Program-made: the position numbers and the translations under genes
The notes under the pieces: generated by a model
Databases searched by the model: none
Seen by the model: only the letters and a program-made list of their open reading frames with translations
Told to the model about the DNA's origin: nothing
In this document: positions 1 through 64,000 of the stretch, piece by piece
How the letters are laid out: each line of letters opens with the position of its first letter
How positions within the stretch are numbered: the stretch's first letter is position 1
Assembly: GCA_021796215.1 (NCBI GenBank)
Contig: JAJYOK010000006.1
Coordinates: forward strand, 64,201 to 128,200
Direction: 5' to 3'
Length of the DNA stretch: 64,000 bases
Origin: Bacteroidota bacterium
Lineage (GTDB): Bacteria > Bacteroidota > Ignavibacteria > UBA10030 > UBA8401

Positions 1-2
1 CA

Positions 3-296
3 AAATTTCGCCGGAATATTTTTCTTACAGCAAAAGAAGCGGCAAACAATATTGTGAAGCACGCCGGAGCCACGAATGTGGACGTGGAAATCGGCATCGA
101 GAACAATCAATTTCATTTGGCGTTGTGCGATAACGGTAAGGGTTTTGATCCGTCAACAATTTCCGGTTTCGGCAACGGGTTGATGAACATGCGCAAAAGG
201 ATTGAAGCGCTAGGCGGTAAGTTCGGTTTGGATTCTTGCGAGAACAAGGGAACGAAAGCGATAATTTTTGTTCCGCTTCAGACTGATGGACAATAA
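3..296 (+). CDS. Sensor histidine kinase, C-terminal ATPase part (cut by window edge)
   Basis: The frame is open from the first bases of the window, so the gene starts upstream. The visible 97 residues form the GHKL ATPase end of a NarL/LiaS-type (HisKA_3) kinase: an N-box AKEAANNIVKHAGA, a G1 box DNGKGFDP and a G2-like GFGNGLMNMRKRIEALGG near the end. This subfamily pairs with LuxR-type response regulators, and one lies directly downstream at 520-1143, so the two probably form a two-component pair. The sensor part is not visible, so the stimulus is unknown. Confidence 0.9.
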   Translation, partial: KFRRNIFLTAKEAANNIVKHAGATNVDVEIGIENNQFHLALCDNGKGFDPSTISGFGNGLMNMRKRIEALGGKFGLDSCENKGTKAIIFVPLQTDGQ

Positions 297-426
297 AGCT
301 TGAGCCACGGAATGGCGAGAATAGTCAGATGAATAGATAATTGGATTGTTGGAAAAAAGGAATCGTTCAAATCATTTCATTAATCCATTATTCCACCAAT
401 CCATAAATCCAAACTCTTTCTTTTAC

Positions 427-434
427 TACTTTTG
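427..434 (+). promoter_or_regulatory. TAnnTTTG-like promoter element before the response regulator
   Basis: The octamer TACTTTTG fits the Bacteroidota -7 consensus TAnnTTTG and lies 20 bases before an ATG (454) and 86 before the preferred GTG (520) of the response regulator. Closely related TACTTTTA boxes occur at about 1240 and 6060. No clear -33 TTTG partner is visible, so this is a weak call. Confidence 0.25.
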
Positions 435-519
435 TGGTATTGATTGCATCTCGATGGCATCATATATTTCACAGCCACATTATATTCAAAATTATCCAGA
501 ACAACAGAACGAAAGGCAC

Positions 520-1143
520 GTGATCACTGTTGCCATAGTTGAAGACATTGCGGAAATCAGGAACGGGCTGGCGGCACTGATTAACGGTTCGGAGGGATTT
601 CAGTGTACCGGCGTTTATCCCGATGCAGAAGAAGCGCTCGCCAAAATTCCCGATGAACTTCCCGATGTCGTGTTGATGGATATAAATTTACCCGGCATGT
701 CGGGAATTGAATGCATCCAGAAATTGAAAGCACTCGTTCCCGCCCTTCAGGTTATGATGCTTACCGTATTTGAAGATGAAGACCAAATCTTTAAATCTAT
801 TCTAGCCGGCGCGAGCGGTTATTTGCTGAAAAAAACGCCGCCGGTAAAATTGCTTGAAGCGATTCAGGATTTGCACAATGGCGGTTCACCCATGTCAACA
901 GGAATTGCGCGCAAGGTTGTTCATGCGTTTCAGTTAATGGGAGCTTCATCAAAGGAAACTGAAAATCTCAGCAAACGCGAGCAGGAAATTCTTTCTTATC
1001 TTGCCAAGGGATACCGCTATAAAGAAATTGCCGACACCCTTTCAATCAGTATTGAAACCGTCCGCACACACCTCCGCAACATCTACGAAAAACTCCACGT
1101 TCGCTCCCGCACTGAAGCCGTGTTGAAATATTTGAACAGGTGA
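520..1143 (+). CDS. NarL/FixJ-family DNA-binding response regulator
   Basis: A receiver domain (about residues 1-120) is followed by a LuxR-type helix-turn-helix (about 140-205). Acidic residues for metal binding are in VEDIAE, the phospho-acceptor Asp is in VLMDINLPG, and the conserved Lys is in LLKKTPP. The C-terminal LSKREQEILSYLAKGYRYKE block and the SIETVRTHLRNIYEKL recognition helix are typical of NarL. I chose GTG at 520 because the receiver begins there and GAAAGG sits just upstream; ATG at 454 in the same frame is an alternative. It should be the partner of the kinase ending at 296. Confidence 0.85.
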   Translation: MITVAIVEDIAEIRNGLAALINGSEGFQCTGVYPDAEEALAKIPDELPDVVLMDINLPGMSGIECIQKLKALVPALQVMMLTVFEDEDQIFKSILAGASGYLLKKTPPVKLLEAIQDLHNGGSPMSTGIARKVVHAFQLMGASSKETENLSKREQEILSYLAKGYRYKEIADTLSISIETVRTHLRNIYEKLHVRSRTEAVLKYLNR

Positions 1144-1442
1144 GATTGGTGTCTCGAGTCTCGAGATTCAGGTGCCGCCTCTGGCGGAGAAGTTTCACAT
1201 TCCATTTTCCCTCTTTCATCTTCCCTGAATAAAAATTACTACTTTTATGCGATTGTGCGCGAGAGTGCTGTGTAGTATTTTCACGGGCAGTGTGGAACGA
1301 AAACGAATCGCTGAATTAACAAACAGAAAAATCGTTCACATCACACGGCAATTTCCAGATTTTTCTCTGCGTCGCAATGGTGACGGTCGATAATTGCTGA
1401 TTTTCAATTCCCAAAATTTAAACTGAAAAAAGGTGGTTAGTA
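1144..1442. other. Intergenic stretch with two hairpins and a promoter-like repeat
   Basis: No gene is seen. Just after the response regulator stop lies a tight inverted repeat TCTCGAG-T-CTCGAGA (1152-1166), then a hairpin CCGCC-TCT-GGCGG (1175-1187). Neither is followed by a T-run. A 24-base sequence starting AATTACTACTTTTATG (1234-1257) recurs almost exactly at 6054-6077. It may carry the promoter for the secreted repeat protein that starts at 1443. Confidence 0.5.
1234..1257 (+). repeat. Promoter-like repeat, copy 1
   Basis: AATTACTACTTTTATG, one variable base, then GATTGTG. The same 24 bases occur at 6054-6077 with one difference. Each copy lies downstream of one gene and upstream of another transcription unit, and contains TACTTTTA, close to the Bacteroidota -7 element TAnnTTTG. 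Whether it is a promoter or a dispersed repeat cannot be settled here. Confidence 0.4.
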
Positions 1443-3524
1443 ATGAAAAAGACACTTTCGTTATTGTTTGCAATTACACTTGTTTCGTTTCACCAATCCG
1501 GGGCTCAGTGGGTTCAAACCGGCGGTCCAACCGGAGGCAATATCAGTTCGTTTGCAGTTTCGGGTTCGAATATTTTTGCCGCGACATATGGCAGCGGCAT
1601 TTTCCGTTCAACAGACAACGGAGAGAGTTGGACCGCGGCGAGCAACGGCTTGGCAGACTTGCAGGTTTGGCGTATCGCCGCTTATGATACTCTGCTATTT
1701 GCCGGAACTCAGGGGGGCGGTCTCTTTTATTCAACAGACAGTGGAACAAGCTGGACTAAATCGGGTACAATGGCTTGCATTACAGCATTTACCTCTTTGG
1801 CGGATACTACTCTTTTTATCGGTACTTACAGCGGCGTTTATCGCTCTCTCGACACCGGAAAGACGTGGACCGCCATCAACACCGGGTTGTCGAACACGTA
1901 CATTTACTCTCTTGCTGTTTCCGATACCGTGCTTTTTGCAGGAACATCAAACGGCGGCGTTTTCCGTTCCACCAACAAAGGCACAAGCTGGACGGCAGTC
2001 AATTCTGGTTTGACGAACAAATATGTCAACGCACTTTGTGTTTTCGATACAGTTCTTTTTGCGGGGACAAACAACGGCGTCTTTCGTTCTACTAACAATG
2101 GTACAAGCTGGACAGCCGCGAGCACGGGGTTGGCAAATTATACCTCAGTCAAATCGTTCATCGTTTCCGATATGAGTCTTTTTGCTGCTACAAATATCGG
2201 CGCATTCCTTTCTTCAAATGGCGGGGCGAGCTGGAATGCCGTTGATACCGGCTTAACAAATAAGCAAATTGACGACATCACCGTTTTAGGTACAAATCTT
2301 TTTGCAGGAACGTATGGCGGCGGAGTTTTCCGTTCAACGAACAATGGCACAGACTGGACTGAAGTTAACACAGGTATAATCAACACCACGGTTATCACAC
2401 TTGCAGTTAGCGGTTCAAATCTTTTTGCAGGAACAACCACCCGTGGAGTTTTTCTTTCCACCAACAACGGCACAAGCTGGGAGGTTCTCGATTCCGGGCT
2501 GACGAACCTTGCTGTTCAAGCGATCGCAATTTCAGGAACAAATATTTTTGCTGGAACCAGTGGCGGCGGAGTTTTTCTTTCTACCAACAACGGCACAAGC
2601 TGGAATGCTGTCAACACCGGCTTATCAAATTTGTATATTAACAATCTTGCCTTTTTTAACACAAGCCTTTTTGCCACGACTTCGAGCGGCGTATATCGCA
2701 CTACAGACAGTGGCTCAAATTGGGCACACGTTGACTCTGGTTTAACCAATCCTTATACGGGCGCCATTGCCATTTCTGGCTCAAATATTTTTGTAGCAAC
2801 TGCCGGCGGCGGAGTTTTTCTTTCTACCGACAACGGGACAAGTTGGGCGGCAGTAGATTCAGGGTTGGGAACCACGTCCTACGTTGATGCTCTTGGTTTC
2901 GGCGAAGACGGCACAAATTTTTTTGCCGGAATGAGGAGCAATAATATTTTTCATTCTACAAACAACGGCACAAGCTGGGCGGAAGTTGGTTATCCGAATG
3001 CTCCGTGGGTAAGTTGCTTTGCCGCATCCGGCACGGGTGTTTTTGCCGGCACTAACTACAGCGGCGGGCCGGGTGTTTACTTTTCATCCGATACCGGCGC
3101 GACATGGACAGCAGTTAATGACGGCTTGGATTATGGTCAGGTCTTCTCACTTGTTGTCTCCGGTACAGATCTTTTTGCTGCGACAATTAATGGCGGTGTG
3201 TGGAAGCGTCCATTGTCAGAACTAATTACCTCCGTTGAACAGCGCTCAGCCGGTATGCCATCTCAATTCAGTCTTAGCCAGAATTATCCAAATCCGTTTA
3301 ATCCCGGCACGAAGATCGAATATAGAATATCGAATACAGAATTCGTGACGCTGAAGGTGTTCGATGTTTTGGGAAGAGAAGTTGCAACGCTTGTGAACGA
3401 ACGGAAATCACCCGGAACGTACGAAGCGAATTTTGACGCAAGCAAATTTTCAAGCGGCGTGTATTTCTACCAGCTTCGCAACGGAACGAACGCGGAGACA
3501 AAGCAAATGGTGCTGGTGAAGTGA
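1443..3524 (+). CDS. Secreted Asp-box beta-propeller repeat protein with type IX secretion signal
   Basis: 693 residues. A signal peptide (about 1-21, ending near HQSGA) is followed by about 14 repeats of roughly 42 residues with core LFAGTxxGGVFRSTNNGTSW. Thirteen of these carry the Asp-box S-x-[DN]-x-G-x-[ST]-W, as in BNR/sialidase-type propellers. The last 80 residues form a T9SS type A sorting domain: NYPNPFNP, then VFDVLGREVATLV and SSGVYFYQL. The protein should cross the inner membrane by Sec and be exported by T9SS to the surface. AGGTGG precedes the ATG. Asp-boxes are structural, so no enzyme activity is implied. The repeats are close in DNA sequence, so copy number may vary between strains. 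Confidence 0.9.
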   Translation: MKKTLSLLFAITLVSFHQSGAQWVQTGGPTGGNISSFAVSGSNIFAATYGSGIFRSTDNGESWTAASNGLADLQVWRIAAYDTLLFAGTQGGGLFYSTDSGTSWTKSGTMACITAFTSLADTTLFIGTYSGVYRSLDTGKTWTAINTGLSNTYIYSLAVSDTVLFAGTSNGGVFRSTNKGTSWTAVNSGLTNKYVNALCVFDTVLFAGTNNGVFRSTNNGTSWTAASTGLANYTSVKSFIVSDMSLFAATNIGAFLSSNGGASWNAVDTGLTNKQIDDITVLGTNLFAGTYGGGVFRSTNNGTDWTEVNTGIINTTVITLAVSGSNLFAGTTTRGVFLSTNNGTSWEVLDSGLTNLAVQAIAISGTNIFAGTSGGGVFLSTNNGTSWNAVNTGLSNLYINNLAFFNTSLFATTSSGVYRTTDSGSNWAHVDSGLTNPYTGAIAISGSNIFVATAGGGVFLSTDNGTSWAAVDSGLGTTSYVDALGFGEDGTNFFAGMRSNNIFHSTNNGTSWAEVGYPNAPWVSCFAASGTGVFAGTNYSGGPGVYFSSDTGATWTAVNDGLDYGQVFSLVVSGTDLFAATINGGVWKRPLSELITSVEQRSAGMPSQFSLSQNYPNPFNPGTKIEYRISNTEFVTLKVFDVLGREVATLVNERKSPGTYEANFDASKFSSGVYFYQLRNGTNAETKQMVLVK

Positions 3525-3589
3525 AAAAGACCGGAAGCGCAGAAAGAATTCCAAAGCTCCAAACACATTTCTCAACTAAAGGAGGGTTT

Positions 3590-6046
3590 ATGTTTCAGAT
3601 AACGCAGCGCACGATGTTTCGGGTGATTGCCGGCGCATTTTTTATTTTGAGCGCAGTTCTAGCGAAAGACAACGACAAACCGAAATGGAAAGCAGAGCTT
3701 GATGACGACATTAATGCCATTCGCTTCATTGATAACGACGAGCAGCACGTTCTGCTTGCGAGCGGCAAATACGTTTACCTTTACGATGCCATCTCAGGGC
3801 AGAAGGTCTGGAATAAAAAGATTGACGACTATGAGAAAAAAGGAATTCATTACCACATGCTCGGCGACAAATTTCTCGTCAGCACATCGGATGCAGTTCA
3901 GTGCTACGAAGTTCTCACGGGCAAGCTCTTGTGGGAAACGAAGCTGAAAGATATTGACCAGAGCGATTTTCAGTGGGCGGATGAAATTACACCTGCGGTT
4001 ATTACGCTCGCGTATGATAATGTTGAAGTTGGAATAGACCTCACAACCGGCAAAGAACTCTGGCGCGCAGAACACAAAATGCATTCTGATCTCCATTCTT
4101 CATTCAGGTGGATGCCTGTTGATGACAAGACTCTGCAGATCTTAAGTCTGTCTGGCGGGAAAATGGTATTGTTCGATTACGTTAACGGCAAAACACTATG
4201 CACCGCAGAGGATGCTGAGTACAACTCCGATCTTGTGAAGAATGGAACTCCTGTTTATTATCACGGGAATAACACGCCGGCATTCGTCGTACTTCTTGAC
4301 GATGAAGTACTCATTTTCGATTGCAAGCAGGGAAAAATTCTCAATCGCCTTCCATTGAAAATGAATACCGACGGCACAATTCTCTACGCCGCGAACAACG
4401 GCTGTGTTGTGTTAGGGAAAGAAAAATCGCTTTATATCGGTGACAACGGAAATGTCTCAGAATTAAATTTCACGGTGTCGGATTTCAAACAGGTTCGTCC
4501 GATTACCGCCAACAATCAGAACATTGCGTTGATTGCCCTCGTCAACAAAATGGTAGCGGTAGATGAAGGAAGCGGAAAAATTCTCTGGTCTTCTGCGGCG
4601 AACGATCCGTCATATGAAGGATATATTCATCGGTTTGTGAAACTGGACGGGCAAAATCTTATTTGTACCTATGCGCGTCCGCGTAATTCCGGCGATGAAG
4701 AAGGAACAATGCTGTTCGTGATGAGTGTAGATGCGTTGAGCGGAAAAGTGAATTTCCGAACACCGGTAGCATTTACAGAATACGTTCCGTCATCGGGCGG
4801 CGGATTTTTCAAGGCATATCTTGCCGTAGCAACGATGGGATTGTCGCTGCTTGCAAACAGCTCCGGGCCCGGCGAAAGCATGGGCATAGATTATATGACA
4901 ATGGAAGACGGTGATAACATTGTTGTCAACATTGCAACGGTGAAAGGCGCACTGAATCCGGACACGCGAAAAACTACCGGTGAAGGATTTTGTGCGGTCA
5001 ACATGAAAACCGGCGCCGTTGCATACAAGAATTATTTTGAAGTGATGGAAGGAATAGATGCAGATGTGAAAGATTACCTTCAATCGCTTCGTGACGGGAA
5101 CACGTTTTACCTTAACGGCTACAAAAAGCTGATTGCATTCGATCTTCAAAACGGGAAAGTGTTGTGGACGCTCGGGAAGGAGCTTGATGGACAAGTTTTC
5201 AATCTTGATCTTGTGGACGGTGTGCTGTATGCAAAGCTTGGACAAAAACAGCAGTCGGCTATTTACGATCCCGGCGATCACAGCTTTTCTGCGTACATGA
5301 ACAACTATGCACGCGATGCGAGTATTAAATTCAAAAAGCAATTCGATAAAGATCCATACGGTTTTGCGGCGATCGATCCGGCATCGGGAAAACTTCTTTG
5401 GCGCTTTGAAACCGACGAAGACCCTTCAATGGCAACGCGCGAGTTTGAGCTTGGCACTCCATATGCCGGTTCAGTCTGGAATGTTCTGAGCACTACTGCC
5501 GGCGATTTTACTCCGATCGTACAGAGTTTTGATTTCACGAAATTTTATCAGCCAGCCACAAAACGGTTGTTTTATTCGGACGGCTCAAAACTTTACGCGA
5601 TTCAAGCGGGCGTAAAAAGCTCAGACGACCCTGTGTGGGAAACAAAATTAGGAAGCGTTGATGCCGGTAAATTCGACTTTGAGAAATCGTTTTCCTACAA
5701 CGAGCGTAAAGATGAAATGGCAAAGCCGCTCGGCGTTTCGTATGACGGCAAAAACCTGCTTGCGTTTGGAACCGATGGTATTGCATCGGTTGATCCATCT
5801 ACCGGCAAAGCAAAATGGAGCCACGAGTGGGATTTCTCCATGGAAACAATGAAGGTCTACCCAGAAGTCGCCGGCGACAAAATATTTTACTGTGTCGGCG
5901 GAGAATTCGCGAAAGTGAATCTTGACAACGGCAGCACCGACTGGCAGGTAGAAGTGGATAAGAAAGCGAGCATCTACTTTTCGCCCAAGCGGACATTTGC
6001 CGTCAGCCTCTACAAAGACGAAGCGTCGGGTTTTGATATGCGGTAG
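3590..6046 (+). CDS. Exported PQQ-like beta-propeller protein
   Basis: 818 residues from the ATG at 3590. That start has a near-perfect AAAGGAGGG site and gives an N-terminal signal peptide (FRVIAGAFFILSAVLA). The frame is open further upstream, but that would overlap the previous gene. The body has repeated pyrrolo-quinoline-quinone-type blades, for example YLYDAISGQKVW, YEVLTGKLLWE, IDLTTGKELWR, IDPASGKLLWRF and VDPSTGKAKWS. Such propellers occur in BamB-like scaffolds and in exported proteins of unknown role. No lipobox Cys or T9SS tail is seen, so a periplasmic location is likely. Specific function unknown. Confidence 0.8.
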   Translation: MFQITQRTMFRVIAGAFFILSAVLAKDNDKPKWKAELDDDINAIRFIDNDEQHVLLASGKYVYLYDAISGQKVWNKKIDDYEKKGIHYHMLGDKFLVSTSDAVQCYEVLTGKLLWETKLKDIDQSDFQWADEITPAVITLAYDNVEVGIDLTTGKELWRAEHKMHSDLHSSFRWMPVDDKTLQILSLSGGKMVLFDYVNGKTLCTAEDAEYNSDLVKNGTPVYYHGNNTPAFVVLLDDEVLIFDCKQGKILNRLPLKMNTDGTILYAANNGCVVLGKEKSLYIGDNGNVSELNFTVSDFKQVRPITANNQNIALIALVNKMVAVDEGSGKILWSSAANDPSYEGYIHRFVKLDGQNLICTYARPRNSGDEEGTMLFVMSVDALSGKVNFRTPVAFTEYVPSSGGGFFKAYLAVATMGLSLLANSSGPGESMGIDYMTMEDGDNIVVNIATVKGALNPDTRKTTGEGFCAVNMKTGAVAYKNYFEVMEGIDADVKDYLQSLRDGNTFYLNGYKKLIAFDLQNGKVLWTLGKELDGQVFNLDLVDGVLYAKLGQKQQSAIYDPGDHSFSAYMNNYARDASIKFKKQFDKDPYGFAAIDPASGKLLWRFETDEDPSMATREFELGTPYAGSVWNVLSTTAGDFTPIVQSFDFTKFYQPATKRLFYSDGSKLYAIQAGVKSSDDPVWETKLGSVDAGKFDFEKSFSYNERKDEMAKPLGVSYDGKNLLAFGTDGIASVDPSTGKAKWSHEWDFSMETMKVYPEVAGDKIFYCVGGEFAKVNLDNGSTDWQVEVDKKASIYFSPKRTFAVSLYKDEASGFDMR

Positions 6047-6053
6047 AAGGTGG

Positions 6054-6077
6054 AATTACTACTTTTATGTGATTGTG
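6054..6077 (+). repeat. Promoter-like repeat, copy 2
   Basis: Near-identical to 1234-1257 (AATTACTACTTTTATG, one variable base, GATTGTG). No plus-strand protein gene follows; the next gene (rluE) is convergent. If this copy is a promoter, its transcript would run into the folded element at 6147-6275. Confidence 0.4.
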
Positions 6078-6146
6078 GAGTGTGCGGCACATTGATATAT
6101 TTGACAGTGAGAAAATTCAAAGACGTCACATTCTAAAATTCTTTAG

Positions 6147-6275
6147 CCCGGCTTTGTTTCATAAACAGCGTTTTCGATCTCCACGGGAGGCAGGTTGAAA
6201 ATCTCGTCCTTCCGAGTTCTCGGAAGAGGCGGATTGCGGCGCTTATGAAGGCAGAAATGAAGCCGGGATTTTTTT
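6147..6275 (+). ncRNA. Candidate structured RNA or palindromic element ending in a T-run
   Basis: Nested inverted repeats are seen: CCCGGCTT (6147-6154) with AAGCCGGG (6260-6267), TTCATAA (6158-6164) with TTATGAA (6243-6249), and an inner hairpin CTTCCGAG-TT-CTCGGAAG (6209-6226). The outer stem is followed directly by ATTTTTTT, as in an intrinsic terminator. The promoter-like repeat at 6054 lies about 90 bases upstream. It could be a small RNA, or a MITE/REP-like dispersed palindrome whose minus strand has a short open frame. It does not match the conserved core of SRP RNA, and I cannot assign it to a known RNA family. Confidence 0.4.
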
Positions 6276-6356
6276 AGGCTTGAATCGCATCCCGATATGA
6301 AGTGTCGGGAGAAAGCGCGGCGTTACAGTTTTTGTCTCCTGACTGTGGCGCCGTTT

Positions 6357-6938
6357 TTATGTACACAATGTCGCAGCAGGTTTTTCTATTGCGCGCCATT
6401 CGCCAGGCTGCAAACCATCAAGTGACAAATTGCCGATTTTAATTCTTATCAATCTTAGCGTGGGGTGATTGACCGCCGCCGTCATTCTGCGAACCTGCCG
6501 ATTCCGCCCTTCCCGTAACGTAATTTCAATCCATGCGGTTGGTACGCTTAGCCGTTCACGAACAGGAACGCTGCGCGGTGGAAACTTTGGTTCTTCACTT
6601 AAAAGCGCGACATCGGCAGGCTTTGTTTTTTTCCCTTTAACGATGACGCCGTCTCGTAATTGTTGAAGCGCATCTTCAGACGGAATCCGTTCTACCTGTA
6701 CAAGATATGTTCGCGGATGTTCAAATGCCGGGTCGGTAAATTGGTGATTGATGTCGTTATCGTTTGTAAGAAGGAGCAACCCCTCACTGTCCATATCGAG
6801 CCGCCCGACAGAATACACGTCTTGCGGAAAGGGACCAAACTCTTTCAATGTCCGTCTTTTGTGTCTATCGGTGAACTGGCTGAGCACACCATATGGCTTA
6901 TGGAAAAGAATATAATGGTATTGATGCGGAGATTTCAT
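6357..6938 (-). CDS. rluE: 23S rRNA pseudouridine synthase, RluE type
   Basis: 193 residues of the RsuA/RluB/E/F family. KPYGVLSQFTD, the catalytic-Asp motif GRLDMDSEGLLLLTND and the tail EGRNRQVRRMTAAVNHPTLRLIRIKIG closely resemble RluE, which makes pseudouridine 2457 in 23S rRNA (E. coli numbering). As in RluE, there is no N-terminal S4 domain. ATG at 6938 is preferred because it leaves a 22-base gap after the DUF2461 gene and begins just before the conserved core; a longer in-frame start at 7031 would overlap that gene. It is the last gene of the run transcribed from murQ. Confidence 0.88.
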   Translation of the reverse strand: MKSPHQYHYILFHKPYGVLSQFTDRHKRRTLKEFGPFPQDVYSVGRLDMDSEGLLLLTNDNDINHQFTDPAFEHPRTYLVQVERIPSEDALQQLRDGVIVKGKKTKPADVALLSEEPKFPPRSVPVRERLSVPTAWIEITLREGRNRQVRRMTAAVNHPTLRLIRIKIGNLSLDGLQPGEWRAIEKPAATLCT

Positions 6939-6960
6939 GCCAAAGAGAAGAGACCGCCCG

Positions 6961-7701
6961 TTATCGGACAGATACTTTTGTGTATCCCATTGCGTTATTG
7001 AGAAAGCGAACAAGCGGCGTTGCTTCTTCAAAAATATCAGAAATCATTTTAGGAAATGATTCTGAATAACTTTTTTGTTCCGGCAGCGTCACACCGACAA
7101 AAAATTGTTTTAGTTTTAGCCACTCGGACATTGGGTGATCCGGTTCGAAACCTTGCGGTACGCGCTGTAGGCGATTGCCTTCCAACTTACCGAATCGTTT
7201 TTTGAAACTTTTATTTTCGACGATAGAAAGGAAGTTGTTTGCATTTGCAGCAACTGCATGGCGAATTTTTTTGAGCTGATCATTATCCGGCATGTAAATT
7301 CCGCCGCCGAGGAAAACCTCTCCCGGTTCGATGTGAAGATAATAACCCGAGCCCTCGATTCCCTTTGGTTTGCCCCGAATAACGAAGTGTGCGGCGACAT
7401 GAGTTTTGTAAGGTGTTTTGTCTTTGCTGAACCGAATATCGCGATAAATCCGGAATAGAGAGCGTTTTGGATTTGCGTCGAACTCCGGTGCAAACTTATC
7501 AAAGTAAGGCTGAAGCGAAGCGATAAGCGCCTGCATTGGCAGTTTCACAAATGTTTCATAATCCATTTTGTGTTTTTCAAACCACTCCCGGTTGTTATTT
7601 CGTTTCAGCTTTTGAAGGAATGCAATGCCTTCTTTTGGAAATCCTGAAAAAGGAGGGAATAGTTCTTCGTCAAATGGCAAATGTGGAATATGTGTTTTCA
7701 T
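6961..7701 (-). CDS. DUF2461 family protein
   Basis: 246 residues matching the DUF2461/TIGR02453 family. Landmarks are FLQKLKRNNNREWFEKHK near the N-terminus, FRIYRDIRFSKDKTPYKTH in the middle, and GYYLHIEPGEVFLGGGIYMP. The function of the family is not established. Its start codon overlaps the murQ stop by four bases (ATGA), so the two are probably translationally coupled. rluE follows. No signal peptide or membrane segment is seen, so the product is probably cytoplasmic. Confidence 0.85.
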   Translation of the reverse strand: MKTHIPHLPFDEELFPPFSGFPKEGIAFLQKLKRNNNREWFEKHKMDYETFVKLPMQALIASLQPYFDKFAPEFDANPKRSLFRIYRDIRFSKDKTPYKTHVAAHFVIRGKPKGIEGSGYYLHIEPGEVFLGGGIYMPDNDQLKKIRHAVAANANNFLSIVENKSFKKRFGKLEGNRLQRVPQGFEPDHPMSEWLKLKQFFVGVTLPEQKSYSESFPKMISDIFEEATPLVRFLNNAMGYTKVSVR

Positions 7702-8666
7702 AAAGATTCTTGTGCGTGATAAACCCTTCCTTCGATTGCAGCGCGAACAAAACCATCAGCCTTCTTCAAGCGCATTTTTGCTTCTTCTTTTCCCACATTT
7801 GCCTTAATCATTACCAGCGCAGTTTTTACATGGAAATCAGCCTTTTCCAAAAAATCAGCAGCCTGGTCATAACCAATGCCCGTTATTGTCATAACAATAC
7901 GTTTTGCACGTTCGCGTAGTTTTTGGTTTGTCATTTGAAGGTCAATCATCATGTTCTCGTACACTTTTCCCATTCGAATCATAGCAGTTGTGGTGACCAT
8001 GTTGAGAACAAGCTTTTGAGCGGTTCCGGATTTCATGCGCGTAGATCCCATCACAACTTCAGGGCCGACTTCCGGACAAATTGCAACATCAATTGCCCGG
8101 GCAAGCTCCGCATATTCAGGCGCATCAAACTTGGAGCGCGGATTTGTAGTAACATAAAGCGTGTGCGAGCCAAGTTCCCTCGCTCGTTTTACAGCACCTA
8201 CTACGTACGGTGTGCGAAGGCTTGCAGCGATACCACAAACCACATCCTTTTTTGTAACATGTAAGCGGTCGATCTCTTTTGCGCCGTTTTCTTCCTTGTC
8301 TTCCGCTCCCTCCTGTGCGCGAAACATTGCCTTTTCGCCGCCGGCAATAAATCCCTGAACAAGTTCATAGGGCACGCCATACGTCGGCGGGCATTCTACG
8401 GCATCAAGCACGCCGAGTCGCCCGCTTGTACCCGCACCGACGTAGATCAATCTTCCGCCGTTGCGAAACGCGTGAACAACAAGCTCGACCGCCTTTGTGA
8501 TATAAGGTATTTCTTTTTCTACCGCAAAAGGTATTTTCTTGTCTTCATCGTTTATGATTGTAAGAATTTCTTTGATTGACCGGGCATCAATATCCATGCT
8601 GGCCGGATTTCGTTGCTCGGTTGTAAGATGGTTTAGCTGGTCAAATAATGTTTTTTGTTTAGTCAA
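7698..8666 (-). CDS. murQ: N-acetylmuramic acid 6-phosphate etherase
   Basis: 322 residues, close to the usual length. MurQ cleaves the D-lactyl ether of MurNAc-6-phosphate to give GlcNAc-6-phosphate in cell-wall recycling. The SIS fold shows its sugar-phosphate loop YVGAGTSGRLGVLDAVECPP, and GSTRMKSGTAQKLVLNM is a family signature. The N-terminal LTTEQRNPAS is also typical. No PTS transporter, AnmK or MurK gene lies nearby, so the source of MurNAc-6-phosphate cannot be told from this window. The stop overlaps the DUF2461 start. The gene begins 15 bases after rsmG, so it may belong to one long transcript with rsmG, mnmG and mnmE. Confidence 0.95.
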   Translation of the reverse strand: MTKQKTLFDQLNHLTTEQRNPASMDIDARSIKEILTIINDEDKKIPFAVEKEIPYITKAVELVVHAFRNGGRLIYVGAGTSGRLGVLDAVECPPTYGVPYELVQGFIAGGEKAMFRAQEGAEDKEENGAKEIDRLHVTKKDVVCGIAASLRTPYVVGAVKRARELGSHTLYVTTNPRSKFDAPEYAELARAIDVAICPEVGPEVVMGSTRMKSGTAQKLVLNMVTTTAMIRMGKVYENMMIDLQMTNQKLRERAKRIVMTITGIGYDQAADFLEKADFHVKTALVMIKANVGKEEAKMRLKKADGFVRAAIEGRVYHAQESL

Positions 8667-8681
8667 GGTGATTGTGTGCTT

Positions 8682-9410
8682 TTATTGAACGATTACTAAA
8701 TGTTTTTCAACGTTTGAAAACTCTTCGCTTCCTTTAAATGTAAGCGGAAGAGAATGTATGAAAAGTTTTGGAAAAAATCTTTGCGCGACGGCAAACTCTT
8801 CAGAAAGATCTCCTCCTTTGAATGCGATAAGCGAAGGGTTTTTCAAAACCAATCTGTCTGTCCGGGTGACGGCTGAATCAAAATCAGCGGCTGCTTTTTC
8901 TTGTTTGTTAATTCGCAAAAACGGATATCCATATTTAATTAAGTCTTTAAGGTTTGAGACTGCTCTAACAATAACGGCGCTAAAAGATTTTTGCATTGCC
9001 GCCTCTTTTTGAACATCTTCTGCCCTTCCACAGACTGCGGAGGCATTTGGAAGATGCAGCTCGGAAATCATTGCCGATACCGCACTGATCTTTTTTTGTA
9101 TTGAATCGAGCAGAACAAATTCAATATCAGGGAGCATAATGCTTAACGGAATTCCCGGCAATCCTCCACCTGTTCCCAAATCTAAAATACGCGCGTTGAA
9201 ACTAAAGTCAATTTTAAAGAGAACCGCCAACGACATAAAGATGTGTGTCTTCCAGAGATTTTCCTGATTTTTTCTTGAGACAAGATTAATCTTTTCGTTC
9301 CAATTAAGAATCTGCTTTTTATATGCTTGAAGCCGCTGGAGTTGAATGGCTGTTATTGTGACGCCATTTTTCTTCAGTATTGTATGCAGCCAAAGCTCTT
9401 CGTCGTTCAA
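8682..9410 (-). CDS. rsmG: 16S rRNA m7G527 methyltransferase
   Basis: 242 residues. RsmG (GidB) methylates N7 of G527 in 16S rRNA using SAM. Motif I is ILDLGTGGGLPGIPLSI, followed by VLLDSIQKKISAV and RAVSNLKDLIKYG. The start appears to be TTG at 9410, because AAGGG lies at good spacing before it and the sequence MNDEELWLHTILKKNG fits the family N-terminus. It is the usual partner of mnmG (gidA-gidB). A parS-like site fills much of the gap to mnmG. Confidence 0.93.
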   Translation of the reverse strand: MNDEELWLHTILKKNGVTITAIQLQRLQAYKKQILNWNEKINLVSRKNQENLWKTHIFMSLAVLFKIDFSFNARILDLGTGGGLPGIPLSIMLPDIEFVLLDSIQKKISAVSAMISELHLPNASAVCGRAEDVQKEAAMQKSFSAVIVRAVSNLKDLIKYGYPFLRINKQEKAAADFDSAVTRTDRLVLKNPSLIAFKGGDLSEEFAVAQRFFPKLFIHSLPLTFKGSEEFSNVEKHLVIVQ

Positions 9411-9426
9411 TTGTTTCCCTTGGAGC

Positions 9427-9440
9427 GTTTCACGTGGAAC
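9427..9440. promoter_or_regulatory. parS: parS-like ParB binding site 1
   Basis: GTTTCACGTGGAAC matches the ParB/Spo0J consensus TGTTTCACGTGAAACA at all inner positions except one; the B. subtilis consensus also allows GTTCCACGTG. It lies in the 34-base gap between mnmG and rsmG. A second identical 14-mer is at 11323-11336. parS sites cluster around the replication origin and often sit by gidA-gidB, but no parA or parB is in this window. Confidence 0.75.
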
Positions 9441-9444
9441 AAAA

Positions 9445-11319
9445 TTACTTTCTGAGATGAATGGTAATGACGGAAATGTCTGAGTGTGTTACTCCCGAGA
9501 TACGAGATGCCTGCCCTATCGAACGCGGCCGAATGCGTTGCAGCCTGTCTTTCCCTTCATTGCTCAGCGACTTGATTGCAGTGAAATCAAAATCTTCAGG
9601 GATCTCAAATTCTTCAAATTTTGAAAAACGCACAATCTGTTCCCGCTCACGCCTGATGTAGCCTTCATATTTAATATCTATTTCAATTTGTTCTGCTACC
9701 AGGGCGTTCTTTAAAAAAGGTTTCTTTTTATCGTCAATCAGTGCAGCTAAATCCGAGAATGTAATGTTTGGTCTCTTAAGAATATTTGACATTCGCTCAT
9801 GTTCGGCAATCGTTGGTAATCCCTTTCGCTCGAGAAGTTGATTAACCGCTTTGGGAGAAATGAAAGTCGAATTTAAATATTCAATGCCAGCTTTGATTTC
9901 TTTTTCCTTAGCAGCAAGTTTTGAAATTGTCTCATTATTGATCAGTCCGAGCTGAAAGCCTTTTTTCATAAGTCTTCTGTCGGCGTTATCTTGACGAAGA
10001 ATTAACCGATGCTCTGCACGAGAAGTGAACATTCGGTACGGTTCGTCGGTAGATTTATTGATGAGGTCGTCAATCATAACGCCAATGTATGCTTCATCGC
10101 GTCGGAGTATAAACGGATCGAGATTCTTCACTTTCAAAGCGGCATTGATTCCTGCAACGAGTCCCTGCCCTGCTGCTTCTTCATAACCGGATGTCCCGTT
10201 TATTTGTCCGGCGAAAAAGAGTCCGGAAACAATTTTAGTCTCAAGTGTATGTTTGAGCTGATGCGGCGGAAAAAAATCATACTCGACAGCGTAACCAGCT
10301 CGCAGCATTTTCACATTTTCCAAGCCTGCGATTGATTGCAATCCTTCATACTGAATTTCTTCAGGCAAGCTTGTAGAGAATCCGTTTACATAAACAACGT
10401 TGGTGTTGTAACCTTCGGGCTCAAGAAAAATTTGATGGCGGTCTCGTTCGGCAAAGCGATGAATTTTATCTTCAATTGAAGGACAATAGCGCGGACCAAT
10501 TCCCTTGATTCTTCCCGTGAACATAGGCGAGCGGTCGAAACCTTTTTCCAAAATCTTATGCGTTCGTTTGTTCGTGTACGTCAAGTACATCAGAATCAGC
10601 CGGTTAGTAATTTTTTCATTTTGAAATGAAAATGGCGCCGGCGGATTGTCGCTTTCTTGAATTTCAACAGAAGAGAAATCTATACTACCAATATCAATTC
10701 GAGGTGGTGTCCCGGTTTTTAATCTTCCGGAGACAAATCCTAATTCTCGAAGAGACTCTGTTACACCGCGAGCAGGAGGCTCTCCAAATCTGCCGCCAGC
10801 CCTGTTTTTTAGACCGGTATGCATAAGCCCGTTCAAAAAAGTCCCCGCGCACAAAACCAGACTTTGGCAAAAAATTTCGTGGCTTGAAAACGTTCGGATG
10901 CCCTTTATGATAGCATTTTCCACTAAAACTTCCGCAACGGAATCTTCAAGCACATCAATACCATCTTGTTCGAAAATTCTTCTTTGAGCTTCCCTGGAAT
11001 ACCATTCGCGATCGTTCTGTGAACGAGGCGACCAGACGGCAGGGCCTTTTGATTTATTCAGCATCTTGAATTGAATGCCCGTTGTATCGGCAATCTTCCC
11101 CATCTCGCCGCCAAGAGCATCAATTTCTCGAACAATGTGTCCTTTTGCGGTTCCGCCAATGGCTGGGTTACACGACATTCTTCCAATGGAAGCAGCACTC
11201 AAAGAAATCAAAAGCGTGGAGCAGCCCATTCGCGCAGACGCAAGCGAAGCTTCTATTCCCGCATGCCCTCCGCCAATTACTATGACATCGTAGGATAATT
11301 TTGGAGGATTAACAACCAT
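9445..11319 (-). CDS. mnmG: tRNA U34 carboxymethylaminomethyl synthesis enzyme, FAD subunit
   Basis: 624 residues, typical for MnmG (GidA), which with MnmE modifies wobble U34 of certain tRNAs. The FAD-binding Rossmann loop is [28 protein letters not shown] carries one of the conserved cysteines, and [11 protein letters not shown] and [17 protein letters not shown] are family signatures. The C-terminal helical part ends with [18 protein letters not shown]. mnmE is immediately upstream in the same orientation with only 17 bases between them. That gap is almost entirely the second parS-like site. There is no obvious ribosome site, so coupling to mnmE translation is possible. Confidence 0.97.
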
Positions 11320-11322
11320 AGC

Positions 11323-11336
11323 GTTTCACGTGGAAC
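11323..11336. promoter_or_regulatory. parS: parS-like ParB binding site 2
   Basis: GTTTCACGTGGAAC, identical to 9427-9440. It occupies 14 of the 17 bases between the mnmE stop codon and the mnmG start. Two exact copies, both confined to intergenic gaps on either side of one gene, make chance unlikely. Confidence 0.75.
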
Positions 11337-12737
11337 TTATTTTCCTATGCAAAACTTTGAAAAAATATTTTGTAGGATATCATCTGGAGTTGTTATACCA
11401 ATGATTTCACCAAGATAATCAAGTGCCGCCCTCAAATCAACAGCTACAAAATCGCCGCTTAAGTTGTCAATTAAAGTTTGGCGAGCAAGCTGAAGCCTAT
11501 CAGTGGTTTTCTCTAAGGCAACTTTGTGTCTTTCGTTCTGAAGAAGTACGCTGCTTGAGAGCGAGTCGTAATCAGGAAGAGAAACCTGGAAAAGTTTCTG
11601 CTTGAACTCCGAAATACCGGCGCCCGTCAGGCAAGAAACAGACATTTGAGATTCGTTACTGAATAGCGTAATATCAAAATGGAAATTCGGATTTACGATG
11701 TCACTTTTGTTCAGGAGAAAAATGACGGCACTTTTATTTTTTCGAGCTGATTGTAATAAGTTTTGATAAAGATTTTTATCATCGGCCGTTATCTCCACTG
11801 ATCCGTCAACAATCACAACAATAACGGAAGCAGAGTTAACCTGTTCATGTGTGCGGCGAACGCTCTCTTCCTCGATCATATCTTCCGATTGTCGAATACC
11901 TGCCGTGTCCACTAATCGAACTAAAAGTCCGTTTATGGAAAGATTTTCTTCAATGATATCGCGGGTTGTTCCCGGAATGTCGCTCACAATAGCACGATTT
12001 TGCTGCAGCAGTAAATTAAGCAAGCTTGATTTACCGGCATTCGGTTTGCCCGTAAGAACAACTTTCACGCCATCCCGCAGGATTCTTCCGTATTGGTACG
12101 AAGCCAGCAATTCACGTATGTCTGTTATTAATTTATCAAGTTGTTGTACCACGTCGTCCTTTTTTGTTAGCTCAATTCCTTCTTGAGAAAAGTCTAATTC
12201 TAACTCCAATAACGAACATAGGTGTATTAGTTCTTTCCTAAAGCCCTCTATCCGCTGAGTAAGAATCCCTGACAACTGGGCTAATGATGCCCCGTGGGCT
12301 TTTTCTGTTTTTGCCTGAATCAACGCTGCAACCGCCTCCGCTTGTGTTAAATCCATTCGTTCATTCAAAAATGCGCGCAGGGTAAATTCACCCGGGTCTG
12401 CCATGCGGGCGCCCTGATGCAAAATTGTAGCCAATACCAGGTTTGCCAAATACATTCCACCATGGCAGCTGATTTCTACACTGTCTTCGCCAGTGTAAGA
12501 ATGCGGTGCCCGAAATACGGAAGCAAGCACCTCGTCAATCATTTTTCCATTTGCGTCTATAAAATGGCCAAAATGAATGGTGTGTGATGATGCCGCAAGC
12601 AATGGTTTTCCGCCGGAAAACAAAGAATTACAAATAGAAATAGCTTTTTCCCCGCTCACACGAATAACGGATATTCCACCCTCACCCACCGGTGTTGCAA
12701 TTGCTGCGATCGTGTCGTGTCGTTGTCTCAAGGGCAT
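11337..12737 (-). CDS. mnmE: tRNA modification GTPase MnmE
   Basis: 466 residues. An N-terminal tetrahydrofolate-binding domain (HDTIAAIATPVGEGGISVIRVSG) and a helical domain surround a G domain with G1 GKPNAGKSSL, G2 GTTRD, G3 DTAG and G4 NKSD. The protein ends with the conserved CIGK, whose Cys is characteristic of the family. It works with MnmG on tRNA wobble uridine. It is divergent from the ilv operon, with 388 bases between the two, and is the first gene of the minus-strand run mnmE-mnmG-rsmG-murQ-DUF2461-rluE. Confidence 0.97.
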   Translation of the reverse strand: MPLRQRHDTIAAIATPVGEGGISVIRVSGEKAISICNSLFSGGKPLLAASSHTIHFGHFIDANGKMIDEVLASVFRAPHSYTGEDSVEISCHGGMYLANLVLATILHQGARMADPGEFTLRAFLNERMDLTQAEAVAALIQAKTEKAHGASLAQLSGILTQRIEGFRKELIHLCSLLELELDFSQEGIELTKKDDVVQQLDKLITDIRELLASYQYGRILRDGVKVVLTGKPNAGKSSLLNLLLQQNRAIVSDIPGTTRDIIEENLSINGLLVRLVDTAGIRQSEDMIEEESVRRTHEQVNSASVIVVIVDGSVEITADDKNLYQNLLQSARKNKSAVIFLLNKSDIVNPNFHFDITLFSNESQMSVSCLTGAGISEFKQKLFQVSLPDYDSLSSSVLLQNERHKVALEKTTDRLQLARQTLIDNLSGDFVAVDLRAALDYLGEIIGITTPDDILQNIFSKFCIGK

Positions 12738-12789
12738 GGCTTAATATATTCCGTGCTGTGCTGAATTCCAAATTCCCAACATTTTTTTC

Positions 12790-12824
12790 TTGACAAAAGT
12801 TGTAATATTGTTATCTTATCTTTG
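12790..12824 (+). promoter_or_regulatory. Promoter region of the ilv operon
   Basis: TTGACA (12790-12795), 16 bases, then TATCTT (12812-12817) reads as a sigma70-type promoter with a weak -10. An overlapping TATCTTTG (12817-12824) also fits the Bacteroidota TAnnTTTG box. Either would place the transcript start roughly 40 bases before the leader peptide at 12862. Confidence 0.55.
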
Positions 12825-12861
12825 TATAAGAAAGCAGTAAATTCTTATCACGATCCCATAT

Positions 12862-13011
12862 ATGTCCGATAAATTTTATACATACGAAAACAGAAGCCTT
12901 GCTTTGCACCGCGAAGTAAGTTCCAGAGATATTTCCGTTTTCTCCTTCTTTATCGGCATTACAATTATTTTGGGAAACCTACGCGGTATTCTATCGCTAA
13001 TTATTAGCTGA
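12862..13011 (+). CDS. Putative ilv leader peptide rich in Ile and Leu codons
   Basis: A 49-residue frame, unlike any enzyme, sits in the untranslated leader before ilvB. Its last 24 residues are loaded with the pathway's end products: seven Ile, four Leu and one Val, ending LRGILSLIIS just before TGA. That placement is what transcription-attenuation leader peptides of ilv operons show. An 11-bp inverted repeat begins six bases after the stop. There is no good Shine-Dalgarno sequence, and the stretch could instead be a small hydrophobic membrane protein. Confidence 0.5.
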   Translation: MSDKFYTYENRSLALHREVSSRDISVFSFFIGITIILGNLRGILSLIIS

Positions 13012-13016
13012 GAATA

Positions 13017-13112
13017 CTTCAGAGGTTACCCAAAACATATCTTACTACTCTCCAACTTCTACCGTAAGTGTCAGGGCGCAACCTCTGAAGAGAAACCGTA
13101 TTTTCTCTGAAG
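13017..13112 (+). promoter_or_regulatory. Candidate attenuator fold before ilvB
   Basis: CTTCAGAGGTT (13017-13027) pairs perfectly with AACCTCTGAAG (13080-13090). A second hairpin AGAGAAA/TTTCTCT (13089-13108) overlaps that right arm. CTCTGAAG is repeated at 13105-13112, so the left arm has two possible partners. These alternatives suit a switch governed by ribosome position on the Ile/Leu-rich leader peptide. Neither stem is followed by a T-run, so a classical intrinsic terminator is not evident; Rho or translational control would be needed. Confidence 0.4.
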
Positions 13113-13149
13113 ATAAAAATATTAATTGTCAAGAAAAGCTGAGGTTGCA

Positions 13150-14928
13150 ATGGCATTACAAAAAGACGGAAATTTAAATCCGCATAACCGATTAATGACC
13201 GGAGCGGAGATTTTTGTACGTTCTCTTATCGAAGAAGGCGTGGATATTGTTTTTGGTTATCCAGGCGGCGCAGTTATTGGCATCTATGACGCCCTGCACG
13301 ACATTTCGGACATCAAACATATTTTGACTCGTCATGAGCAAGGTGCAGTTCACGCTGCCGAAGGTTATTCAAAGGCAAGCGGCAAGCCCGGTGTCGCTCT
13401 TGTTACTTCCGGTCCCGGTGCAACGAACACCGTTACCGGTATTGCAGATGCCTATATGGACTCGATTCCAATTGTTGTGTTTACGGGGCAGGTTGCGCTG
13501 AAACTTATTGGCAACGATGCGTTTCAGGAAGCAGATATTGTTGGTATTACGCGTCCAATCACCAAACACAATTACCTTGTTCGCGATGTGAATGAGCTGG
13601 CGGCTACTATTAAAGAGGCATTCTACGTCGCAACAACCGGGCGTCCAGGTCCCGTGCTTGTTGATCTTCCCAAAGACGTTATGGCGAGCAAAGCGCATTT
13701 TGATTACCCGAAGAAAGTTGTTATGCGCTCCTATAATCCGCATGTTCAAGGACATACGAAACAAATTGTAAAAGCCGCTGAGTTGATCAACAAAGCGAAA
13801 AGGCCTGTGCTGTACGTTGGCGGTGGAACAATTCTTTCGAATGCTTCGGAAGAATTAAAAGCGCTCGCGCGAAAAGCCCGTATTCCCGTTACCACAACAC
13901 TGCACGGACTTGGTTCCTATCCGGAAAACGATGAGCTTGCAATGGGAATGCTTGGTATGCACGGCACGTGGTATTCAAACACCGCAGTGCATTATTGTGA
14001 TCTGCTCATTGCGGTCGGCGCGAGATTCGATGATCGTGTTACAGGAAATGTTGATGCCTTTGCGGCAGAGGCGAAGAAAATTCATATTGATATTGATCCT
14101 TCTGCCATCAGTAAAAATGTTAAGGTTGACGTTCCGATTGTCGGCGATGTAAAACATGTACTGCGGGATCTTCTTCCGCTTGTGCAGACACTTGATACGA
14201 AAGACTGGCTTCAAACGATCAAACAATGGAAAGAAGAGCATCCGCTTCGCTACCGTAACGGAAAACACATCCGAATGCAATATGTGATTCAAAGAATTGG
14301 CGAGATAACAAACGGCAACGCCGTGATTGTCTCCGATGTCGGTCAGCATCAAATGTGGGCGGCGCAGTTTTTCAAATATATTTATCCGCGCACGCACATC
14401 ACATCGGGCGGACTTGGAACGATGGGGTTCTCATTGCCTGCAGCGATGGGCGCGTCGTTTGCCCGCAAAGATATTCCGGTTGTTTCCCTCAGCGGCGACG
14501 GCGGAATTCAGATGAACATTCAAGAATTTGCAACGTGCGTCGAGTATAAAATTCCAATAAAAATTTTCATTTTGAACAATGGCTATCTCGGCATGGTGCG
14601 TCAATGGCAGGAACTCTTCTGGCGCCGGCGTTATTCTCAAGTGAAAATGTCAAGCCCCGATTTTGTGAAACTTGCGGAGGCGTACGGCTGTCCCGGCTTC
14701 CGCGCGGTACAAAAGGATGAAGTGAACGATGTTCTTGCTAAAGCCTTTGCCGTTAACGATGGACCTGTTGTTGTGGAATTCAAAGTTGTGAAAGAAGATA
14801 ATGTTTACCCGATGATTCCCGCAGGCATGACGTGGAAAGAACTGATGGACGTGCCGGACGAGGAATTGAAAAGCGTCAAAGGTGAAACACCTGAAATTGA
14901 AGAAATCATGGTACTTGCAAAAGGATAA
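13150..14928 (+). CDS. ilvB: Acetolactate synthase, large catalytic subunit
   Basis: 592 residues. A thiamine-diphosphate enzyme that condenses two pyruvates, or pyruvate and 2-ketobutyrate, in the first common step of branched-chain amino acid synthesis. The catalytic Glu is in [14 protein letters not shown]. The ThDP/Mg motif runs from SGDGGIQMN to [18 protein letters not shown] at 13150 is preferred over the upstream TTG because GAGG lies six bases before it and the domain starts soon after. The regulatory subunit ilvN follows after two bases. Control by the leader at 12862-13112 is inferred. Confidence 0.97.
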
Positions 14929-14930
14929 TT

Positions 14931-15464
14931 ATGAGCGAGTTGACAGCTATGACAACGGCAAACGGACAAGACCGGAAGCACACAATTTCTATTTTGGTAG
15001 AAAATAAATTCGGTGCATTCAACAGAATTGCCGGATTGTTTGCGGCGAAAGGCTACAACATTGACAGTCTTACCGTTGGTCCAACAGAAGACGATGAAAT
15101 TTCCCGCATGACAATTGTAACACGCGGCGACGATTCCGTCATCGAACAAATTATGAAGCAGCTTAACAAAGTGATCAACACCGTAAAAGTTACAGACCTC
15201 ACATACGAAAGCTTTGTTGAACGCGATCTTGCACTGATTAAGGTGCAAACTAAAACCGACACGCGGTCGGAGATTATGCAGATTGCAGAAATTTTCCGTG
15301 CAAAGATTATTGACATCAGCCCGCGGACGGTTACAGTGGAAGCAATCGGCAGCGAACAGAAAGTGGACGCCATCATTAAAATGCTGAAACCGTTTGGCAT
15401 CAAAGAATTGGCGCGCACGGGCCGCGTTGCTTTGAAGCGTGAATTTCAAGGCGAAGTCAATTGA
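14931..15464 (+). CDS. ilvN: Acetolactate synthase, small regulatory subunit
   Basis: 177 residues. An N-terminal ACT domain (HTISILVENKFGAFNRIAGLF, RGYNIDSL-like AAKGYNIDSLTVG) is followed by the ACT_5-type C-terminal domain with DISPRTVTVEAIGSEQK. The subunit stimulates IlvB and confers valine feedback inhibition. Only two bases separate it from ilvB, and the start codon follows directly, so co-translation is likely. The length is slightly above E. coli IlvH (163) because of a polar N-terminal extension. Confidence 0.95.
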   Translation: MSELTAMTTANGQDRKHTISILVENKFGAFNRIAGLFAAKGYNIDSLTVGPTEDDEISRMTIVTRGDDSVIEQIMKQLNKVINTVKVTDLTYESFVERDLALIKVQTKTDTRSEIMQIAEIFRAKIIDISPRTVTVEAIGSEQKVDAIIKMLKPFGIKELARTGRVALKREFQGEVN

Positions 15465-15518
15465 ACCCGGACACACACATCATTGTAAACATTTTTCTTT
15501 CACATCGTTTGTAAAATT

Positions 15519-18500
15519 ATGAAGAGCACACATCCACACCACAACAGCGAAGAAATTCGGAAACAGTTTCCGCTGTACGATCCGCGTTTCGAACACGATG
15601 CCTGCGGTATGGGATTTGTCGCGCACTTAAAAGGGAAGAAGAGCCACAAAATTCTGACGCATGCCATCAAATCGGTGTGCAATCTCACGCATCGCGGAGC
15701 GGTGGATGCCGATGCGCAAACCGGCGACGGTGCCGGCGTGTTGACCCAAATTCCCGTCAAACTCTTGTTTGAAGAAATTCCCGACCTCGCTTCAAAAGTG
15801 AAAAGTGAATCAGATCTCGGTGTTGGCATGCTATTTATGCCGCATACAAATGAGCATTCGTTTATTACGTGCAAGTCAATTATAGAACACGTCGTTGCAC
15901 GCCGCGAATTGTATTTTCTCGGCTGGCGCATTGTGCCAACGGTTTCTTCTGCGCTCGGCGACAAGGCTGCCGCAACTCAGCCGAACATCCGTCAGGTGCT
16001 CATCGGCAGGCCCGTTCATTTAACACCGGAACAATTTGAGCGGGCGCTGTACATTGCTCGCCGGGAAATTGAAAAAGAAATTGAGAAAGCCGGCATCACA
16101 AATTTTTATGCCGTCTCGTTTTCAAGCCGGACGATTATCTACAAAGGATTGATGACGGCAACCGCGCTCGATAGATTCTATCTCGACCTTCAAAATTCTT
16201 CGTACGAAACCGCGCTGGCGATTTATCATCAGCGATTCAGCACGAACACATTTCCGAGATGGGAACTTGCGCATCCGTTCAGAATGCTTGCACACAACGG
16301 CGAGATCAATACGATTCAAGGAAATCGTAATTGGACAAAAGCGCGCGAAGCAGAACTCTCGTCAGATTTCTGGCACGACGATATCGAATTGCTGAAGCCG
16401 ATTATTCAGGCGGGCGGAAGCGATTCCGCAAATCTTGATAACGCGCTCGAAGCGTTAACGCTTTCGGGCCGCAACGTTTTACATTCGATGCTAATGCTTG
16501 TTCCGGAAGCGTGGAATTCTTCCCGCCGGGTTGAACCGGCTGTGCGCGGATTTTTCGAATACAACGAATGCTTCAGCGAACCGTGGGACGGACCGGCGGC
16601 GCTTGTATTCAGCGACGGCGTGACCGTTGCGGCATCGCTCGACCGCAACGGACTTCGTCCGGCGCGCTACAAAATTACAAGCGATGATATTATTATTCTC
16701 GGTTCGGAAGTCGGGCAAGTGAACGTTGAAGATGCAACAGTGGTGAAAAAAGGAAGACTTGGTCCCGGACAAATGATCGCCGTTGATACATCTCGCGGCA
16801 TGCTGATGAAAGACCTTGACATCAAGCGGCAAATGGCGAGTCAGAAACCATACGCGGAGTGGGTGAAGAATAATCTTTATCGGACCGGCCATCACGCGCC
16901 GCACTCCGGCGAATTATCTGCACCGATACAAACGGAAGATTTGCTTCGCCAGCAATTGTGCTTCGGTTATACCGCAGAAGAATTGAATTTGATTTTTGCA
17001 CCGATGATTGAAGAGGGGAAAGAAGCCATCGGCTCGATGGGCGACGATGCGCCGCTTGCCGTGCTTTCGCGCCAGCCGAAACTGCTCTCATCATATTTCA
17101 AACAGATGTTTGCGCAAGTCACGAATCCGCCGATTGATCCGATTCGCGAGCGGTCGGTTATGTCGCTTACAAGTAAGCTCGGCTACCGCAGAAACTGGTT
17201 TGGCGAAACACCCGATCATGCGAAGCAGGTTGAAATTCAAAGTCCATTCCTGTTTGATCATGAAGTAGAAGCACTGCGCTCAATGAACGATCCGGCGTTT
17301 CAGGCATCAACGCTTTCGACATTGTTTCGTGTGTCAGAAGGTTATGACGGTGCTGAAAGAAAGCTTGATGAATTATGCGCTGCCGCCGAGCAAGCTGCCG
17401 ACGAAGGAAAATATCTTGTCATTCTCAGCGACCGCGGCATCAACAAAGAGTTTGCACCGCTCCCAATTTTGTTGGCAACCGGCGCAGTTCACAACCATCT
17501 CATTCGTGCCAACAAGCGATTAAGGTTGAGTGTTGTAACAGAAACCGCCGAACCGCGCGACAGCCATCATTTTGCAACGTTGATTGGATACGGCGTCAAC
17601 GCAATCAATCCATATCTTGCGCTTGAAACAATTCGCCGGATTGTTGAATCGAAATTGAAAATGTCGAAGATGGCGCCGCAGGCGACAGACAGCGCATCGC
17701 AGGTGACGGTTGAGAAGGCGACTGAAAATTTCAAACATGCTATTGAAAATGGGATTTTGAAAATCATTTCGAAGATGGGAATCTCGCTGCTTGGCAGTTA
17801 TCGCGGCGCACAGATTTTTGAAGCGATCGGCATCGGCAAAGAAGTCATTGATAAATATTTCACCAACACGCCGTCGCGCATCGGCGGCGTTGGTTTGAAA
17901 GAAATTATAGATGAAGCGATCGTCCGCCATGCAAACGCGTACGGCAATGAAAGTCCGAAGCTGACCGACCCGGGAATGTACCGCTTCAAGAAAAACGGCG
18001 AGCTGCACGCGTGGTCGCCGGACGCGTTGCGGGCAATGCAGCAATTACGAAAATCCGGCAGCGTGGAAGACTACAAACATCTTTCAACGGCGCTGAATAA
18101 CCACGAGCCGATAGCGCTGAAAGATTTGATGGAATTCAAACCTTCAAAAGAATCGAAGCCGCTTGACGAAGTTGAGCCGGTGGAAGATATCGTGAAACGA
18201 TTCACAACGGCGGCAATGTCGCTCGGCGCAATTTCACCTGAAGCGCATGAGACAATAGCCATTGCAATGAATCGCATCGGCGGGAAAAGCAACACCGGCG
18301 AAGGCGGCGAAGATCCGGCGCGGTACCGTTCGCTTCCGAACGGCGATTCTGCAAACAGCGCCATCAAACAAATTGCGTCGGCGCGGTTCGGCGTGACGGC
18401 TGAATATCTTGCAAACGCAAAAGAAATTGAAATCAAAATGGCGCAAGGGTCGAAGCCGGGAGAAGGCGGTCAGCTTCCCGGACATAAAGTCTCGCCGCTG

Positions 18501-20108
18501 ATCGCGCGTTTGCGTCGTGCAACGCCGGGCATTCAACTGATTTCTCCGCCGCCGCATCATGATATTTACAGCATCGAAGATTTGGCACAGTTGATTTATG
18601 ATTTGAAGCAGGTGAATCCGCGCGCAAAAATTTGTGTGAAGCTTGTTGCCGAACCGGGCGTCGGAACAATTGCCGCCGGCGTTGCAAAGGCTCATGCCGA
18701 TGTCATTTTGATCAGCGGACATGAAGGCGGGACCGGCGCATCGCCATTGAGTTCTGTGAAGAATGCAGGAAGCAGTTGGGAACTCGGCGTCGCCGAGGCT
18801 CAGCAAGTGCTCGTGTTGAACGGATTGCGCGAGCGCGTAACTCTGCGCGCAGACGGCGGAATGAAAACCGGGCGCGACATTGTTCTTGCAGCAATGCTCG
18901 GCGCAGAAGAATTTAATTTCGGCACGGCGGCGTTAATCGCCATCGGCTGCAAGTACGTCCGCCAATGTCATTTGAATACGTGCCCTGTCGGTATTGCGAC
19001 GCAGGATGAACAGCTTCGCACAAAATTTGAAGGCAAACCGGAAACACTGATCAATTATTTTTTCGCCGTGGGAAATGAAGTGCGCGGAATTCTTGCTCAG
19101 CTTGGTTTTTCGTCGCTCAATGAAATTATCGGACGAACCGATTTGCTTGAGCAGAGAAAAATTGAACATCATCCCAAGGCGCACACGATTGATCTTTCAT
19201 CAATTCTTGTTCCTCACGACACACGCAACGAACAGCGCCACCGTATGTGGCAGCGCAATGACCGCCCGGACAAGCCGCTGGACGATATCATCTTGCAGGA
19301 TGTGAAAGATGCAATTCGCGACAAGGCCCTTGTTGTGCGGAATTATAAAATCAGAAATACGAACCGCGCCGTGGGCACGAAGCTTTCCGGCGAGATCGCT
19401 TATCTCTACGGCGACAAAGGCTTGCCGGACGGAACGATTGAATTGCGATTCAAAGGAAGTGCAGGGCAAAGCTTCGGAGCTTTTCTTGTGAACGGCATTC
19501 GCCTCACGCTTGTGGGCGAAGCAAATGATTATGTCGGAAAGGGGATGACTGGCGGCGAAATTATCATCATGCCGGCGCATGGACGAGCGACCGCGGCGCA
19601 GGATGTGATTGTTGGAAATACGGTGATGTACGGCGCAACCGGCGGTGCGTTGTTTGCCAGCGGTCGAGCCGGCGAAAGATTCTGCGTTCGCAACAGCGGC
19701 GGTCTTGCAGTTATCGAAGGCGTCGGCGATCATGGATGTGAGTACATGACAAACGGCACCGTTGTAGTCCTCGGCAATACAGGAAAAAATTTTGCAGCAG
19801 GAATGACAGGCGGCATCGCGTATGTGTTCGATGCCGACGGGGTTTTCAAAGATCGGTACAATCCAGAGCTTGTAAACCTGGAACGGCTTGAGACTGAGAA
19901 GGATGTAAAATTTCTTCAGTCCATCATTTACCGCCATCTTGAATTGACAGACAGCCAGCGTGCCCGCGACATTTTGAACGGCTGGAAAGATTATCAGTAC
20001 ATGTTCTGGAAAGTCATTCCAAAAGCGCTGCAGAAAAAAGCTGAAGAAGTAAATCAGGTCGTTGATGATGTGACGGAGCCAGTGAATGAAGTTAAAAATC
20101 AAAAATAA
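15519..20108 (+). CDS. gltB: Glutamate synthase, large subunit
   Basis: 1529 residues, full length. The N-terminal Ntn glutaminase has its nucleophile at Cys29 (HDACGMGFVAH), implying removal of a 28-residue propeptide. A central domain, the FMN/2-oxoglutarate synthase domain (STGEGG-like SNTGEGGEDPARY; PGEGGQLPGHKVS) and the 3Fe-4S Cys cluster CKYVRQCHLNTCPVG follow, then the GXGXG beta-helix. It transfers the amide nitrogen of glutamine to 2-oxoglutarate. No gltD small subunit lies nearby. Its position between ilvN and ilvC is unusual but sensible, since glutamate is the amino donor in the last step of valine, isoleucine and leucine synthesis. Confidence 0.97.
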   Translation: MKSTHPHHNSEEIRKQFPLYDPRFEHDACGMGFVAHLKGKKSHKILTHAIKSVCNLTHRGAVDADAQTGDGAGVLTQIPVKLLFEEIPDLASKVKSESDLGVGMLFMPHTNEHSFITCKSIIEHVVARRELYFLGWRIVPTVSSALGDKAAATQPNIRQVLIGRPVHLTPEQFERALYIARREIEKEIEKAGITNFYAVSFSSRTIIYKGLMTATALDRFYLDLQNSSYETALAIYHQRFSTNTFPRWELAHPFRMLAHNGEINTIQGNRNWTKAREAELSSDFWHDDIELLKPIIQAGGSDSANLDNALEALTLSGRNVLHSMLMLVPEAWNSSRRVEPAVRGFFEYNECFSEPWDGPAALVFSDGVTVAASLDRNGLRPARYKITSDDIIILGSEVGQVNVEDATVVKKGRLGPGQMIAVDTSRGMLMKDLDIKRQMASQKPYAEWVKNNLYRTGHHAPHSGELSAPIQTEDLLRQQLCFGYTAEELNLIFAPMIEEGKEAIGSMGDDAPLAVLSRQPKLLSSYFKQMFAQVTNPPIDPIRERSVMSLTSKLGYRRNWFGETPDHAKQVEIQSPFLFDHEVEALRSMNDPAFQASTLSTLFRVSEGYDGAERKLDELCAAAEQAADEGKYLVILSDRGINKEFAPLPILLATGAVHNHLIRANKRLRLSVVTETAEPRDSHHFATLIGYGVNAINPYLALETIRRIVESKLKMSKMAPQATDSASQVTVEKATENFKHAIENGILKIISKMGISLLGSYRGAQIFEAIGIGKEVIDKYFTNTPSRIGGVGLKEIIDEAIVRHANAYGNESPKLTDPGMYRFKKNGELHAWSPDALRAMQQLRKSGSVEDYKHLSTALNNHEPIALKDLMEFKPSKESKPLDEVEPVEDIVKRFTTAAMSLGAISPEAHETIAIAMNRIGGKSNTGEGGEDPARYRSLPNGDSANSAIKQIASARFGVTAEYLANAKEIEIKMAQGSKPGEGGQLPGHKVSPLIARLRRATPGIQLISPPPHHDIYSIEDLAQLIYDLKQVNPRAKICVKLVAEPGVGTIAAGVAKAHADVILISGHEGGTGASPLSSVKNAGSSWELGVAEAQQVLVLNGLRERVTLRADGGMKTGRDIVLAAMLGAEEFNFGTAALIAIGCKYVRQCHLNTCPVGIATQDEQLRTKFEGKPETLINYFFAVGNEVRGILAQLGFSSLNEIIGRTDLLEQRKIEHHPKAHTIDLSSILVPHDTRNEQRHRMWQRNDRPDKPLDDIILQDVKDAIRDKALVVRNYKIRNTNRAVGTKLSGEIAYLYGDKGLPDGTIELRFKGSAGQSFGAFLVNGIRLTLVGEANDYVGKGMTGGEIIIMPAHGRATAAQDVIVGNTVMYGATGGALFASGRAGERFCVRNSGGLAVIEGVGDHGCEYMTNGTVVVLGNTGKNFAAGMTGGIAYVFDADGVFKDRYNPELVNLERLETEKDVKFLQSIIYRHLELTDSQRARDILNGWKDYQYMFWKVIPKALQKKAEEVNQVVDDVTEPVNEVKNQK

Positions 20109-20117
20109 CTAAAATAC

Positions 20118-20201
20118 CGTCATTCCCGAATGCTCTTATCGGGAATCTATTTTGTACGTTTTTTAGGAAAGAAACAGATTCCTGCTTTCACGGGAATGAC
20201 G
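20118..20201. repeat. REP-like palindrome, GTCATTCCCG family
   Basis: CGTCATTCCCG at the left end pairs with CGGGAATGACG at the right end, with a second imperfect pair inside (CGGGAATCT and AGATTCCTG). It lies in the gltB-ilvC gap. Related copies are at 30001-30058, 33801-33857 and 40992-41072, with a fragment at about 27537-27568. Confidence 0.75.
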
Positions 20202-20235
20202 AACCAGTATTACACTATTTCAAGGATACCTTATT

Positions 20236-21291
20236 ATGGCAGTCATTAATTTCGGCGGTGTTAAAGAAGAAGTTGTTACGCGGGAGGAATTTCCGCTTTC
20301 AAAAGCAAAAGAAGTATTGAAGAATGAGGTTGTTGCCGTGCTTGGCTATGGTCCGCAAGGCTATGGTCAGTCGTTGAATCTTCGCGACAACGGCATTAAT
20401 GTCATCGTCGGCCAGCGCAAAGGCGGCAAAGGATGGAGCGACGCATTGAAAGACGGCTGGGTGGAAGGAAAAAATCTTTTCTCCAGCATCGAAGACGCAA
20501 TTGATAAAGCAACAATCATTCAGTTGTTACTTTCAGATGCCGGGCAAAAAGAACAGTGGCCTCTCGTGAAAAAACATTTGAAGAAAGGGCAGGCGCTTTA
20601 TTTCTCACACGGATTTTCAATTGTCTTCAAAGAGCAAACCGGCGTAGTTCCACCGCCGGATGTTGATGTGGTTCTTGTTGCGCCGAAAGGTTCGGGTCGT
20701 ACCGTGCGTTCAAATTATCTTGCCGGCAGCGGCATCAATGCAAGCTTTGCAGTTTTTCAGGATGCGACAGGAAAAGCGAGAGAACGCACAATTGCTTGCG
20801 GTATCGCGATCGGTTCGGGCTATTTATTTCCCACATCGTTTGAAAATGAAGTCATCAGCGATTTGACCGGCGAACGCGGCGTGTTGATGGGCGCAATCGC
20901 CGGAATTATGAAGGCGCAGTACGATGTGCTTCGCGCAAATGGCCATTCGCCGAGCGAAGCATTCAACGAAACCGTGGAAGAAGCAACGCAAAGTTTGTAT
21001 CCGCTTGTCGGTGCGAACGGAATGGATTGGATGTTCGCCGCGTGCTCGACGACGGCTCAGCGCGGCGCATTGGATTGGTCGAAAAAATTTGAAGCAGTCA
21101 CGAAGCCCTTGTTCGATCTTTTGTACCGCGATGTCCGGCAAGGTGTGGAAACACGCCGCGTGCTTGATACATGCAGTGCGCCTGATTACCGCGAGAAGCT
21201 GACAAAGGAATTGGATGAGTGGAAAAATTCCGAGATGTGGCGCGCCGGCGCTGCAGTGAGAAGCCTGCGTCCGGAAAACTGGAAAAAATAA
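20236..21291 (+). CDS. ilvC: Ketol-acid reductoisomerase
   Basis: 351 residues. NAD(P)H-dependent isomerisation and reduction of acetolactate or acetohydroxybutyrate. The nucleotide loop is VLGYGPQGYGQSLNLRD; VAPKGSGRTVRSNY, SDLTGERGVLMGA and SPSEAFNETVEE carry metal and substrate residues. The sequence style (MAVINFGGVKEEVVTREEFPL) is that of the Bacteroidota enzyme, which resembles yeast Ilv5 more than either the short class I or the long E. coli form. A REP-like palindrome separates it from gltB. Confidence 0.95.
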   Translation: MAVINFGGVKEEVVTREEFPLSKAKEVLKNEVVAVLGYGPQGYGQSLNLRDNGINVIVGQRKGGKGWSDALKDGWVEGKNLFSSIEDAIDKATIIQLLLSDAGQKEQWPLVKKHLKKGQALYFSHGFSIVFKEQTGVVPPPDVDVVLVAPKGSGRTVRSNYLAGSGINASFAVFQDATGKARERTIACGIAIGSGYLFPTSFENEVISDLTGERGVLMGAIAGIMKAQYDVLRANGHSPSEAFNETVEEATQSLYPLVGANGMDWMFAACSTTAQRGALDWSKKFEAVTKPLFDLLYRDVRQGVETRRVLDTCSAPDYREKLTKELDEWKNSEMWRAGAAVRSLRPENWKK

Positions 21292-21355
21292 TTGCCTCAC
21301 GTAAGCACGCAAAGAAGATTGAAAAAAACTAAGCGCCTTAGCGTGGGCTAAAAAT

Positions 21356-22969
21356 ATGAACAACAAAATATTCACATACGACACGACGCTTCGTGACGGA
21401 ACGCAGGGCGAAGAGATCGCTTTTTCAGCCGAAGACAAGCTGAAGATTGCAAAGCGGCTGGACGCGTTCGGCATAGATTATATTGAAGGCGGCTGGCCCG
21501 GCTCGAATCCGAAGGACATGGAATTTTTTGAGCGCGCAAAAGGCGTGCGTTTTCAACACGCGAGACTTGCGGCATTCGGCAGCACACGGCGTGCGAAAAA
21601 TTCTATTGAAGACGATGCCAATATTCGCGCACTGCTTGACGCACAAACTCCGGTGGTGACAATTTTCGGAAAATCGTGGCTGCTGCATGTGAAATCTGCG
21701 CTGCATATTGCGCCGGAAGAAAATCTTGCATTGATCGAAGATTCGGTTCGCTTTCTCAAGCACAACGGCAAAGAAGTTATTTATGACGCCGAACATTTCT
21801 TCGACGGATTTAAAACAGATAAATCGTACGCGCTGAAAACTCTTGAGGCGGCACAGCGCGCCGGTGCGGACTCGATTGTTTTGTGCGATACGAACGGCGG
21901 CTCGATGCCGTGGGACGTTGCAGAAATCGTGCGTGAAGTAAAATCTGTTATTACAACGCCGTCCCAAGGAGATCTTCGACTCGGCATTCATACGCATAAC
22001 GATGCAGAACTTGGAGTGGCAAATTCGCTGGCGGCAATTCAGAACGGCTGCGTTCATGTGCAGGGAACGATGAACGGCTACGGCGAGCGTTGCGGCAATG
22101 CAAATCTCTGTTCAATTATTCCGAATCTTGAATTGAAAATGAAATATCATTGCGTCGGCCCGGAGAAATTGAAATCGTTGACGGAAATTTCCCGCTACGT
22201 GAGCGAGCTGGCAAATTTGACGCACAGAAAAAATCTTGCGTACGTCGGCGAAAGTGCATTCGCCCACAAAGGCGGCGTCCATGTCAGCGCGGTGATGAAA
22301 ACTCCGGAAACATACGAACATGTTACGCCCGAAACCGTCGGCAATATCCGCCGCGTTCTTGTGTCGGATTTATCGGGACGGAGCAACGTGCTTTACAAAG
22401 CGGACGAGCTTGGCATTCCGCTCGATGAAAAATCTCCGGCAGTGCAAAAAATTGTTGATGAGATAAAAGAGCTTGAACATTACGGTTACCGGTACGAAGA
22501 CGCAGAAGGTTCGTTCGAATTGCTGGTGAAAAAAAACACGAAAGAGTTCAAGGAGTTTTTCGATCTCGAAGGATTCAAAGTGATTATCCACAAAGAATCG
22601 TACGAGGCACAGCCGCATTCGGAGGCGATCATCAAAGTGCGCGTCGGCGATAAAACTGAACTTGCAGCCGCGGAGGGAATTGGTCCGGTGAACGCACTGG
22701 ACCGGGCGCTACGCAAAGCACTCGAGAGATTTTACCCCCAGCTTTCACAGATCAAATTGACTGATTACAAAGTGCGGGTGCTCGACAGTCAAAGCGCAAC
22801 GGCGGCAAAAGTCCGCGTGCTGATTGAAACGCAGAATGGGCACGATGCGTGGAACACGGTCGGAGTTTCGCCTGACGTTATCGAAGCAAGCTGGAAGGCG
22901 CTGGTGGATAGTTTGAGTTATCATTTATTGAAAATGGCAACGAAGGCGCCATTGAAGAACAAAGAGTAG
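21356..22969 (+). CDS. cimA: Citramalate synthase
   Basis: 537 residues of the HMGL-like acyltransferase family. [16 protein letters not shown] at the N-terminus is the signature that separates CimA (TIGR00977) from LeuA, which has [12 protein letters not shown] as in the gene at 24464. Metal-ligand HTHNDAELG and [15 protein letters not shown] follow, then a C-terminal LeuA-type dimer/regulatory domain. CimA makes citramalate from pyruvate and acetyl-CoA, a threonine-independent route to 2-ketobutyrate and isoleucine. No ilvA is in the window, so this may be the main isoleucine route. Confidence 0.93.
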
Positions 22970-22981
22970 CCGCGGACAACT

Positions 22982-23284
22982 ATGTCAGCGGAAATTAAAT
23001 GTGAACAAGGAGATGTAAAAAAAGTTATGGATCAGGATGGACGTAATTCCGAGGGAGATTTTCAGTCAGTGATTCATGCAATTGAGCATGTGATGATGAA
23101 AGAGCGGTACATCATGGAAGATTATCAGCGCCGCGCCGACGATGTAACGGACCCGGCAATTCAACAAATCTATCGTGAAGTAGTTCAGCTCCGGCAAAAG
23201 CAATTTGCGGAACTTGAGCAGCGCTTGACGCAGGTAAAATCGCAGGCGCAGATTACCGATGAAATCAACAGTATTTTTTGGTAA
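22982..23284 (+). CDS. Small helical protein of unknown function
   Basis: 100 residues, beginning 12 bases after cimA and therefore probably in the same transcript. It is polar and strongly helix-forming, rich in Glu, Gln and Met (VIHAIEHVMMKERYIMEDYQ and QKQFAELEQRLTQVKSQAQ), with no signal peptide, Cys or metal motif. The ferritin-like look of the helices is only an impression. I do not recognise the family. A strong hairpin lies directly after the stop. Confidence 0.6.
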   Translation: MSAEIKCEQGDVKKVMDQDGRNSEGDFQSVIHAIEHVMMKERYIMEDYQRRADDVTDPAIQQIYREVVQLRQKQFAELEQRLTQVKSQAQITDEINSIFW

Positions 23285-23291
23285 AGACAAA

Positions 23292-23326
23292 AAGACGGAC
23301 TCTACCTCTGAGGTGGAGTCCGTCTT
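23292..23326. terminator. 16-bp hairpin before aroF
   Basis: AAGACGGACTCTACCT pairs with AGGTGGAGTCCGTCTT around a CTG loop (15 Watson-Crick pairs and one G-T). On the plus strand only two T follow, so it is a weak intrinsic terminator. On the minus strand the stem is followed by TTTTTGTCTTT, which reads better. It may punctuate or protect the cimA transcript, or act as an attenuator for aroF. Confidence 0.5.
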
Positions 23327-23347
23327 GCAACATTAAGCGAGTAACAA

Positions 23348-24364
23348 ATGATTATCGTAATGAAGCCGGGCGCTTCGCAAGCAGAGCTCGACCATATTTT
23401 ATCAAAGGTAAAAGAACTCGGGTTTCAACCGCATCCGATTGTCGGAACGGAGCGCACCGTGATCGGCTGCGTAGGCGACGAGCGCGAGAAATCGCAACTG
23501 CAGGCGCTTGAATCGGCGGACGGTGTTGAATCGGTGATGCCGATTCTCAAACCGTTCAAGCTTGCAAGCAAAGACTGGAAAAAAGAAAAGAGCGTCGTTA
23601 AAGTCGGCAGCCTTTCCATCGGCAACAATCAATTCGTTGTAATGGCCGGACCGTGTTCGGTCGAAACGCGTGAGCAGATTATTTCGACGGCAGAAATTGT
23701 GAAAAGCGCCGGTGCTCAGATTCTTCGCGGCGGAGCGTTCAAGCCGCGCACGTCGCCGTACAGCTTTCAGGGATTGGAAGAAGAGGGATTGAAGCTGCTT
23801 GCCGAAGCGCGCGAGAAGACCGGACTTCCGTTCGTTACTGAAGTGATCACGCCGACCGATGTTCCGCTGGTTGCGAAGTACGCCGACATTCTTCAAATCG
23901 GCGCGCGCAACATGCAGAACTTCGCGCTGCTGAAAGAAGTCGGGCGCATCCGCAAGCCCGTGCTTCTTAAACGCGGAATGTCGAGCACGTTAAAAGAGCT
24001 GCTGATGTCGGCGGAATATATCATGTCGCAGGGAAATTACGACGTGATGTTGTGCGAGCGCGGCATCCGGACATTTGAAGATTACACGCGCAACACGTGC
24101 GATCTTTCAGCAGTGCCGGCGTTAAAGGAACTCAGCCATCTTCCGGTGATTGTGGACCCGAGTCACGGCACCGGCGTTCGGAGTCTCATTCCACCGGTTT
24201 CAAAAGCGGCGGTCGCAGTCGGCGCGGACGGATTGATTATTGAAGTTCATCCAAAACCGGAAGAAGCCTATTCCGATGGCGCACAATCGTTGCGTCCCGA
24301 TCAATTCAGAAAACTGATGAACGATGTGAAAAAATATTTACCGTTAGAAGAAAAACATTTGTGA
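23348..24364 (+). CDS. aroF: 3-deoxy-7-phosphoheptulonate (DAHP) synthase, type I-beta
   Basis: 338 residues. An N-terminal ferredoxin-like regulatory domain of about 70 residues ([20 protein letters not shown]) precedes a KDO8P/DAHP-type TIM barrel with [45 protein letters not shown] and [11 protein letters not shown]. It condenses PEP and erythrose-4-phosphate, the entry to aromatic amino acid synthesis. The extra N-terminal domain is the form that gives Tyr/Phe feedback control in Thermotoga. It sits inside a branched-chain amino acid cluster, with no other aromatic gene near. Confidence 0.95.
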
Positions 24365-24448
24365 AAACGTCTGGCAGCGTTTTGTACTGTCTGACGTTTT
24401 GAAGAATCGAACAAGATGTCAGACGGCATGAAATCGCCGTCAGACATC
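24364..24448 (+). promoter_or_regulatory. Two-hairpin leader between aroF and leuA
   Basis: Hairpin 1: AAAACGTC (24364-24371) with GACGTTTT (24393-24400), extended inward by GGCAG/CTGTC, ends in TTTT and resembles a terminator for aroF. Hairpin 2: GATGTCAGACGGC (24415-24427) with GCCGTCAGACATC (24436-24448), 12 pairs and one A-A mismatch, ends just before the leuA ribosome site. GTCTGAC (24389-24395) in hairpin 1 is complementary to GTCAGAC in both arms of hairpin 2, so the folds compete. This could be an attenuation switch for leuA. Confidence 0.45.
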
Positions 24449-24463
24449 GGAACGGAGAACACA

Positions 24464-26023
24464 ATGAACAGCCAAATTTACATTTTCGACACGACTTTGC
24501 GCGATGGCGAGCAATCACCGGGATGCAGCATGAATTTTGATGAGAAGATCCGCATGGCGCGGCAGCTTGAACGGCTTCATGTGGACGTGATTGAAGCGGG
24601 TTTTCCGATCGCATCGGAAGGAGATTTCGAATCGGTGAAGGAGGTGGCGAAGCAAATCCGCAACTGCACCATCGCCGGATTGAGCCGCGCGACAAAAGGA
24701 GACATTGACCGTGCATGGGAAGCGTTGAAATTTGCCGCGAAACCGCGCATCCATACATTCATCGCTACATCAGACATTCATCTGAAGCACAAGCTTCGCA
24801 AGAGCCGCGAGCAAGTGTTCGACGATGCAATAAGCGCCGTACGTCATGCCAAGTCGTTGTGCAACGATGTTGAGTTTTCATGTGAAGATGCTTCGCGCAG
24901 CGACATTGAGTATCTCTGCAAAATTCTTGAAGCCGTCATTGCAGAAGGCGCAACAGTTGTAAATATTCCGGACACCGTCGGCTATGCAGTGCCCGACGAA
25001 TACGGAACGATAATTCGCACAATTGTCGAGCGCGTCCCGAATATTTCAAAAGCAATTGTGAGCGTTCATTGCCACAACGATCTCGGTCTCGCCGTGGCAA
25101 ATTCACTTGCGGGCGTCTACAGCGGCGCGCGCCAGATTGAATGCACCGTGAACGGCATCGGCGAACGTGCAGGCAATGCATCGCTCGAAGAAATCGCGAT
25201 GGCAATCCGTACCCGGCAGGAAAAGCTGGGAGTCAACACCGCAATCAACACGGAAGAAATTTATCGGTCGAGCCGCTTGTTAAGTACATTGACGGGCATG
25301 CACGTGCAGCGCAACAAAGCGATTGTCGGAGAAAATGCATTTGCGCACGAAGCCGGTATTCACCAGGACGGCGTTCTGAAAAACACGCTGACGTACGAAA
25401 TTATGACGCCGCAAAGCGTCGGCATCAAGCACAGCACACTCGTGCTCGGGAAACATTCCGGCAGGCACGCATTGAAGCAGCGCTATGAAGAGCTTGGCTA
25501 CGCATTGAGCGGCGAAGAACTCGACCGTGCGTACCGCATCTTCACGAAAATTGCCGATGAGAAAAAACAAGTGTTCGATGATGATCTTATTGCGATTCTT
25601 CAGGACGAAGTTTCCATCGGCGAGTCGGCGTACGTTCTTGAAAATCTTCAGGTGACAAGCGGGCTGAATGTTGTGCCGACGGCAACGGTGAGTTTAAAGC
25701 GCAGCGGCGAAGTACTGCAGGATTCCGCCACCGGCGATGGTCCGGTAGACGCGGCGTACCGTGCCATCGAACGCATCACCGGCATCAGCGGGCAGCTGCT
25801 TGATTATTCGATTAAGTCCGTGTCGTGGGGACATGATGCGATCGGCGAGGTGTTCGTGAAAATTGCGATTGACGGATATGTTTTTAATGGCCGTTCGGCA
25901 AGCACCGATGTTATTACCGGAAGCGTGAAAGCGTATCTCAACGCTATCAATCATGCCGTCGGCGCGCGGCACAGAAAAGAGCAAAAGCAAACAGAGTTAC
26001 AAAAAGAATCAGCGGCAGTGTAA
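24464..26023 (+). CDS. leuA: 2-isopropylmalate synthase
   Basis: 519 residues from ATG at 24464, which has GGAG upstream. An in-frame ATG at 24416 falls inside hairpin 2 and is less likely. [16 protein letters not shown] is the LeuA signature. The metal site [29 protein letters not shown] and the C-terminal leucine-binding regulatory domain ([21 protein letters not shown]) are intact. The enzyme condenses 2-ketoisovalerate with acetyl-CoA, the first committed step of leucine synthesis, and is usually feedback inhibited by leucine. Confidence 0.96.
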
Positions 26024-26116
26024 CGGTTACAGTTAACAGTAAACACGAAAAAACAGGAGGCGAAAACAGAGAGCAGAAATGATGACTGATAATTGCTCGC
26101 TGTTCACTGAAAAATT

Positions 26117-27415
26117 ATGGGAATGACAATCACAGAGAAGATTCTTGCGAAGCACGCAGGAAAGAAGGAAGCAAAGCCCGGCGATAATGTTTGGGTTAAT
26201 GTAGATATATTGATGACGCACGATGTGTGCGGACCGGGAACATTCGCGATCTTCAAGCGCGAGTTCGGCGCCGATGCGAAAGTGTGGAATAAGAACAAGG
26301 TCGTCGTTATTCCCGATCATTATATTTTCACCGCAGATGTTCACGCGCACAGAAATGTTGATATCCTGCGCGACTTTGTAAAAGAACAAAGCATTCCGAA
26401 TTTCTACGACGTTCACACGCCGAACTACAAAGGTGTGTGCCACGTTGCGCTGCCGGAAGAAGGATTCACACGTCCGGGCGAAGTGCTGTTCGGAACCGAT
26501 TCGCACACGTGCACTGCCGGCGCGTTCGGAGAATTTGCAACAGGCATCGGCAACACGGATGCGGCGTTCATTCTCGGTACAGGAAAATTGTGGGTGAAAG
26601 TTCCGGAGACAATGAAGTTCGTCTTCGAAGGCGAAATGCCGCCGTACCTTATGGCAAAGGATTTAATTCTTGCCGCTATCGGAGAAATCGGCGTTGACGG
26701 AGCGACGTACCGCACGATGGAATTCAGCGGCAGCACTGTTAGCCGTATGACAATGGAAGACCGCATGACGCTTTGCAATATGGTAATCGAAGCGGGCGGA
26801 AAGAACGGCGTTTGCGCCGCCGACCAAACGACGATTGATTATGTCCGTGCCCGGACGAATGTTGAATTCGAATGTTTTTACAACGATGCCGATGCGAAAT
26901 TTCACAGCGTGCATCATTTCAATGTAAAGGAGATCGAACCGCTGGTTGCGAAACCGCATTCGCCCGATAATAAAGCGAAGGTGAGCGAAGTCGCCGGGAC
27001 GAAACTTGACCGCGCATATATCGGCTCGTGCACCGGAGGAAAGATCAGCGATTTTGTTGCCGCGGCGAAAACGATGTACGGCGAGAAAGTGAAAATAGAT
27101 ACGTTCGTCGTTCCTGCAACAACAGAGGTTTCGCGTCAGATGAAAGAGACGAAAGTGAAAGACAAAACCGTGTGGCAGATTCTCGAAGAAGCCGGCTGCC
27201 GCATTGGTGATGCATCGTGTGCTGCATGTCTCGGCGGGCCATCGGACACATTCGGCAGATTGAATGGCGTCGAGGTTTGCATTTCTTCGACAAACAGAAA
27301 TTTTCCCGGTAGAATGGGATCGAAAAAATCGCAGGTGTATTTAGCTTCTCCGTACACTGTTGCGGCGTCGGCATTGAAAGGCGTCATTACCAACCCGCGG
27401 GAAATTTTTAATTAA
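26117..27415 (+). CDS. leuC: 3-isopropylmalate dehydratase, large subunit
   Basis: 432 residues of the aconitase family, shorter than E. coli LeuC (466) and of the archaeal/homoaconitase-like subtype. The 4Fe-4S ligands are in IGSCTGGKISD and in CAACLGGPSD; FGTDSHTCTAGAFGEFATGIG binds substrate. It isomerises 2- to 3-isopropylmalate with LeuD. Its partner leuD, of the same subtype, lies about 34 kb away at 61299. In-frame ATGs at 26117 and 26123 are both possible starts. A strong terminator follows at 27485. Confidence 0.95.
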   Translation: MGMTITEKILAKHAGKKEAKPGDNVWVNVDILMTHDVCGPGTFAIFKREFGADAKVWNKNKVVVIPDHYIFTADVHAHRNVDILRDFVKEQSIPNFYDVHTPNYKGVCHVALPEEGFTRPGEVLFGTDSHTCTAGAFGEFATGIGNTDAAFILGTGKLWVKVPETMKFVFEGEMPPYLMAKDLILAAIGEIGVDGATYRTMEFSGSTVSRMTMEDRMTLCNMVIEAGGKNGVCAADQTTIDYVRARTNVEFECFYNDADAKFHSVHHFNVKEIEPLVAKPHSPDNKAKVSEVAGTKLDRAYIGSCTGGKISDFVAAAKTMYGEKVKIDTFVVPATTEVSRQMKETKVKDKTVWQILEEAGCRIGDASCAACLGGPSDTFGRLNGVEVCISSTNRNFPGRMGSKKSQVYLASPYTVAASALKGVITNPREIFN

Positions 27416-27484
27416 CGCGCACAGAAAAATATAGGGCGAGATCCGATCCCGCCCAATCGAATTTGAAATTCGATCTGCAAAAAG

Positions 27485-27515
27485 CTCAGGCAAAGTAATT
27501 CACCTGAGTTTTTTT
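27485..27515 (+). terminator. Intrinsic terminator after leuC
   Basis: CTCAGG (27485-27490) pairs with CCTGAG (27503-27508), followed by seven T; the A-run before the stem can pair with the T-run. Two small palindromes precede it (GGGCG/CGCCC and ATCGAATTT-G-AAATTCGAT). It probably ends the ilv-leu transcript and makes ppc a separate unit. Confidence 0.8.
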
Positions 27516-27560
27516 GTGTTTCGCAACCGCTTAGCGCCGTTCCGCTAAAAATATGCGGGA

Positions 27561-30524
27561 ATGACGGTGCTGAAAGAGCGCAGAGAGATTGCAAGGTCTA
27601 TTGAAACAAAATTCCAGTATATGCTGTCAGCATCAAATAAAGATAAATACAAGCCGCTTCGCGACAACATTCGCCTTCTCGGCAATCTTCTCGGCGAAGT
27701 GATTGTCGGGCAGGAAGGGGAAGAACTGCTCGAACTTGAAGAATGGATTCGCCATACGACAAAGCATTTGCGGCAGCATCCATCTGAAAAGGAACGGAAG
27801 CAGCTTCTGCAAAAAATCAAAGAGATGCCGCCCGTAACAATGGCGAAGATCATTCGCGCGTTTGCGATTTACTTTCAATTGGTGAATACTGCCGAGCAGC
27901 ATTACCGCATTCAGCGCCAGCGAACTCAAAAACTCAACCATCCGAAAGAAGCGTATCACGGCTCGCTGCAACACACATTTGAGCGGCTGAAAAAACTTCA
28001 CGTTCGCGAAGATGATGTTGCGAAGCTGCTGTCGAAGCTCGTCATCATTCCCGTCTTTACCGCGCATCCGACCGAAGCCGCGCGCCGGACGATTCTCGAA
28101 AAGCATTCTCGCATCTGGCACGCGCTGGAAAAATTCGACCGCGAAATTATCACCACGGAAGAACGTACGGAACTTGAACAGGTCATTAAGCGGCATATTA
28201 CCAGTTTATGGCAGAGCGAGGAAACCCGCTCGTACAATATTTCCGTGCTCGATGAAGTGTACAACGGACTCTACTATTTTCGCTCCGTGATTTATTCTGC
28301 CATTCCCAAATTCTACCGGGAAATGGAACACGCCGCCACTTCCGTTTATCCGGACTGGCATACTCCGATTCCTTCGTTTCTCTCGTTTGGTTCGTGGATC
28401 GGCGGCGACCGCGACGGAAATCCGTTTGTCACCGCTGATATCACATGGAAAACTCTGCAGCGCCAGAGTAAAACGATTCTCGAGTTGTATCTCCAGTCGG
28501 TTGATGAATTATATGTCGAGCAGAGCGAGTCGTCGAAAATAGTTGGTGTAAGCAAAGAGCTTGAAGAATCTGTCTGCCGCGATGAATCGAATGAGCGCCT
28601 ACGGCGCCATGACGCCCAACACTTTCAGCGCCAATTGGAAAAGCCTGCGCAGGTTCGCAATCACAATGAAGCGTACCGCGTAAAGCTCGCCTTCATCTAC
28701 AGAAAACTTTCTTTCCGTCTCGCGTTTGTGGATGGAAACGGCGCGGAAACACGCCTTATGTACCAATCGCCGCAGGAACTGCTTGATGATCTGAAAATTA
28801 TTGACCGAAGTTTGCGCGCGAACAAAGGCGGACTGCAGGCGGACGGTCTATTGAAAGATTTGATTCGCTGCGTCGAGACATTCGGTTTTCATCTTGCTTC
28901 GCTCGATATCCGCCAGCACCGGGAAATCCATCGGCAGGCAGTCAATGAAATTTGTGAGCAGTTCGACATTCAGAATTCAGGCTTTTCATCAGAACGCAGG
29001 ACACAATGGCTGACGGAAGAAATTTTGAAGCCGAATATTCCTTCTTTTGATGAGAATAAGCTTTCACCGATGAGTGCGGAAACCGTTGCAACATTCCGGA
29101 AGATCAAACGCGCACAAACGGAAATTGACGAGCGTGCCATTCGTTCGTACGCCATCAGCATGACGGAATCGGTGAACGATGTGCTCGACGTGCTCTACCT
29201 GATGAAATGCACGGGCGTGTTCGGCGCGATTGATATTGTGCCGCTCTTTGAAACAACGAAAGACCTTGATGCCGCACCCGCCGTGATGAAAGAACTCTAT
29301 GCGAACAAAGCATACCGCCTTCATCTTGAAAAGCGCCGCCGCAAACAGGAAATAATGATCGGCTATTCCGACAGCGCGAAGGACGGCGGCATTCTCAGTT
29401 CGCATTGGTCGCTCTACAAAACACAGCGTTCGCTCGCGAAGGAGTCGCAGCTTGCCGGCGTTGACTGGATGTTCTTTCACGGGCGCGGCGGTTCCGTCGG
29501 GCGCGGCGGCGGTCCGGAATTCGATGCGATCCTTTCGCAGCCGTCGTACGCGCTGAACGGCAAAATTAAGATCACCGAGCAGGGCGAAGTGATTTCGCTG
29601 AAGTACGGGCATCCCGATATTGCACAGCGGTCGCTTGAGCTGACAACATCAGCGATGCTGATTGCAAATATCCCGCAGGCGTGGTACAATCCGTTTCTTG
29701 CAAAACATCAGAAGGAATGGTTTGAAGCGATGGAAGAAATTTCCCGCCTCAGCTGCGAAACATACCGCGCCGTGGTGTACCGCGATCCCCGTTTCCCCGA
29801 ATATTTTTTTCAGGCAACACCGGTCAAAGAAATTTCGAAAATGCAGATCGGGTCGCGTCCGGCAAAACGGATCGAGTCGGAACGCATTGAAGATTTGCGC
29901 GCTATTCCGTGGACGTTCGGCTGGATGCAAAGCCGCCACGTTTTACCCGGATGGTTAGGCGTTGGTGCGGGGCTGGCGAAATTTCTTTTAACTGCTCAGC
30001 GTCATTCCCGCCCGCCTGCCAAAGTGAAGCGGCGGGCAAGCGGAAACGGGAATCCATTGAATACACAGCGGTTGAAACTTGTGCAGCAAATGTACCGGCA
30101 CTGGCAGTCATTCCGCTCGCTCATTGATAACGTGCAGATGATCACTGCGAAAGGAGATTTCGGTATTGCACAGGAATATGCTTCGTTGGTGGAAAATGGA
30201 ATAGGGAAGATGGAATATGGCGTTAAAATTTTCGATCCGCCAAAAAGCAGCGAGGTTTTCAACGAGCTAAAACGACAGTACGAAGAAACGAAGTCCGTTC
30301 TTCTTCTCATCACAAGTCAGAAAAGCATTCTTGACAACAACGAAATGCTGCGGCGTTCAATCGCGCTTCGCAATCCGTACGTTGACCCGATGAGCTACAT
30401 TCAAGTGGAATTGCTGAAGCGGCTGAGAAGTGGTTCACTTTCCGATACAGAAATGCACGAGCTTGAGGAAACGATCTTCCTCAGCATTAACGGCATTGCA
30501 GCGGGATTGAGAAATACGGGGTGA
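27561..30524 (+). CDS. ppc: Phosphoenolpyruvate carboxylase
   Basis: 987 residues, a little above the family range. It carboxylates PEP to oxaloacetate, feeding the TCA cycle and aspartate-family amino acids. The catalytic His is in FTAHPTEAARRTI. GSWIGGDRDGNPFV, FHGRGGSVGRGGGP and the C-terminal LRNTG are family hallmarks. Between AGLAKFLLTA and the conserved MYRHW block (about residues 811-835) there are some 24 extra residues encoded by a REP-like palindrome. The ATG at 27561 also lies in a REP-like fragment (GCGGGAATGACGG); ATG at 27621 is another possible start. Confidence 0.95.
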   Translation: MTVLKERREIARSIETKFQYMLSASNKDKYKPLRDNIRLLGNLLGEVIVGQEGEELLELEEWIRHTTKHLRQHPSEKERKQLLQKIKEMPPVTMAKIIRAFAIYFQLVNTAEQHYRIQRQRTQKLNHPKEAYHGSLQHTFERLKKLHVREDDVAKLLSKLVIIPVFTAHPTEAARRTILEKHSRIWHALEKFDREIITTEERTELEQVIKRHITSLWQSEETRSYNISVLDEVYNGLYYFRSVIYSAIPKFYREMEHAATSVYPDWHTPIPSFLSFGSWIGGDRDGNPFVTADITWKTLQRQSKTILELYLQSVDELYVEQSESSKIVGVSKELEESVCRDESNERLRRHDAQHFQRQLEKPAQVRNHNEAYRVKLAFIYRKLSFRLAFVDGNGAETRLMYQSPQELLDDLKIIDRSLRANKGGLQADGLLKDLIRCVETFGFHLASLDIRQHREIHRQAVNEICEQFDIQNSGFSSERRTQWLTEEILKPNIPSFDENKLSPMSAETVATFRKIKRAQTEIDERAIRSYAISMTESVNDVLDVLYLMKCTGVFGAIDIVPLFETTKDLDAAPAVMKELYANKAYRLHLEKRRRKQEIMIGYSDSAKDGGILSSHWSLYKTQRSLAKESQLAGVDWMFFHGRGGSVGRGGGPEFDAILSQPSYALNGKIKITEQGEVISLKYGHPDIAQRSLELTTSAMLIANIPQAWYNPFLAKHQKEWFEAMEEISRLSCETYRAVVYRDPRFPEYFFQATPVKEISKMQIGSRPAKRIESERIEDLRAIPWTFGWMQSRHVLPGWLGVGAGLAKFLLTAQRHSRPPAKVKRRASGNGNPLNTQRLKLVQQMYRHWQSFRSLIDNVQMITAKGDFGIAQEYASLVENGIGKMEYGVKIFDPPKSSEVFNELKRQYEETKSVLLLITSQKSILDNNEMLRRSIALRNPYVDPMSYIQVELLKRLRSGSLSDTEMHELEETIFLSINGIAAGLRNTG
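30001..30058. repeat. REP-like palindrome inside the ppc coding frame
   Basis: GTCATTCCCGCCCGCCTGCC at the left and GGCGGGC plus CGGGAATCCATT at the right match the ends of the intergenic REP-like copies (20118, 33831, 40992). The insertion keeps the ppc frame open and encodes a Arg/Pro/Lys-rich loop beginning RHSRPPAKVKRRASG. It falls between conserved PEP carboxylase blocks, so activity may be retained. Confidence 0.75.
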
Positions 30525-30588
30525 AAAGCTGCTGTAAGAGCCTCTCATTGAATATGCCCGCCGCTCCCACATATCTGCAAAAAAACAC

Positions 30589-30617
30589 TTGACTAAAAAC
30601 TAAAACAGCCCTACATT
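30589..30617 (+). promoter_or_regulatory. Sigma70-type promoter before the lipoprotein gene
   Basis: TTGACT (30589-30594), 17 bases, TACATT (30612-30617). It precedes the gene at 30698. The rest of the gap holds short palindromes (CCGGG/CCCGG and CACGCC-GAA-GGCGTG). Confidence 0.55.
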
Positions 30618-30697
30618 GCCCCCGTTCGCGTGACTGCGAATGCCCCTTCTTTCTAAAAACCGGGCTTTGTTACCCGGGGACAATCCACGCCGAAGGC

Positions 30698-32116
30698 GTG
30701 ATTTCTAATTTGGACTTTTTCAGTGAGGTTCAGGTGGCTGGTTACCAGTTATATAGTTTAGCCCCGCGCCCGCCTGCCGTCAAGGCAGGACAGCTTTTGA
30801 AGTTGCTGAAGCATTGCGTTTACAATTTAGCCCGCTGCGGCGGGCTTCTCATAACACTTCTTTTTCCCCTTCTTTTCTCCGGCTGCCCCGACAGCGGAGT
30901 AAACCCGCCGCCCAACCCTTTAGGGTTGACGGTTGAAAATGTTACCAGCACGCAGGCATTTCTCAAACTCTCACTTGACCAGAGCGAAACACAGCGGGTT
31001 GTAACACTCAAGCGCGGTGACTCCACAGTTTTCTCTGACCTCCGGCTTCTGACTTCTGACACCCTTGTTGTGGATGAAGGATTGTTGCCAAACAAAACTT
31101 ACACTTATACACTGGGCTACCAAAGTTTTATTGTAACAGCACAAACAACAACGATGGATACAACCAGCCATGACATTACTTGGCAGAGCTGGACGTTTGG
31201 AGGTGAGCCGGGAACCGGAAGCAGTACATTGTACGATGTTTCTATCATTAACGACACGCTCGCCTATGCAGTTGGAGAAATTTATTTGAAAGATAGCTTA
31301 GGAAATTTTGATCCGAACGCGTACAACCTTATGAAGTGGAATGGACATGGCTGGAAGTTGTTGCGAGTAAAATTCTATACTGTTTGTGGTCAAGAAAGCC
31401 GTTCTTCGTATTCTGCAAGTTCAATCTTTGTGTTTAGTGAAAGCGATATTTGGATTGCAATGGCCGGAGACCAGATCGCCAGATGGGATGGTAACAAACA
31501 AACCGCAACGATGTGTTTGCCTGTTTCGTTTTCGGTGAGAAAAATTTGGGGAGAGAGTACTAATTCAGTATATGTGGTTGGAGACGGAGGTAACATTCTT
31601 CACTACACCAACGGCCTGTGGGCAAAAATCGAAAGCGGGACGGCCGCGCCAATCATTGACATATGGGGGGTAGTAAACAATGGCACAACAGTGTACTGCG
31701 CGGTGAATGATTATTTTCACGCAGGCAACACAAAAATACTGACCATAACAGAAAGCGGAAAGGTTGATTCACTTCCTTGGGAAACAGATCTCAGGGTGAG
31801 TTCAGTTTGGACAAAGAATGGATATAACCTTTATGCCTGCGGCGATAGAATTTTCAAGCGTGAAGCAGGAACATGGCAGCAGCTTTCAGTACCGCTTTAT
31901 TATTATGAGACAATTCGTGGCAATGAAGAGAACAATATTATCGCGGTTGGACAAGGAGGCATCGTAGTGCACTATAATGGTCGGACCTGGCAAAACTACC
32001 CGGACTTGTTGATGAATGACGTGGTATACTACGGACTTGACGTGAAAAACCATACTATCGTTCTTGTCGGCTTGAAAGGCGCGCAGGCAATTGTAACAAT
32101 TGGAAAACAACAATGA
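30698..32116 (+). CDS. Outer-surface lipoprotein with WD/YCF48-like propeller repeats
   Basis: The reading frame gives 472 residues from a GTG. The first 40 or so are encoded by palindromic repeat DNA, so the true start is probably an internal TTG or GTG nearer to LLITLLFPLLFSGC, a lipobox whose Cys would be lipid-modified. A fibronectin-like segment (LTVENVTSTQAFLKLSL, LPNKTYTYTL) follows, then propeller-like units such as VRKIWGESTNSVYVVGDGG and IRGNEENNIIAVGQGG. It resembles a paralogous lipoprotein family common in Ignavibacteria, sometimes misnamed glucosyltransferase. No catalytic motif is seen and the function is unknown. Confidence 0.65.
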   Translation: MISNLDFFSEVQVAGYQLYSLAPRPPAVKAGQLLKLLKHCVYNLARCGGLLITLLFPLLFSGCPDSGVNPPPNPLGLTVENVTSTQAFLKLSLDQSETQRVVTLKRGDSTVFSDLRLLTSDTLVVDEGLLPNKTYTYTLGYQSFIVTAQTTTMDTTSHDITWQSWTFGGEPGTGSSTLYDVSIINDTLAYAVGEIYLKDSLGNFDPNAYNLMKWNGHGWKLLRVKFYTVCGQESRSSYSASSIFVFSESDIWIAMAGDQIARWDGNKQTATMCLPVSFSVRKIWGESTNSVYVVGDGGNILHYTNGLWAKIESGTAAPIIDIWGVVNNGTTVYCAVNDYFHAGNTKILTITESGKVDSLPWETDLRVSSVWTKNGYNLYACGDRIFKREAGTWQQLSVPLYYYETIRGNEENNIIAVGQGGIVVHYNGRTWQNYPDLLMNDVVYYGLDVKNHTIVLVGLKGAQAIVTIGKQQ

Positions 32117-32417
32117 GGGAGGAAAGGTAGTGAAGATACTCTAAAAAACTGCGGCAGGATGCTGTCACATCCCGCCGCAGTTCATTGCAAACAGGAAGGG
32201 AAAAGGAGACCTTGTTGTTACGTTGGAGAAGATGCACCGCGTGGCGTAATTACAATAGGCAAGCGAACAAACTGAAAGGAACGAAGCAGAATTAGAAAAA
32301 AACGGGACGGTGAGGCAACACCGTCCCTTCAATGCAAATAATTGATAGGCTGCTCGCCTATGGCGGATTGCTCCGCCAATTTTATTTGCCTTATGAATAA
32401 AAAAGACGAGGTGTTCA
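32117..32417. other. Intergenic stretch packed with hairpins
   Basis: Four inverted repeats lie within 240 bases: AACTGCGGC/GCCGCAGTT (32147-32182), GGGACGGTG/CACCGTCCC (32304-32327), ATAGGC/GCCTAT (32345-32361) and GGCGGA/TCCGCC (32362-32377). No gene is seen. The first two have A-runs on their left, so on the minus strand they end in T-runs. Confidence 0.6.
32296..32327 (-). terminator. Minus-strand terminator-like hairpin
   Basis: Read on the minus strand, GGGACGGTG pairs with CACCGTCCC around a six-base loop and is followed by G and seven T. It may end a transcript coming from groES at 32937-33215, although about 600 bases intervene. Confidence 0.45.
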
Positions 32418-32640
32418 ATGAAACGCACCGCAATAACAACTGCGTTATTTGTGTTACTTGGTTATTTTTCATACGGTCAGATTTGATCCTGCGGCGCCGG
32501 TAAACTGGAGAATTGCAGGGTATCGTGGAGACATACCGCGCATTTTTTCAAGAGTGGTCAACATGATGACTGAAAAAGGTGCCACCGGCAATGGGACAAC
32601 CGATGACACCACGATTATTGCGTTGAACGTTAAAAAGTGA
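32418..32640 (+). pseudogene. Remnant of a secreted beta-helix (pectate-lyase-like) protein
   Basis: An ATG at 32418 opens a clear signal peptide (MKRTAITTALFVLLGYFSYG) that stops after 22 codons. In another frame, 32449-32640 encodes VVNMMTEKGATGNGTTDDT, close to the NVxxFGAxGDGxTDDT entry motif of Pectate_lyase_3 / parallel beta-helix proteins, and then it also stops. These look like the first pieces of one gene with a frameshift and loss of the rest. The frame-shift point is not defined, so confidence is moderate. Confidence 0.5.
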
Positions 32641-32936
32641 TTGCCGTTAATTTCTGCTCAGCTTTTTTCAATCTGCCATGCCTATGGCGTGGTTTTCAAC
32701 TTTGTCTTTCCATCAACAAATAACCGCATAGCTTCAGCAATCGTCTTTCCGCGCGGCACTCAGCCAGAGGCTGATTCGCCTTTGGCTGAACGATGACGGA
32801 CGGGCTGGCAGAAATATAAATTGCTTTCCCTTAAGGGGGGCCAACATGATGGTCGTGTCCGTGGCTTCCGCCGCCGGTTTCGTTGCGGACGCAAAGAAAT
32901 GAATGAAATAAACTTAGCGTCCTTTGCGGTGAATAA
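32641..32936. other. Intergenic stretch without a gene
   Basis: No coding region is supported. Short palindromes are seen (CCATGCC/GGCGTGG, and TCAGCCA with TGGCTGA at about 32758-32788). Near the groES stop is a GACGCAAAG...CTTTGCG inverted repeat of a type also found near 21300 and 43655. Confidence 0.5.
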
Positions 32937-33215
32937 TTATTCTTCTTCCAAAACGGCAAGAATGTCGTTCCGCGAAAGAATCCGAAGCCCCTTTCTGTCC
33001 AGCTCAATTTCTTCGCCGCCGTATTTTGCAAAGAGAATCTTGTTTCCTTCCTTCACCTTTTGCTGCAAATCTTCGTCGGTACCAACGGCGAGCACAACGC
33101 CGGTGCGCGGCTTTTCTTTTGCCGTGTCGGGAATAATAATGCCCGAGCTTGTTGTGGTTTCAGTTTCTTCTAACGGTTCAACAAGAACCCTGTCGTCTAA
33201 TGGTCGGATGCGCAT
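32937..33215 (-). CDS. groES: Co-chaperonin GroES
   Basis: 92 residues, the usual size. IRPLDDRVLVEPLEE, the mobile-loop region TTSSGIIIPDTAKEKPRTG, VGTDEDL and the end DILAVLE are typical. It caps the GroEL chamber for protein folding. No groEL is adjacent on either side in this window, which is unusual; the main groES-groEL operon or a lone groEL may be elsewhere. No CIRCE inverted repeat is seen upstream. Confidence 0.93.
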   Translation of the reverse strand: MRIRPLDDRVLVEPLEETETTTSSGIIIPDTAKEKPRTGVVLAVGTDEDLQQKVKEGNKILFAKYGGEEIELDRKGLRILSRNDILAVLEEE

Positions 33216-33415
33216 TGTTTCTCCTGTTTTTCATTTTGAGTATTATGTATTGTAAGTTTAGTAGAATAAAAAGCTTTCTATAAAAGTAAATTGTCGGATG
33301 GTTGAATAATCTACAATCATCACAGCGTAGATATTGATACGAAGCGTTTCAGATCAAACCAATAATCCGCCAATCCATTCATCCGATTTTTCGTTGTGTC
33401 TTCACGTCGGCACTG

Positions 33416-33664
33416 TTATCGCAGTCCGAGAAGGCTGTTGATTTTATTTTTGTCGAACCCGACAATCGGCCTGTTGTTGATGAGAATAACAGGCACGCCG
33501 CGCTGTCCCGAAACTCTCATCATGTCGTTCAAGCCGGCGGAATCGCGCGTGACGTCAACTTCTGTAAACCGGATTTTGTTTTGAAGGAAATACTGTTTCG
33601 CTGTTCTACACCATGAACAGGTGGGCGTTGTGAAGATAACAACTTTAGGTTGGCGCTGTTCCAT
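33416..33664 (-). CDS. Glutaredoxin-like small thiol-disulfide protein
   Basis: 82 residues with a thioredoxin fold: KVVIFTTPTCSWCRTAKQYF holds the redox CSWC pair, followed by the cis-Pro GQRGVPVILINNRPIVGFD. The family reduces disulfides or mixed glutathione disulfides in the cytoplasm; NrdH-like use is also possible. It stands alone, 200 bases upstream of groES on the same strand. Confidence 0.85.
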   Translation of the reverse strand: MEQRQPKVVIFTTPTCSWCRTAKQYFLQNKIRFTEVDVTRDSAGLNDMMRVSGQRGVPVILINNRPIVGFDKNKINSLLGLR

Positions 33665-34007
33665 AATTGAAAATGAATTGTGAATGATGGTAATATGTTT
33701 ATTTGTATGATGCAGAAAGGCGAAAAAAGATTCGGAAAAATTGTCAATTACGAATTTAAGCTATGCACGAGAAAAACCCATTGAAAAAAGTAAGTTCGTC
33801 ATGGTACGCTTTAGCGTACCATCCATGCCCGGATTCCCGCCTTCGCGGGAATGACGGTACCCTGTTTTTTAATTTTCAAAACAATCTTTTTATGTAGCCT
33901 GACTTACGAATTACAAATGACTGTTCAAAAATAAATCAGGCGGTAATTGTTCACTGTTAACCGCCTTGTAACTGGCGGTATAAAGTGATATATTTTTCTA
34001 TAAGAAT
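33665..34007. other. Intergenic region between divergent genes
   Basis: AT-rich flanks surround the repeat at 33801-33857. The last 50 bases before the TPR lipoprotein contain an AT-rich GTATAAAGTGATATATTT that may include its -10 region. No gene is seen. Confidence 0.5.
33801..33857. repeat. REP-like palindrome with an added hairpin
   Basis: A 9-bp hairpin ATGGTACGC-TTTA-GCGTACCAT (33801-33822) adjoins GGATTCCCGCCTTCGCGGGA followed by ATGACGG (33831-33857), a compact member of the GTCATTCCCG family. Confidence 0.7.
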
Positions 34008-34022
34008 GTGAGAAAATATCAA

Positions 34023-35642
34023 ATGAAACGTGCCAACATACAATTGATTCTTTTTGCTGCCGCACTTCTTCTTGCCGGCTGCACTTCATCGAAAAATGTA
34101 ACGGAAGAACAACCCAAGCCGTCGGCGGCAGAGCAGCAGGTGCTCGACACGCGCAAATCTATGGCGGTGCAAAGATTTATTGACGGCTCTGTTGCGGAAA
34201 CGAAAGGCGACTACGCGCAGGCGATTATCGAGTATCAGGACGCGCTTCGCTACGACGATAATCCGGCAATTTATTATGCCATCGCAAAAGATTATTTTGC
34301 GCTCGGCAAAGCCGCACTCGCATCGGACATGGTGAAGGAAGCGATTCAGCGTGACCCGAAAAATATTTTGTATCATCAGCTACTCGCAGAAGTGTTTGTC
34401 AGAACGGCGCAGTTCGATTCGGCGCTCGCCGAATACCAAACAATTCTTTCGATTGATTCCACCGATATCAACAGCATGTACAACATCGCGCGGTTGACGC
34501 AGCAAGTGCGTCCGCTGCAAGCGTTGGAAATGTACGAGAAAATCGTTCGACTCAAGGGACCGGACTGGCAGGTGCTGTTACAGATGGCGGAAATTAATAC
34601 GGCACTGCATCGTTTCCATGAAGCGGCAGAAGTGTACAAGCAGATGGCACAGCTTGATCCGGCGAACCTTGCGCTTCAGCAAAGTCTGGCGGATGCGTAC
34701 GTACGCGCGGAGGAGTACGATGCAGCGATGACAATTTATCAACATCTGCTGGAAATAAATCCCGGCAGCGCAGATATCCGCAGCGCACTAGCAGAATTAT
34801 ATCTGCAAAAAAATGACTGGAAAGACGCACGCGCGCAGTTTGATTCTGTTATGAAATCCGATTCGCTTTCTGCCGATATGATGCTGCGCGTTGCCATTGC
34901 ATATTTTTCGCAAACGCAGAAAGATTCATCGTTAGTGCCGGAAGCGCGCCGGCAATTTGAAAACATCCTGGAGCAATATCCCGACGACTGGCGCCCGGTG
35001 TTTTATCTCGGCATTATGGACCTGATCGCGAATCAGGATTCATCGGCAATGGTTCGGTTCGAACGTGTAACGACGCAGGCAAGCTGGAATGCCGATGCGT
35101 GGTGGTATCTTGGATTGACATACTCGCGCCGACACCGCAACGAAGATGCCGTTGCCGCATTGCAGCATGCTGTCGCATTAAATCCGAAACATTTGAACGC
35201 GCTTTCTGCCCTCGGCTCAACGTACGATACGATGAAGCGCTACAAAGAGTCCGACAGCGCGTACGAAGCGGCACTGAAAATTGATCCGCATGATGCATTG
35301 GTCTTGAACAATTACGCGTACAGTCTTGCTGAACGCGGCGAGCAGCTCGAACGTGCTCTGCAAATGTCGAAGGAATCCATAGAGAAAGATACAGCCAACG
35401 CCGCGTATCTCGACACCTACGGCTGGATTTTTTTCCGGCTCGGCAGATATGAAGAAGCGCGCCAGTACATCAGCAAGGCGGTTGAATCGGGAGAAGCGAG
35501 TCCGGTGGTGTATGAACATTTGGGCGATGTGTATTCCAAGTTGAACGATGCCGAGAAGGCAAAAGAATATTGGCAAAAAGCGTTGGAGAAAGACCCCTCG
35601 AATTCTTCATTGAAAGAAAAGCTTGCGCGGGGAGCCTTATGA
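34023..35642 (+). CDS. Tetratricopeptide repeat lipoprotein
   Basis: 539 residues from ATG at 34023; GTG at 34008 is an alternative. A signal peptide with lipobox LLLAGC marks an outer-membrane lipoprotein. About twelve TPR units fill the rest, such as YAQAIIEYQDALRYDDNPA, YDAAMTIYQHLLEINPGSA and YKESDSAYEAALKIDPHDA. The stop overlaps the next start (ATGA). The order TPR protein, LolB-like lipoprotein, EnvC-like protein is conserved in Bacteroidota and suggests a shared role in outer-membrane or cell-wall assembly, which is inference. Confidence 0.88.
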   Translation: MKRANIQLILFAAALLLAGCTSSKNVTEEQPKPSAAEQQVLDTRKSMAVQRFIDGSVAETKGDYAQAIIEYQDALRYDDNPAIYYAIAKDYFALGKAALASDMVKEAIQRDPKNILYHQLLAEVFVRTAQFDSALAEYQTILSIDSTDINSMYNIARLTQQVRPLQALEMYEKIVRLKGPDWQVLLQMAEINTALHRFHEAAEVYKQMAQLDPANLALQQSLADAYVRAEEYDAAMTIYQHLLEINPGSADIRSALAELYLQKNDWKDARAQFDSVMKSDSLSADMMLRVAIAYFSQTQKDSSLVPEARRQFENILEQYPDDWRPVFYLGIMDLIANQDSSAMVRFERVTTQASWNADAWWYLGLTYSRRHRNEDAVAALQHAVALNPKHLNALSALGSTYDTMKRYKESDSAYEAALKIDPHDALVLNNYAYSLAERGEQLERALQMSKESIEKDTANAAYLDTYGWIFFRLGRYEEARQYISKAVESGEASPVVYEHLGDVYSKLNDAEKAKEYWQKALEKDPSNSSLKEKLARGAL

Positions 35643-36490
35643 AGTTTTTTCTGCGTCGCGGTTTTCAATTTCTTTTTTTCGCCATCTTTCTTGCCGGTTT
35701 ACCCGCCGTCTTTATGACGGGCTGTTCCTCAACGCGGGAAGCTGTGTTGCGCGAACGCCTTCCGATGGACGACGTCATTCGTGAAGTCAATGCGCATGCG
35801 CGGATGATCTCGACTCTGCGCGGTGAGGGAACGATCTCCATTGAAACGCCTTCGTTTGCAAACTCTGCGTCGTTTGATGTCGCGATGAAACGCCAGCCAG
35901 ATTCCGTGCGCGTTGTTGTCGAAGGACCGTTCGGGATTCATCTTGCATCGCTTTTGTTCACCACCGATCATTTTACATTTTACAACAGCATTAAAAACGA
36001 AGTGATGGAAGGCTCGCTTTCAGCAGACAGCATTTCCGCCTCGGCGGATTTTCAACCGTCCTTTATGAATCTCTTCATCAGTCCCAAAGAAATGCTGAAC
36101 ACGCTGTGCGAAACACGCACGCTGGATACCGACGTGGCGCCTGACAGTTTCTACGTCAGCGGCGGGGCGTATATTTTTGAGTTCCGCAAACCGTCATTTC
36201 GCGTGCGGTACACAGTGGACGGCGCTGATTTCGTTGTGACAAAAGTCGAACATCTCGACACTTCCGGTACAATAGAAGCAGAAGAGCGCTACTCGTACGA
36301 TAAACGCAAAGACGGCATGATCGTACCGAAGGCAATTCAACTGGAACAGGGCGGCTCCGGGTCAGCGGTGTCCATCGCGTATGAATCCGTTGACGTTAAC
36401 ACCGACCCCGCGCCGCTCACACTCTCCATTCCTTCAGATGCGCGGTGGCGCCACGGCGCGTTACGTGAACGCCAGCCGTTCGGCCGATAA
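35639..36490 (+). CDS. LolB-like outer-membrane lipoprotein (DUF4292 type)
   Basis: 283 residues from the ATG that overlaps the upstream stop. A signal peptide ends at the lipobox FMTGC. The mature part shows the LolA/LolB-like half-barrel pattern of DUF4292: ISTLRGEGTISIETPSFAN, SVRVVVEGPFGIHLASLLF and FTFYNSIKNEVMEG. It may help lipoproteins or lipids reach the outer membrane. A frame extension to 35570 exists but would overlap the TPR gene and lacks a signal peptide. Confidence 0.8.
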   Translation: MKFFLRRGFQFLFFAIFLAGLPAVFMTGCSSTREAVLRERLPMDDVIREVNAHARMISTLRGEGTISIETPSFANSASFDVAMKRQPDSVRVVVEGPFGIHLASLLFTTDHFTFYNSIKNEVMEGSLSADSISASADFQPSFMNLFISPKEMLNTLCETRTLDTDVAPDSFYVSGGAYIFEFRKPSFRVRYTVDGADFVVTKVEHLDTSGTIEAEERYSYDKRKDGMIVPKAIQLEQGGSGSAVSIAYESVDVNTDPAPLTLSIPSDARWRHGALRERQPFGR

Positions 36491-36526
36491 TAATAATTAT
36501 TTCTCACCAATTTTCACCGATGTAAC

Positions 36527-37759
36527 GTGTATCGCTTTTTTTTCATACTGTGCATTGCCTTATTTGGCATTGCCTTCGTTGCCCATGCGTCGCAGGACGA
36601 GATCAAGAAGAAGGAAAAAGTTCTTGATAAACTGCGAAAGGAAATTAATGCGTACGAGCAAAAGATACACGACAGTGAAAAGAAGGAACGCCTCACACTC
36701 GACCGGCTGGATAATTACGAAAAGCAAGCAAATCTTATCCGGACACTGCTCGGCGATCTTGTGGATGAAGAAAGCCGCATTCGCGCGAGCATTGAAACGG
36801 CAAGCGATAACGTTGATCTTCTCGGAAAGCAGCTTGAGTTTTTGAAATTGCATTATGCAAAATATGTTACCTCGGTGTACAAATTCGGGCGCGTGTATGA
36901 TTTTGAGACGCTGCTTTCCTCGAAATCCATCAATCAACTATACATCCGCATAGAATACCTGAAACGATTTTCCGAACAGCGCCACAAAGATTTGGTGAAC
37001 ATTCTCGACAAAAAACAGCAGCTTGAGACACAACAAGCGCTGTTACACAGACGTCTGGAGGAAGAACGTACACTGATCACCGAAAAAAAGCATGAAGAAC
37101 GAAATCTTGTTGTGAAAACAACGATGCGCCGCAAAATATTGAAGACAGTCCGCCACGATAAGACGATGTACAAGCAAGAGCTTGTAAGAAAAACACAAGC
37201 CGCGAAAGAATTAGAAAATTTGATTTCCGATTTGATCGAAAAAGAACGCTTGCGGAAAGAAGCGGAAGAGAAACGGATGCGGGAGCGTGCGGCGGAGCGC
37301 GAACGGAGCCGCGCTGCGCCACTGGTCGAAGAGCCGGTGTTTACTGCAGAATCTATTATCGGGCAAAAAGGAAAACTGCCGTGGCCTGTTTCAGCCGGAA
37401 CCGTTGTCGCGGAATTCGGAAATCAGGTGCATCCGGTTTTGAAAACGGTGACGGAAAACAGCGGCATTGATATTTCAGTACCGGTCGGTACGCCGATTCG
37501 CTGCGTTGCGGACGGAGAGATAGCAATGATTCATTGGCTTCCGTCGTACGGCAATCTCATCATCGTCACACACGCCGGCGGATTTCACACGGTCTATGCA
37601 CATCTCTCCGACATCAACGTGATTGAAGGGCAGGAAGTAAAAGCAGGAGCGGTGATAGGAAAAAGCGGGGACTCGGTATCGGGAAGCCTCTTGCACTTTG
37701 AATTGTGGAAAGAACGCGAAAAGCAAAATCCGCTTTCGTGGTTGAAACGAAGGCGGTAA
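36527..37759 (+). CDS. EnvC-like murein hydrolase activator (degenerate LytM domain)
   Basis: 410 residues from GTG at 36527. A signal peptide (FFILCIALFGIAFVAHAS), a long coiled coil (about 23-270), and a C-terminal LytM/M23 domain. The zinc site is incomplete: the first His of the HxGxD motif is Asn-Ser in ENSGIDIS, and the HxH motif reads LLHFEL, so only one His remains. E. coli EnvC is likewise catalytically dead and activates amidases during cell division. By analogy this is a periplasmic amidase activator and not a peptidase. Confidence 0.85.
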   Translation: MYRFFFILCIALFGIAFVAHASQDEIKKKEKVLDKLRKEINAYEQKIHDSEKKERLTLDRLDNYEKQANLIRTLLGDLVDEESRIRASIETASDNVDLLGKQLEFLKLHYAKYVTSVYKFGRVYDFETLLSSKSINQLYIRIEYLKRFSEQRHKDLVNILDKKQQLETQQALLHRRLEEERTLITEKKHEERNLVVKTTMRRKILKTVRHDKTMYKQELVRKTQAAKELENLISDLIEKERLRKEAEEKRMRERAAERERSRAAPLVEEPVFTAESIIGQKGKLPWPVSAGTVVAEFGNQVHPVLKTVTENSGIDISVPVGTPIRCVADGEIAMIHWLPSYGNLIIVTHAGGFHTVYAHLSDINVIEGQEVKAGAVIGKSGDSVSGSLLHFELWKEREKQNPLSWLKRRR

Positions 37760-37855
37760 TCCCCTCATCGCCAGCATGTTCACCCCAGGGTAAAAATTCA
37801 CTTCGGCAACAGACTTAGCGAAACATTGTTTTATTGATTCTATAAAAAATTTTAC

Positions 37856-37884
37856 TTGACAAATAAAAAATAAATTGTTATCAT
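37856..37884 (+). promoter_or_regulatory. Strong sigma70-type promoter before the YhbD-like gene
   Basis: TTGACA (37856-37861), exactly 17 bases of mostly A/T, TATCAT (37879-37884). It drives the YhbD-like/bactofilin pair and perhaps the methyltransferase after it. Confidence 0.7.
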
Positions 37885-37996
37885 TCTATTGTAAAAATTG
37901 AATGAATTATTGAACTTAATTCACATAAAAGTTTTTCTACGTACAAATCGTCAATAGAACAGTGTTATGTTCTACTTATTCGAAAAGGTGATTCTA

Positions 37997-38617
37997 ATGG
38001 ATGAAGAACTCGTTTCAAAAAAAGATTTGCTCGAACTCACCGGCATTTCCTATGGCCAGCTCTATCGCTGGAAAAGGAAAAATCTTGTTCCGGAAAGTTG
38101 GTTTGTACGCAAGTCAACATTTACAGGGCAAGAGACTTTCTTCCCGAAGGAAAAAATTCTTGCGCGCATTGACAAGATTAAAAACATGAAAGAGGATATT
38201 TCTCTTGATGATATGGCGGAAGTATTTTCTCCGCTTCCCACCGGCATAGAATTTTCTGCAGAAGAAATCATTTCGCGGAAGATCATTTCGGAAGCAGCAC
38301 TTGCAATTTTTCCAGCGGAAGAGCAGAGGGAAAAGATTTCTTTTCAACACATGCTCTTTCTCTTTGTTGTTGACAAGCTGCTCCAATCAGGCGACGCAAA
38401 TCTCGACGAAGCAAAAAATGTAATGGCAACATTGTTGAGTTCGTATAGCAAGTTTGAACACAAGGCGTGTGAACTTTTTTTCATCAGGAAATTAGGTGTT
38501 GCGTTTTGTTTTCTTTCTGTTGTGCCGGGCGAAATTCAGTTCGAAGAAAATATTAAAGTTGTTGCAAGAATTGAAATTAACAGTTGTGTTGAAGAGTTAA
38601 AAATAAAAATTTCATAA
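37997..38617 (+). CDS. YhbD-like MerR-type helix-turn-helix protein (DUF4004)
   Basis: 206 residues from ATG at 37997, chosen for AAGGTGA upstream. The N-terminal 60 residues, LVSKKDLLELTGISYGQLYR with WKRKNLVPESWF, match B. subtilis YhbD and contain a MerR-like helix-turn-helix. A less conserved all-alpha/beta C-terminal part follows. In Bacillus yhbD lies beside the bactofilin genes yhbE and yhbF; here a bactofilin-like gene follows 12 bases later. A regulatory role for this pair is inference. Confidence 0.78.
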   Translation: MDEELVSKKDLLELTGISYGQLYRWKRKNLVPESWFVRKSTFTGQETFFPKEKILARIDKIKNMKEDISLDDMAEVFSPLPTGIEFSAEEIISRKIISEAALAIFPAEEQREKISFQHMLFLFVVDKLLQSGDANLDEAKNVMATLLSSYSKFEHKACELFFIRKLGVAFCFLSVVPGEIQFEENIKVVARIEINSCVEELKIKIS

Positions 38618-38629
38618 GGAGAAACTACT

Positions 38630-39376
38630 TTGGAAAAGCAATATCGTCGCGACTTGAAAATTGCCGGAAGCGGAAGCGCCGCGGGCGGAAAATATGACAA
38701 TGTTCTCATTAACGGTGACGGGGACATCAGCGGAGACCTTGATTGCAACGACCTTAAAGTGAACGGCATGTCGGAGATCAACGGAGCGGTGAAAACAAAA
38801 TCCGGAAAGATCAAAGGCATGGCAACGTTCAACGGCAATCTGAAAGCGGATGTGTTCTTCATGGTCTTTGGGACGTGCGCGATTCGGGGTTCCGTTGAGG
38901 CGAAGGATATGCATGTTGAGGGGAATGCGAATGTCAGCGAAAATGCGACGGGTGAGCGCATCGAGATAAAAGGTGCCATCAATATAAAAGGAGATTGCAC
39001 TGCTGAGGCTTTTATTTCAAAAGGAGCATTCACAATCGGCGGTTTGCTTAATGCGGATACGGTTGACGTGAATCTGTACGGTCCTTGCCGTGCAAAGGAA
39101 ATCGGCGGCGAAAGAATCATGGTGAGAAAAGGAACCGGGTTTAAGTTTGGAAAGCTGATCAAATCACTCCTCCTTTCGCTCGATCTCGACGTGGTGAAGC
39201 TTTCCACAGAGACAATTGAAGGAGACGATATCTACCTTGAGTACACAAAAGCAAAAGCCGTGCGCGGCAACAATGTTGTAATAGGAGAAGGCTGCGATAT
39301 CGGTGTTGTTGAATATAAATCAACCTTCGAACAATCGAATAAATCGAAAGTGAGAGAGAACAAAAAAGTCCGGTGA
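38630..39376 (+). CDS. Bactofilin-like polymer-forming protein (YhbE/YhbF type)
   Basis: 248 residues. The start appears to be TTG at 38630, with AAGGAGA upstream. The protein is built from short beta-helix rungs: VLINGDGDISGDLDCNDLKV, GMATFNGNLKADVF and IEIKGAINIKGDC. This is the pattern of polymer-forming cytoskeletal proteins that assemble into filaments without nucleotides. No transmembrane helix is seen. Bactofilins affect cell shape and envelope processes. It is paired with the YhbD-like gene. Confidence 0.8.
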   Translation: MEKQYRRDLKIAGSGSAAGGKYDNVLINGDGDISGDLDCNDLKVNGMSEINGAVKTKSGKIKGMATFNGNLKADVFFMVFGTCAIRGSVEAKDMHVEGNANVSENATGERIEIKGAINIKGDCTAEAFISKGAFTIGGLLNADTVDVNLYGPCRAKEIGGERIMVRKGTGFKFGKLIKSLLLSLDLDVVKLSTETIEGDDIYLEYTKAKAVRGNNVVIGEGCDIGVVEYKSTFEQSNKSKVRENKKVR

Positions 39377-39432
39377 GAGTTTTATTGAGAAAAACTTTTT
39401 GAACAATGACTTCGGAGTGAAGGAGTTTTACC

Positions 39433-40095
39433 ATGGCAACGAAAGGATATAAAGGAATCGGAATGGAAGGGTTCATCGCCCGTTCCTATGATGAAAACGC
39501 GCGGCGCTACAGCGCTGACCAATATAAAGAATGGGCTGAACAAATTGCGCGGCGAATTAGGAACGGCGATACAGTTCTCGAAATTGCGCCGGGTCCAGGT
39601 TATCTCTCCATTGAACTTGCGAAGCTCAGGCGATGCACAATCATTGGACTCGACATCAGCGCAACGTTCGTTTCCCTTGCACAAAAAAATGCGAAGAATG
39701 CCGGCGCAGAAGTTGACTTTCGCAAAGGGAATGTTTCTTCGATCCCGTTTGAAAATGCAATGTTCGATTTTATCATGTGCACATCGGCATTCAAAAATTT
39801 CAAAGAGCCGGTTGCGGCCCTGAATGAGATGAACAGAGTTTTGAAGCCGAACGGACGCGCATGGATCGTAGATATGAAGCACAATCTTTCAAATGGAACA
39901 ATCAACGACTATGTCGAGAATAAAATGAAAATAAAATCTACGGCTGCGTTCTATATGAAATTCATGTTCAAATATTTTTTACAGCACCGTGCCTATACGA
40001 AAGAGCAGTTCAAGGAGTTCATTGCGAAAACAAATTTCAGAAGATCTGACATTCAGGAAAGTCTCATTGGATTTGAGTTGATGCTTGAGAAGTGA
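39433..40095 (+). CDS. SAM-dependent methyltransferase, class I
   Basis: 220 residues with a standard Methyltransf_11/UbiE-like core: motif I VLEIAPGPGYLSIELAK, motif II LDISATFVSLAQKNAKNAG, the FDFIMCTSAFKNFKEP acidic loop and LNEMNRVLKPNGRAWIVDM. The substrate is unknown. It begins 56 bases after the bactofilin-like gene with AGTGAAGGAG upstream, and may belong to the same transcript. No membrane segment is seen. Confidence 0.82.
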   Translation: MATKGYKGIGMEGFIARSYDENARRYSADQYKEWAEQIARRIRNGDTVLEIAPGPGYLSIELAKLRRCTIIGLDISATFVSLAQKNAKNAGAEVDFRKGNVSSIPFENAMFDFIMCTSAFKNFKEPVAALNEMNRVLKPNGRAWIVDMKHNLSNGTINDYVENKMKIKSTAAFYMKFMFKYFLQHRAYTKEQFKEFIAKTNFRRSDIQESLIGFELMLEK

Positions 40096-40221
40096 AAACT
40101 GCAACCGGGCACATTTCCAATCACAAAAAATCTAAAAAGCAGTGAAACCTTGGGCGACTCCCTCTCGTAATATGACCGCAAGTCAATTAATTAACTAAAG
40201 TATATTTTTTTCAGGCTCGTC

Positions 40222-40285
40222 TTGACAAAGGAAGAATTATAGGCTATATTCTAGTCAATTAAATGACCAGTGGTTAATATATTAA
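40222..40285 (+). promoter_or_regulatory. Promoter and probable TetR operator of the efflux locus
   Basis: TTGACA (40222-40227), 17 bases, TATATT (40245-40250): a near-consensus promoter. Three palindromes follow between the -10 box and the tetR start: GTCAATTAAATGAC (40254-40267, arms GTCA/TGAC), TGACCAGTGGTTA (centred at 40270, one mismatch) and TTAATATATTAA (40274-40285, perfect). One or more probably bind the TetR protein in autoregulation. Another imperfect TTAATTAA-centred palindrome lies at about 40184. Confidence 0.7.
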
Positions 40286-40296
40286 TTGGAGTCAAT

Positions 40297-40968
40297 ATGG
40301 GCATTACGGAAAGAAAAGAGAGAGAAAAAGAACAGCGTCGTGAAGAGATTATTGCAGCCGCACAAAAGGTTTTTTTCGAGAAGGGCTTGCAACTTGCAAC
40401 AATGGATGAAATTGCAGAAGCGGCGGAATTAAGCAAAGGGACTTTGTATCTCTATTACAAAAGCAAGGAAGACCTTTATCTCTCGGTCATCATGCGGGGA
40501 GCCGAAATAATGTACGAGTTTTTTGAGAAAGCCACTGCGACAAATGAACCGGTGCTGAAACTCATTTCCAATCTGGGCGATTCGTATTTCGAGTTCTTCC
40601 AAAAGAACCGCCAGTATTTTAGAATGCTTTATTTCCGGGACAACCCGCAGCTTCATAAGCAAGTATCGCAGGAAGTTCTTCAGGTCTGTCTTGAGCAGGA
40701 TCGCCGCATCTGGAAGCTTGTGATTGATCTGATTCAGCGTGCGATTGATGAAGGCTATCTTCAAAAAAATATCAAGCCGGTACAAGCCGCCGTTATTTTA
40801 TGGTCGAGCTCAACCGCGTTAATGCAGCAAATAGATCGCAACGACAATTACTGGCAGGAGCAAATGGGTGTGAACCTGGAAGAAACGCTTCGCCTTTCCA
40901 ATTCGCTTCTTCTTGAAGCAATGATGACCGACAAAGGAAAACTGGAATACCGCTCAATGGTCATCTGA
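40297..40968 (+). CDS. TetR/AcrR-family repressor
   Basis: 223 residues from ATG at 40297, with GGAG five bases upstream. The N-terminal helix-turn-helix is typical: RREEIIAAAQKVFFEKGLQL with ATMDEIAEAAELSKGTLYLY and YYKSKEDLYLSVI. The C-terminal ligand domain is all-helical and does not reveal its effector. It heads an outer-membrane factor, membrane fusion protein and RND pump, so it is expected to repress them and itself until an inducing compound is bound. The start at 40270 would run through the operators and is unlikely. Confidence 0.92.
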   Translation: MGITERKEREKEQRREEIIAAAQKVFFEKGLQLATMDEIAEAAELSKGTLYLYYKSKEDLYLSVIMRGAEIMYEFFEKATATNEPVLKLISNLGDSYFEFFQKNRQYFRMLYFRDNPQLHKQVSQEVLQVCLEQDRRIWKLVIDLIQRAIDEGYLQKNIKPVQAAVILWSSSTALMQQIDRNDNYWQEQMGVNLEETLRLSNSLLLEAMMTDKGKLEYRSMVI

Positions 40969-40991
40969 GCAGCTGACGCTGCGCAAAAAAA

Positions 40992-41072
40992 GTCATTCCT
41001 GAACATTTTATCGGGAATCCATTGGCAGAAGTTCTGTCGGAAAGCATGGATTCCCGCTTTCGCGGGAATGAC
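40992..41072. repeat. REP-like palindrome, two-hairpin form
   Basis: GTCATTCCTG...CGGGAATCCATTGG, then GGATTCCCGCTTTCGCGGGA with ATGAC at the end: two inverted half-elements back to back in the tetR-tolC gap. Close relative of 20118-20201. Confidence 0.78.
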
Positions 41073-41106
41073 AATTCTGTGATTTAATTTTTTGAGAAAA
41101 ATTTTT

Positions 41107-42507
41107 ATGAGAACATATATTGTGCTGTTGCTTTTTGGAATTTCTTTCTCCGGCTATGCGCAGACAAAAGATCCCGGAGAATTACTCACAATGAATAAGG
41201 CAGTAGATATTGCGCTTCAATATAATCATTCGCTGCGCGGCGCGTTTCAGGATTTGGAATCAGCAAAATGGGGAAGATTGAATGCTGTTACAATTTTTTT
41301 TCCGAAGGTTGGTGTTTCGTCGAGCGTCACGCAGATTGATGCTGAGACCGAAGCACGTGCGAATGCCGCGGTAGATTTTATCAAAGTGGCGGCGAATCAA
41401 TTTGGCATTCCGCCGGAGTATCTTGTGAATATCAAGCCCTTTGCGTATCACAACACGTACTCAACAGATATCACTGTCGTTCAGCCTGTGTACAATGGCG
41501 GTGCAGAGATTGTCGGTTATAAAGCTGCCGATGCAATGGAAGAAAAAACAGAATACTCGCTTGAGGATACGCGCCAAGATGTTATTGCGCGCGTGCGAAT
41601 TACATATTTCACGGTGTTAAAAGCACAAGAGCTTGTTGCGCTCGCGAAAGAATCTGCAAGCCGTACGCAGCGGTATCTTGAAATGACACAGCGCCGCGCA
41701 ACGCTCGGTTCGCGCACCGAAACCGATGTGCTTCGCTGGCAAGTGCAGCTTGCATCGGACGAAGGTAATGTTATTTCCGCGGAGAATTTTCTAGCGATGG
41801 GAAAATTGCAGTTGAATGATGCAATGGGAATTGACCCGCTCACGGAATTTACATTTCAAAAAATATCGGATTCGACATCCAGCGGAGAAACACCAACCGC
41901 TCAATTTGTAACACCGGCATCGTTTCAACAAGGTTCGCCCAATCAAATTACATTTGAGCAGCTCGCAGCGACGCCGTCATTTAAAATGATGGATGCAAAT
42001 CTGCGACTGGCGTCGGTGAACATTGACAAATCGTGGATCAATTTTCAGCCGAGGGCAAATCTTGCGTTTCAATACGGCTGGGAACAGAATAACACCGTCG
42101 CGCTTGACGGAATTCGTCCGTGGGCGGTTTCATTTTCCCTGAGCTTCCCGGTTTTTAACAGCTTTGGCGATTATACAAATCTCGAGAAAGCAAAAGCCGA
42201 TTACGACAGAACACAGGAGCAAGTTGAAAGTTTCAAAAACGGACTTTTTCTGCAAGCGACGAACGCACAATTGACAGTCAATGCCGCACGGCAGCGGATT
42301 GAAACTGCGCGTAAAGGAATGGAGCAAGCGCAGGAAGTGCTCAATACAGTCACGCGGAGGTATGAAAGCGGCGGCGCATCAAACATTGATGTGATTGATG
42401 TTCAAACCGCATACATATCGGCAAAAACAAATTACATTACGGCATTGTACGATTACTACATCGCCGATGTTCAGCTCGCCCGCGCGCTCGGGCGCATTTC
42501 ACAATAA
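41107..42507 (+). CDS. TolC-like outer-membrane efflux protein
   Basis: 466 residues from ATG at 41107. A signal peptide ends near SGYAQ. Two long helical repeats of the OEP family follow, including LTMNKAVDIALQYNHSLRGA near the start, ARVRITYFTVLKAQELVALA and the second-repeat equivalent QEQVESFKNGLFLQATNAQL. It should form the trimeric channel across the outer membrane for the pump encoded next. A Gln-rich tail is absent. A REP-like palindrome separates it from tetR. Confidence 0.9.
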   Translation: MRTYIVLLLFGISFSGYAQTKDPGELLTMNKAVDIALQYNHSLRGAFQDLESAKWGRLNAVTIFFPKVGVSSSVTQIDAETEARANAAVDFIKVAANQFGIPPEYLVNIKPFAYHNTYSTDITVVQPVYNGGAEIVGYKAADAMEEKTEYSLEDTRQDVIARVRITYFTVLKAQELVALAKESASRTQRYLEMTQRRATLGSRTETDVLRWQVQLASDEGNVISAENFLAMGKLQLNDAMGIDPLTEFTFQKISDSTSSGETPTAQFVTPASFQQGSPNQITFEQLAATPSFKMMDANLRLASVNIDKSWINFQPRANLAFQYGWEQNNTVALDGIRPWAVSFSLSFPVFNSFGDYTNLEKAKADYDRTQEQVESFKNGLFLQATNAQLTVNAARQRIETARKGMEQAQEVLNTVTRRYESGGASNIDVIDVQTAYISAKTNYITALYDYYIADVQLARALGRISQ

Positions 42508-42545
42508 GTCGCTGCACATCTGAATTAATCTCAAAGGAATATTCT

Positions 42546-43652
42546 ATGAAAAAGAAAATTATTATCGCAGCAGCAGCATTGTGTGCAGTTATCGCTCTTC
42601 TTCTTATCACCGGCACAGATACGAATCGCAGCCAAGTAAATGCAGCAAGCGCGGCATCAACGCCGGTCGCGGTTGAAGTGCGCCCGGCAGTAGCCGCAAC
42701 CGTTACAGAAATCGTCTCTTCAGTGGGAACGATTTCTGCGATGAAGGATGTCATGGTCAGTTCTGAAACACAAGGACGCGTGACGAAAGTGTTTGTGAAA
42801 ACCGGCGACCACGTGAAAGCCGGACAAGTTCTTGTCCAGGTTGATGATGAACTGAAAAAAATCACCGTCGAGCAGGCAGAAGCACAGCTTCTCGCCGCTG
42901 AAACGAATTACAACAAAGCGCAGAAAGACTTCGAACGCGCGGAGAAATTATTCAAGACCGGCGACGTTGCAGATGTGGAAGTTGAAGGCAACCGATTAGC
43001 CGCTCGTTCCGCCGAAGCACAGTATAAATCGGCTCAGGTTGCCTTGAAATATGCCCAACGGCAATTCAACGATGCGAAAATAAAGTCGCCGATCAATGGT
43101 TATGTTGCGTCGAAGAAAATCGAAGTCGGCGAAATTGTTGCTCCGGGGCGTGAAGTTGCAAACATTGTTGACATCAGCAATCTGAAAGTAAAGCTGAGCA
43201 TTCCCGAAGAAGACATCGTAAAAATTCAGCCAAAACAACTTTGTGCGCTTCAGGTTGATGCCGCGCCGGGGTATGAATTCAACGGCATTGTCTATTCAGT
43301 CGGCGAAAAAAGTGAATCGCCGACGGGACATGCTTATCCCGTTGAAGTTATTGTCGAAAATAAAAACACAAGCGTTTTGAAAGTCGGCATGTTTGCGCGC
43401 GTAAATATTCACACGAAACAAATTGCTGATGCGATTACAATTTCCAAAGAATCTCTTGTAAGCGATGAAGCAAACCCACAGGTATTTGTTGTGGAAAATA
43501 ATGTCGCGCGGCTTCGAACCGTAAAGCTGGGCGTTCGCTCAGGCAGTGTCTATCAAGTGGTGGATGGCGTGAAAAAAGGCGAGCTTGTGGTTTCGTTCGG
43601 ACAAAAAGAATTGAAAGACGGCGCGCCGGTTCAATTCAATACAGAGAAATAA
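42546..43652 (+). CDS. RND efflux membrane fusion protein
   Basis: 368 residues. An N-terminal hydrophobic anchor or signal (IIIAAAALCAVIALLLITG), a split lipoyl domain (VSSETQGRVTKVFVKTGDHV ... KIKSPINGYVASKKIEVGEI), an alpha-hairpin between them, then beta-barrel and membrane-proximal domains. No lipobox Cys is seen, so it is probably membrane-anchored. It bridges the TolC-like channel and the RND pump. It starts 38 bases after the channel gene. Confidence 0.93.
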   Translation: MKKKIIIAAAALCAVIALLLITGTDTNRSQVNAASAASTPVAVEVRPAVAATVTEIVSSVGTISAMKDVMVSSETQGRVTKVFVKTGDHVKAGQVLVQVDDELKKITVEQAEAQLLAAETNYNKAQKDFERAEKLFKTGDVADVEVEGNRLAARSAEAQYKSAQVALKYAQRQFNDAKIKSPINGYVASKKIEVGEIVAPGREVANIVDISNLKVKLSIPEEDIVKIQPKQLCALQVDAAPGYEFNGIVYSVGEKSESPTGHAYPVEVIVENKNTSVLKVGMFARVNIHTKQIADAITISKESLVSDEANPQVFVVENNVARLRTVKLGVRSGSVYQVVDGVKKGELVVSFGQKELKDGAPVQFNTEK

Positions 43653-43654
43653 AA

Positions 43655-43728
43655 TTGAACGCAGAGACACAGAGCCGAGGAGATTTTTTAGAATAATATC
43701 CTTTGCCTCTCTGCAACACAGCGTTCAA
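43655..43728. repeat. Inverted repeat between fusion protein and pump genes
   Basis: TTGAACGC (43655-43662) pairs with GCGTTCAA (43721-43728); GCAGAGA and CTCTGC-like segments inside extend the match imperfectly. It is a different repeat from the GTCATTCCCG family. Its function is unknown. Confidence 0.5.
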
Positions 43729-43770
43729 AAAAATTAAAGAATCTAAAGTACTTTCCACAGGTTACCACAA

Positions 43771-46700
43771 ATGAAACTTACTGAATTAGCAATAAAGCGC
43801 CCCGCGTTTATGACGATGATCTTTGTGGCGCTCGCAGTGCTTGGCATCTTCGGCTATTCGCGCATGGGCGTTGATCTTCTCCCGAAAATGGATTGGCCGA
43901 TCGTCTCTGTCGTTACGGTGTACCCCGGCGCCGGTCCGAAAGAAATCGAGTCGCTTGTTTCGGAACCGCTTGAAGAAGCGATCAGCGGCGTTGAAAAACT
44001 GGATAATGTCCGCTCATATTCGTACGAAGGTGTTTCGGTCATCATCGCACAGTTTTCATTTTCTGCAGACGTGGATCAGATGACGAATGAAGTGCAGCGG
44101 CACGTCGAGCAAATTCGCGCAAAACTCCCGAAAGAAATTGACCCGCCGAAGATTTCAAAATCCGATATGAATGCATTTCCGATTCTCCGCGTTTCACTCA
44201 CCGGAGACATGAAGGGGCGCGAATTGTATCAATTCACCAAGGATAGAGTGAAACCCGCGCTGGAACAGGTTGAAGGTGTTTCAGCCGTAACAATTGTTGG
44301 CGGACAGGAACGAGAAATTCGCGTCGAAGTTGACAACGATAAATTGCGGTCGTACGGAATTTCTATTCTTCAGGTTTCGCAGGCGCTGCAAAGAGAAAAT
44401 CTCGACTTCCCTACAGGCAAAATTGACGAATCGTTGAACCAGTATATCGTTCGCCTCGCCGGAAAATTTCAAAGTGTTGACGACGTTAAAAATGTTGCCG
44501 TTGCTTCAACGCCTGCCGGAACCGTGTACATACGCGACATCGCCGATGTGAAAGACACATACAAAGAGAATTTTACTCTCAGCAGACTCAACGGTGTAAA
44601 TTCGATTGCACTCGCAATTCAGAAACAGTCGGATGCTAATTCAGTCAAGACAAGCGAACGCATCCGTGAAGAAATGAGTAAACTCGAACACGACTATCAA
44701 AACCGGATTAAATTCACGGTAGCGCAGGACATCACGGAATTTACGCGTCATTCTCTCTCCGATGTTCGTCGCGATTTGCTCCTTGCAATCCTGATGGTTG
44801 CGGCAGTGCTATTTCTTTTTCTTCACAGCTTGCGCAACTCGCTTATTGTTTTGTTATCAATTCCGACTTCGCTTATCTCGACATTTTTCTTCATGTATTT
44901 GTTCGGTTTTACGCTGAATCTTGTGTCGCTGATGGCGCTTGCGCTCGTGATAGGAATTCTTGTTGACGATTCGATTGTCGTGCTGGAAAATATTCACCGG
45001 CATCAGGAAAACGGCGAAGCACCGGAGACGGCTGCGGTAAATGGGCGAAGTGAAATCGGATTTGCCGCCATCGCCATCACACTGGTTGACGTTGTTGTAT
45101 TCCTTCCTATTTCGCTTGTCGGAGGAATGGTGGGAAAAATTTTCAGCGAGTTCGGCATCACCATCGTGTTCTCGACATTGCTCTCGCTGCTTGTTTCTTT
45201 CACATTGACGCCGATGCTTGCAGCGAAGTGGATGCGGATTGTTGAACATGCCCGCGGCTCATTAGCAGGAAGAATTGTTTATGGCTTTGAAGCGTGGCAG
45301 GATAAACTCGGTGCACAATACCGCCGCGCGCTTGCGTGGGCATTAAATCGCCGCAAATCAATTCTCGCACTCAGTGGAGGTTTGCTTGTTGCGAGCATTG
45401 CGCTTGTGCCGCTCGGATTTATTGGCAGCGAATTTATGACCGATGTTGACCGCGGCGAGTTTGCGGTGAATCTCGATATGCCGCTTGGCACAACAATGGA
45501 AAAAACGGATGAAGCAGTGCGCAGAGTTGAGGGCATCATTGCGGCGATACCGGAGGTGAAAGAATATCTTTCGACAATCGGCAAACAGCAAAGTCAGTGG
45601 AAAAATGCCGACCAATCGAATCTCGCTCAAGTGCAGCTGAAACTCATAGACAAGAAGCTTAGAAAACGCTCAACGAAAGATATCATGCTGCAGATCAAAG
45701 ACGAAGCAGCTGCAATTCCCGGTTTGAAGACAAGCTTCAACAGCATCAGCATGTGGGGTTCGGCGAACGTTGCCCCCGTTCAAATTGAAATCAAAGGAAG
45801 CGACCTTCCTCAAGTCGTTGCTTTTTCACAAAAAGTTGCCGACGCCGTTGCCAAAACCAAAGGCGTTGCCGATGTGACGAGCTCGTGGGAAGAGGGGAAG
45901 CCGGAAGTGAAAATTGAAGTTGATCGCGAGAAGGCAGCGAAGATGGGATTGTCGCTCGCCGAGATCGGCATGGCAGTACGCACCGCGCTTGAAGGCGATG
46001 TTGCGACGAAATTCAAGGAAGGCGACACGGAATATGACTTGCGCGTTGTGCTTAATAAGCTTGACCGTAATAACGCGGAAGATGTTAGAAAGATTACGCT
46101 CATCAATCATTACGGGCAGCCCGTGCAGCTAGATCAGGTTGCCAATATTTATTATGGAAAAGGTCCGTCGGAAATTCAACGTAAAGACCGCGAGCGGCTT
46201 ATTACCGTTGCCGCAAATCTTTCCGGTTCAGTGCCGCTTGGACAAGTTACGGCTGCGGCGGAAAAGAGCATCAATCAGCTCGGCGTTCCTCCGGGAGTTA
46301 CGGTGTTTTACGGCGGCGATGCCGAGAACATGCGCGATATGTTTTCCGATATGATGATCGCATTGAGTCTTGCCATTCTCTTTGTGTACATGATCATGGT
46401 CAGTTTATTCGAATCGTACATTCATCCGTTTGTGATTATGTTCTCGCTGCCGGTCGCATTGGTCGGCGCGCTTGCCGGACTTGCGCTGTCGCATTCAACG
46501 CTCAGCATGTTCAGCATGATCGGCATTATCATGCTGATGGGATTGGTGACGAAAAATGCAATTCTTCTTGTGGACTTTACCAACACGCTTCGTGCGCGCG
46601 GCATGGCGATGCGTGACGCCTTGCTGCAGGCAGGCGAAACGCGGCTTCGTCCAATTGTAATGACAACCTCAACGATGATTTTCGGCATGATGCCGCTTGC

Positions 46701-46926
46701 ACTTGCCCTCGGCGCCGGCTCGGAGTTTCGTCAAAGCATGGCGATTGTCGTCATTGGCGGATTAACAAGTTCGACGCTGTTGACGCTTGTGCTTGTTCCG
46801 GTGATGTACACGTATGTTGATGCGTTGCGGGAGAAGATACCGGCGTTATTCAAACGCGTGGCGTGGGCGGCGAGAATGCCGTTCAAAGATCGTCCGGCAT
46901 CGGTACGTGAAGTGCCGGCAAAGTGA
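43771..46926 (+). CDS. RND efflux pump permease (HAE1 type)
   Basis: 1051 residues, the expected length, with twelve predicted membrane helices in two halves and two large periplasmic loops. MTMIFVALAVLGIFGYSRMG and DLLPKMDWPIVSVVT open the protein. The proton-relay pair is in GILVDDSIVVLENIHRH of TM4, and GLVTKNAILLVDFTN with GETRLRPIVMTTSTM marks the second half. It exports hydrophobic or amphiphilic compounds by proton antiport. Short loops relative to AcrB and the lineage suggest broad or lipid-related substrates, but specificity cannot be read. The HK operon beyond the island converges on it. Confidence 0.95.
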   Translation: MKLTELAIKRPAFMTMIFVALAVLGIFGYSRMGVDLLPKMDWPIVSVVTVYPGAGPKEIESLVSEPLEEAISGVEKLDNVRSYSYEGVSVIIAQFSFSADVDQMTNEVQRHVEQIRAKLPKEIDPPKISKSDMNAFPILRVSLTGDMKGRELYQFTKDRVKPALEQVEGVSAVTIVGGQEREIRVEVDNDKLRSYGISILQVSQALQRENLDFPTGKIDESLNQYIVRLAGKFQSVDDVKNVAVASTPAGTVYIRDIADVKDTYKENFTLSRLNGVNSIALAIQKQSDANSVKTSERIREEMSKLEHDYQNRIKFTVAQDITEFTRHSLSDVRRDLLLAILMVAAVLFLFLHSLRNSLIVLLSIPTSLISTFFFMYLFGFTLNLVSLMALALVIGILVDDSIVVLENIHRHQENGEAPETAAVNGRSEIGFAAIAITLVDVVVFLPISLVGGMVGKIFSEFGITIVFSTLLSLLVSFTLTPMLAAKWMRIVEHARGSLAGRIVYGFEAWQDKLGAQYRRALAWALNRRKSILALSGGLLVASIALVPLGFIGSEFMTDVDRGEFAVNLDMPLGTTMEKTDEAVRRVEGIIAAIPEVKEYLSTIGKQQSQWKNADQSNLAQVQLKLIDKKLRKRSTKDIMLQIKDEAAAIPGLKTSFNSISMWGSANVAPVQIEIKGSDLPQVVAFSQKVADAVAKTKGVADVTSSWEEGKPEVKIEVDREKAAKMGLSLAEIGMAVRTALEGDVATKFKEGDTEYDLRVVLNKLDRNNAEDVRKITLINHYGQPVQLDQVANIYYGKGPSEIQRKDRERLITVAANLSGSVPLGQVTAAAEKSINQLGVPPGVTVFYGGDAENMRDMFSDMMIALSLAILFVYMIMVSLFESYIHPFVIMFSLPVALVGALAGLALSHSTLSMFSMIGIIMLMGLVTKNAILLVDFTNTLRARGMAMRDALLQAGETRLRPIVMTTSTMIFGMMPLALALGAGSEFRQSMAIVVIGGLTSSTLLTLVLVPVMYTYVDALREKIPALFKRVAWAARMPFKDRPASVREVPAK

Positions 46927-47016
46927 GTTTTTATAGAAAGAAGCGAAGAGGCGTTTTCAAAGATGAACCGCTACCGACGTCTCTTTATATCTGGTAAAAA
47001 AGTTCTTTGATTTCCG

Positions 47017-47104
47017 CCTATTTTCCGTCAATCACTTCCCGGATGCGCTTCACTATTGCTTCAGGTTCGTACGGCTTCTGCACAAAGTCTTTCGCGCCGC
47101 CTTT
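47017..47104. repeat. 88-bp direct repeat, left copy (displaced end of the hybrid kinase gene)
   Basis: Matches 55858-55945 at 87 of 88 positions in the same orientation; the single difference is A/G at 47030/55871. The copy encodes, on the minus strand, the last 28 codons and stop of the kinase (ending PEAIVKRIREVIDGK) but no more. It marks the left edge of the AT-rich island. This is the pattern left when an element integrates in the 3' end of a gene and restores it. Confidence 0.85.
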
Positions 47105-47292
47105 AGACGCCCCACTTTCTTGCGTTTGACAATTCACAGACAGGATTTTCTACCACTGGGAATTTTATCTGCGAATACTGTGCAATTAAGCAATTTTTTT
47201 GGCTCGAAACTTGTAAGCCGTGATAGCGGCAAAAGGTGGGACATTATTGCCATTTCAAATAGGATTACGGGCGTAATTCTTCGGAGGTAAAA

Positions 47293-47346
47293 ATGAGCAG
47301 TAAAAGCAAGCATTCTTATTTTAGCATTGGGGGGTGGCATGCATGA
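47293..47346 (+). CDS. 17-residue peptide with a strong ribosome site
   Basis: MSSKSKHSYFSIGGWHA. GGAGG lies five bases before the ATG, one of the best ribosome sites in the window. The frame overlaps the start of the AraC-type gene (ATG 47339) by eight bases. It could be a translation-coupling leader or a tiny signalling peptide; the Gly-Gly near the end is reminiscent of processed leaders, but that is weak. It could also be the first codons of a truncated gene. Confidence 0.35.
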   Translation: MSSKSKHSYFSIGGWHA

Positions 47347-47746
47347 GGAAAAAATAATCGCCATCGTAAGAAACAGATTTGCTGATTATCAATTTACTGT
47401 TGAGAAATTAGCAGAGGAGGCGGGAATAGGGGTGTCACACCTGAGAGAAAAAGTTCACCTTTATTATAAAATGTGTCCGCAGGAACTTATTGAAACAGTT
47501 CGGTTGGAAAATGCCCTGCGGCTTCTCTGCAAAAATCATGCACAAAGCCTTTATGACGTTATTCCGCAATGCGGCTATCGCTACGAGAGAACATTTCTTG
47601 ATGCGTTTGAGAAACGGTTGGGTGCAACGCCGACTGTATGCCGAAACGCTCTTTGTGCAAACGAAGCTAGGTTGAAAAACTGGATAGAGAAATTGTGGAT
47701 GAATGGACTAAACGGTTTGCCCACCGAAGAGCATTTTGGTTCGTAG
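47339..47746 (+). CDS. Stand-alone AraC-type helix-turn-helix protein
   Basis: 135 residues. The whole protein is about one AraC DNA-binding domain: FTVEKLAEEAGIGVSHLREK forms the first helix-turn-helix, and LYDVIPQCGYRYERTFLDAF with EKRLGATPTVCRN the second. There is no ligand-binding or receiver domain. It lies at the left end of the island, upstream of the radical SAM gene and in the same direction, and is the only regulator there. ATG at 47339 overlaps the upstream 17-codon frame. Confidence 0.75.
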   Translation: MHEEKIIAIVRNRFADYQFTVEKLAEEAGIGVSHLREKVHLYYKMCPQELIETVRLENALRLLCKNHAQSLYDVIPQCGYRYERTFLDAFEKRLGATPTVCRNALCANEARLKNWIEKLWMNGLNGLPTEEHFGS

Positions 47747-47840
47747 GTAGACGAAAACAACAGTTGATTTCCACCGTTGAATTTCGCAGGCGATATTCTC
47801 ACTTGCAAATAGCAGCAACTTGAATTACCATTGTTGAGCG

Positions 47841-47868
47841 TTGATCAAAAAATTACAATAGGTATAAT
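47841..47868 (+). promoter_or_regulatory. Sigma70-type promoter of the radical SAM / precursor operon
   Basis: TTGATC (47841-47846), 16 bases, perfect TATAAT (47863-47868). It lies 46 bases before the radical SAM start and is the clearest promoter inside the island. Confidence 0.7.
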
Positions 47869-47914
47869 GGAAAAACGCAGATTACACAGATTACATTGTA
47901 GGCTTGGTTGATAA

Positions 47915-49344
47915 ATGCGGACATCAAGTTATACTATTTTTGCTCAGATTCCAAGGTCGGAAGAGCAAATACTTGTTCATGGTTATACAGGGGCAATTGA
48001 TATTGTTTCACAAAGGCTCATAAGTAATTTGAAGGAAGAGAATTTTGGCGCATTAACTCCGAAAGAAATAGAGGTGTTAAGTAAGAGAGGTTACATTACA
48101 ACAAAAAGCAAGGAGGAAGAATATAAACGCGTTGAGTTGTTAGCGCGGCTATTTCATAAGAAAGCATCTCGATTTCATTTGTTCATGTTTCTTGTTTCCT
48201 ATGATTGTAATTTTCGCTGTCCCTATTGTTTTGAGTCAAGTATATCAGCGGCAGGAGAAAATTGGAGTGGTGAAACATTTACAAAGATATTAGTTGATGC
48301 AGCATATGAGGTGGTTGACAAAATAAATTTCACAAGTCCATGGAAAAGTCGAATTATTCTTTACGGTGGTGAACCTCTGCTTGTGAAGAACTCAAATATT
48401 GTTCACTACATTGTTGATAGTGGGTTGAAGCGCGGCTATAAATTTGGAGCGATCACCAATGGCTATGAAGTGGATTCTTATCAAGATATTATCGGTAAGG
48501 ACGCGGTCAATTTTTTGCAAATTAGTCTTGACGGCGGTTCTATAGTTCATAATAATCGTAGGAGACATTATACAGGAGAGGGCACATTTTATAAAATTTT
48601 TGAAAATATTTCCCTTGCATTAGAGTTGGGCGCTTTTGTTAATGTCCGTATCAATATTGATGAAAAAAACATCTCACAACTTTTTGATTTAGTAAAATTT
48701 ATTTTTTCGAACAAATTCAATGAACGATCAAACTTTCAGTGCTATATTTCTGTAGTTAGAAATTACAACGGAAATGTTTCATCCGAAAATATATCTGTAT
48801 GTAGCAACGGGCTTTGTGAAATCTTTCCGACGGTAAGCAAGCGCAAAGTTTTGAAATTCTTAGAAAGTTTTTTTCAAATACATCCAGAATTTTCATTTAT
48901 TCAGGGGCCAGACTACTGGCTAAAAAGCGAGATTAAGCATGTTATCCAAAGCCGAGGAGCACTCCAATTTCGCGGATCATTTTGCGGGGTCACAGGCGGA
49001 AACCAGATTTTCGATCCGCGTGGTGATATATATACCTGCTGGGGAGATGTTGGGAAGCGATCAGTTAGAATTGGGAGATTTTGGCCAGCATTGAGCTATG
49101 TTAAGGAACAATTGCAAGAATGGAAAGAAAGAACAATAACAAATCTGAGTATTTGTAGTAAGTGCAAATATGCTCTTTTCTGCGGCGGGGGTGCGGCGCA
49201 CTGGCAAAAGCAGAGTATAACACACTTAAGCACTCATTTTGTGATGAATATCCATTAATGTTTGTGAACAGCGTGCGCAAGGCGTATTTGGAATGTGTTT
49301 TACAGAAAGAAATCAGCATGTCTAACTATTCCTTTACAAAATAA
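47915..49344 (+). CDS. Radical SAM/SPASM peptide-modifying enzyme, frameshifted near the end
   Basis: An N-terminal peptide-binding-like region (PRSEEQILVHGYTGAIDIVS) leads into the radical SAM core: C98, C102 and C105 in YDCNFRCPYC bind the 4Fe-4S/SAM cluster, and GGEP follows. A SPASM region carries further Cys: FCGVTGG, YTCWGDVG, CSKCKYALFCGGG. The frame then runs into HWQKQ and stops at 49258. The +1 frame continues as CGALAKAEYNTLKHSF to 49344, giving the expected SPASM ending CGGGC. One G missing from the GGGGG at 49187-49191 explains this; restored length is 476 residues. It may be a true mutation, phase variation or a sequencing error. It probably modifies the peptide encoded next. 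Confidence 0.82.
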
Positions 49345-49442
49345 TATGTCAACCACCTAATTGATTATGATATTGGAAATGGTTACAAACAACATCAATG
49401 CGCTGGCATCATTTCATATTAAAGAAAGGAGGTGAGAAAATA

Positions 49443-49649
49443 ATGGACAAGGAAAAATCCTTGAAGATAAACGAAGAAAAACCATCAATAAAATCTCTCA
49501 ACGATCTTCTCTATGATAATGATTTATCAATTGAGGAATTAGAAGAGAGATTAGAATTAGATCCGTGGTTCTGTGGTGTTTATTGCAACGAAAACTCAGG
49601 GTGTAACCCCATAGGATGTAGCCCAATAGGATGTACCCAGGTAGCATAA
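49443..49649 (+). CDS. Cys-rich RiPP precursor-like peptide
   Basis: 68 residues from ATG at 49443, with an excellent AAAGGAGGTGA upstream. The acidic leader (about 1-40) has the amphipathic LSIEELEERLELDPW often seen in radical SAM/SPASM substrates. The core has five Cys at 44, 48, 54, 59 and 64 (C-x3-C-x5-C-x4-C-x4-C), with a tandem PIGC repeat: CNPIGCSPIGC. It begins 98 bases after the radical SAM gene. Thioether or other Cys-based crosslinks are plausible, but the chemistry is unknown. The leader/core cut site is not defined. Confidence 0.78.
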   Translation: MDKEKSLKINEEKPSIKSLNDLLYDNDLSIEELEERLELDPWFCGVYCNENSGCNPIGCSPIGCTQVA

Positions 49650-49710
49650 TCAGGTTTGCCTTCCCTTTGTTTTCTACAGCAATAATAATATCAAGCATGG
49701 CATTTACCCA

Positions 49711-49805
49711 AGAGCCTCTCTCCTTTTTTGACAGCACTTTTCAAGAGTTATTTTTTCATAGAGCTATATAGCTTAATATAAGAACAGTTATGAAAGAGAG
49801 GCTCT
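49711..49805 (+). promoter_or_regulatory. Long-range inverted repeat after the precursor gene
   Basis: AGAGCCTCTCT (49711-49721) pairs perfectly with AGAGAGGCTCT (49795-49805). A perfect palindrome AGCTATATAGCT (49762-49773) lies inside. It ends about 35 bases before the TPR gene. A partial terminator or RNA-processing site here would let the peptide be made in excess over the downstream proteins. No T-run of note follows the stem. Confidence 0.45.
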
Positions 49806-49839
49806 AATATTTTCATGGGTGATGAGAGGATTTGAAAAA

Positions 49840-51018
49840 ATGAAGCGGTTTTATTTCATCATAGTGATGTGGCTTGCTACTTTTTTTTCTTCAGGAGAAT
49901 TGGCGGGGCGACAAGTTGCTTCTGTAGCTGTTCCTAATGTTTACGTGGATAGTATCGAAACTGCAAAACGAGTGCTTTTTTTAACTTATAGCGAGCAATA
50001 TAATGAAGCTTTGGCTCTCGTTGAGAGAATGGCAGACGAGAATCCAAGTTCGATACAATGGAAGTATTTTCATGCAATAATATTGTGGAGGAAGCTACGA
50101 GTTCAAAGTTGGGCAACTGGGTATCACGATGAGGTGCTTGTAAATAGAATCGGCAATGAACTTCTTACTCTTAAAAAATTAATTGATGAGGTACCGGATA
50201 GTCTTCGTGCAAAGCCTTATTATTTATTTTATGCAGGTGCAATTTACGGGTATCTAGGTATGTATTATGCAGGCATAAGAGAAGAGAATTTAAAAGCAAT
50301 TAAGGTCGGGGGAGATGGGCTTAACTATTACAAAAAAATACTACAAATAGATACTACCTGTTATGACGCATATTACAGCTTTGGAGTTTATCATTTCTAC
50401 GCGAGTGATGCCCCATGGTATATCAAACCATTGCTTTGGGTATTCGGTGTGTCAGGTTCTGAAGAAAAAGCAGATACTTATTTAACTCTGGCTGCTAAGA
50501 AGAGCACTTTGGCTAAATATGAGGCTATGGAAATGTTAGCAGAGCTATATGTTAGAAGGAGATTGATTGATTCTGCTGTGATTGTATATCGGAAGCTAAT
50601 ACAAAAATTTCCCAGTGCTTATTATTATTACTTAAATCTAGGATGGGTGTATAAAAAGTTCCAGAGAATTGATGAAATGGCAAACGTTTATCAAGAAGGT
50701 GTTAATTATTCGAGAAAAACAGAAACAATAGAAGGAGATAAAGAATGTTTAAGCAACATATATCTCTTGCTAGGTTCTTATTATTCAAGGGTCAATAGAG
50801 TTAGAAAAGCGATTACTCTTTATCAGGATGGATTAGCAAGGAACCTAGGACACTTTGATTGGTGGTGTTATCGCATTGCATTGTGCTATGAAAAGCTCGG
50901 CGACAAAACACAAGCTATTTATTATTATAAGTTGATCCGCGGAGGTGAACTAACGACAGAAGAGATACAAAGGGTACAATCTCGTTTAAATGAGCTGGCA
51001 AAAGATTCCCAACAATAA
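49840..51018 (+). CDS. Exported TPR protein of the island
   Basis: 392 residues from ATG at 49840, chosen because it gives a clean signal peptide (MKRFYFIIVMWLATFFSSG); GTG at 49819 is the upstream alternative. The rest is TPR-like helical repeats, for example SEQYNEALALVERMADENPS, LIDSAVIVYRKLIQKFPSAY and VRKAITLYQDGLARNLGHFD. The family is unknown to me. Exported TPR proteins often act as scaffolds, so it might hold or transport the modified peptide in the periplasm; that is inference. Confidence 0.65.
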   Translation: MKRFYFIIVMWLATFFSSGELAGRQVASVAVPNVYVDSIETAKRVLFLTYSEQYNEALALVERMADENPSSIQWKYFHAIILWRKLRVQSWATGYHDEVLVNRIGNELLTLKKLIDEVPDSLRAKPYYLFYAGAIYGYLGMYYAGIREENLKAIKVGGDGLNYYKKILQIDTTCYDAYYSFGVYHFYASDAPWYIKPLLWVFGVSGSEEKADTYLTLAAKKSTLAKYEAMEMLAELYVRRRLIDSAVIVYRKLIQKFPSAYYYYLNLGWVYKKFQRIDEMANVYQEGVNYSRKTETIEGDKECLSNIYLLLGSYYSRVNRVRKAITLYQDGLARNLGHFDWWCYRIALCYEKLGDKTQAIYYYKLIRGGELTTEEIQRVQSRLNELAKDSQQ

Positions 51019-51054
51019 TTTTTTCGGAAATGTTTAAACTCTTGAGGGAATAGG

Positions 51055-53106
51055 ATGCTTTCTTTTGACGAAATGAAAGAAAAATGTTTTCGTAGTTTTG
51101 AAGAGTCGATTCATGATATTAAGAAAACGGACATGGCGCCTAGCGATGTCCAAATGGGCGAGATTCAGAAATTAAAAGGTAACTTCTATGTAGCATATCC
51201 ATTTCTTTTCGAGTCACATTATACAAACATTGATAAAGAAGCTCTCGAGAAGTTGGCACTAGCAGGAAATATCTATTTCACTTATTTGCTAACTTTTGAT
51301 GAACTTTTTGACGGAGATGCAAAATCATCGGCCATTGTGGTTGCACATCTGCTTCATGAACATGCTATTAATTTATTATATGAAATGTTCCCAGCGCAAT
51401 CACCTTTTTGGAGCCTTTTTAAAAAGTACGAGAATGAATTTCTTTGTTCTGTTACCAGAGAATACAATGCTATTAAAAAAATAATGGAGGGAAAGTATAT
51501 TGATGATAACGATCTAATAATGATGGTGAGAAACAGAAGCTCTTTTGCAAAGTGCGCTACGGCGGGACTGTGGGTGCTGTCAGGTTGCAAGGGAGAGTCA
51601 AATGCATTCGACAAAACTCAAGAGTTTTTTCATGTTGGGCTCCAGATGCTAGACGATTTGAAAGATTGGAAAGATGATTACAGAAAAAAACGGCCATCAT
51701 ATCTTCTTTCTTTAGCCCTTTCTGATGAACGCATTCTGGAAGCATTGAATAGAGCGCAATCAGACGATTATGGAGTTTTAGGTAGAGGAATTTATTATTC
51801 TGGTATTGCTGAAAATCTTCTGCAAACGGCCAAGAACTTCTTCATAGATGCGCTTAAATCTTGTGAGCCTTATAATGTTCCACAATGGAAAATGTTAGTG
51901 GAGAACCATATTAAGGAAATTACCAATGCATGTAATGATCTAAGGGAAACTAAACTTTGGTTGCTAGAAAAACGGGAAAAAGTAAGAATAATTCATTCTG
52001 GGAAAGCTAGATCTTCTCCAAACATGGTAGGTTTAATTGCAAATACACCATACAGACAAACACTTCTGCGAGGGCTCTCCTTTCTACAAATAGAACAGAA
52101 ACACGACTATCCAGAGATGACTCATAGGATGGCATTGCCAAGATTTGATAAAAATAATTCCGGCAACAGTTTCGTAGTATGTAGCAACTTATTCCAAAGA
52201 ACAGTTGTGCTTGATATTTTCATTGATCTCAAAAGGCTGTTAAACGGTGCTGTCGACAAGAAAATTATTTCAGCAGAGTTATCTATCTTAGAAACTTCCA
52301 AAGCTAGATTGGTTCGCGGCGGATGGAGTTACTTTCCAAATTATCCATGGTTACCACCTGACGCTGATGACTTAGCACAAATGATACAAATATTTGTCAA
52401 AACAGCACACCCGCGCATTCACGAGCTCGTAGAGGAACCAATTAAACTTTTAATTGATTCAAACCGTTTTCCCGATGGAACTTTTCGCACGTGGATTCTT
52501 GATCCAAACGATAACAGCGAAATTCAACAAGTGCTTAAAAAAACTGTGGAAACTCATTGGGGCGAACGTTACGGTAAAGATATAGAAGTCACAACAAACA
52601 TGTTGTACGCTTTATTGGTTTATAATAAGGAGAGATATCATACTATCATAAGTAAAGGTATAGCAGCGGTGTTAGCGGCTCAAGCTCCAAATGGTTTATG
52701 GCACAGTGGTTGGTATTGGGGTCCTTTTTATGGAACTTACGTTGCCACTCGATTACTTTCGTCCTCAAGATTTAAAACCGAAAGTTTGCAAATTACAAAA
52801 GACTATTTGATAAATAATCAGCATAACGATGGAGGGTGGGGGTACCGACAAAGTGATCCACTTAACACAGCTCTGTCAATTTTGACTCTCAAGAATATTG
52901 AAGATGCCAACCATGTAATTAGTCATGAAATTTATGAGCGAGCAATTTCTTATTTATCCAGTGAGCAAAAGGTTGCAGGTTCGTGGAGGCAAGTTCCATT
53001 TATAAAGATGTTAATTGGCAGGAAAGAAATAACATATCAAAGTGAAACGATTACAACAGCATATGTTCTTAAAGCACTGGCAAGTATAATGTTTTTTATG
53101 AAATAA
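51055..53106 (+). CDS. Two-domain terpenoid enzyme: class I prenyl/terpene synthase fused to class II cyclase
   Basis: 683 residues. The N-terminal half is all-helical with two Asp-rich motifs of class I isoprenoid enzymes: DELFDGD (82-88) and QMLDDLKDWKDD (197-208), the latter like the QxxDDxxD second motif of prenyl diphosphate synthases. The C-terminal half has the class II acid motif DADD (436-439) and three squalene-cyclase QW repeats: QAPNGLW (543-549), QHNDGGW (589-595) and QKVAGSW (638-644). It may build a prenyl diphosphate and protonate-cyclise it. No signal peptide. GAGGG precedes the ATG. Product unknown. Confidence 0.75.
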   Translation: MLSFDEMKEKCFRSFEESIHDIKKTDMAPSDVQMGEIQKLKGNFYVAYPFLFESHYTNIDKEALEKLALAGNIYFTYLLTFDELFDGDAKSSAIVVAHLLHEHAINLLYEMFPAQSPFWSLFKKYENEFLCSVTREYNAIKKIMEGKYIDDNDLIMMVRNRSSFAKCATAGLWVLSGCKGESNAFDKTQEFFHVGLQMLDDLKDWKDDYRKKRPSYLLSLALSDERILEALNRAQSDDYGVLGRGIYYSGIAENLLQTAKNFFIDALKSCEPYNVPQWKMLVENHIKEITNACNDLRETKLWLLEKREKVRIIHSGKARSSPNMVGLIANTPYRQTLLRGLSFLQIEQKHDYPEMTHRMALPRFDKNNSGNSFVVCSNLFQRTVVLDIFIDLKRLLNGAVDKKIISAELSILETSKARLVRGGWSYFPNYPWLPPDADDLAQMIQIFVKTAHPRIHELVEEPIKLLIDSNRFPDGTFRTWILDPNDNSEIQQVLKKTVETHWGERYGKDIEVTTNMLYALLVYNKERYHTIISKGIAAVLAAQAPNGLWHSGWYWGPFYGTYVATRLLSSSRFKTESLQITKDYLINNQHNDGGWGYRQSDPLNTALSILTLKNIEDANHVISHEIYERAISYLSSEQKVAGSWRQVPFIKMLIGRKEITYQSETITTAYVLKALASIMFFMK

Positions 53107-53111
53107 AATTT

Positions 53112-54428
53112 ATGGCAAAGTTACACAATCATGAAAACAAACGTGTAAAACTTAATAATGATATGTTTCCAGACCGCCTCGTGCCTAATTTATTGAATGA
53201 GATTGAAATTGTTCCAATGGATACCGCCTTTCACCCTTCGAGATATTTGGTCAAAGCTGGAGAAGGGAAAAATTTAGAAATATCTGAGACCTACTATCAT
53301 CTTATAGGTTTAATAGATGGTAAACGTTCCGTTGAAGAAATTTCCATTGAACTAAAAGAAAAATTCAGCATAGATATCCCCCCCCATGAAATTAAAAGAA
53401 TAATAGAAACCTCATTGGTTTCAAGCGGTATAGCGAAATCCGATCTCAACGGAAGAAAGACCACCCATTCAAGATCATACTTGAGCTACAAACATCCGTT
53501 ACTATTACAAAGATCTTTGCTTCCATTTACAAAGATGCTACAAATCCTTTTTGAAAAGCACCTATTTACTTTCCTTGTAAGCGTAGCCCTTGTGTTTGAG
53601 ATACTCTTCTATTTCGTATTTCGGGATCCCTTGATATCAATAATAAAGATTTCAGGAAACGACTTGATTATTAGTTATATAGTTTTCTTTCTATCTTCAC
53701 TGTTTCATGAACTTGGACACTTGTCGGCCTGCCAACGTTATGGCGCCTTATACAAGGAGATGGGAATCGGTATCTATTTTTATTTCCCTGTATTTTACTC
53801 TGATGTCACAGATGCATGGAAATTAAAGCGGAAACAGCGTGCGGTAGTAGACTTTGGAGGTGTTTACTTTCAACTTTTATTACTTCCCTTTTTGCAGGTG
53901 CTTCATGTTATAACAGGCAGCGCCGCATTTATATTTGTCATTTATTTTTTGAATCTAAACATCGCAGCTACACTAAATCCCTTTTTGAGATTTGATGGAT
54001 ATTGGCTTTTGTCTGATTTGCTGGGGGTACCTAACCTTAGAAAGAGATCGAAGGAAATGGTTACTTATTGGAGTGCTAGTATATTTCGAAAGAGAGCTAA
54101 AAAGCCATATTTTATGTCAAAACTTCAGGAACGAACACTTTATTATCTTTTCACATATACAATTGTCTGTAATATATTTTTTATTTTTTTTGCTATAAGA
54201 TTGCTTGATCAATTCACACTTGCTATGTTTTCGTATCACGCGTTGATTAATGATGTTGCGGTATCCTATAGAGAAGGGGTCGGAGCGTTTTTCTCTTCTA
54301 TTACTAAATTCTTTTTTGTGAATTTCATAATATTTTCGGTAGGTCTAATGATTTCGCGTTGGTTGTGGGGGGTAGCGAATCGAATCATAACAGTCGCCAA
54401 GAGAATGCGAATGGTAAATTACTCGTGA
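53112..54428 (+). CDS. PqqD-like domain fused to M50 membrane metalloprotease
   Basis: 438 residues. An N-terminal PqqD/RRE-like winged helix (about 50-110: YYHLIGLIDGKRSVEEISIE) is the fold that binds RiPP leader peptides. A site-2-protease domain follows, with the zinc motif HELGH (199-203) in a membrane helix and the third ligand in NPFLRFDG (289-296); six or more hydrophobic segments are seen. B. subtilis YydH in the epipeptide cluster is a comparable M50 protein. It could cleave the leader or release the modified peptide at the membrane. It begins six bases after the terpenoid gene. Confidence 0.8.
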   Translation: MAKLHNHENKRVKLNNDMFPDRLVPNLLNEIEIVPMDTAFHPSRYLVKAGEGKNLEISETYYHLIGLIDGKRSVEEISIELKEKFSIDIPPHEIKRIIETSLVSSGIAKSDLNGRKTTHSRSYLSYKHPLLLQRSLLPFTKMLQILFEKHLFTFLVSVALVFEILFYFVFRDPLISIIKISGNDLIISYIVFFLSSLFHELGHLSACQRYGALYKEMGIGIYFYFPVFYSDVTDAWKLKRKQRAVVDFGGVYFQLLLLPFLQVLHVITGSAAFIFVIYFLNLNIAATLNPFLRFDGYWLLSDLLGVPNLRKRSKEMVTYWSASIFRKRAKKPYFMSKLQERTLYYLFTYTIVCNIFFIFFAIRLLDQFTLAMFSYHALINDVAVSYREGVGAFFSSITKFFFVNFIIFSVGLMISRWLWGVANRIITVAKRMRMVNYS

Positions 54429-54438
54429 TAGTAATCTC

Positions 54439-55230
54439 ATGAAAAAGATGAAACGGATAATTTTTCTAATTAAAGAGCGTGTGGTGTATGCTGTTATCTT
54501 TTTTTCATTGTCTTTTACATTTTTAGTTCTTGGAGCACGGTTCATATCGAGATCTGCTATAACCGAAGGGCGTTTAAAAGGCGAAAAATTTTTTATTGTG
54601 CTGAACAACATTAATGAAAACGAAAGAGAAATAGTCGAGACCTGCAAGGTTAGCGGGGTAAACCCGCGCATTTTGGGGGCAGCTATCTACTCCGAACGTG
54701 CTTTGAACTACTTGCCTGTTTTTGAAAACATCTTTTCGTTTGCATTTGGCCAAAGTCTTGGCTTTTCTCAAGTAAATATGAATGCTCTGGCGTGGGCACT
54801 CAAAATGCTTTGGCTTCCAACTCAAGATGATAGCATACGATACATTTTGAAGCATGAATCCGAATTTAGCCGGCTCAGAAGATATTTTAGCAAATATCAA
54901 AGGTATAAATTATGGCAATTGAAATTAGAGCTGTGGCGTAATCAAAAGTTTAACATCGCTTGCTCTGCACTTGTATTAAAACTCACCATGATTCGTTATG
55001 CAACAAGTGAAAATGGATTTGATGTATCAAACAATCCAGCTATAGCTTCCACATTATACCATATCAAGTTTCCGCAAAGAATAACTGGTAATTCGGATGA
55101 ATGGGGCAGGCTTTCGGAGAAAATTTTCTTTGATAAACATTTCATGCCAACGACAACATATATGATTTCTGAAGCAGGCACTTCCTCAAGTATATGGGCC
55201 CATAAAAATGAAATGGGGAAAATTCAATAG
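54439..55230 (+). CDS. Membrane-anchored lysozyme/transglycosylase-like protein
   Basis: 263 residues. One N-terminal membrane helix (VVYAVIFFSLSFTFLVLGA), then an outside domain. NPRILGAAIYSERALNY and FGQSLGFSQVNMNALAW resemble the catalytic-Glu and GxxQ segments of SLT-type lytic transglycosylases. The match is by pattern only. It starts ten bases after the M50 gene. Together with the NlpC/P60 remnant that overlaps its end, it suggests a cell-wall step, perhaps passage or immunity for the peptide. Confidence 0.5.
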   Translation: MKKMKRIIFLIKERVVYAVIFFSLSFTFLVLGARFISRSAITEGRLKGEKFFIVLNNINENEREIVETCKVSGVNPRILGAAIYSERALNYLPVFENIFSFAFGQSLGFSQVNMNALAWALKMLWLPTQDDSIRYILKHESEFSRLRRYFSKYQRYKLWQLKLELWRNQKFNIACSALVLKLTMIRYATSENGFDVSNNPAIASTLYHIKFPQRITGNSDEWGRLSEKIFFDKHFMPTTTYMISEAGTSSSIWAHKNEMGKIQ

Positions 55231-55816
55231 GTTAATAGAGAAATATATCTGGTTAGAGCAATCCTCTGTAGAATTTTCCTGTGAATCAGTTAGCCCAAGT
55301 AAGTGGATTGAAATCTTTCTTTGAATATTAATTCTCCTGCCAACTGGATTTTCAGGAGATAAACTCTCAGTAATTAAAAGATGTACTTTAAGTAATCAAG
55401 TTACCTTTTGTGCGCATGATTTTGCAGTTTCAAAAGTCGGTTTGGAATATTTCTGGGGAGGGAACGGTCCAGACTGTTTTGATTGTTCTGGGCTTATCTG
55501 TTGGGCGTACAGGGAAGTAGATTCATCAATTCAGTTTGAAACCCGAATTGGATTATCGCCATGTGCAACGATGCAAGATATCTATGCCTATAACGTTCAG
55601 CTAATCAGTCGGTCTCGGGTAAAATCTGGAGATATAGAGTTTTTATAACTTCGGATTCAAGCAAGATCTCACATGGGGGGCTTTTTGATTGGGTCCGACA
55701 GATTTAACTATGTCAATGCATCTTCATACTATGGCAAAGTATTGATTGACAGTTTTTCAGTATCGGGTTCGATGACGGGTCTGTGGCTTGTGGGGTTCGG
55801 ACGACTGTTGCGTTGA
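55208..55816 (+). pseudogene. NlpC/P60 (C40) endopeptidase, interrupted by two stop codons
   Basis: One continuous frame carries all the landmarks of a C40 peptidase: EYFWGGNGPDCFDCSGLICW with the catalytic Cys, VKSGDIEF, then SHMGGFLIGSDRF with the catalytic His, and VGFGRLLR at the end. It is broken by TGA at 55322-55324 and TAA at 55646-55648. No frameshift is needed. The N-terminal part before the first stop is poorly defined and overlaps the transglycosylase-like gene. Probably non-functional. Confidence 0.6.
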
Positions 55817-55857
55817 GCTATGAATATTCAACTGGCAGTTAGATAAATTTTTCACTA

Positions 55858-55945
55858 CCTATTTTCCGTCGATCACTTCCCGGATGCGCTTCACTATTGC
55901 TTCAGGTTCGTACGGCTTCTGCACAAAGTCTTTCGCGCCGCCTTT
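55858..55945. repeat. 88-bp direct repeat, right copy (3' end of hybrid kinase gene)
   Basis: Right partner of 47017-47104, one mismatch. It contains the last codons and stop of the intact kinase gene (minus strand) and defines the right edge of the island. Confidence 0.85.
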
Positions 55946-58444
55946 GATAATATCCATCTTTAATACCGGATCGAGATAGCCGCTTGCGAAAATCATCTTG
56001 ACCTTCGGATTAATCTGGTGCATCATTTGAAACGCTTCCCAGCCGCCGATCTTTGGCAATCCCATATCGCACAACACAATCGCAACATCATCTTTGTGTG
56101 TTCTGTATGTTTCCACTGCTTCGGCGCCGTCAGCGGCTTCCAAGACGCGATAGCCTTTTTCCTCAAGCGAGCATTTTACCAGCTCGCGGAGAATTTCTTC
56201 ATCTTCCACAAGCAGAATAACCTCGTTGCCGGTTTTTGTTTGCTCTTCTTCTTTTGTCATTGTTTTGTCCTCTTCCTTGAATCCCGGAGGAACTGGGAAA
56301 TAGAGATAGAATGTTGTGCCACGCGCGATTTCACTTTCCACATCAATAAATCCGTTATGGCTTTTCACTACGCCGAACACTACCGCAAGCCCCAAGCCGG
56401 TACCTCGCCCTCGTTCTTTTGTAGTGAAGAACGGTTCGAAAATTCTTGCCCGTGTTGCCGCATCTATGCCGGTGCCGCTGTCGGTAACGCTGATGCAGGC
56501 ATACGGAATGTTATTGGCTTCCGAAAATTTATTTTTCATGAACTTTGCATTAACTAAATACGTGCGTATGGTGACTGTGCCGCCGTTCGGCATTGCATCG
56601 CGTGCATTCACGCAAAGATTAAGCAGCGCTTGTTGAATTTGTCCCGCATCGCCGACAATAGATGGAAGCTGTTTATCGAGATCAAATGAGAACGTGACAG
56701 TTTTCGGAAATGTTTCTGCCAGCATATTCAACAGTTCTTCTGCAACATCATTGATCTTCACCGATTCGAGGAGAATATCAGTCTTACGTGCGAAGGTAAG
56801 AATTTGCCGGACAAGGTCAGCGCCGCGTTGTGTTGCTTTGCGAATCGCTTCGTAACCCGCTGCAAGTTTGTGCTGCTCGACCTTGCCGCGTTCCAGCCTC
56901 GAAATGTATGCAAGAATGATTGCAAGAATGTTATTGAAGTCGTGCGCAATTCCTCCCGCGAGCGTTCCGATACTCTCCATTTTTTGTGCTTGGCGGAGAG
57001 TTTCCTCTAACCGTTTGCGGTCGGTAATGTCGGTAGAAAATCCGCAGACAGCGTACGCGGCGCCGTTCGAGTCGAAAAGCCGAAATTTATTTGAGAGATA
57101 CGTGTGAACACCGTCGCTCTGCCGATATATTTCCTCACGCTCTACGGGTCCGCCCGCTTGCATGACTTTGTGATCGCTTTCTGTGAACATCTCCGCCAGT
57201 TCTTTTGGAAATACATCATAATCGGTTTTGCCGACGAGATTTTCACGCTTCACGTTGAAGACCGATTCGAAGCGGCGGTTCACAAGCAGAAAACGTCCTT
57301 GCAGGTCTTTTACATAAATCATTGCCGTTGACGTATCGAGAATCGCTTGCAGTCGTTGTTCGGTTTCACCGATGCGGCTGATCTTTTCTTTCAACGAAAC
57401 ACTCATCTCTTCAAATTTTTCCGCAAGAAATTGCATCTCGCCCTGTGTTTGCACGGCGATGCGGTAGTCATAATTTCCGCGGCTGATTTCGCCAGTGCCC
57501 TTTACCAGCGCAGCAATTGGTTTGCTGATTCCATTCGAAATCACGAAACCGATAGCGCCAGTAATGAGCAGAACAATCACCGAGAACAATGCCAGCGTAC
57601 TCATGACCGGCGCAAGCGATGCGCGCACCTCTTTGCCAATCGGTTTTGAAAGTAAATATGAAACACGTGGATCGTTTGGGCTGTCGCTTTGGTTGATCCG
57701 GCAAAACACCGCAACGTACAAATCTTCCGGCTGTTGAATCGTGAAAACGTTTGCCTTTGTTCCTGACGCTTGAGAAGAAATGTGATTCGTTCCAGGGCGT
57801 CGGAGCCATGCGCTGAAATTTCCCTGTTCAGCTCCATTGAATGTGGAAAGCACCGGAAGCGAATCAACAGCAAGAACAACTTCGCTGTTCGTCATTGATT
57901 TCAGAAATTCTACATCGCCGGGTTTCACGCGAAAGCCGATAGTAAGTGTGCCGACCACGTCGTTGGCAATCATGATCGGAGAAGAAGCGCCGTGATAGAT
58001 GTTCCCTTCAACGCTCCACACGTCTGCTTGCGCGTTGCGATTCAATGCCTGGCGGATGGATTCAAATTCCGGCAGCGGCGAAGAAAGCGGAGTGCCGTTC
58101 ACCAAAGAGACAAGCGGTGCACCCTTACCGTTCGTAAGAATGAACAAACCACTGAGAATATTTGCATTGAGTTCGCGTGAAAGTTGAAGCGCCGTATTTT
58201 TATCACCTAATTCTGAAACCGCTTTAAGGCGCGGCGACTCTGCAATAATCTGGCACGACTTCACGTCCTGGCTGGCACGGAGCGAGGTAATTTCCTGAAC
58301 TGTCGAATAATTTCCGCGCAAATCATTCTCAAAACGTGCTTGAATTTGTACACGCAGCCAGTAGTTCACAATAATGAACGTGACAACGAGAAGCCCGAGC
58401 ACAACGCCAAAGATCGAGAGGAATATTTTTGTACGGAATTTCAT
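55859..58444 (-). CDS. Hybrid sensor histidine kinase with PAS and receiver domains
   Basis: 861 residues. TM1 (about 8-30), a periplasmic sensor region of about 250 residues with cache-like features, TM2 (about 283-310), HAMP (SKPIAALVKGTGEISRGNYD), PAS (QAILDTSTAMIYVKD), HisKA with GTLAGGIAHDFNN, an ATPase domain (NLCVNARDAMPNGG, DSGTGID, GRGTGLGL) and a C-terminal receiver with its Asp in VLCDMGLPK. The hybrid layout without a DNA-binding output means the signal passes on elsewhere. It lies 17 bases after the porin in a cupredoxin-porin-kinase operon. Its 3' end is the apparent insertion site of the island. Confidence 0.93.
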   Translation of the reverse strand: MKFRTKIFLSIFGVVLGLLVVTFIIVNYWLRVQIQARFENDLRGNYSTVQEITSLRASQDVKSCQIIAESPRLKAVSELGDKNTALQLSRELNANILSGLFILTNGKGAPLVSLVNGTPLSSPLPEFESIRQALNRNAQADVWSVEGNIYHGASSPIMIANDVVGTLTIGFRVKPGDVEFLKSMTNSEVVLAVDSLPVLSTFNGAEQGNFSAWLRRPGTNHISSQASGTKANVFTIQQPEDLYVAVFCRINQSDSPNDPRVSYLLSKPIGKEVRASLAPVMSTLALFSVIVLLITGAIGFVISNGISKPIAALVKGTGEISRGNYDYRIAVQTQGEMQFLAEKFEEMSVSLKEKISRIGETEQRLQAILDTSTAMIYVKDLQGRFLLVNRRFESVFNVKRENLVGKTDYDVFPKELAEMFTESDHKVMQAGGPVEREEIYRQSDGVHTYLSNKFRLFDSNGAAYAVCGFSTDITDRKRLEETLRQAQKMESIGTLAGGIAHDFNNILAIILAYISRLERGKVEQHKLAAGYEAIRKATQRGADLVRQILTFARKTDILLESVKINDVAEELLNMLAETFPKTVTFSFDLDKQLPSIVGDAGQIQQALLNLCVNARDAMPNGGTVTIRTYLVNAKFMKNKFSEANNIPYACISVTDSGTGIDAATRARIFEPFFTTKERGRGTGLGLAVVFGVVKSHNGFIDVESEIARGTTFYLYFPVPPGFKEEDKTMTKEEEQTKTGNEVILLVEDEEILRELVKCSLEEKGYRVLEAADGAEAVETYRTHKDDVAIVLCDMGLPKIGGWEAFQMMHQINPKVKMIFASGYLDPVLKMDIIKGGAKDFVQKPYEPEAIVKRIREVIDGK

Positions 58445-58461
58445 CTGTGAAATCTGTGTGG

Positions 58462-59684
58462 TTAAAAACTCAGCACCGTTTGTGCGAACAGAACATTATC
58501 CACCGGATCTTTCGGAAGTCCGAATGTGCGGTTCCATTGGTAGCCGATTTTCAACAGCAAAAATTCATCGAGGCGAATTCCACCCGCTCCTTCCAATCGG
58601 AAAACATCGTGGTCCCACTTGCCGTTGAAGATGATTGCCCTCGGCGCCGGGCCGGAATACCAATCGCTGGTCTCTGCGACAAATTCCGGAATATTGCTGA
58701 CGGTGTTAAACGTAATGCTGCCTGCCCGAATCGCGGCAGAGAACCGCGGCGTGAATGCGTAGCGGGTCATTGCCGAGTAGCTGAATGCTTTCAGCGTGGC
58801 AGAATGAAGGTAGTCCCATGAATTGTAAATGATTTCTCCGAGGAAAGAAAAATGCCCGGCGCTGAAATCTACATCACCGCCGACAATGTGCTGTAAGTAA
58901 TTATCCGGTGCGACGCCGTAAAAAGCCGAGGTATCAGGTCTGCCGTCGCTTAGAGTAACATTGCTGCTTTCATCTCTCATAAAAGGACCGAACGCGTAAG
59001 AAACGCCAATTGTTAATCCGGTGAATGGCGTAACGGCGACCCGCGCCATTTTTCCGAAGCCATGATTTGGATTTAGACCGCCGGGAGAATAAGTGCCGGT
59101 CGCGCTTGCCATTCCGTTGATAAGCGCAAAGGCATAATCAATGCGCCATTCTGTGCCGATGCTGCCGTACACTTTCACGCCAAGATCGTATAATCCTTGA
59201 TCAAGTAAAGCACGCCGTCGCCGCTGGCGGCATATTCAGGTGTGTATGTCCACACCTTGTAATCTGAACGGCAAAGCGAGGTAACGTGTTCATTCATCAA
59301 CGGTAATTGATAAAACGGATTCTGTTTGGGAAATCGCTGCTCGCTCAAATTTCCGAACGGGAGATCAATTTGTCCCGCCTGAAAATTTATTCCTGTTGAT
59401 GCGACATCTGAGATGCGCAGCGCGAACAAATCAATATGTGGAATCTGATCTTGCAGGAGCCGGACATTTGAAAGGAACGTAACATTGTCAGTGATTCGCG
59501 CGTCGGCAAACAAGTCCCAGCGCCACGCAAACGTTCCTCTTCCGCTGTTGATATCGTACTGCGATTCGCCATCGTTTGATTTTACAAACGCCGCCGATGC
59601 TTGCCCGTTGATGATAAACTGCGGCGTTGCTCTTCCGCACAACAACAGCACAGCACATACAATAGCAGAGATGCGTTTTGTCAC
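58462..59684 (-). CDS. Outer-membrane beta-barrel porin, frameshifted
   Basis: Two adjacent frames make one protein. The first, from GTG at 59684 (AAGG upstream), has a signal peptide (ISAIVCAVLLLCGRATPQ) and runs to DGVLYLIKDY before TGA at 59175. The second frame continues as LLDQGLYDLGVKVYGSIG to 58462. A single missing base near 59203-59212 accounts for this; restored length is 407 residues. Alternating strands and aromatic girdles indicate a transmembrane barrel. It may be sequence error or real inactivation. It lies between the cupredoxin and the kinase. Confidence 0.72.
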
Positions 59685-59691
59685 GGGAACC

Positions 59692-60402
59692 TTAGTATGA
59701 AAAATCCGCTGTGGTAGTTTCGCCGTTGCGCACGAAAACGGTTCTGGTCGCGACATTTTTTCTACCATACCAGAAATTCATTTTGTACGTACCGGCAGGA
59801 ACGTTTGCAATGACGTACGAGCCGTCATCGTCAGGGGTTGCGAAAAACGGATTCTGCAAAACGAGAATTGTGGAAAACATATACGAGTGAATTTCGCAGA
59901 AGACGCTGACAATTCCCGCGTGGTCGAAGACGACAGATTTTTTTTGTCCCTTTGGATATCGTCCGAGATCAAATTCTTTCGGACCAGAAATGGAAAACAC
60001 ATTATGATAAAGCGGATCATCGTTCGGAAAATCCACTGTGGTTCCGACGAGAACCGGCAGAACCAGCGGACGAAAAAGTAAATCGCGCTGATCGAGTCGC
60101 GCGTGAGCATCCGGAGCGTCATACGTGCCGGGTACAGATTCTAAATAGACAACTGCTTTTTCAGAAAGGCGGTACGGCTCGGCAGGCTTCAGATTTTCTG
60201 AACCTGTTTCATAGCGATTGAGCGCGCGTTCGTGCATGAGATCGGTGGTAACATCATCTGAGCGGAAAACGGAAATCTTGCCGCGAATAGTTCCGCTGCC
60301 GGCAGATTGCTCCTGTGCAGACAAGAATGAAAAGCCGAAAACAACGACTGCAAGGAGAATTTCGCTCAGGGAAAAACGGAAATTTTTTGTCGTCATAGGC
60401 AA
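59692..60402 (-). CDS. Exported cupredoxin-like protein with a C-terminal beta-sandwich
   Basis: 236 residues. Signal peptide (ILLAVVVFGFSFLSAQ). The plastocyanin-like domain carries type 1 copper ligands: His in DDPLYHNVFS, then Cys, His and Met in FCEIHSYM (C-x2-H-x2-M). A carboxypeptidase-regulatory-like repeat follows (DDDGSYVIANVPAGTYKMNF). Related proteins are annotated as methylamine-utilisation type. It is probably a periplasmic electron carrier or copper protein, and the first gene of an operon with a porin and a sensor kinase. Confidence 0.8.
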   Translation of the reverse strand: MPMTTKNFRFSLSEILLAVVVFGFSFLSAQEQSAGSGTIRGKISVFRSDDVTTDLMHERALNRYETGSENLKPAEPYRLSEKAVVYLESVPGTYDAPDAHARLDQRDLLFRPLVLPVLVGTTVDFPNDDPLYHNVFSISGPKEFDLGRYPKGQKKSVVFDHAGIVSVFCEIHSYMFSTILVLQNPFFATPDDDGSYVIANVPAGTYKMNFWYGRKNVATRTVFVRNGETTTADFSY

Positions 60403-60601
60403 CGCCCTGGTTGTCTGGCAATTATTGTATGAAGTACTGTGAATATACGTTCAGTCCTGTTGAGAAGCAATAATATATTCGTAAAGCAAAAACGGTAAGC
60501 TACGCTATAAACCCTAATTTTTGGTGGAAAGTTCTGTTTTATGACAACGGTAAAAAAAGTGAAAGTAGATAGGGCAAATAAATAAAGACTTTTTTATATT
60601 G

Positions 60602-61225
60602 ATGGATGCCGAAATTCTATTACGCTTATTTCTAAAACAAAAGCAGGGTTACGCCATGACTCCAAAGAAGTGGTGGATAGTGATTCGTGATCTATTGCAG
60701 CGATACCCGATGGTCGTTGCTGGCGTGTTGATCTACGGATATTATTTGACCACAACGCTGCGCTTCCTTCAGCAATCGCACGCCAAATCAACTTCGCCAA
60801 TTGATTTCATTCTCCAGTACAGCTCTCTTCTCTGGATGTGGATCGCGGCATATATTTATTTAAAGCTTCATCAAGCGAAGGAGAAGTACCTTGTTGATGA
60901 ACAACATCGTCTTGCAATGCGGAATCACCTGGAACGAACCGCAGTTGCATCAAAAGTACTGAACGACGTTGTCTCTCAATTGCAGGATACCATCAACAAT
61001 CCGCTCACGGTTATCGGGATTATGACAGAAGATATTAGGAAAAAATTCACGGCGGACGATGAAATCCGCCGCCGGCTCGACCAGATTGATGCTTCGATGC
61101 AGCGTATTCATAATGCCATTAAAGATGTTTCGGCATACCAATCGTCGCAGCTGCTTGAGTCAATGCAGACGGAGTTTGCGGCAGAAATTGGAGAAGGACA
61201 AACAAAAGATGGACCGCGGCATTGA
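60602..61225 (+). CDS. Membrane protein with a kinase-like dimerisation helix but no ATPase
   Basis: 207 residues from ATG at 60602; ATG at 60656 (MTPKKWW) is an alternative start. Two membrane helices (VVAGVLIYGYYLTTTL and LQYSSLLWMWIAAYIYL), then a cytoplasmic helical segment VSQLQDTINNPLTVIGIMTE. This closely copies the HisKA H-box region (HEINNPLxxI), but the His is absent and no ATPase domain follows. It may be a decoy or dimerisation partner for a histidine kinase, or a degenerate kinase. It is divergent from the cupredoxin operon that encodes a hybrid kinase. Confidence 0.6.
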   Translation: MDAEILLRLFLKQKQGYAMTPKKWWIVIRDLLQRYPMVVAGVLIYGYYLTTTLRFLQQSHAKSTSPIDFILQYSSLLWMWIAAYIYLKLHQAKEKYLVDEQHRLAMRNHLERTAVASKVLNDVVSQLQDTINNPLTVIGIMTEDIRKKFTADDEIRRRLDQIDASMQRIHNAIKDVSAYQSSQLLESMQTEFAAEIGEGQTKDGPRH

Positions 61226-61298
61226 AAAGTGCAAAAATTTTTTATATTGAATAGAGATATTACTTTTACTACAACCACATTATTTTTTTGAATCTGCT

Positions 61299-61868
61299 AT
61301 GTTGAAAGAAATTATTGCCGGAAAAGTGTTCGTGCTTGGAAACGATATAGACACCGACCAAATTATTCCCGCAGCACACCTCGTTTATAAGCTTGACGAT
61401 CCGGAAGAAAAGAAAAATTACGGCCGCTATGCACTTTCAGGCGTGCCGATAGAGGCTTCAGGATTGCCGGCGGGAAATATTCCGTTTATTAAAGAAGGCA
61501 AGTGGCAATCCGAATATAAAATCATTATAGGCGGAAAGAATTTCGGCTGCGGCTCATCGCGCGAGCATGCACCGGTAGCGCTGAACATTGCCGGCATCGA
61601 AGCGGTCGTTGCGGAGTCGTACGCGCGCATTTTCTACCGCAATGCCATTGACGGCGGATTCGTTGCACCGTTTGAAACCGCACAGCATTTGTACAAAGAG
61701 ATCAAAACCGGCGACATGCTGGAGCTGGACACGGCAAAAGGAATTTTGAAGAACGTTACCCGTCAGGCCGCATACCAATTGAAGCCGCTCGGCGACGTTG
61801 AAAACATACTTCGTGCCGGCGGAATTTTTGCCTACGCCCGCGCATCGGGAATGCTGCCGACCGCTTAG
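61299..61868 (+). CDS. leuD: 3-isopropylmalate dehydratase, small subunit
   Basis: 189 residues of the archaeal-type LeuD group: GNDIDTDQIIPAAHLVYKLD, then IIIGGKNFGCGSSREHAPVA and SYARIFYRNAIDGG. It is the swivel domain partner of LeuC (26117-27415), which belongs to the same subtype but lies about 34 kb away. leuB lies 1.3 kb downstream, with a GNAT gene and proC between them. Confidence 0.94.
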   Translation: MLKEIIAGKVFVLGNDIDTDQIIPAAHLVYKLDDPEEKKNYGRYALSGVPIEASGLPAGNIPFIKEGKWQSEYKIIIGGKNFGCGSSREHAPVALNIAGIEAVVAESYARIFYRNAIDGGFVAPFETAQHLYKEIKTGDMLELDTAKGILKNVTRQAAYQLKPLGDVENILRAGGIFAYARASGMLPTA

Positions 61869-61906
61869 CGCTTTTGCACACGCAAGCACTTCTATAAAAA
61901 TTTAAC

Positions 61907-62317
61907 GTGAACGATTTTTTATTTAAGGAAGCCGTACCGGCGATTGAAGACTATTGGAAATTGTTTCAAACCACCGGCTGGAACGACGAATACAACTTTA
62001 CCCGGCGGGAAGTGGAATCGGCACTGAAGCACAGTTGGTACGCAGTTTCTGTGTATCAGTCAAAAAAATTAGTCGGCTTCGGACGAATTATTGCAGACGG
62101 CATTCATCATGCTCTCATTGTGGATTTGATTATCCATCCTCGTTTCCAAGGGCAAGGTTTAGGAACCAAGCTTCTTCATCAATTGGTTCTGAAATGCAAA
62201 GAGAGTAAAATCCGAGATGTGCAATTGTTTGCAGCAGAAAACAAATTTTCATTCTACGAAAAAAAAGGATTTGTGAAAAGGCCTGTCAACGCACCGGGAA
62301 TGCAGTTGAAACACTGA
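61907..62317 (+). CDS. GNAT-family N-acetyltransferase
   Basis: 136 residues, apparent GTG start. The acetyl-CoA loop is IIHPRFQGQGLGTKLLHQLV, followed by FAAENKFSFYEKKGFVKRP. The substrate is unknown; small stand-alone GNATs acetylate amines, amino acids or antibiotics. It sits 38 bases after leuD and is probably co-transcribed. Confidence 0.85.
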   Translation: MNDFLFKEAVPAIEDYWKLFQTTGWNDEYNFTRREVESALKHSWYAVSVYQSKKLVGFGRIIADGIHHALIVDLIIHPRFQGQGLGTKLLHQLVLKCKESKIRDVQLFAAENKFSFYEKKGFVKRPVNAPGMQLKH

Positions 62318-62359
62318 CGATCTACTCAGAAATCTTGTGACATTTCGAAAGTAAAATTT

Positions 62360-63181
62360 ATGCTGAATAAAACTATTGCTGTTATCGGCGCGGGAAACAT
62401 GGGCACTGCACTCATCCGCGGCATTTTGAATGCTAATCTCACTCCGGCGAAGAAAATTTATGGCAGCGGCACGCGCATGGAGAAGCTGGAAATTCTTCAG
62501 AAAGAATTCGGTGTGAACATTACCACCGATAATAAAGAAGCCGCGCGCCGCGCTGATATCGTCATCCTTTGCGTGAAAGCCTACGTCATCCGCAAGGTGC
62601 TGGAAGAAATGCACGACGTGCTTCACAAAGATCAATTCGTGATTTCCATTGCCGCCGGCGTCACGACCGATGCAATGGAAAAAATTATCGGAAAAAATAT
62701 TCCGGTTGTGCGCTGTATGCCGAATATTGCGTCAACAGTCGGGCTCGGTGCGACGGCAATTTCGTTCGGCAAACATGTTCATGTGCAGCAGCACGACATC
62801 GCAATAAAAATTTTTGAAGCAGTCGGTGAAGTAGTCATTGTCGGCGAACAGCATCTTGATGCCGTAACAGGATTAAGCGGCAGCGGACCGGCGTACATTT
62901 ATATGGTCATCGAATCGCTCATTGACGGCGGTGTGAAGATGGGACTGCCGCGCGATATTTCCACAAAACTTGCCATTCAAACAGTGCTCGGCTCCGCGAA
63001 GTTAGTGAAGGAATCGAACGTTCATCCTGCAATTTTGCGCGATCAGGTAACAACGCCGGGCGGAACTACAATCAACGCTATTCACGAACTTGAATCACAC
63101 GGCTTGCGCTCGATGCTGATTGATGCGGTGGCAACGGCGACAATCCGGTCGAGAGAACTTTCAGAGTTGATCAATAAATGA
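62360..63181 (+). CDS. proC: Pyrroline-5-carboxylate reductase
   Basis: 273 residues. Rossmann loop [41 protein letters not shown]; the signature [21 protein letters not shown] and [16 protein letters not shown]. It makes proline from pyrroline-5-carboxylate with NAD(P)H. Its stop overlaps the leuB start (ATGA), so the two are co-translated. Confidence 0.96.
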
Positions 63182-64000
63182 ATAAAACCATCACAGTCAT
63201 TCCCGGCGACGGCATCGGTCAGGAAGTCGTTGCCGGAGCAGTCAAAGTTCTTGAAGTTGTCGGGGAAAAATTTCATCACCAGTTCCACTTCACGAACGTT
63301 CTTGCCGGCGGCTCTGCTCTCGATACCGTCGGAGTTCCTCTTCCCGAAGAAACACTGAAAAGCTGCCGTGCAAGCGATGCTGTTTTGCTCGGAGCTGTCG
63401 GCGGACCGAAATGGGACAACAATCCGCCGCATTTGAAACCGGAACAGGCGCTTCTCGGACTCCGCAAAAATCTCGGCTTGTACGCAAACATTCGTCCGGC
63501 AAAAATTTATTCTGCATTGATCAACGCTTCGACGCTGAAGCGGGAAATTATTGATGGAGCCGATATTGTTGTCGTGCGCGAATTGACCGGCGGAATTTAT
63601 TTCGGAACTCCGCGCGGTATCGAAACAAAAAACGGGGAACAAAGTGCGACAAACACACTGAGCTATTCCGAATCTGAAGTGCGCCGCATTGCGAAATCGG
63701 CGTTTGAAATTGCGCGGAAACGCAAGAAAAAAGTTTGCTCGGTTGACAAAGCGAACATTCTTGAAACGTCTCAGCTTTGGCGCAAAACAATTATTGAAGC
63801 GGCTAAAGAATATCCGGATATTTCGCTTTCGCACATGTACGTTGACAATTGTGCAATGCAGTTGATTCGCAATCCGCGCCAGTTCGATGTTATTGTCACG
63901 GAGAATATGTTCGGCGACATTCTCAGCGACGAAGCGGCAATGCTGACCGGTTCGATCGGGATGCTGGCGTCGGCGAGCCTTGGCGGAACAGTCGCATTGT
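63178..64000 (+). CDS. leuB: 3-isopropylmalate dehydrogenase (cut by window edge)
   Basis: The first 274 residues are visible and the frame is open to the end of the window. [53 protein letters not shown] and the Asp pair in [14 protein letters not shown] identify LeuB. It oxidises and decarboxylates 3-isopropylmalate to 2-ketoisocaproate. ATG at 63178 overlaps the proC stop by four bases. Confidence 0.95.

Follow-up and report, generated by a model that had tools for sequence, protein, structure and literature searches.

A probable lipopeptide RiPP cluster joining a radical SAM/SPASM enzyme to a fused prenyltransferase-cyclase

The island, its edges and its gene content

The window, by which we mean the whole stretch of 64,000 nucleotides analysed here, comes from an Ignavibacteria-type bacterium and contains an 8.84-kb island with a GC content of 37% against 47% (0.374 within the island and 0.473 in the rest of the window; the minimum in the left flank is 0.439 over an 8.75-kb stretch). 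The island is bounded on both sides by an 88-nt direct repeat, with one mismatch between the copies. The left copy is 92% identical to the intact 3' end of the kinase gene in G398, a genome of the same genus, where the site is empty: the RND and kinase genes are 29 bp apart and the island is absent. In a second genome of the genus (G200), the contigs stop close to the corresponding site. The repeat and the empty site in a relative show that the cluster entered the genome at the kinase gene's 3' end. Terminal direct repeats and an empty site are features of integrative elements; no recombinase gene was detected among the island ORFs by ORF list or family searches, and tyrosine recombinases are encoded on other contigs of the genome. 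There is no transporter gene in the island.

The genes and features are listed in Table 1. The central pathway parts, originally predicted to lie together in the same direction, were all found on the forward strand and closely spaced. A related cluster (L018) likewise has an AraC-like gene upstream of its radical SAM gene.

Table 1. Features of the island (positions in the window)
Feature	Position	Strand	Evidence and remarks
Left copy of 88-bp direct repeat	47017..47104	.	Matches 3' end of histidine kinase gene
AraC-type helix-turn-helix regulator, 139 aa	47327..47746	+	PF12833, E 2e-14
Radical SAM/SPASM peptide maturase	47915..49344	+	PF04055; assembled ORF 47915-49258, with homology carried on in a different frame to 49344
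Precursor MDKEKSLKINEEKPSIKSLNDLLYDNDLSIEELEERLELDPWFCGVYCNENSGCNPIGCSPIGCTQVA	49443..49649	+	Leader common to precursors of related clusters
TPR protein, 399 aa, hydrophobic N-terminal signal	49819..51018	+	TPR family matches
ChrPC-like bifunctional enzyme, P and C domains	51055..53106	+	PF13243, alignments, model (pLDDT 83), fold comparison
PqqD-like N-terminal domain fused to M50 intramembrane metalloprotease	53112..54428	+	HExxH at residues 199-203
263-aa protein	54439..55230	+	Lytic-transglycosylase-like by eye only
NlpC/P60 domain	55405..55817	+	PF00877, E 1.4e-8; coding broken at T runs (three-frame reading)
Right copy of 88-bp repeat	55858..55945	.	3' end of intact kinase gene 55859-58444 (-)

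The precursor peptide

The Cys-rich precursor of the original prediction is real, with a corrected start: the ATG at position 49443, behind AAAGGAGGTGA, is the most likely one and gives a peptide of 68 aa. Its leader follows the pattern LN..L.D..LSIEELEERLEL and its core has a Cys at every fifth position (GCNPIGCSPIGC). The peptide contains Trp42 (codon 49566-49568) and Cys44, Cys48, Cys54, Cys59 and Cys64. No match was found among the NCBIfam precursor families. Since the leader recurs in other genomes, the ORF is not a chance one.

In the precursor sets compared, which are small and made up of sequences that are not phylogenetically independent, each of the 22 precursors that lie beside fused enzymes has a Trp, located 2-7 residues past the ELE.R.E leader in 21 of them and at 19 in the remaining one (L023). 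Among clusters with the same leader that lack the fused enzyme, Trp occurs in only one of six (Fisher 1.4e-4; 0.003 within the radical SAM family), and L118 is a case in which the precursor has Trp although the cluster lacks that enzyme. In similarly small and related sets, a Cys lies at most three residues from the Trp in 8/8 precursors beside the radical SAM enzyme, as against 2/12 without it. The Cys next to Trp42 is the probable target of cross-linking by this enzyme.

It might be supposed that prenylation falls on Cys, in a CaaX-like manner, instead of on Trp42. There are five Cys in the core, and in one genome (G228, cluster L020) the precursors accompanying a class I-only enzyme are rich in Cys and have no Trp. 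However, the cores of six of the flavobacterial-type precursors beside a fused enzyme are free of Cys, and each of these precursors has a Trp; moreover, the trans-IDS-like peptide prenyltransferases characterised so far all target Trp (PMC13290415). Modification of Cys by the prenyltransferase is highly improbable.

The radical SAM/SPASM enzyme and its frame break

A radical SAM/SPASM gene had been predicted, and both the gene and its CNFRCPYC motif (CxxxCxxC) are present, though the ORF is broken as assembled. The assembly reads CGGG-A and runs into an early stop where 7/7 relatives read CGGGC; the remainder (LAKAEYNTLKHSFCDEYP...) sits in another frame, after the G run. The SPASM cysteines are kept in relatives, and in the window copy the last of them fall past the break. 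Since the assembled ORF lacks these cysteines, the enzyme may be non-functional here, unless a sequencing error accounts for the break. The profile scores are 108 bits (108.4) for CefB (NF038107), 101 bits for TIGR04463 and 92 bits for PapB, all below the curated cut-offs.

Frame breaks in two of the eight island genes, between flanking 1051-aa and 861-aa genes that are intact, could mean that the island is a decaying remnant, its radical SAM and NlpC/P60 genes having become pseudogenes, with at most a simpler prenylated peptide as its product. Assembly errors concentrate at homopolymers, and every break here lies at one. The precursor, TPR protein, fused enzyme and protease are all intact, and the radical SAM sequence, with 36-42% identity to its relatives, can still be recognised on either side of the break. 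Decay is a rather unlikely explanation.

The fused enzyme

The fused class I/class II terpenoid enzyme of the original prediction is borne out by the predicted model and by fold comparison. The P domain (approximately residues 1-290) has a trans-IDS fold in the model, matching 4jyx with Z 25.0, and carries the FARM residues D82/D86, Q197 and the SARM residues D200/D201/D204/D208. The C domain (approximately residues 328-683) resembles a monodomain class II cyclase with the acid motif D436-A-D438-D439 (DxDD); modelled residues 328-682 match 8pak with Z 32.7 and MstE (6sbd) with Z 30.1. FARM, SARM, Q197 and DxDD are invariant in an alignment of six full-length members, the window protein among them, and the Gln before SARM is retained in 24/25 relatives in a wider alignment. 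In trans-IDS-like Trp prenyltransferases, this Gln has been described as the residue that recognises Trp (PMC13290415). A Chryseobacterium homologue (L037) has the same architecture.

Among the features expected of a ChrPC-type pathway, the fused architecture, the FARM, SARM, Gln and DxDD residues, and an adjacent precursor with an internal Trp are found here. The enzyme is most likely a prenyltransferase-cyclase of this type; ChrPC is known here by description, and the likeness is drawn through fold and residues. To call the protein a squalene-hopene cyclase, or a bifunctional diterpene synthase of the ordinary sort, would not describe it fully, given that class I comes first, that the C part is monodomain, and that a precursor and protease are its neighbours. 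As for prenyl donors, the genome itself encodes two polyprenyl synthases, and an IPP isomerase gene lies inside one related cluster (L031) and, by sequence, in another (L036).

The M50 protease and accessory genes

Of the predicted PqqD-like/M50 protein, the M50 part is clear: PF02163 is found in 15/17 homologues, and the window protein scores 117 bits against NF041824. By sequence the PqqD part reaches 12.8 bits, below the Pfam cut-off, yet it has PqqD topology in the predicted model, and PqqD is among the top Foldseek matches. Foldseek returned SpoIVFB and PqqD, each with probability 0.96. VIA-align returned mostly helical look-alikes, with the SpoIVFB site-2 protease ranked first and that of M. 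jannaschii fifth. Profile comparison of the two PqqD-like domains placed them in the same register, with a probability of only 6%, too low to count as evidence.

TPR homologues occupy the equivalent position in three related clusters (L014, L015 and L091) and in the acyltransferase-type clusters L117-L121. The prediction of wall-acting proteins holds for the NlpC/P60 domain, in broken frames, and not for the 263-aa protein, which matched no family. Neither gene was found in related clusters.

Recurrence and sister clusters

It had been proposed that, if homologues of the terpenoid enzyme never occurred beside radical SAM/precursor genes in other genomes, the pairing would be due to chance. The pairing recurs across genomes, which rules chance out. 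The neighbourhood is found in Ignavibacteriota, Balneolota and Bacteroidota, and the M50 gene adjoins the fused enzyme in most loci. Within a fixed set of 391 genomes drawn from the class, the radical SAM subfamily is present in 8 and the P-domain enzyme in 10, with an overlap of 5 (hypergeometric 2e-7, or 4.5e-6 when the window is left out). A search of plasmids gave distant homologues only; Gemmatirosa has the fused enzyme next to an M50 gene, and the leader motif was not found there.

Sister clusters keep the radical SAM enzyme, leader, TPR protein and protease, and have an LpxL-like acyltransferase in place of the terpenoid enzyme. This acyltransferase bears its own C-terminal PqqD domain, and Trp is missing from 4/5 of the accompanying precursors. 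Since the fused enzyme is exchanged for another lipidation enzyme, these clusters support lipidation of the peptide.

They also bear on whether the fused enzyme might make a free terpenoid, with the peptide modified by the radical SAM enzyme only and the two acting jointly on the envelope, not joined. Both domains do resemble small-substrate enzymes (polyprenyl synthases, drimenyl and copalyl diphosphate synthases). Against this stand the acyltransferase swap, the tracking of enzyme presence by the precursor Trp, the conserved Gln before SARM, and the activity of ChrPC on a peptide Trp, as described in PMC13290415. A free product thus seems improbable. The original prediction had offered both a terpenoid-conjugated peptide and a peptide and terpenoid made in parallel; the former is favoured by the Trp distribution, the Trp-prenyltransferase residues and the recurring neighbourhood, and the latter is the less likely reading.

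Proposed pathway and significance

The island is likely to be a lipopeptide RiPP cluster whose product would be cross-linked by the radical SAM enzyme, prenylated and cyclised at Trp42, and freed of its leader by the PqqD-M50 protease. Both the radical SAM enzyme and the protease would recognise the leader through their PqqD-like parts, the Cys-rich core beginning near Trp42. The radical SAM/SPASM enzyme would then cross-link the core via its cysteines, presumably through thioether or similar bonds. By analogy with ChrPC, and from fold and residues, the P domain would move a C15-C20 prenyl group from the cellular prenyl diphosphate pool to Trp42, and the DxDD acid of the C domain would protonate the chain, which may fold on the peptide into a polycyclic terpenoid. 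Finally, the protease may bind the leader and cut it at the membrane; the terpenoid peptide thereby set free would be membrane-active or directed to the envelope.

More broadly, it may be that these clusters form one modular class of RiPPs that are both lipidated and cross-linked by a radical SAM enzyme, a proposal for which we judge the case evenly balanced. The chassis would consist of the ELE.R.E leader, the dedicated radical SAM subfamily, the TPR protein and the PqqD-M50 protease. The lipidation module would be exchangeable: a Trp prenyltransferase-cyclase in some clusters, and in others a class I-only prenyltransferase or an LpxL-like acyltransferase. Core residues would vary accordingly, and the window peptide would be the cross-linked member bearing a polycyclic terpenoid. 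If so, a single short peptide encoded by a gene combines radical cross-linking, isoprenoid transfer and terpene cyclisation. To judge from the sister clusters, terpene and fatty-acyl anchors may be interchangeable answers to the same need, so that the role of peptide lipidation could be tested by module exchange. Such peptides may be sought in Bacteroidota-group genomes by a sequence rule: the leader motif with Trp, or the leader with a TC core.

Comparison with known systems

ComQ/ComX and PalQ/PalX share a trans-IDS-like enzyme acting on a peptide Trp. They differ in lacking a fused class II cyclase, in adding a short linear chain, in having another leader, and in lacking a radical SAM enzyme or M50 protease. 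CefB, TIGR04463 and PapB share the radical SAM layout and, going by the relatives of the window enzyme, that of SPASM, as well as an N-terminal leader-binding region and Cys-rich substrates. The scores of the window enzyme are 92-108 bits, where the curated cut-offs are 340-600 (for CefB, 108.4 against 600, so that membership is rejected), and enzymes of its type adjoin a lipidation enzyme in the loci examined. The daptide and epipeptide (YydH/LiaK) M50 proteases are likewise intramembrane HExxH proteases in RiPP clusters. Membership of the daptides is rejected, with 117 bits for the protease against a cut-off of 300, and no NCBIfam or Pfam match to other daptide enzymes was found in the island.

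The closest systems are ChrPC and NctPC, fused prenyltransferase-cyclases that yield RiPPs with cyclised isoprenoids (Hubrich et al., Chem 2024, 10:3224-3242, as cited in a 2026 review, PMC13290415). As that review presents them, they share with the window the fused architecture, an MstE-type C domain and an internal Trp of a ribosomal peptide as substrate, and ChrPC also a trans-IDS-like P domain. Beyond what these accounts describe, the window encodes a radical SAM/SPASM enzyme and a TPR protein, and its precursor has a Cys-rich core. The original statement that no described RiPP class has this set must be narrowed, given the cyclised-isoprenoid RiPPs published in 2024, to the radical SAM combination. 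In the open-access literature searched (Hubrich et al. 2024 itself falling outside that scope), no description was found of a RiPP combining a radical SAM/SPASM enzyme with a terpene cyclase, or of lipid A-type acyltransferases in RiPP clusters. The type of reaction is thus already known, while the radical SAM combination and the acyltransferase-swapped sister clusters look new.

Recurrence of the gene neighbourhood

The original prediction, an island joining a radical SAM RiPP pathway to a terpenoid enzyme, is borne out in other genomes, where homologues of the terpenoid enzyme do adjoin radical SAM and precursor genes, which argues against pairing by chance. Scanning 84,980 species genomes, plus samples of the phylum and class, recovered more than 20 loci with homologues. 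Eight carry a member of the window's radical SAM subfamily: the window itself, L014, L015 and L091 (Ignavibacteriota), L017 and L018 (Balneolota), and L035 and L038 (Bacteroidota). In the remaining clusters, the radical SAM is absent or of a different kind. The M50 protease adjoins the fused enzyme, or lies no more than one to two genes away, in most loci, and a short precursor with an F.VEELEKR(Y/L)EM or SIEELEERLEL motif is found just upstream or nearby. The order in L091 is that of the window: radical SAM, precursor, TPR protein and fused enzyme. Across 391 genomes of the class, taken as a fixed sample, the radical SAM subfamily (at least 414 bits; next best 243) occurs in 8 and the P-domain enzyme in 10, with an overlap of 5 (hypergeometric 1.8e-7, or 4.5e-6 without the window).

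A different terpenoid-related cluster occurs in Bacteroidota at L019 and L039, where the class II cyclase stands on its own next to a ~2,750-aa protein and a pair of dioxygenase-like genes. On a short, 3.3-kb contig of an archaeal assembly (Methanosarcina spelaei, L043), a partial sequence similar to the class II domain neighbours a radical SAM-like ORF, and may be contamination.

The island and its host

Features of the window and of related clusters (genome:contig after the locus where available)
Feature	Locus	Coordinates	Strand
Direct repeat, first copy	window	47017-47104	
AraC-type regulator	window		+
Radical SAM/SPASM enzyme	window		+
Precursor, 68 aa	window	49443-49649	+
TPR protein	window		+
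Terpenoid enzyme, 683 aa	window	51055-53106	+
PqqD-like + M50 protease	window		+
263-aa protein	window		+
NlpC/P60 domain	window		+
Direct repeat, second copy	window	55858-55945	
Four consecutive precursor genes	L037	8863-9730	
IPP isomerase (NCBIfam)	L031	14728-15231	
IPP isomerase (by sequence)	L036	1328-1825	
Fused enzyme, DxDS clade	L029	7885-9858	
Acyl-type cluster	L117, G385:C102		
Acyl-type cluster	L118, G473:C103		
Acyl-type cluster	L119, G446:C27		
Acyl-type cluster	L120, G476:C127		
Acyl-type cluster	L121, G441:C209		
Class I-only enzyme	L020, G228:C40		
Radical SAM gene	L122, G228:C56		

The genome carrying the window is 3.37 Mb, and we infer an Ignavibacteriota host from its class, which holds Ignavibacteriales and Melioribacteraceae metagenome genomes. 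The 8.84-kb segment, with an RND efflux operon on one side and a hybrid histidine kinase gene on the other, is an acquired island inserted at a gene's 3' end. This follows from its low GC (0.374; remaining window, 0.473), from the 88-nt direct repeat at its ends, which has one mismatch and corresponds to the kinase gene 3' end, from the empty site in the same-genus genome G398 (RND-to-kinase gap of 29 bp), and from the failure to find a fused enzyme in the other 21 genomes of the family. The island has no recombinase of its own. In G200, of the same genus, the first base of one contig (C135) coincides with the 3' end of the kinase, and another (C74) stops ~200 bases beyond the RND gene; together with the repeat, these ends hint that the spot receives inserts repeatedly.

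The TPR protein bears an N-terminal signal, and the 263-aa protein is a member of no known family. The radical SAM frame is broken at CGGG, where 7/7 relatives continue with CGGGC, and the NlpC/P60 frame breaks lie in T runs. Judged from sequence, these look like single-base homopolymer events, from sequencing error or decay.

Apparent exchange of the lipidation enzyme

Five other loci of the radical SAM subfamily (L117-L121) retain the radical SAM, TPR and M50 protease genes together with a precursor that shares the leader, and a lipid A-type (LpxL-like) acyltransferase replaces the terpenoid enzyme (PF03279, E down to 2e-10; L117 just under the cut-off). Four of the five acyltransferases carry a C-terminal PqqD domain (26.4 bits in L121, curated cut-off 23.4; by alignment in L120). 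Their cores are TCG or TC, and Trp is absent in four of the five. The radical SAM tree groups the acyl types with part of the terpenoid types (node support 98/98), and the lipidation module therefore changed within one radical SAM lineage. Of the arguments for the terpenoid enzyme acting on the peptide, this natural module exchange, as read from these genes, is the strongest.

The G228 cluster combines a class I-only enzyme and an M50 protease with precursors that are very rich in Cys and lack Trp. It was probably split by assembly, because a second contig has the radical SAM gene at its edge, directed towards that edge.

Precursor residues and proposed mechanism

Trp is present in all 22 precursors beside fused enzymes, 2-7 residues past the leader motif in 21. 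Counted per cluster, it occurs in 18/18 with the fused enzyme versus 1/6 without (L117-L121 and the class I-only cluster; Fisher 1.4e-4). A Cys lies no more than three residues after Trp in 8/8 precursors beside the subfamily radical SAM versus 2/12 where a radical SAM gene is missing (Fisher 7e-4, for phylogenetically non-independent precursors). In Chryseobacterium defluvii (L037), a row of precursors sharing leader and Trp, with differing cores, is close to a fused enzyme and M50 protease.

The analysis shows the gene set, the folds, the conserved motifs, the recurrence, the tracking of Trp with the fused enzyme, and the island with its empty site. In the pathway proposed from these, PqqD-like parts would bind the leader, the radical SAM enzyme would cross-link Cys, a prenyl group would be transferred onto Trp42 and then cyclised through the DxDD acid, and the M50 protease would cleave at the membrane. 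IPP (isopentenyl-diphosphate) isomerase genes in or beside two fused-enzyme clusters, and two polyprenyl synthases in the window's own genome, fit a supply of prenyl diphosphate. A guess at the product's activity would be that of an antimicrobial or signalling lipopeptide.

Comparison with ChrPC

The primary source for ChrPC, a described prenyltransferase-cyclase, is Hubrich et al. (Chem, 2024). In the open-access papers searched, a scope that excludes this primary paper, we found no description of a radical SAM combined with a cyclised-isoprenoid RiPP, or of exchange of a terpenoid enzyme with an acyltransferase.

Both Asp-rich motifs (FARM and SARM), the Gln three residues ahead of SARM and DxDD are invariant in a six-member alignment. 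Among 25 wider relatives the Gln is retained in 24, and a second clade has DxDS or has lost the motif. The DxDS clade includes L091, L092, L021, L022, L023 and L029, the last with one fused enzyme of each kind and two precursors. According to a 2026 review, ChrPC has the same architecture: its P domain uses C10-C20 donors to prenylate a ribosomal peptide at an internal Trp, its C domain cyclises the prenyl group, and the Gln before SARM is named as a Trp-recognition residue (PMC13290415). The reaction type, prenylation of a peptide Trp with cyclisation, has already been known since 2024.

Follow-up and report, generated by a model that had tools for sequence, protein, structure and literature searches.

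The open reading frame at positions 49443 to 49649 of the window (the whole 64,000-nucleotide stretch of DNA analysed here, to which all coordinates without a locus name refer) encodes a 68-residue peptide with a Cys-rich C-terminus, and raises the questions of whether it is a gene and of what its product becomes. The first-pass annotation had proposed a RiPP precursor peptide with Cys-based crosslinks installed by an adjacent radical SAM enzyme. The explanation that best fits the locus, to which we assign a probability of about two in three, is that Trp42 of this precursor would receive a cyclised isoprenoid, that the radical SAM enzyme would act on its Cys residues, and that an M50 metalloprotease would cut off the leader. 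The precursor, its neighbouring genes and their parts all lie on the forward strand.

A precursor family with a conserved leader and a variable core

Translation of 49443..49649 gives MDKEKSLKINEEKPSIKSLNDLLYDNDLSIEELEERLELDPWFCGVYCNENSGCNPIGCSPIGCTQVA, in which Cys 44, 48, 54, 59 and 64 form the pattern C-x3-C-x5-C-x4-C-x4-C and include the stretch CNPIGCSPIGC, as originally described. The listed ORF has an alternative start at 49398; the ATG at 49443 is placed 7 nt after a Shine-Dalgarno sequence, AAGGAGGTGA (49426..49435), and this is the sole perfect copy of the 10-mer in the 64 kb window, in keeping with the strong ribosome site reported earlier. Of the 691 ORFs of 30 aa or more in the window, one has the Cys pattern, and 20 shuffled versions of the window yielded none with it. 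Since five Cys within 21 residues are not in themselves rare (12 window ORFs), we regard conservation as a family as the decisive evidence that this ORF is a gene.

The radical SAM alignment, run against 84,980 species, picked out 80 loci. A precursor with the conserved leader was found in approximately 45 of these, nearly always directly downstream of the radical SAM gene, giving about 50 precursors from at least eight phyla. Family members occur in Ignavibacteria, Melioribacteraceae, Bacteroides, Phocaeicola, Paraprevotella, Prevotella, Tannerella, Balneola, Saprospiraceae and Ferruginibacter, and in Microcystis, Cyanothece, Armatimonadota, Acidobacteriota, Chloroflexales, Polyangium and Schekmanbacteria. 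In genomes of the same class as the window, each radical SAM orthologue is followed directly by a small ORF that shares the leader and has a short core of unrelated sequence; in genome G040 orthologue and precursor are on separate contigs. A search with the precursor alone in 60 relatives returned mostly noise, with a single real match (L012), and one candidate (L010, genome G052) was rejected as lying inside an outer-membrane protein gene in another frame.

The family leader motif, LN..L...SIEELEERLEL, is conserved and the core is hypervariable, both among 10 homologues and across the approximately 50 precursors. Conserved columns are L19, N20, S29, L33, E34, R36, L37 and E38 (alignment A2), and N20, L33, E34 and R36 are invariant in a 33-sequence alignment (A5). 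In the window peptide the leader comprises residues 1-39 (49443..49559; LN..L...LSIEELEERLEL) and the core residues 40-68 (49560..49646; DPWFCGVYCNENSGCNPIGCSPIGCTQVA), the part that is hypervariable in all alignments. The acidic segment ELEERLELDPW, originally assigned to the leader as a whole, is thus a leader motif as far as LEL39; DPW belongs to the core, because the motif stops at LEERLEL39. The reading as a RiPP precursor was borne out by the conserved leader, the variable core, the adjacent maturase and a leader-binding partner described below.

The regular Cys repeat fared less well. The segment NPIGC-SPIGC is encoded by a 15-bp tandem duplication (49605..49634), the two copies of which (49605-49619 and 49620-49634) differ at two positions. 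PIGC was sought in all other family precursors and was absent from every one, and Cys-bearing cores of the family contain from 1 to 15 Cys, those such as TCGQYTPASPEEAI having one. As neither PIGC nor Cys number is conserved, we rejected the repeat as a family hallmark: the tandem PIGC is a local 15-bp duplication, and the repeated Cys spacing is a local feature. Equal Cys spacing is seen in relatives with other sequences, as x4 pairs in L056, L061 and L075 and as heptads in two Prevotella precursors (L076:10348-10584 and L081:10354-10611), where C-x6 recurs perfectly four to five times in a clearer repeat than that of the window. In a Ruminococcus locus (L089:6423-9110), about 12 tandem precursor ORFs with cores of the SCTGNGCAGNACGA type lie between the radical SAM and M50 genes.

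The window precursor matched no model in Pfam or NCBIfam. The same collections gave scattered weak matches for 33 family precursors and no SCIFF model match for any, in agreement with the earlier remark that the Cys pattern fits neither SCIFF nor classical sactipeptides. The leader motif is a search handle for a large precursor family that has no Pfam or NCBIfam model and is represented in Bacteroides, Phocaeicola and Prevotella common in the human gut.

Neighbouring enzymes on a low-GC island

The cluster lies on an 8.75 kb island (47105-55857) bounded by 88-bp direct repeats at 47017..47104 and 55858..55945, which differ by one mismatch and represent the final codons of a hybrid sensor kinase gene, the right copy being the 3' end of that gene. 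GC content is 37% in the cluster and 47-49% in the flanks, and a genome of the same genus (G002) has an uninterrupted site with a single repeat copy. The cluster probably entered this genome as a small island. The island has no recognised integrase, the 64 kb window has no tRNA gene, and no plasmid matched the locus.

Upstream of the precursor, 47915..49258 encodes a radical SAM/SPASM peptide maturase, 447 aa as read (Pfam Radical_SAM, 2.1e-12). The CX3CX2C Cys (C98, C102, C105) are invariant in the orthologue alignment (A1), the N-terminus is conserved (YTI..HGYTGA.D), and orthologues from same-class genomes are approximately 33-44% identical. The first-pass reading of this enzyme as the partner of the precursor was supported, its gene being a conserved neighbour across the precursor loci. 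The closest models to it were CefB (NF038107, 108.4 bits against a cut-off of 600), TIGR04463 (101 bits) and PapB (NF047865, 91.7 against 340), with the SCIFF maturase model TIGR03974 at 62.9 bits against 425, and the closest solved structure was CteB (5wgg, E 3e-27). By analogy with these models and CteB, our best guess is that its chemistry at Cys is a thioether linkage. Radical SAM matches in G006, G007 and G014 were set aside; in these genomes, from the window's own family, a distinct radical SAM/SPASM family (L024-L026, L030-L032) adjoins an arsM-like methyltransferase and thioredoxin-reductase fusion.

The reading frame of the window enzyme is lost in its SPASM domain. Where orthologues read FCGGGC...CD, the window reads FCGGGAAHWQ..., so that the last two conserved SPASM Cys, which the orthologues keep, are missing from the window copy; comparison with intact orthologues placed both, with the rest of the C-terminus, in another frame at 49162..49344. 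The frameshift maps to approximately 49185-49195, at a run of five G, and intact copies occur in relatives. Because of this position, sequencing error and true mutation are both possible. The window gene may be dead, in which case the Cys may be unmodified in this strain.

The most constant further neighbour of the precursor and radical SAM genes is an M50 (site-2-type) metalloprotease (53112..54428), which we presume to be the leader peptidase. Its motif H199-E-L-G-H203 has the HExxH residues H199, E200 and H203 invariant. The model of this protein (pLDDT 83.6) matched SpoIVFB (Z 10.0), RseP (9.5) and the M. jannaschii S2P (8.8), and its N-terminal RRE/PqqD-like domain (residues 25-111) matched TbiB1 in complex with a leader (Z 8.7 over 81 residues) and PqqD (7.2); all of these are moderate Z values, and those of the RRE matches are hardly above the scores of unrelated winged-helix domains. 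Weak PqqD sequence matches agree with the RRE-like fold. As a predicted leader-binding membrane protease, this protein is a natural candidate for leader removal.

Between the precursor and the next enzyme gene, 49819..51018 encodes a TPR protein (Pfam TPR) with an N-terminal signal-like segment, a gene kept in the cluster only in same-class relatives (L049, L050, L063, L066, L079, L080 and L044). At the left end of the island, outside the conserved core, an AraC-type HTH protein (47327..47746; Pfam HTH_18, 2.2e-14) is a possible regulator. The right end (54439-55648) holds a 263-aa ORF (54439-55230) with a signal-like N-terminus, which is not conserved in related clusters, and an NlpC/P60 fragment. 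The window cluster contains no exporter.

The broken SPASM frame and the downstream NlpC/P60 fragment could be taken as signs of a partly decayed island in which the frameshift is real and the doubly modified product is no longer made. However, the precursor, TPR and protease genes and the fused enzyme gene described below are all open with their motifs intact, and sequencing commonly miscounts a G run by one base. We consider decay unlikely, if still a serious contender.

A predicted fused prenyltransferase-cyclase that tracks with Trp

The gene at 51055..53106 encodes a 683-aa protein overlooked by the first-pass annotation, which had paired a precursor peptide with a radical SAM enzyme. Its AlphaFold model (pLDDT 86.7), fold matches and a profile match to solved cyclases indicate a fusion of a prenyltransferase (P) and a terpene cyclase (C), hereafter PC. 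The P domain (residues 1-290; 51055..51924) has a trans-prenyl-diphosphate-synthase fold (3n3d, Z 24.1, rmsd 2.9, 280 residues aligned), with D82xxxD86, Q197 and D200 D201 xx D204 xxx D208. The C domain (residues 329-683; 52039..53103) is modelled as a monodomain class II terpene cyclase (8paj_B, Z 33.7; MstE 6sbd, Z 30.8, rmsd 2.8, 309 residues aligned) and carries a catalytic-acid motif of the DxDD type, D436-A-D438-D. Identity of this toroid domain as a protein farnesyltransferase was considered and dropped because of its DxDD motif and its class II cyclase matches. No ComQ-named match came up in the Pfam and NCBIfam scans, in which a model for the ComQ family (IPR033965) may or may not be represented. 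By the published description of ChrPC, the protein is, as modelled, a ChrPC-type fused prenyltransferase-cyclase.

Homologues of PC are present in 15 other loci. The seven P-domain residues (D82, D86, Q197, D200, D201, D204 and D208) are kept in 14 of 15 aligned proteins and D438 in 12 of 13 fusion proteins, with the fourth DxDD position variable. The PC protein of locus L092 has lost five of the seven and the catalytic acid as well. This degenerate protein (L092:11105-13237, Petrocella sp.) lies beside a precursor at 10388-10591 and may now be a scaffold.

The codon of Trp42 (49566..49568), the predicted isoprenoid acceptor, lies near the end of the leader, and Trp in this position tracks the PC enzyme. 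With a 12-residue window and locus classes that were chosen after the data had been seen, and with loci that are related by descent though drawn from several phyla, Trp was found within 12 residues after the leader motif in 15/15 loci with intact P and C domains and in 4/29 others (Fisher p 1.7e-8). Addition of L122 (PC present, core AWISCVAKS) and of L078 and L089 (neither PC fusion nor Trp) gave 16/16 loci with an apparently active PC and 4/31 others (p 3e-9). The loci with an early Trp and no detected PC fusion were L066, L074, L077 and L096. In L092, where the PC catalytic residues are mostly lost, the precursor has three Cys and no Trp.

Distant precursor relatives also occur in clusters that contain no radical SAM gene, among them peptides devoid of Cys (L141, L147), so that observations which the first-pass annotation had named as speaking against its reading, namely homologues without Cys or without a radical SAM neighbour, were made in part. 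In the four PC loci without a radical SAM neighbour (L141, L143, L144 and L147, the last with P and C parts in two adjacent genes), all nine precursors have Trp and three have no Cys, and their leaders are of the same type as that of the window (QVEELEKRYEM). Together with L092, this pattern indicates that Trp goes with PC and Cys-richness with the radical SAM enzyme, and that the precursor Trp is conserved because PC is a partner. In L141 (7319-8364), six tandem Trp-bearing precursors precede the PC gene, and this cluster is probably of the ChrPC type itself.

These distributions bear on whether PC acts on the peptide at all. No neighbour is as constant as the radical SAM gene, whose nearest models are maturases of thioether or Cys-rich peptides and whose nearest solved structure is CteB, and many Bacteroidales loci contain radical SAM and M50 genes and no PC enzyme; this would be expected of a ranthipeptide- or sactipeptide-like product with repeated Cys crosslinks, made by the radical SAM enzyme alone while PC produces a separate terpene. 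Against this, Trp co-occurs with PC across phyla and is missing where PC is degenerate, PC clusters without a radical SAM gene share the leader type, and PC has the Gln that marks Trp prenyltransferases, making such a division of labour improbable. Still less probable is that PC prenylates Cys, with Trp a mere adjacent recognition residue: Trp lies within two residues of the first Cys in all loci with both radical SAM and PC genes, and P-only relatives have precursors with Cys and mostly no Trp, but three precursors of the radical-SAM-free PC clusters have no Cys, and all characterised trans-IDS-like peptide prenyltransferases use a Trp acceptor (PMC13290415). The P domain may have other acceptors, since its active site is the same in the P-only relatives L027, L078 and L084, whose precursors lack Trp. 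The cores of these stand-alone P clusters are of a C-x-I-N type (CYCAINLC, GCYINSC and GCGINYFC).

Proposed maturation and comparison with known systems

Modification of Trp42 by PC and of Cys by the radical SAM enzyme is thus our preferred reading, built on the gene and its family, the conserved neighbours, the predicted folds of PC and the protease, the catalytic residues, and the way in which Trp follows PC. The leader segment LSIEELEERLEL would dock the peptide on the radical SAM enzyme, PC and the protease. With a polyprenyl diphosphate as donor, the P domain would prenylate the indole of Trp42; protonation and cyclisation of the attached chain by the C domain would leave a polycyclic isoprenoid next to the first Cys. 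The target of the radical SAM/SPASM enzyme would be the Cys-bearing core, where thioether links are its most likely product, and the M50 protease, binding the leader through its PqqD-like domain, would remove it at the membrane. We infer each of these chemical steps and their order, as well as the chain length, linkage type, cleavage site, export route and role of the product.

Other clusters of the family carry a different module. In the single-Cys clusters L066, L079 and L080, from the same taxonomic class as the window, the PC gene is replaced by one for a lipid A acyltransferase-like protein that carries a PqqD domain at its C-terminus, and L044 has the lipid A acyltransferase domain alone in place of PC. 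These proteins (L066:2449-3630, L079:3522-4664, L080:3281-4438 and L044:2516-3619) occur in clusters with small cores and are possible peptide acyltransferases; the 380-aa proteins of the single-Cys clusters had been considered as prenyltransferases, a reading rejected on their Pfam matches to lipid A acyltransferase and PqqD. This suggests that a lipid-like group may commonly be attached, by terpene or acyl modules that replace each other. We tentatively propose a single leader-defined RiPP superfamily spanning many phyla, gut Bacteroides included, in which radical SAM chemistry on Cys might be combined with exchangeable lipid-type modules (a Trp-directed PC, a prenyltransferase alone or a PqqD-fused lipid-A-type acyltransferase), the window product perhaps being a Cys-crosslinked, cyclised-terpene hybrid peptide. 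If so, terpene and radical SAM chemistry would be joined on one short, genetically simple substrate, in a product type for which we found no description in the literature searched. Natural clusters with either module alone would allow clean experimental dissection.

The first descriptions of ribosomal peptides with cyclised terpene chains date from 2024, and the idea of a terpene-RiPP is not new: ChrPC and NctPC are already covered in a 2026 review (PMC13290415). As described there, the ChrPC system (Hubrich et al. 2024, Chem 10:3224) employs a fusion in which a trans-IDS-like P domain uses C10-C20 donors to prenylate an internal Trp of the RiPP and a C domain cyclises the group so attached; in the related fusion NctPC the C domain is MstE-like and the P fold differs; and trans-IDS-like Trp prenyltransferases have in common a Gln that immediately precedes the second Asp-rich motif. 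The window enzyme shares with ChrPC, which we compared by description only, the fused trans-IDS-like P and cyclase C domains, the internal precursor Trp, the Gln before the second Asp-rich motif (SARM) and the MstE-like cyclase fold, whereas the window cluster adds a radical SAM/SPASM gene and a Cys-rich core. Each kind of modification is known separately and their combination seems to be new; no description of a Trp terpene paired with radical SAM chemistry was found in the open literature searched, which did not include the primary ChrPC paper.

MstE resembles the C domain in fold and catalytic-acid motif, and the ligands named in the titles of 6sbc-6sbg show that the prenyl chain which it cyclises is borne by an aromatic ring from the outset. 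In contrast to the window protein, it is a free-standing enzyme with a small aromatic substrate rather than a peptide, and identity is 15%. ComQ/ComX and PalQ/PalX likewise pair an isoprenoid-synthase-superfamily enzyme with prenylation of a ribosomal-peptide Trp, internal in ComX and terminal in PalX, but lack a cyclase domain, have no radical SAM enzyme described and use different precursors.

The CefB (Cys at every fifth position), PapB and SCIFF maturases are like the window enzyme in their radical SAM and SPASM domains and Cys-rich precursors, although the window enzyme scores far under the cut-offs and the precursors of its family match no model. The daptide and epipeptide (YydH/LiaK) M50 proteases are similarly intramembrane HExxH proteases in RiPP clusters. 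The window protease, at 117 bits against a cut-off of 300 for the daptide model (NF041824) and 56 of 225 bits for the epipeptide model, is a relative of these rather than a member, and is distinguished by its PqqD-like N-terminal domain.

Follow-up and report, generated by a model that had tools for sequence, protein, structure and literature searches.

The 683-residue protein encoded at positions 51055..53106 (+ strand) of the window, the whole 64,000-nucleotide stretch of DNA analyzed here, is a prenyltransferase-cyclase (PC) fusion that very likely belongs among the RiPP-tailoring enzymes of the ChrPC kind and is predicted to prenylate a tryptophan of a small peptide and then to cyclize the attached chain. 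Judged by its architecture, genomic context and precursor against the description of ChrPC in a review, the protein is a probable divergent member of this recently discovered kind. This assignment is favored because both folds are predicted for the protein and the motifs are invariant in 17 homologs; because a protease is found at 16 of the 17 loci, with precursors that share a leader and a Trp at the start of 17 of the 20 cores; because an IPP isomerase is encoded in three clusters and two further prenyl diphosphate synthases in the genome; and because of the ChrPC chemistry and the Trp specificity of trans-IDS-like prenyltransferases, as summarized in that review (PMC13290415).

The motifs named in the first-pass annotation are all present. 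In the N-terminal half, DELFD (residues 82-86, with D82 and D86) is the DExxD motif, and the second aspartate motif, QxxDDxxD, reads QMLDDLKDWKDD (197-208, including Q197, D200, D201, D204 and D208), whereas the C-terminal half contains DADD at 436-439 (D436, D438, D439) and three QW-like repeats, near residues 543-553, 589-595 and 638-644. Across 17 aligned full-length fusions, namely the window protein and 16 others that are 26-42% identical to it, all 10 of these Asp and Gln residues are invariant, so the motifs are not chance occurrences. The first aspartate motif departs from the canonical DDxxD in nearly all of the 17 proteins, where it takes the form D-x-x-x-D, with only its first and last Asp invariant. 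A Pfam search matched SQHop_cyclase_C at 6e-12 over residues 419-649 and no prenyl synthase family in the N-terminal half, PF00348 being absent among the matches with E<=1. The window protein has the fold of the canonical trans-isoprenyl diphosphate synthases but neither their DDxxD motif nor the recognition by polyprenyl_synt (PF00348).

The AlphaFold2 model computed from the 17-row alignment (mean pLDDT 86.2, pTM 0.78) consists of an isoprenoid synthase bundle at residues 1-290 (the P half; 51055..51924, + strand) and, past a weak linker near residues 322-325, a class II terpene cyclase barrel at residues 329-682 (the C half; 52039..53100, + strand). When compared with known structures using VIA-align, the P half fits the trans-polyprenyl synthase 4jyx with Z 24.7 and an rmsd of 2.8 A over 276 residues, and the C half fits the class II cyclases 8pak (Z 33.0) and MstE (6sbd; Z 30.5, rmsd 2.9 A over 310 residues). 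The family sequence profile likewise matches squalene-hopene cyclase at 9e-26, MstE at 0.0025 and the trans-prenyltransferase 8hdl at 4.8e-5. The class II half is one barrel of ~350 residues, similar to MstE, and it lacks the two-barrel organization found in squalene-hopene cyclase and in the copalyl diphosphate synthase of plants. The proposal that class I precedes class II in a single chain, which the first-pass annotation had staked on the presence of these two folds, is thus borne out, but the order is less unusual than was assumed there because ChrPC, as described in PMC13290415, is also a fusion of a trans-IDS-like prenyltransferase and a cyclase.

The fusion gene is embedded in a RiPP operon, in the order radical SAM/SPASM maturase, 68-aa precursor, TPR protein, fusion and PqqD-M50 protease, all on the + strand. 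The radical SAM/SPASM peptide maturase (47915..49258), with CX3CX2C at residues 98-105, matches the Radical_SAM profile at 2e-12, CefB (NF038107) at 3.6e-31 and PapB at 5e-26, with scores below the curated cut-offs in the latter two cases (108 bits against 600 for CefB), so that it is not a CefB member by that standard. The precursor ORF (49443..49649) is preceded, a few bases before its ATG, by a strong ribosome-binding site, AAGGAGGTGA, and shares a leader motif with small ORFs in related clusters; it reads MDKEKSLKINEEKPSIKSLNDLLYDNDLSIEELEERLEL / DPWFCGVYCNENSGCNPIGCSPIGCTQVA, with the leader/core split placed at the conserved motif, so that the leader ends with ...LSIEELEERLEL. The core, which begins with DPWFCG, contains five Cys and a single Trp, its third residue. 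The TPR protein (49819..51018; TPR_14 2.6e-11) has a signal-peptide-like N-terminus and occupies the same position in loci L015, L016 and L078, as detected by BLAST. The gene for the protein with a PqqD-like domain and an M50 membrane metalloprotease domain (53112..54428; Peptidase_M50 1.6e-4), a probable leader peptidase, starts 5 bases downstream of the fusion; it scores 117 bits (E 1.1e-33) against the NCBIfam model daptide_HExxH (NF041824), for which the cut-off is 300, and is therefore related to that family without being a member. A protease of this type adjoins 16 of the 17 fusions, the exception being a contig end. Upstream, on the same strand, lies a gene for an AraC-type HTH protein (47327..47746; PF12833 2.2e-14), with a counterpart in L021, which is a possible regulator of the cluster. 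The cluster yielded no Rfam match to indicate an RNA element. Downstream of a 263-aa ORF (54439-55230), an NlpC/P60 domain fragment (55442-55648; Pfam 7e-9) lies between stops and looks like a decayed gene.

Compared with its seven closest relatives, the radical SAM gene of the window shows a break of the reading frame near 49165-49185, within a five-G run at a conserved CGGGC. The final SPASM Cys is lost through this break, as is the C-terminal end, the relatives' version of which continues in another frame. Either an assembly error or a genuine loss could be the cause; in the latter case, the peptide of this strain would be prenylated, perhaps without the other modification.

The position of the tryptophan stands out among the features of the precursors. 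Most clusters contain small ORFs whose leader carries ELExRLE and then L, M, T or F, with minor deviations; a precursor search by Cys content alone missed several of them, and the leader motif recovered these. A Trp is located within 9 residues past the leader in 17 of the 20 leader-motif precursors; in 20,000 composition-preserving shuffles of each core, the average was 7.1 and the count never exceeded 15. The 20 precursors are not independent, however, several coming from one genome or from close clades. None of the 20 leaders contains Trp, and 18 of the 20 cores contain exactly one. No leader-motif precursor was found in the examined DNA of L017, L019, L022, L023, L025, L031, L041 and L081.

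Three precursors depart from the pattern and, together with the five Cys of the window core as possible acceptors, count against Trp as the prenyl acceptor: those of L040 and L044 lack Trp, and in L038, the Trp is near the C-terminus. Prenylation of a core Cys by an enzyme of the same plan would accommodate the five Cys and also L040, where only the P half is present and the core is Cys-rich without Trp. Such S-prenylation nevertheless appears improbable, given that the L030 core has no Cys yet keeps its Trp, that the Trp position is the most regular feature of the cores, and that the characterized trans-IDS-like peptide prenyltransferases covered in PMC13290415 all modify Trp. As for the enzyme's own second aspartate motif, the Gln at position -3 of this motif also occurs in ordinary prenyl synthases, so by itself it is no proof of a Trp acceptor.

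Equally hard to sustain is the possibility that the protein is a stand-alone bifunctional terpene synthase, the N-terminal half making GGPP or ionizing a diphosphate and the C-terminal half cyclizing it to a small-molecule terpene, with the peptide genes being neighbors that have another job. The second aspartate motif looks canonical, the fold is that of the chain-elongating prenyl synthases, and the IPP isomerase encoded in three clusters (in L020 and L081 above the curated cut-offs, in L025 clearly similar but below) would suit chain building as well. All of this is countered by the D-x-x-x-D form of the first motif, by the constant pairing with a PqqD-M50 protein and a leader-sharing precursor, by the regular position of Trp in the cores, and by the two ordinary prenyl diphosphate synthases encoded elsewhere in the source genome, which make the fusion dispensable as a source of GGPP or FPP. 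Accordingly, of the two activities suggested in the first-pass annotation, prenylation of a partner is the one favored, and a self-contained synthase that both makes and cyclizes a prenyl diphosphate is disfavored by the RiPP operon and the other two synthases. A diterpene synthase with reversed domain order was also dropped as the best reading, given the RiPP context and the monodomain class II fold. Least probable of all, and at odds with the invariance of DxDD in 17 divergent proteins and with the reported cyclization of the prenyl group by the ChrPC C domain (PMC13290415), is a role for the cyclase half that does not involve the prenyl chain, for example as a scaffold or in peptide binding, which would leave a linear prenylated peptide, even if P-only (L040) and C-only (L028, L043) relatives suggest that the halves can work apart.

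For the favored route, that is, prenylation of the peptide followed by cyclization, the following sequence of events can be proposed. Judging by the fold and motif, the P half would bind a prenyl diphosphate supplied by the cell, likely C15-C20, through Mg2+ at D82/D86 and ionize this donor. The chain would then be moved to the Trp of DPW in the 68-aa precursor, the only Trp of its core, as suggested by the precursor statistics and the characterized relatives, with the QxxDDxxD region presumably accommodating the indole where IPP would otherwise bind. Still attached to the peptide, the polyene would pass to the C half, where D438 is expected to protonate its distal double bond and so set off a cation cascade that would produce fused rings, in keeping with class II chemistry and the invariant DxDD. 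The radical SAM enzyme would modify the core cysteines, with crosslinking being probable, and the PqqD-M50 protease, to go by its family, would cut off the leader.

Two surveys identified the 16 further full-length fusions with DxDD. The full-length DxDD proteins are scattered among Ignavibacteria, Flavobacteriaceae, Weeksellaceae, Cytophagales, Sphingobacteriaceae, Saprospiraceae, Chitinophagaceae and Balneolaceae, and Gemmatirosa carries another fusion. The distribution of the family is patchy: a match was obtained for 12 of 395 genomes sampled from the whole phylum, in some cases for single halves alone, and among 60 relatives, three had a match, the source genome itself included. The fusion is present in a single copy in the source genome, and no copy was found in 21 genomes of the same genus or family, so that broad duplication was rejected; a mobile or phage origin was discarded as well, no relative of the fusion having been found in viral contigs.

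The Tenacibaculum cluster (L018:7885-14337) encodes two fusions, one with DxDS and one with DxDD, along with three precursors and one M50 gene, and perhaps yields two cyclized products. In Gemmatirosa, the fusion is preceded by a small ORF (L044:7508-7792) whose product contains the leader-like SLEERIEF and two Cys but lacks Trp; its end (PEPATLVLAATGIGAVGLGSYLRRR) resembles a PEP-CTERM sorting signal, and its core may be membrane-sorted. The free-standing relatives of the cyclase half, in Mucilaginibacter and another genome (L028:8186-11080 and L043), lie beside two similar genes, the one tested of which matches a PhyH-type oxygenase, and a gene for a very long protein; no class I or M50 homolog was found in the examined DNA around them. 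On a contig fragment of Methanosarcina spelaei (L032), an HxsB-like radical SAM gene follows the C-terminal end of a homologous cyclase, and this locus is a possible archaeal member of the system. Finally, a distant relative of 749 aa without DxDD or DxDS (L080:4173-10199) is followed by two ORFs, one of them radical SAM-like, and by a very Cys-rich 76-aa peptide; this locus possibly represents a different RiPP class.

Eight clusters (the window, L015, L016, L021, L024, L027, L029 and L078) share a closely related family of radical SAM maturases, all scoring above 660 bits against a joint profile, compared with 113 for the next ORF; in four of them (the window, L015, L016 and L078), the order radical SAM, precursor, TPR, fusion and protease is the same. 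A Cys is found within two residues of the core Trp in all eight radical SAM clusters but in only three of the 10 other Trp-containing precursors (Fisher p 0.004, uncorrected for relatedness, the pattern having been noticed ahead of the test). Separate phylogenies of the two halves, which had been proposed in the first-pass annotation, were built without L080, an extremely divergent protein that lacks the class II motif. The cyclase halves split deeply, with 100/100 support, into a DxDD group (20 rows) and a DxDS group (seven rows), whereas the prenyltransferase halves group otherwise, the DxDS proteins of L078, L079 and L041 lying with the DxDD-bearing lineage of the window. A prenyltransferase tree constrained to unite the DxDS proteins is rejected (AU p 5.7e-5, in the presence of long branches). 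The simplest account of these trees is that cyclase halves would have been exchanged more than once between prenyltransferase lineages. Tentatively, and as a proposal that could well fail, a RiPP subfamily may span Ignavibacteria, Balneolaceae, Saprospiraceae and Chitinophagaceae, its short cores each receiving two chemically unrelated modifications, one by a radical SAM enzyme, at a Cys within two residues of Trp, and one by a prenyltransferase-cyclase adding a polycyclic terpene at that Trp, with exchange of DxDD and DxDS cyclase halves between prenyltransferase lineages, which may vary the ring system. The combination of radical SAM and terpene modification and the domain exchange are possibly the parts likeliest to be new.

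Cyclized terpenes on ribosomal peptides have been reported only recently, with few enzymes so far. The present locus and its relatives form a phylogenetically wide set, including Bacteroidota-group bacteria, Gemmatimonadota and perhaps Methanosarcina, mostly with precursors, that is suited to experiments on the coupling of peptide prenylation and cation cyclization within one protein. The relatives point to peptides that could bear both a radical SAM modification and a terpene, and the natural swapping of cyclase halves suggests interchangeable halves, a property that would be useful for the design of new terpene-peptides.

Among the known systems, the closest is ChrPC (Hubrich et al. 2024, Chem 10:3224, as presented in the 2026 review PMC13290415), a trans-IDS-like P domain fused to a cyclase (C), which uses C10-C20 donors to prenylate a RiPP at an internal Trp and then cyclizes the chain; the window protein shares the trans-IDS-like P domain, the terpene cyclase and, as predicted, the internal Trp of a RiPP precursor as the target. 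Its N-terminal trans-IDS-like fold, its C-terminal MstE-like cyclase with an acid motif and its precursor with an internal Trp are all features of this type. The nearest proxy for ChrPC is the homologous fusion of Chryseobacterium defluvii (L026), 31% identical to the window protein; this fusion may be a close relative of ChrPC. The window protein belongs to a separate Ignavibacteria clade in the trees of the halves. Its cluster differs in having genes for a radical SAM/SPASM maturase and a TPR protein, neither of which was found near L026, and in the Cys-rich core of its precursor. NctPC, another prenyltransferase-cyclase fusion, geranylgeranylates a RiPP Trp and cyclizes the chain with an MstE-like C domain, but, by the account in PMC13290415, its P domain is an ABBA barrel, in contrast to the alpha-helical isoprenoid-synthase bundle of the window protein. 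ComQ and PalQ are Trp prenyltransferases of the isoprenoid-synthase superfamily that act on RiPP precursors without a cyclase half, and ComQ lacks the second aspartate motif (PMC10853753) that the window protein has. MstE is a single-barrel class II cyclase that acts on a chain already attached to its acceptor, as seen in crystal structures with geranylgeranyl dihydroxybenzoate; the C half is alike in fold, but MstE is free-standing and uses a small aromatic acceptor, whereas the window barrel is fused and its acceptor is probably a peptide. The bifunctional diterpene synthases of plants and fungi also combine class I and class II parts in one chain, but there, the class II part, a two-barrel unit, comes first, whereas the window protein starts with the trans-IDS-type bundle, followed by a single class II barrel.
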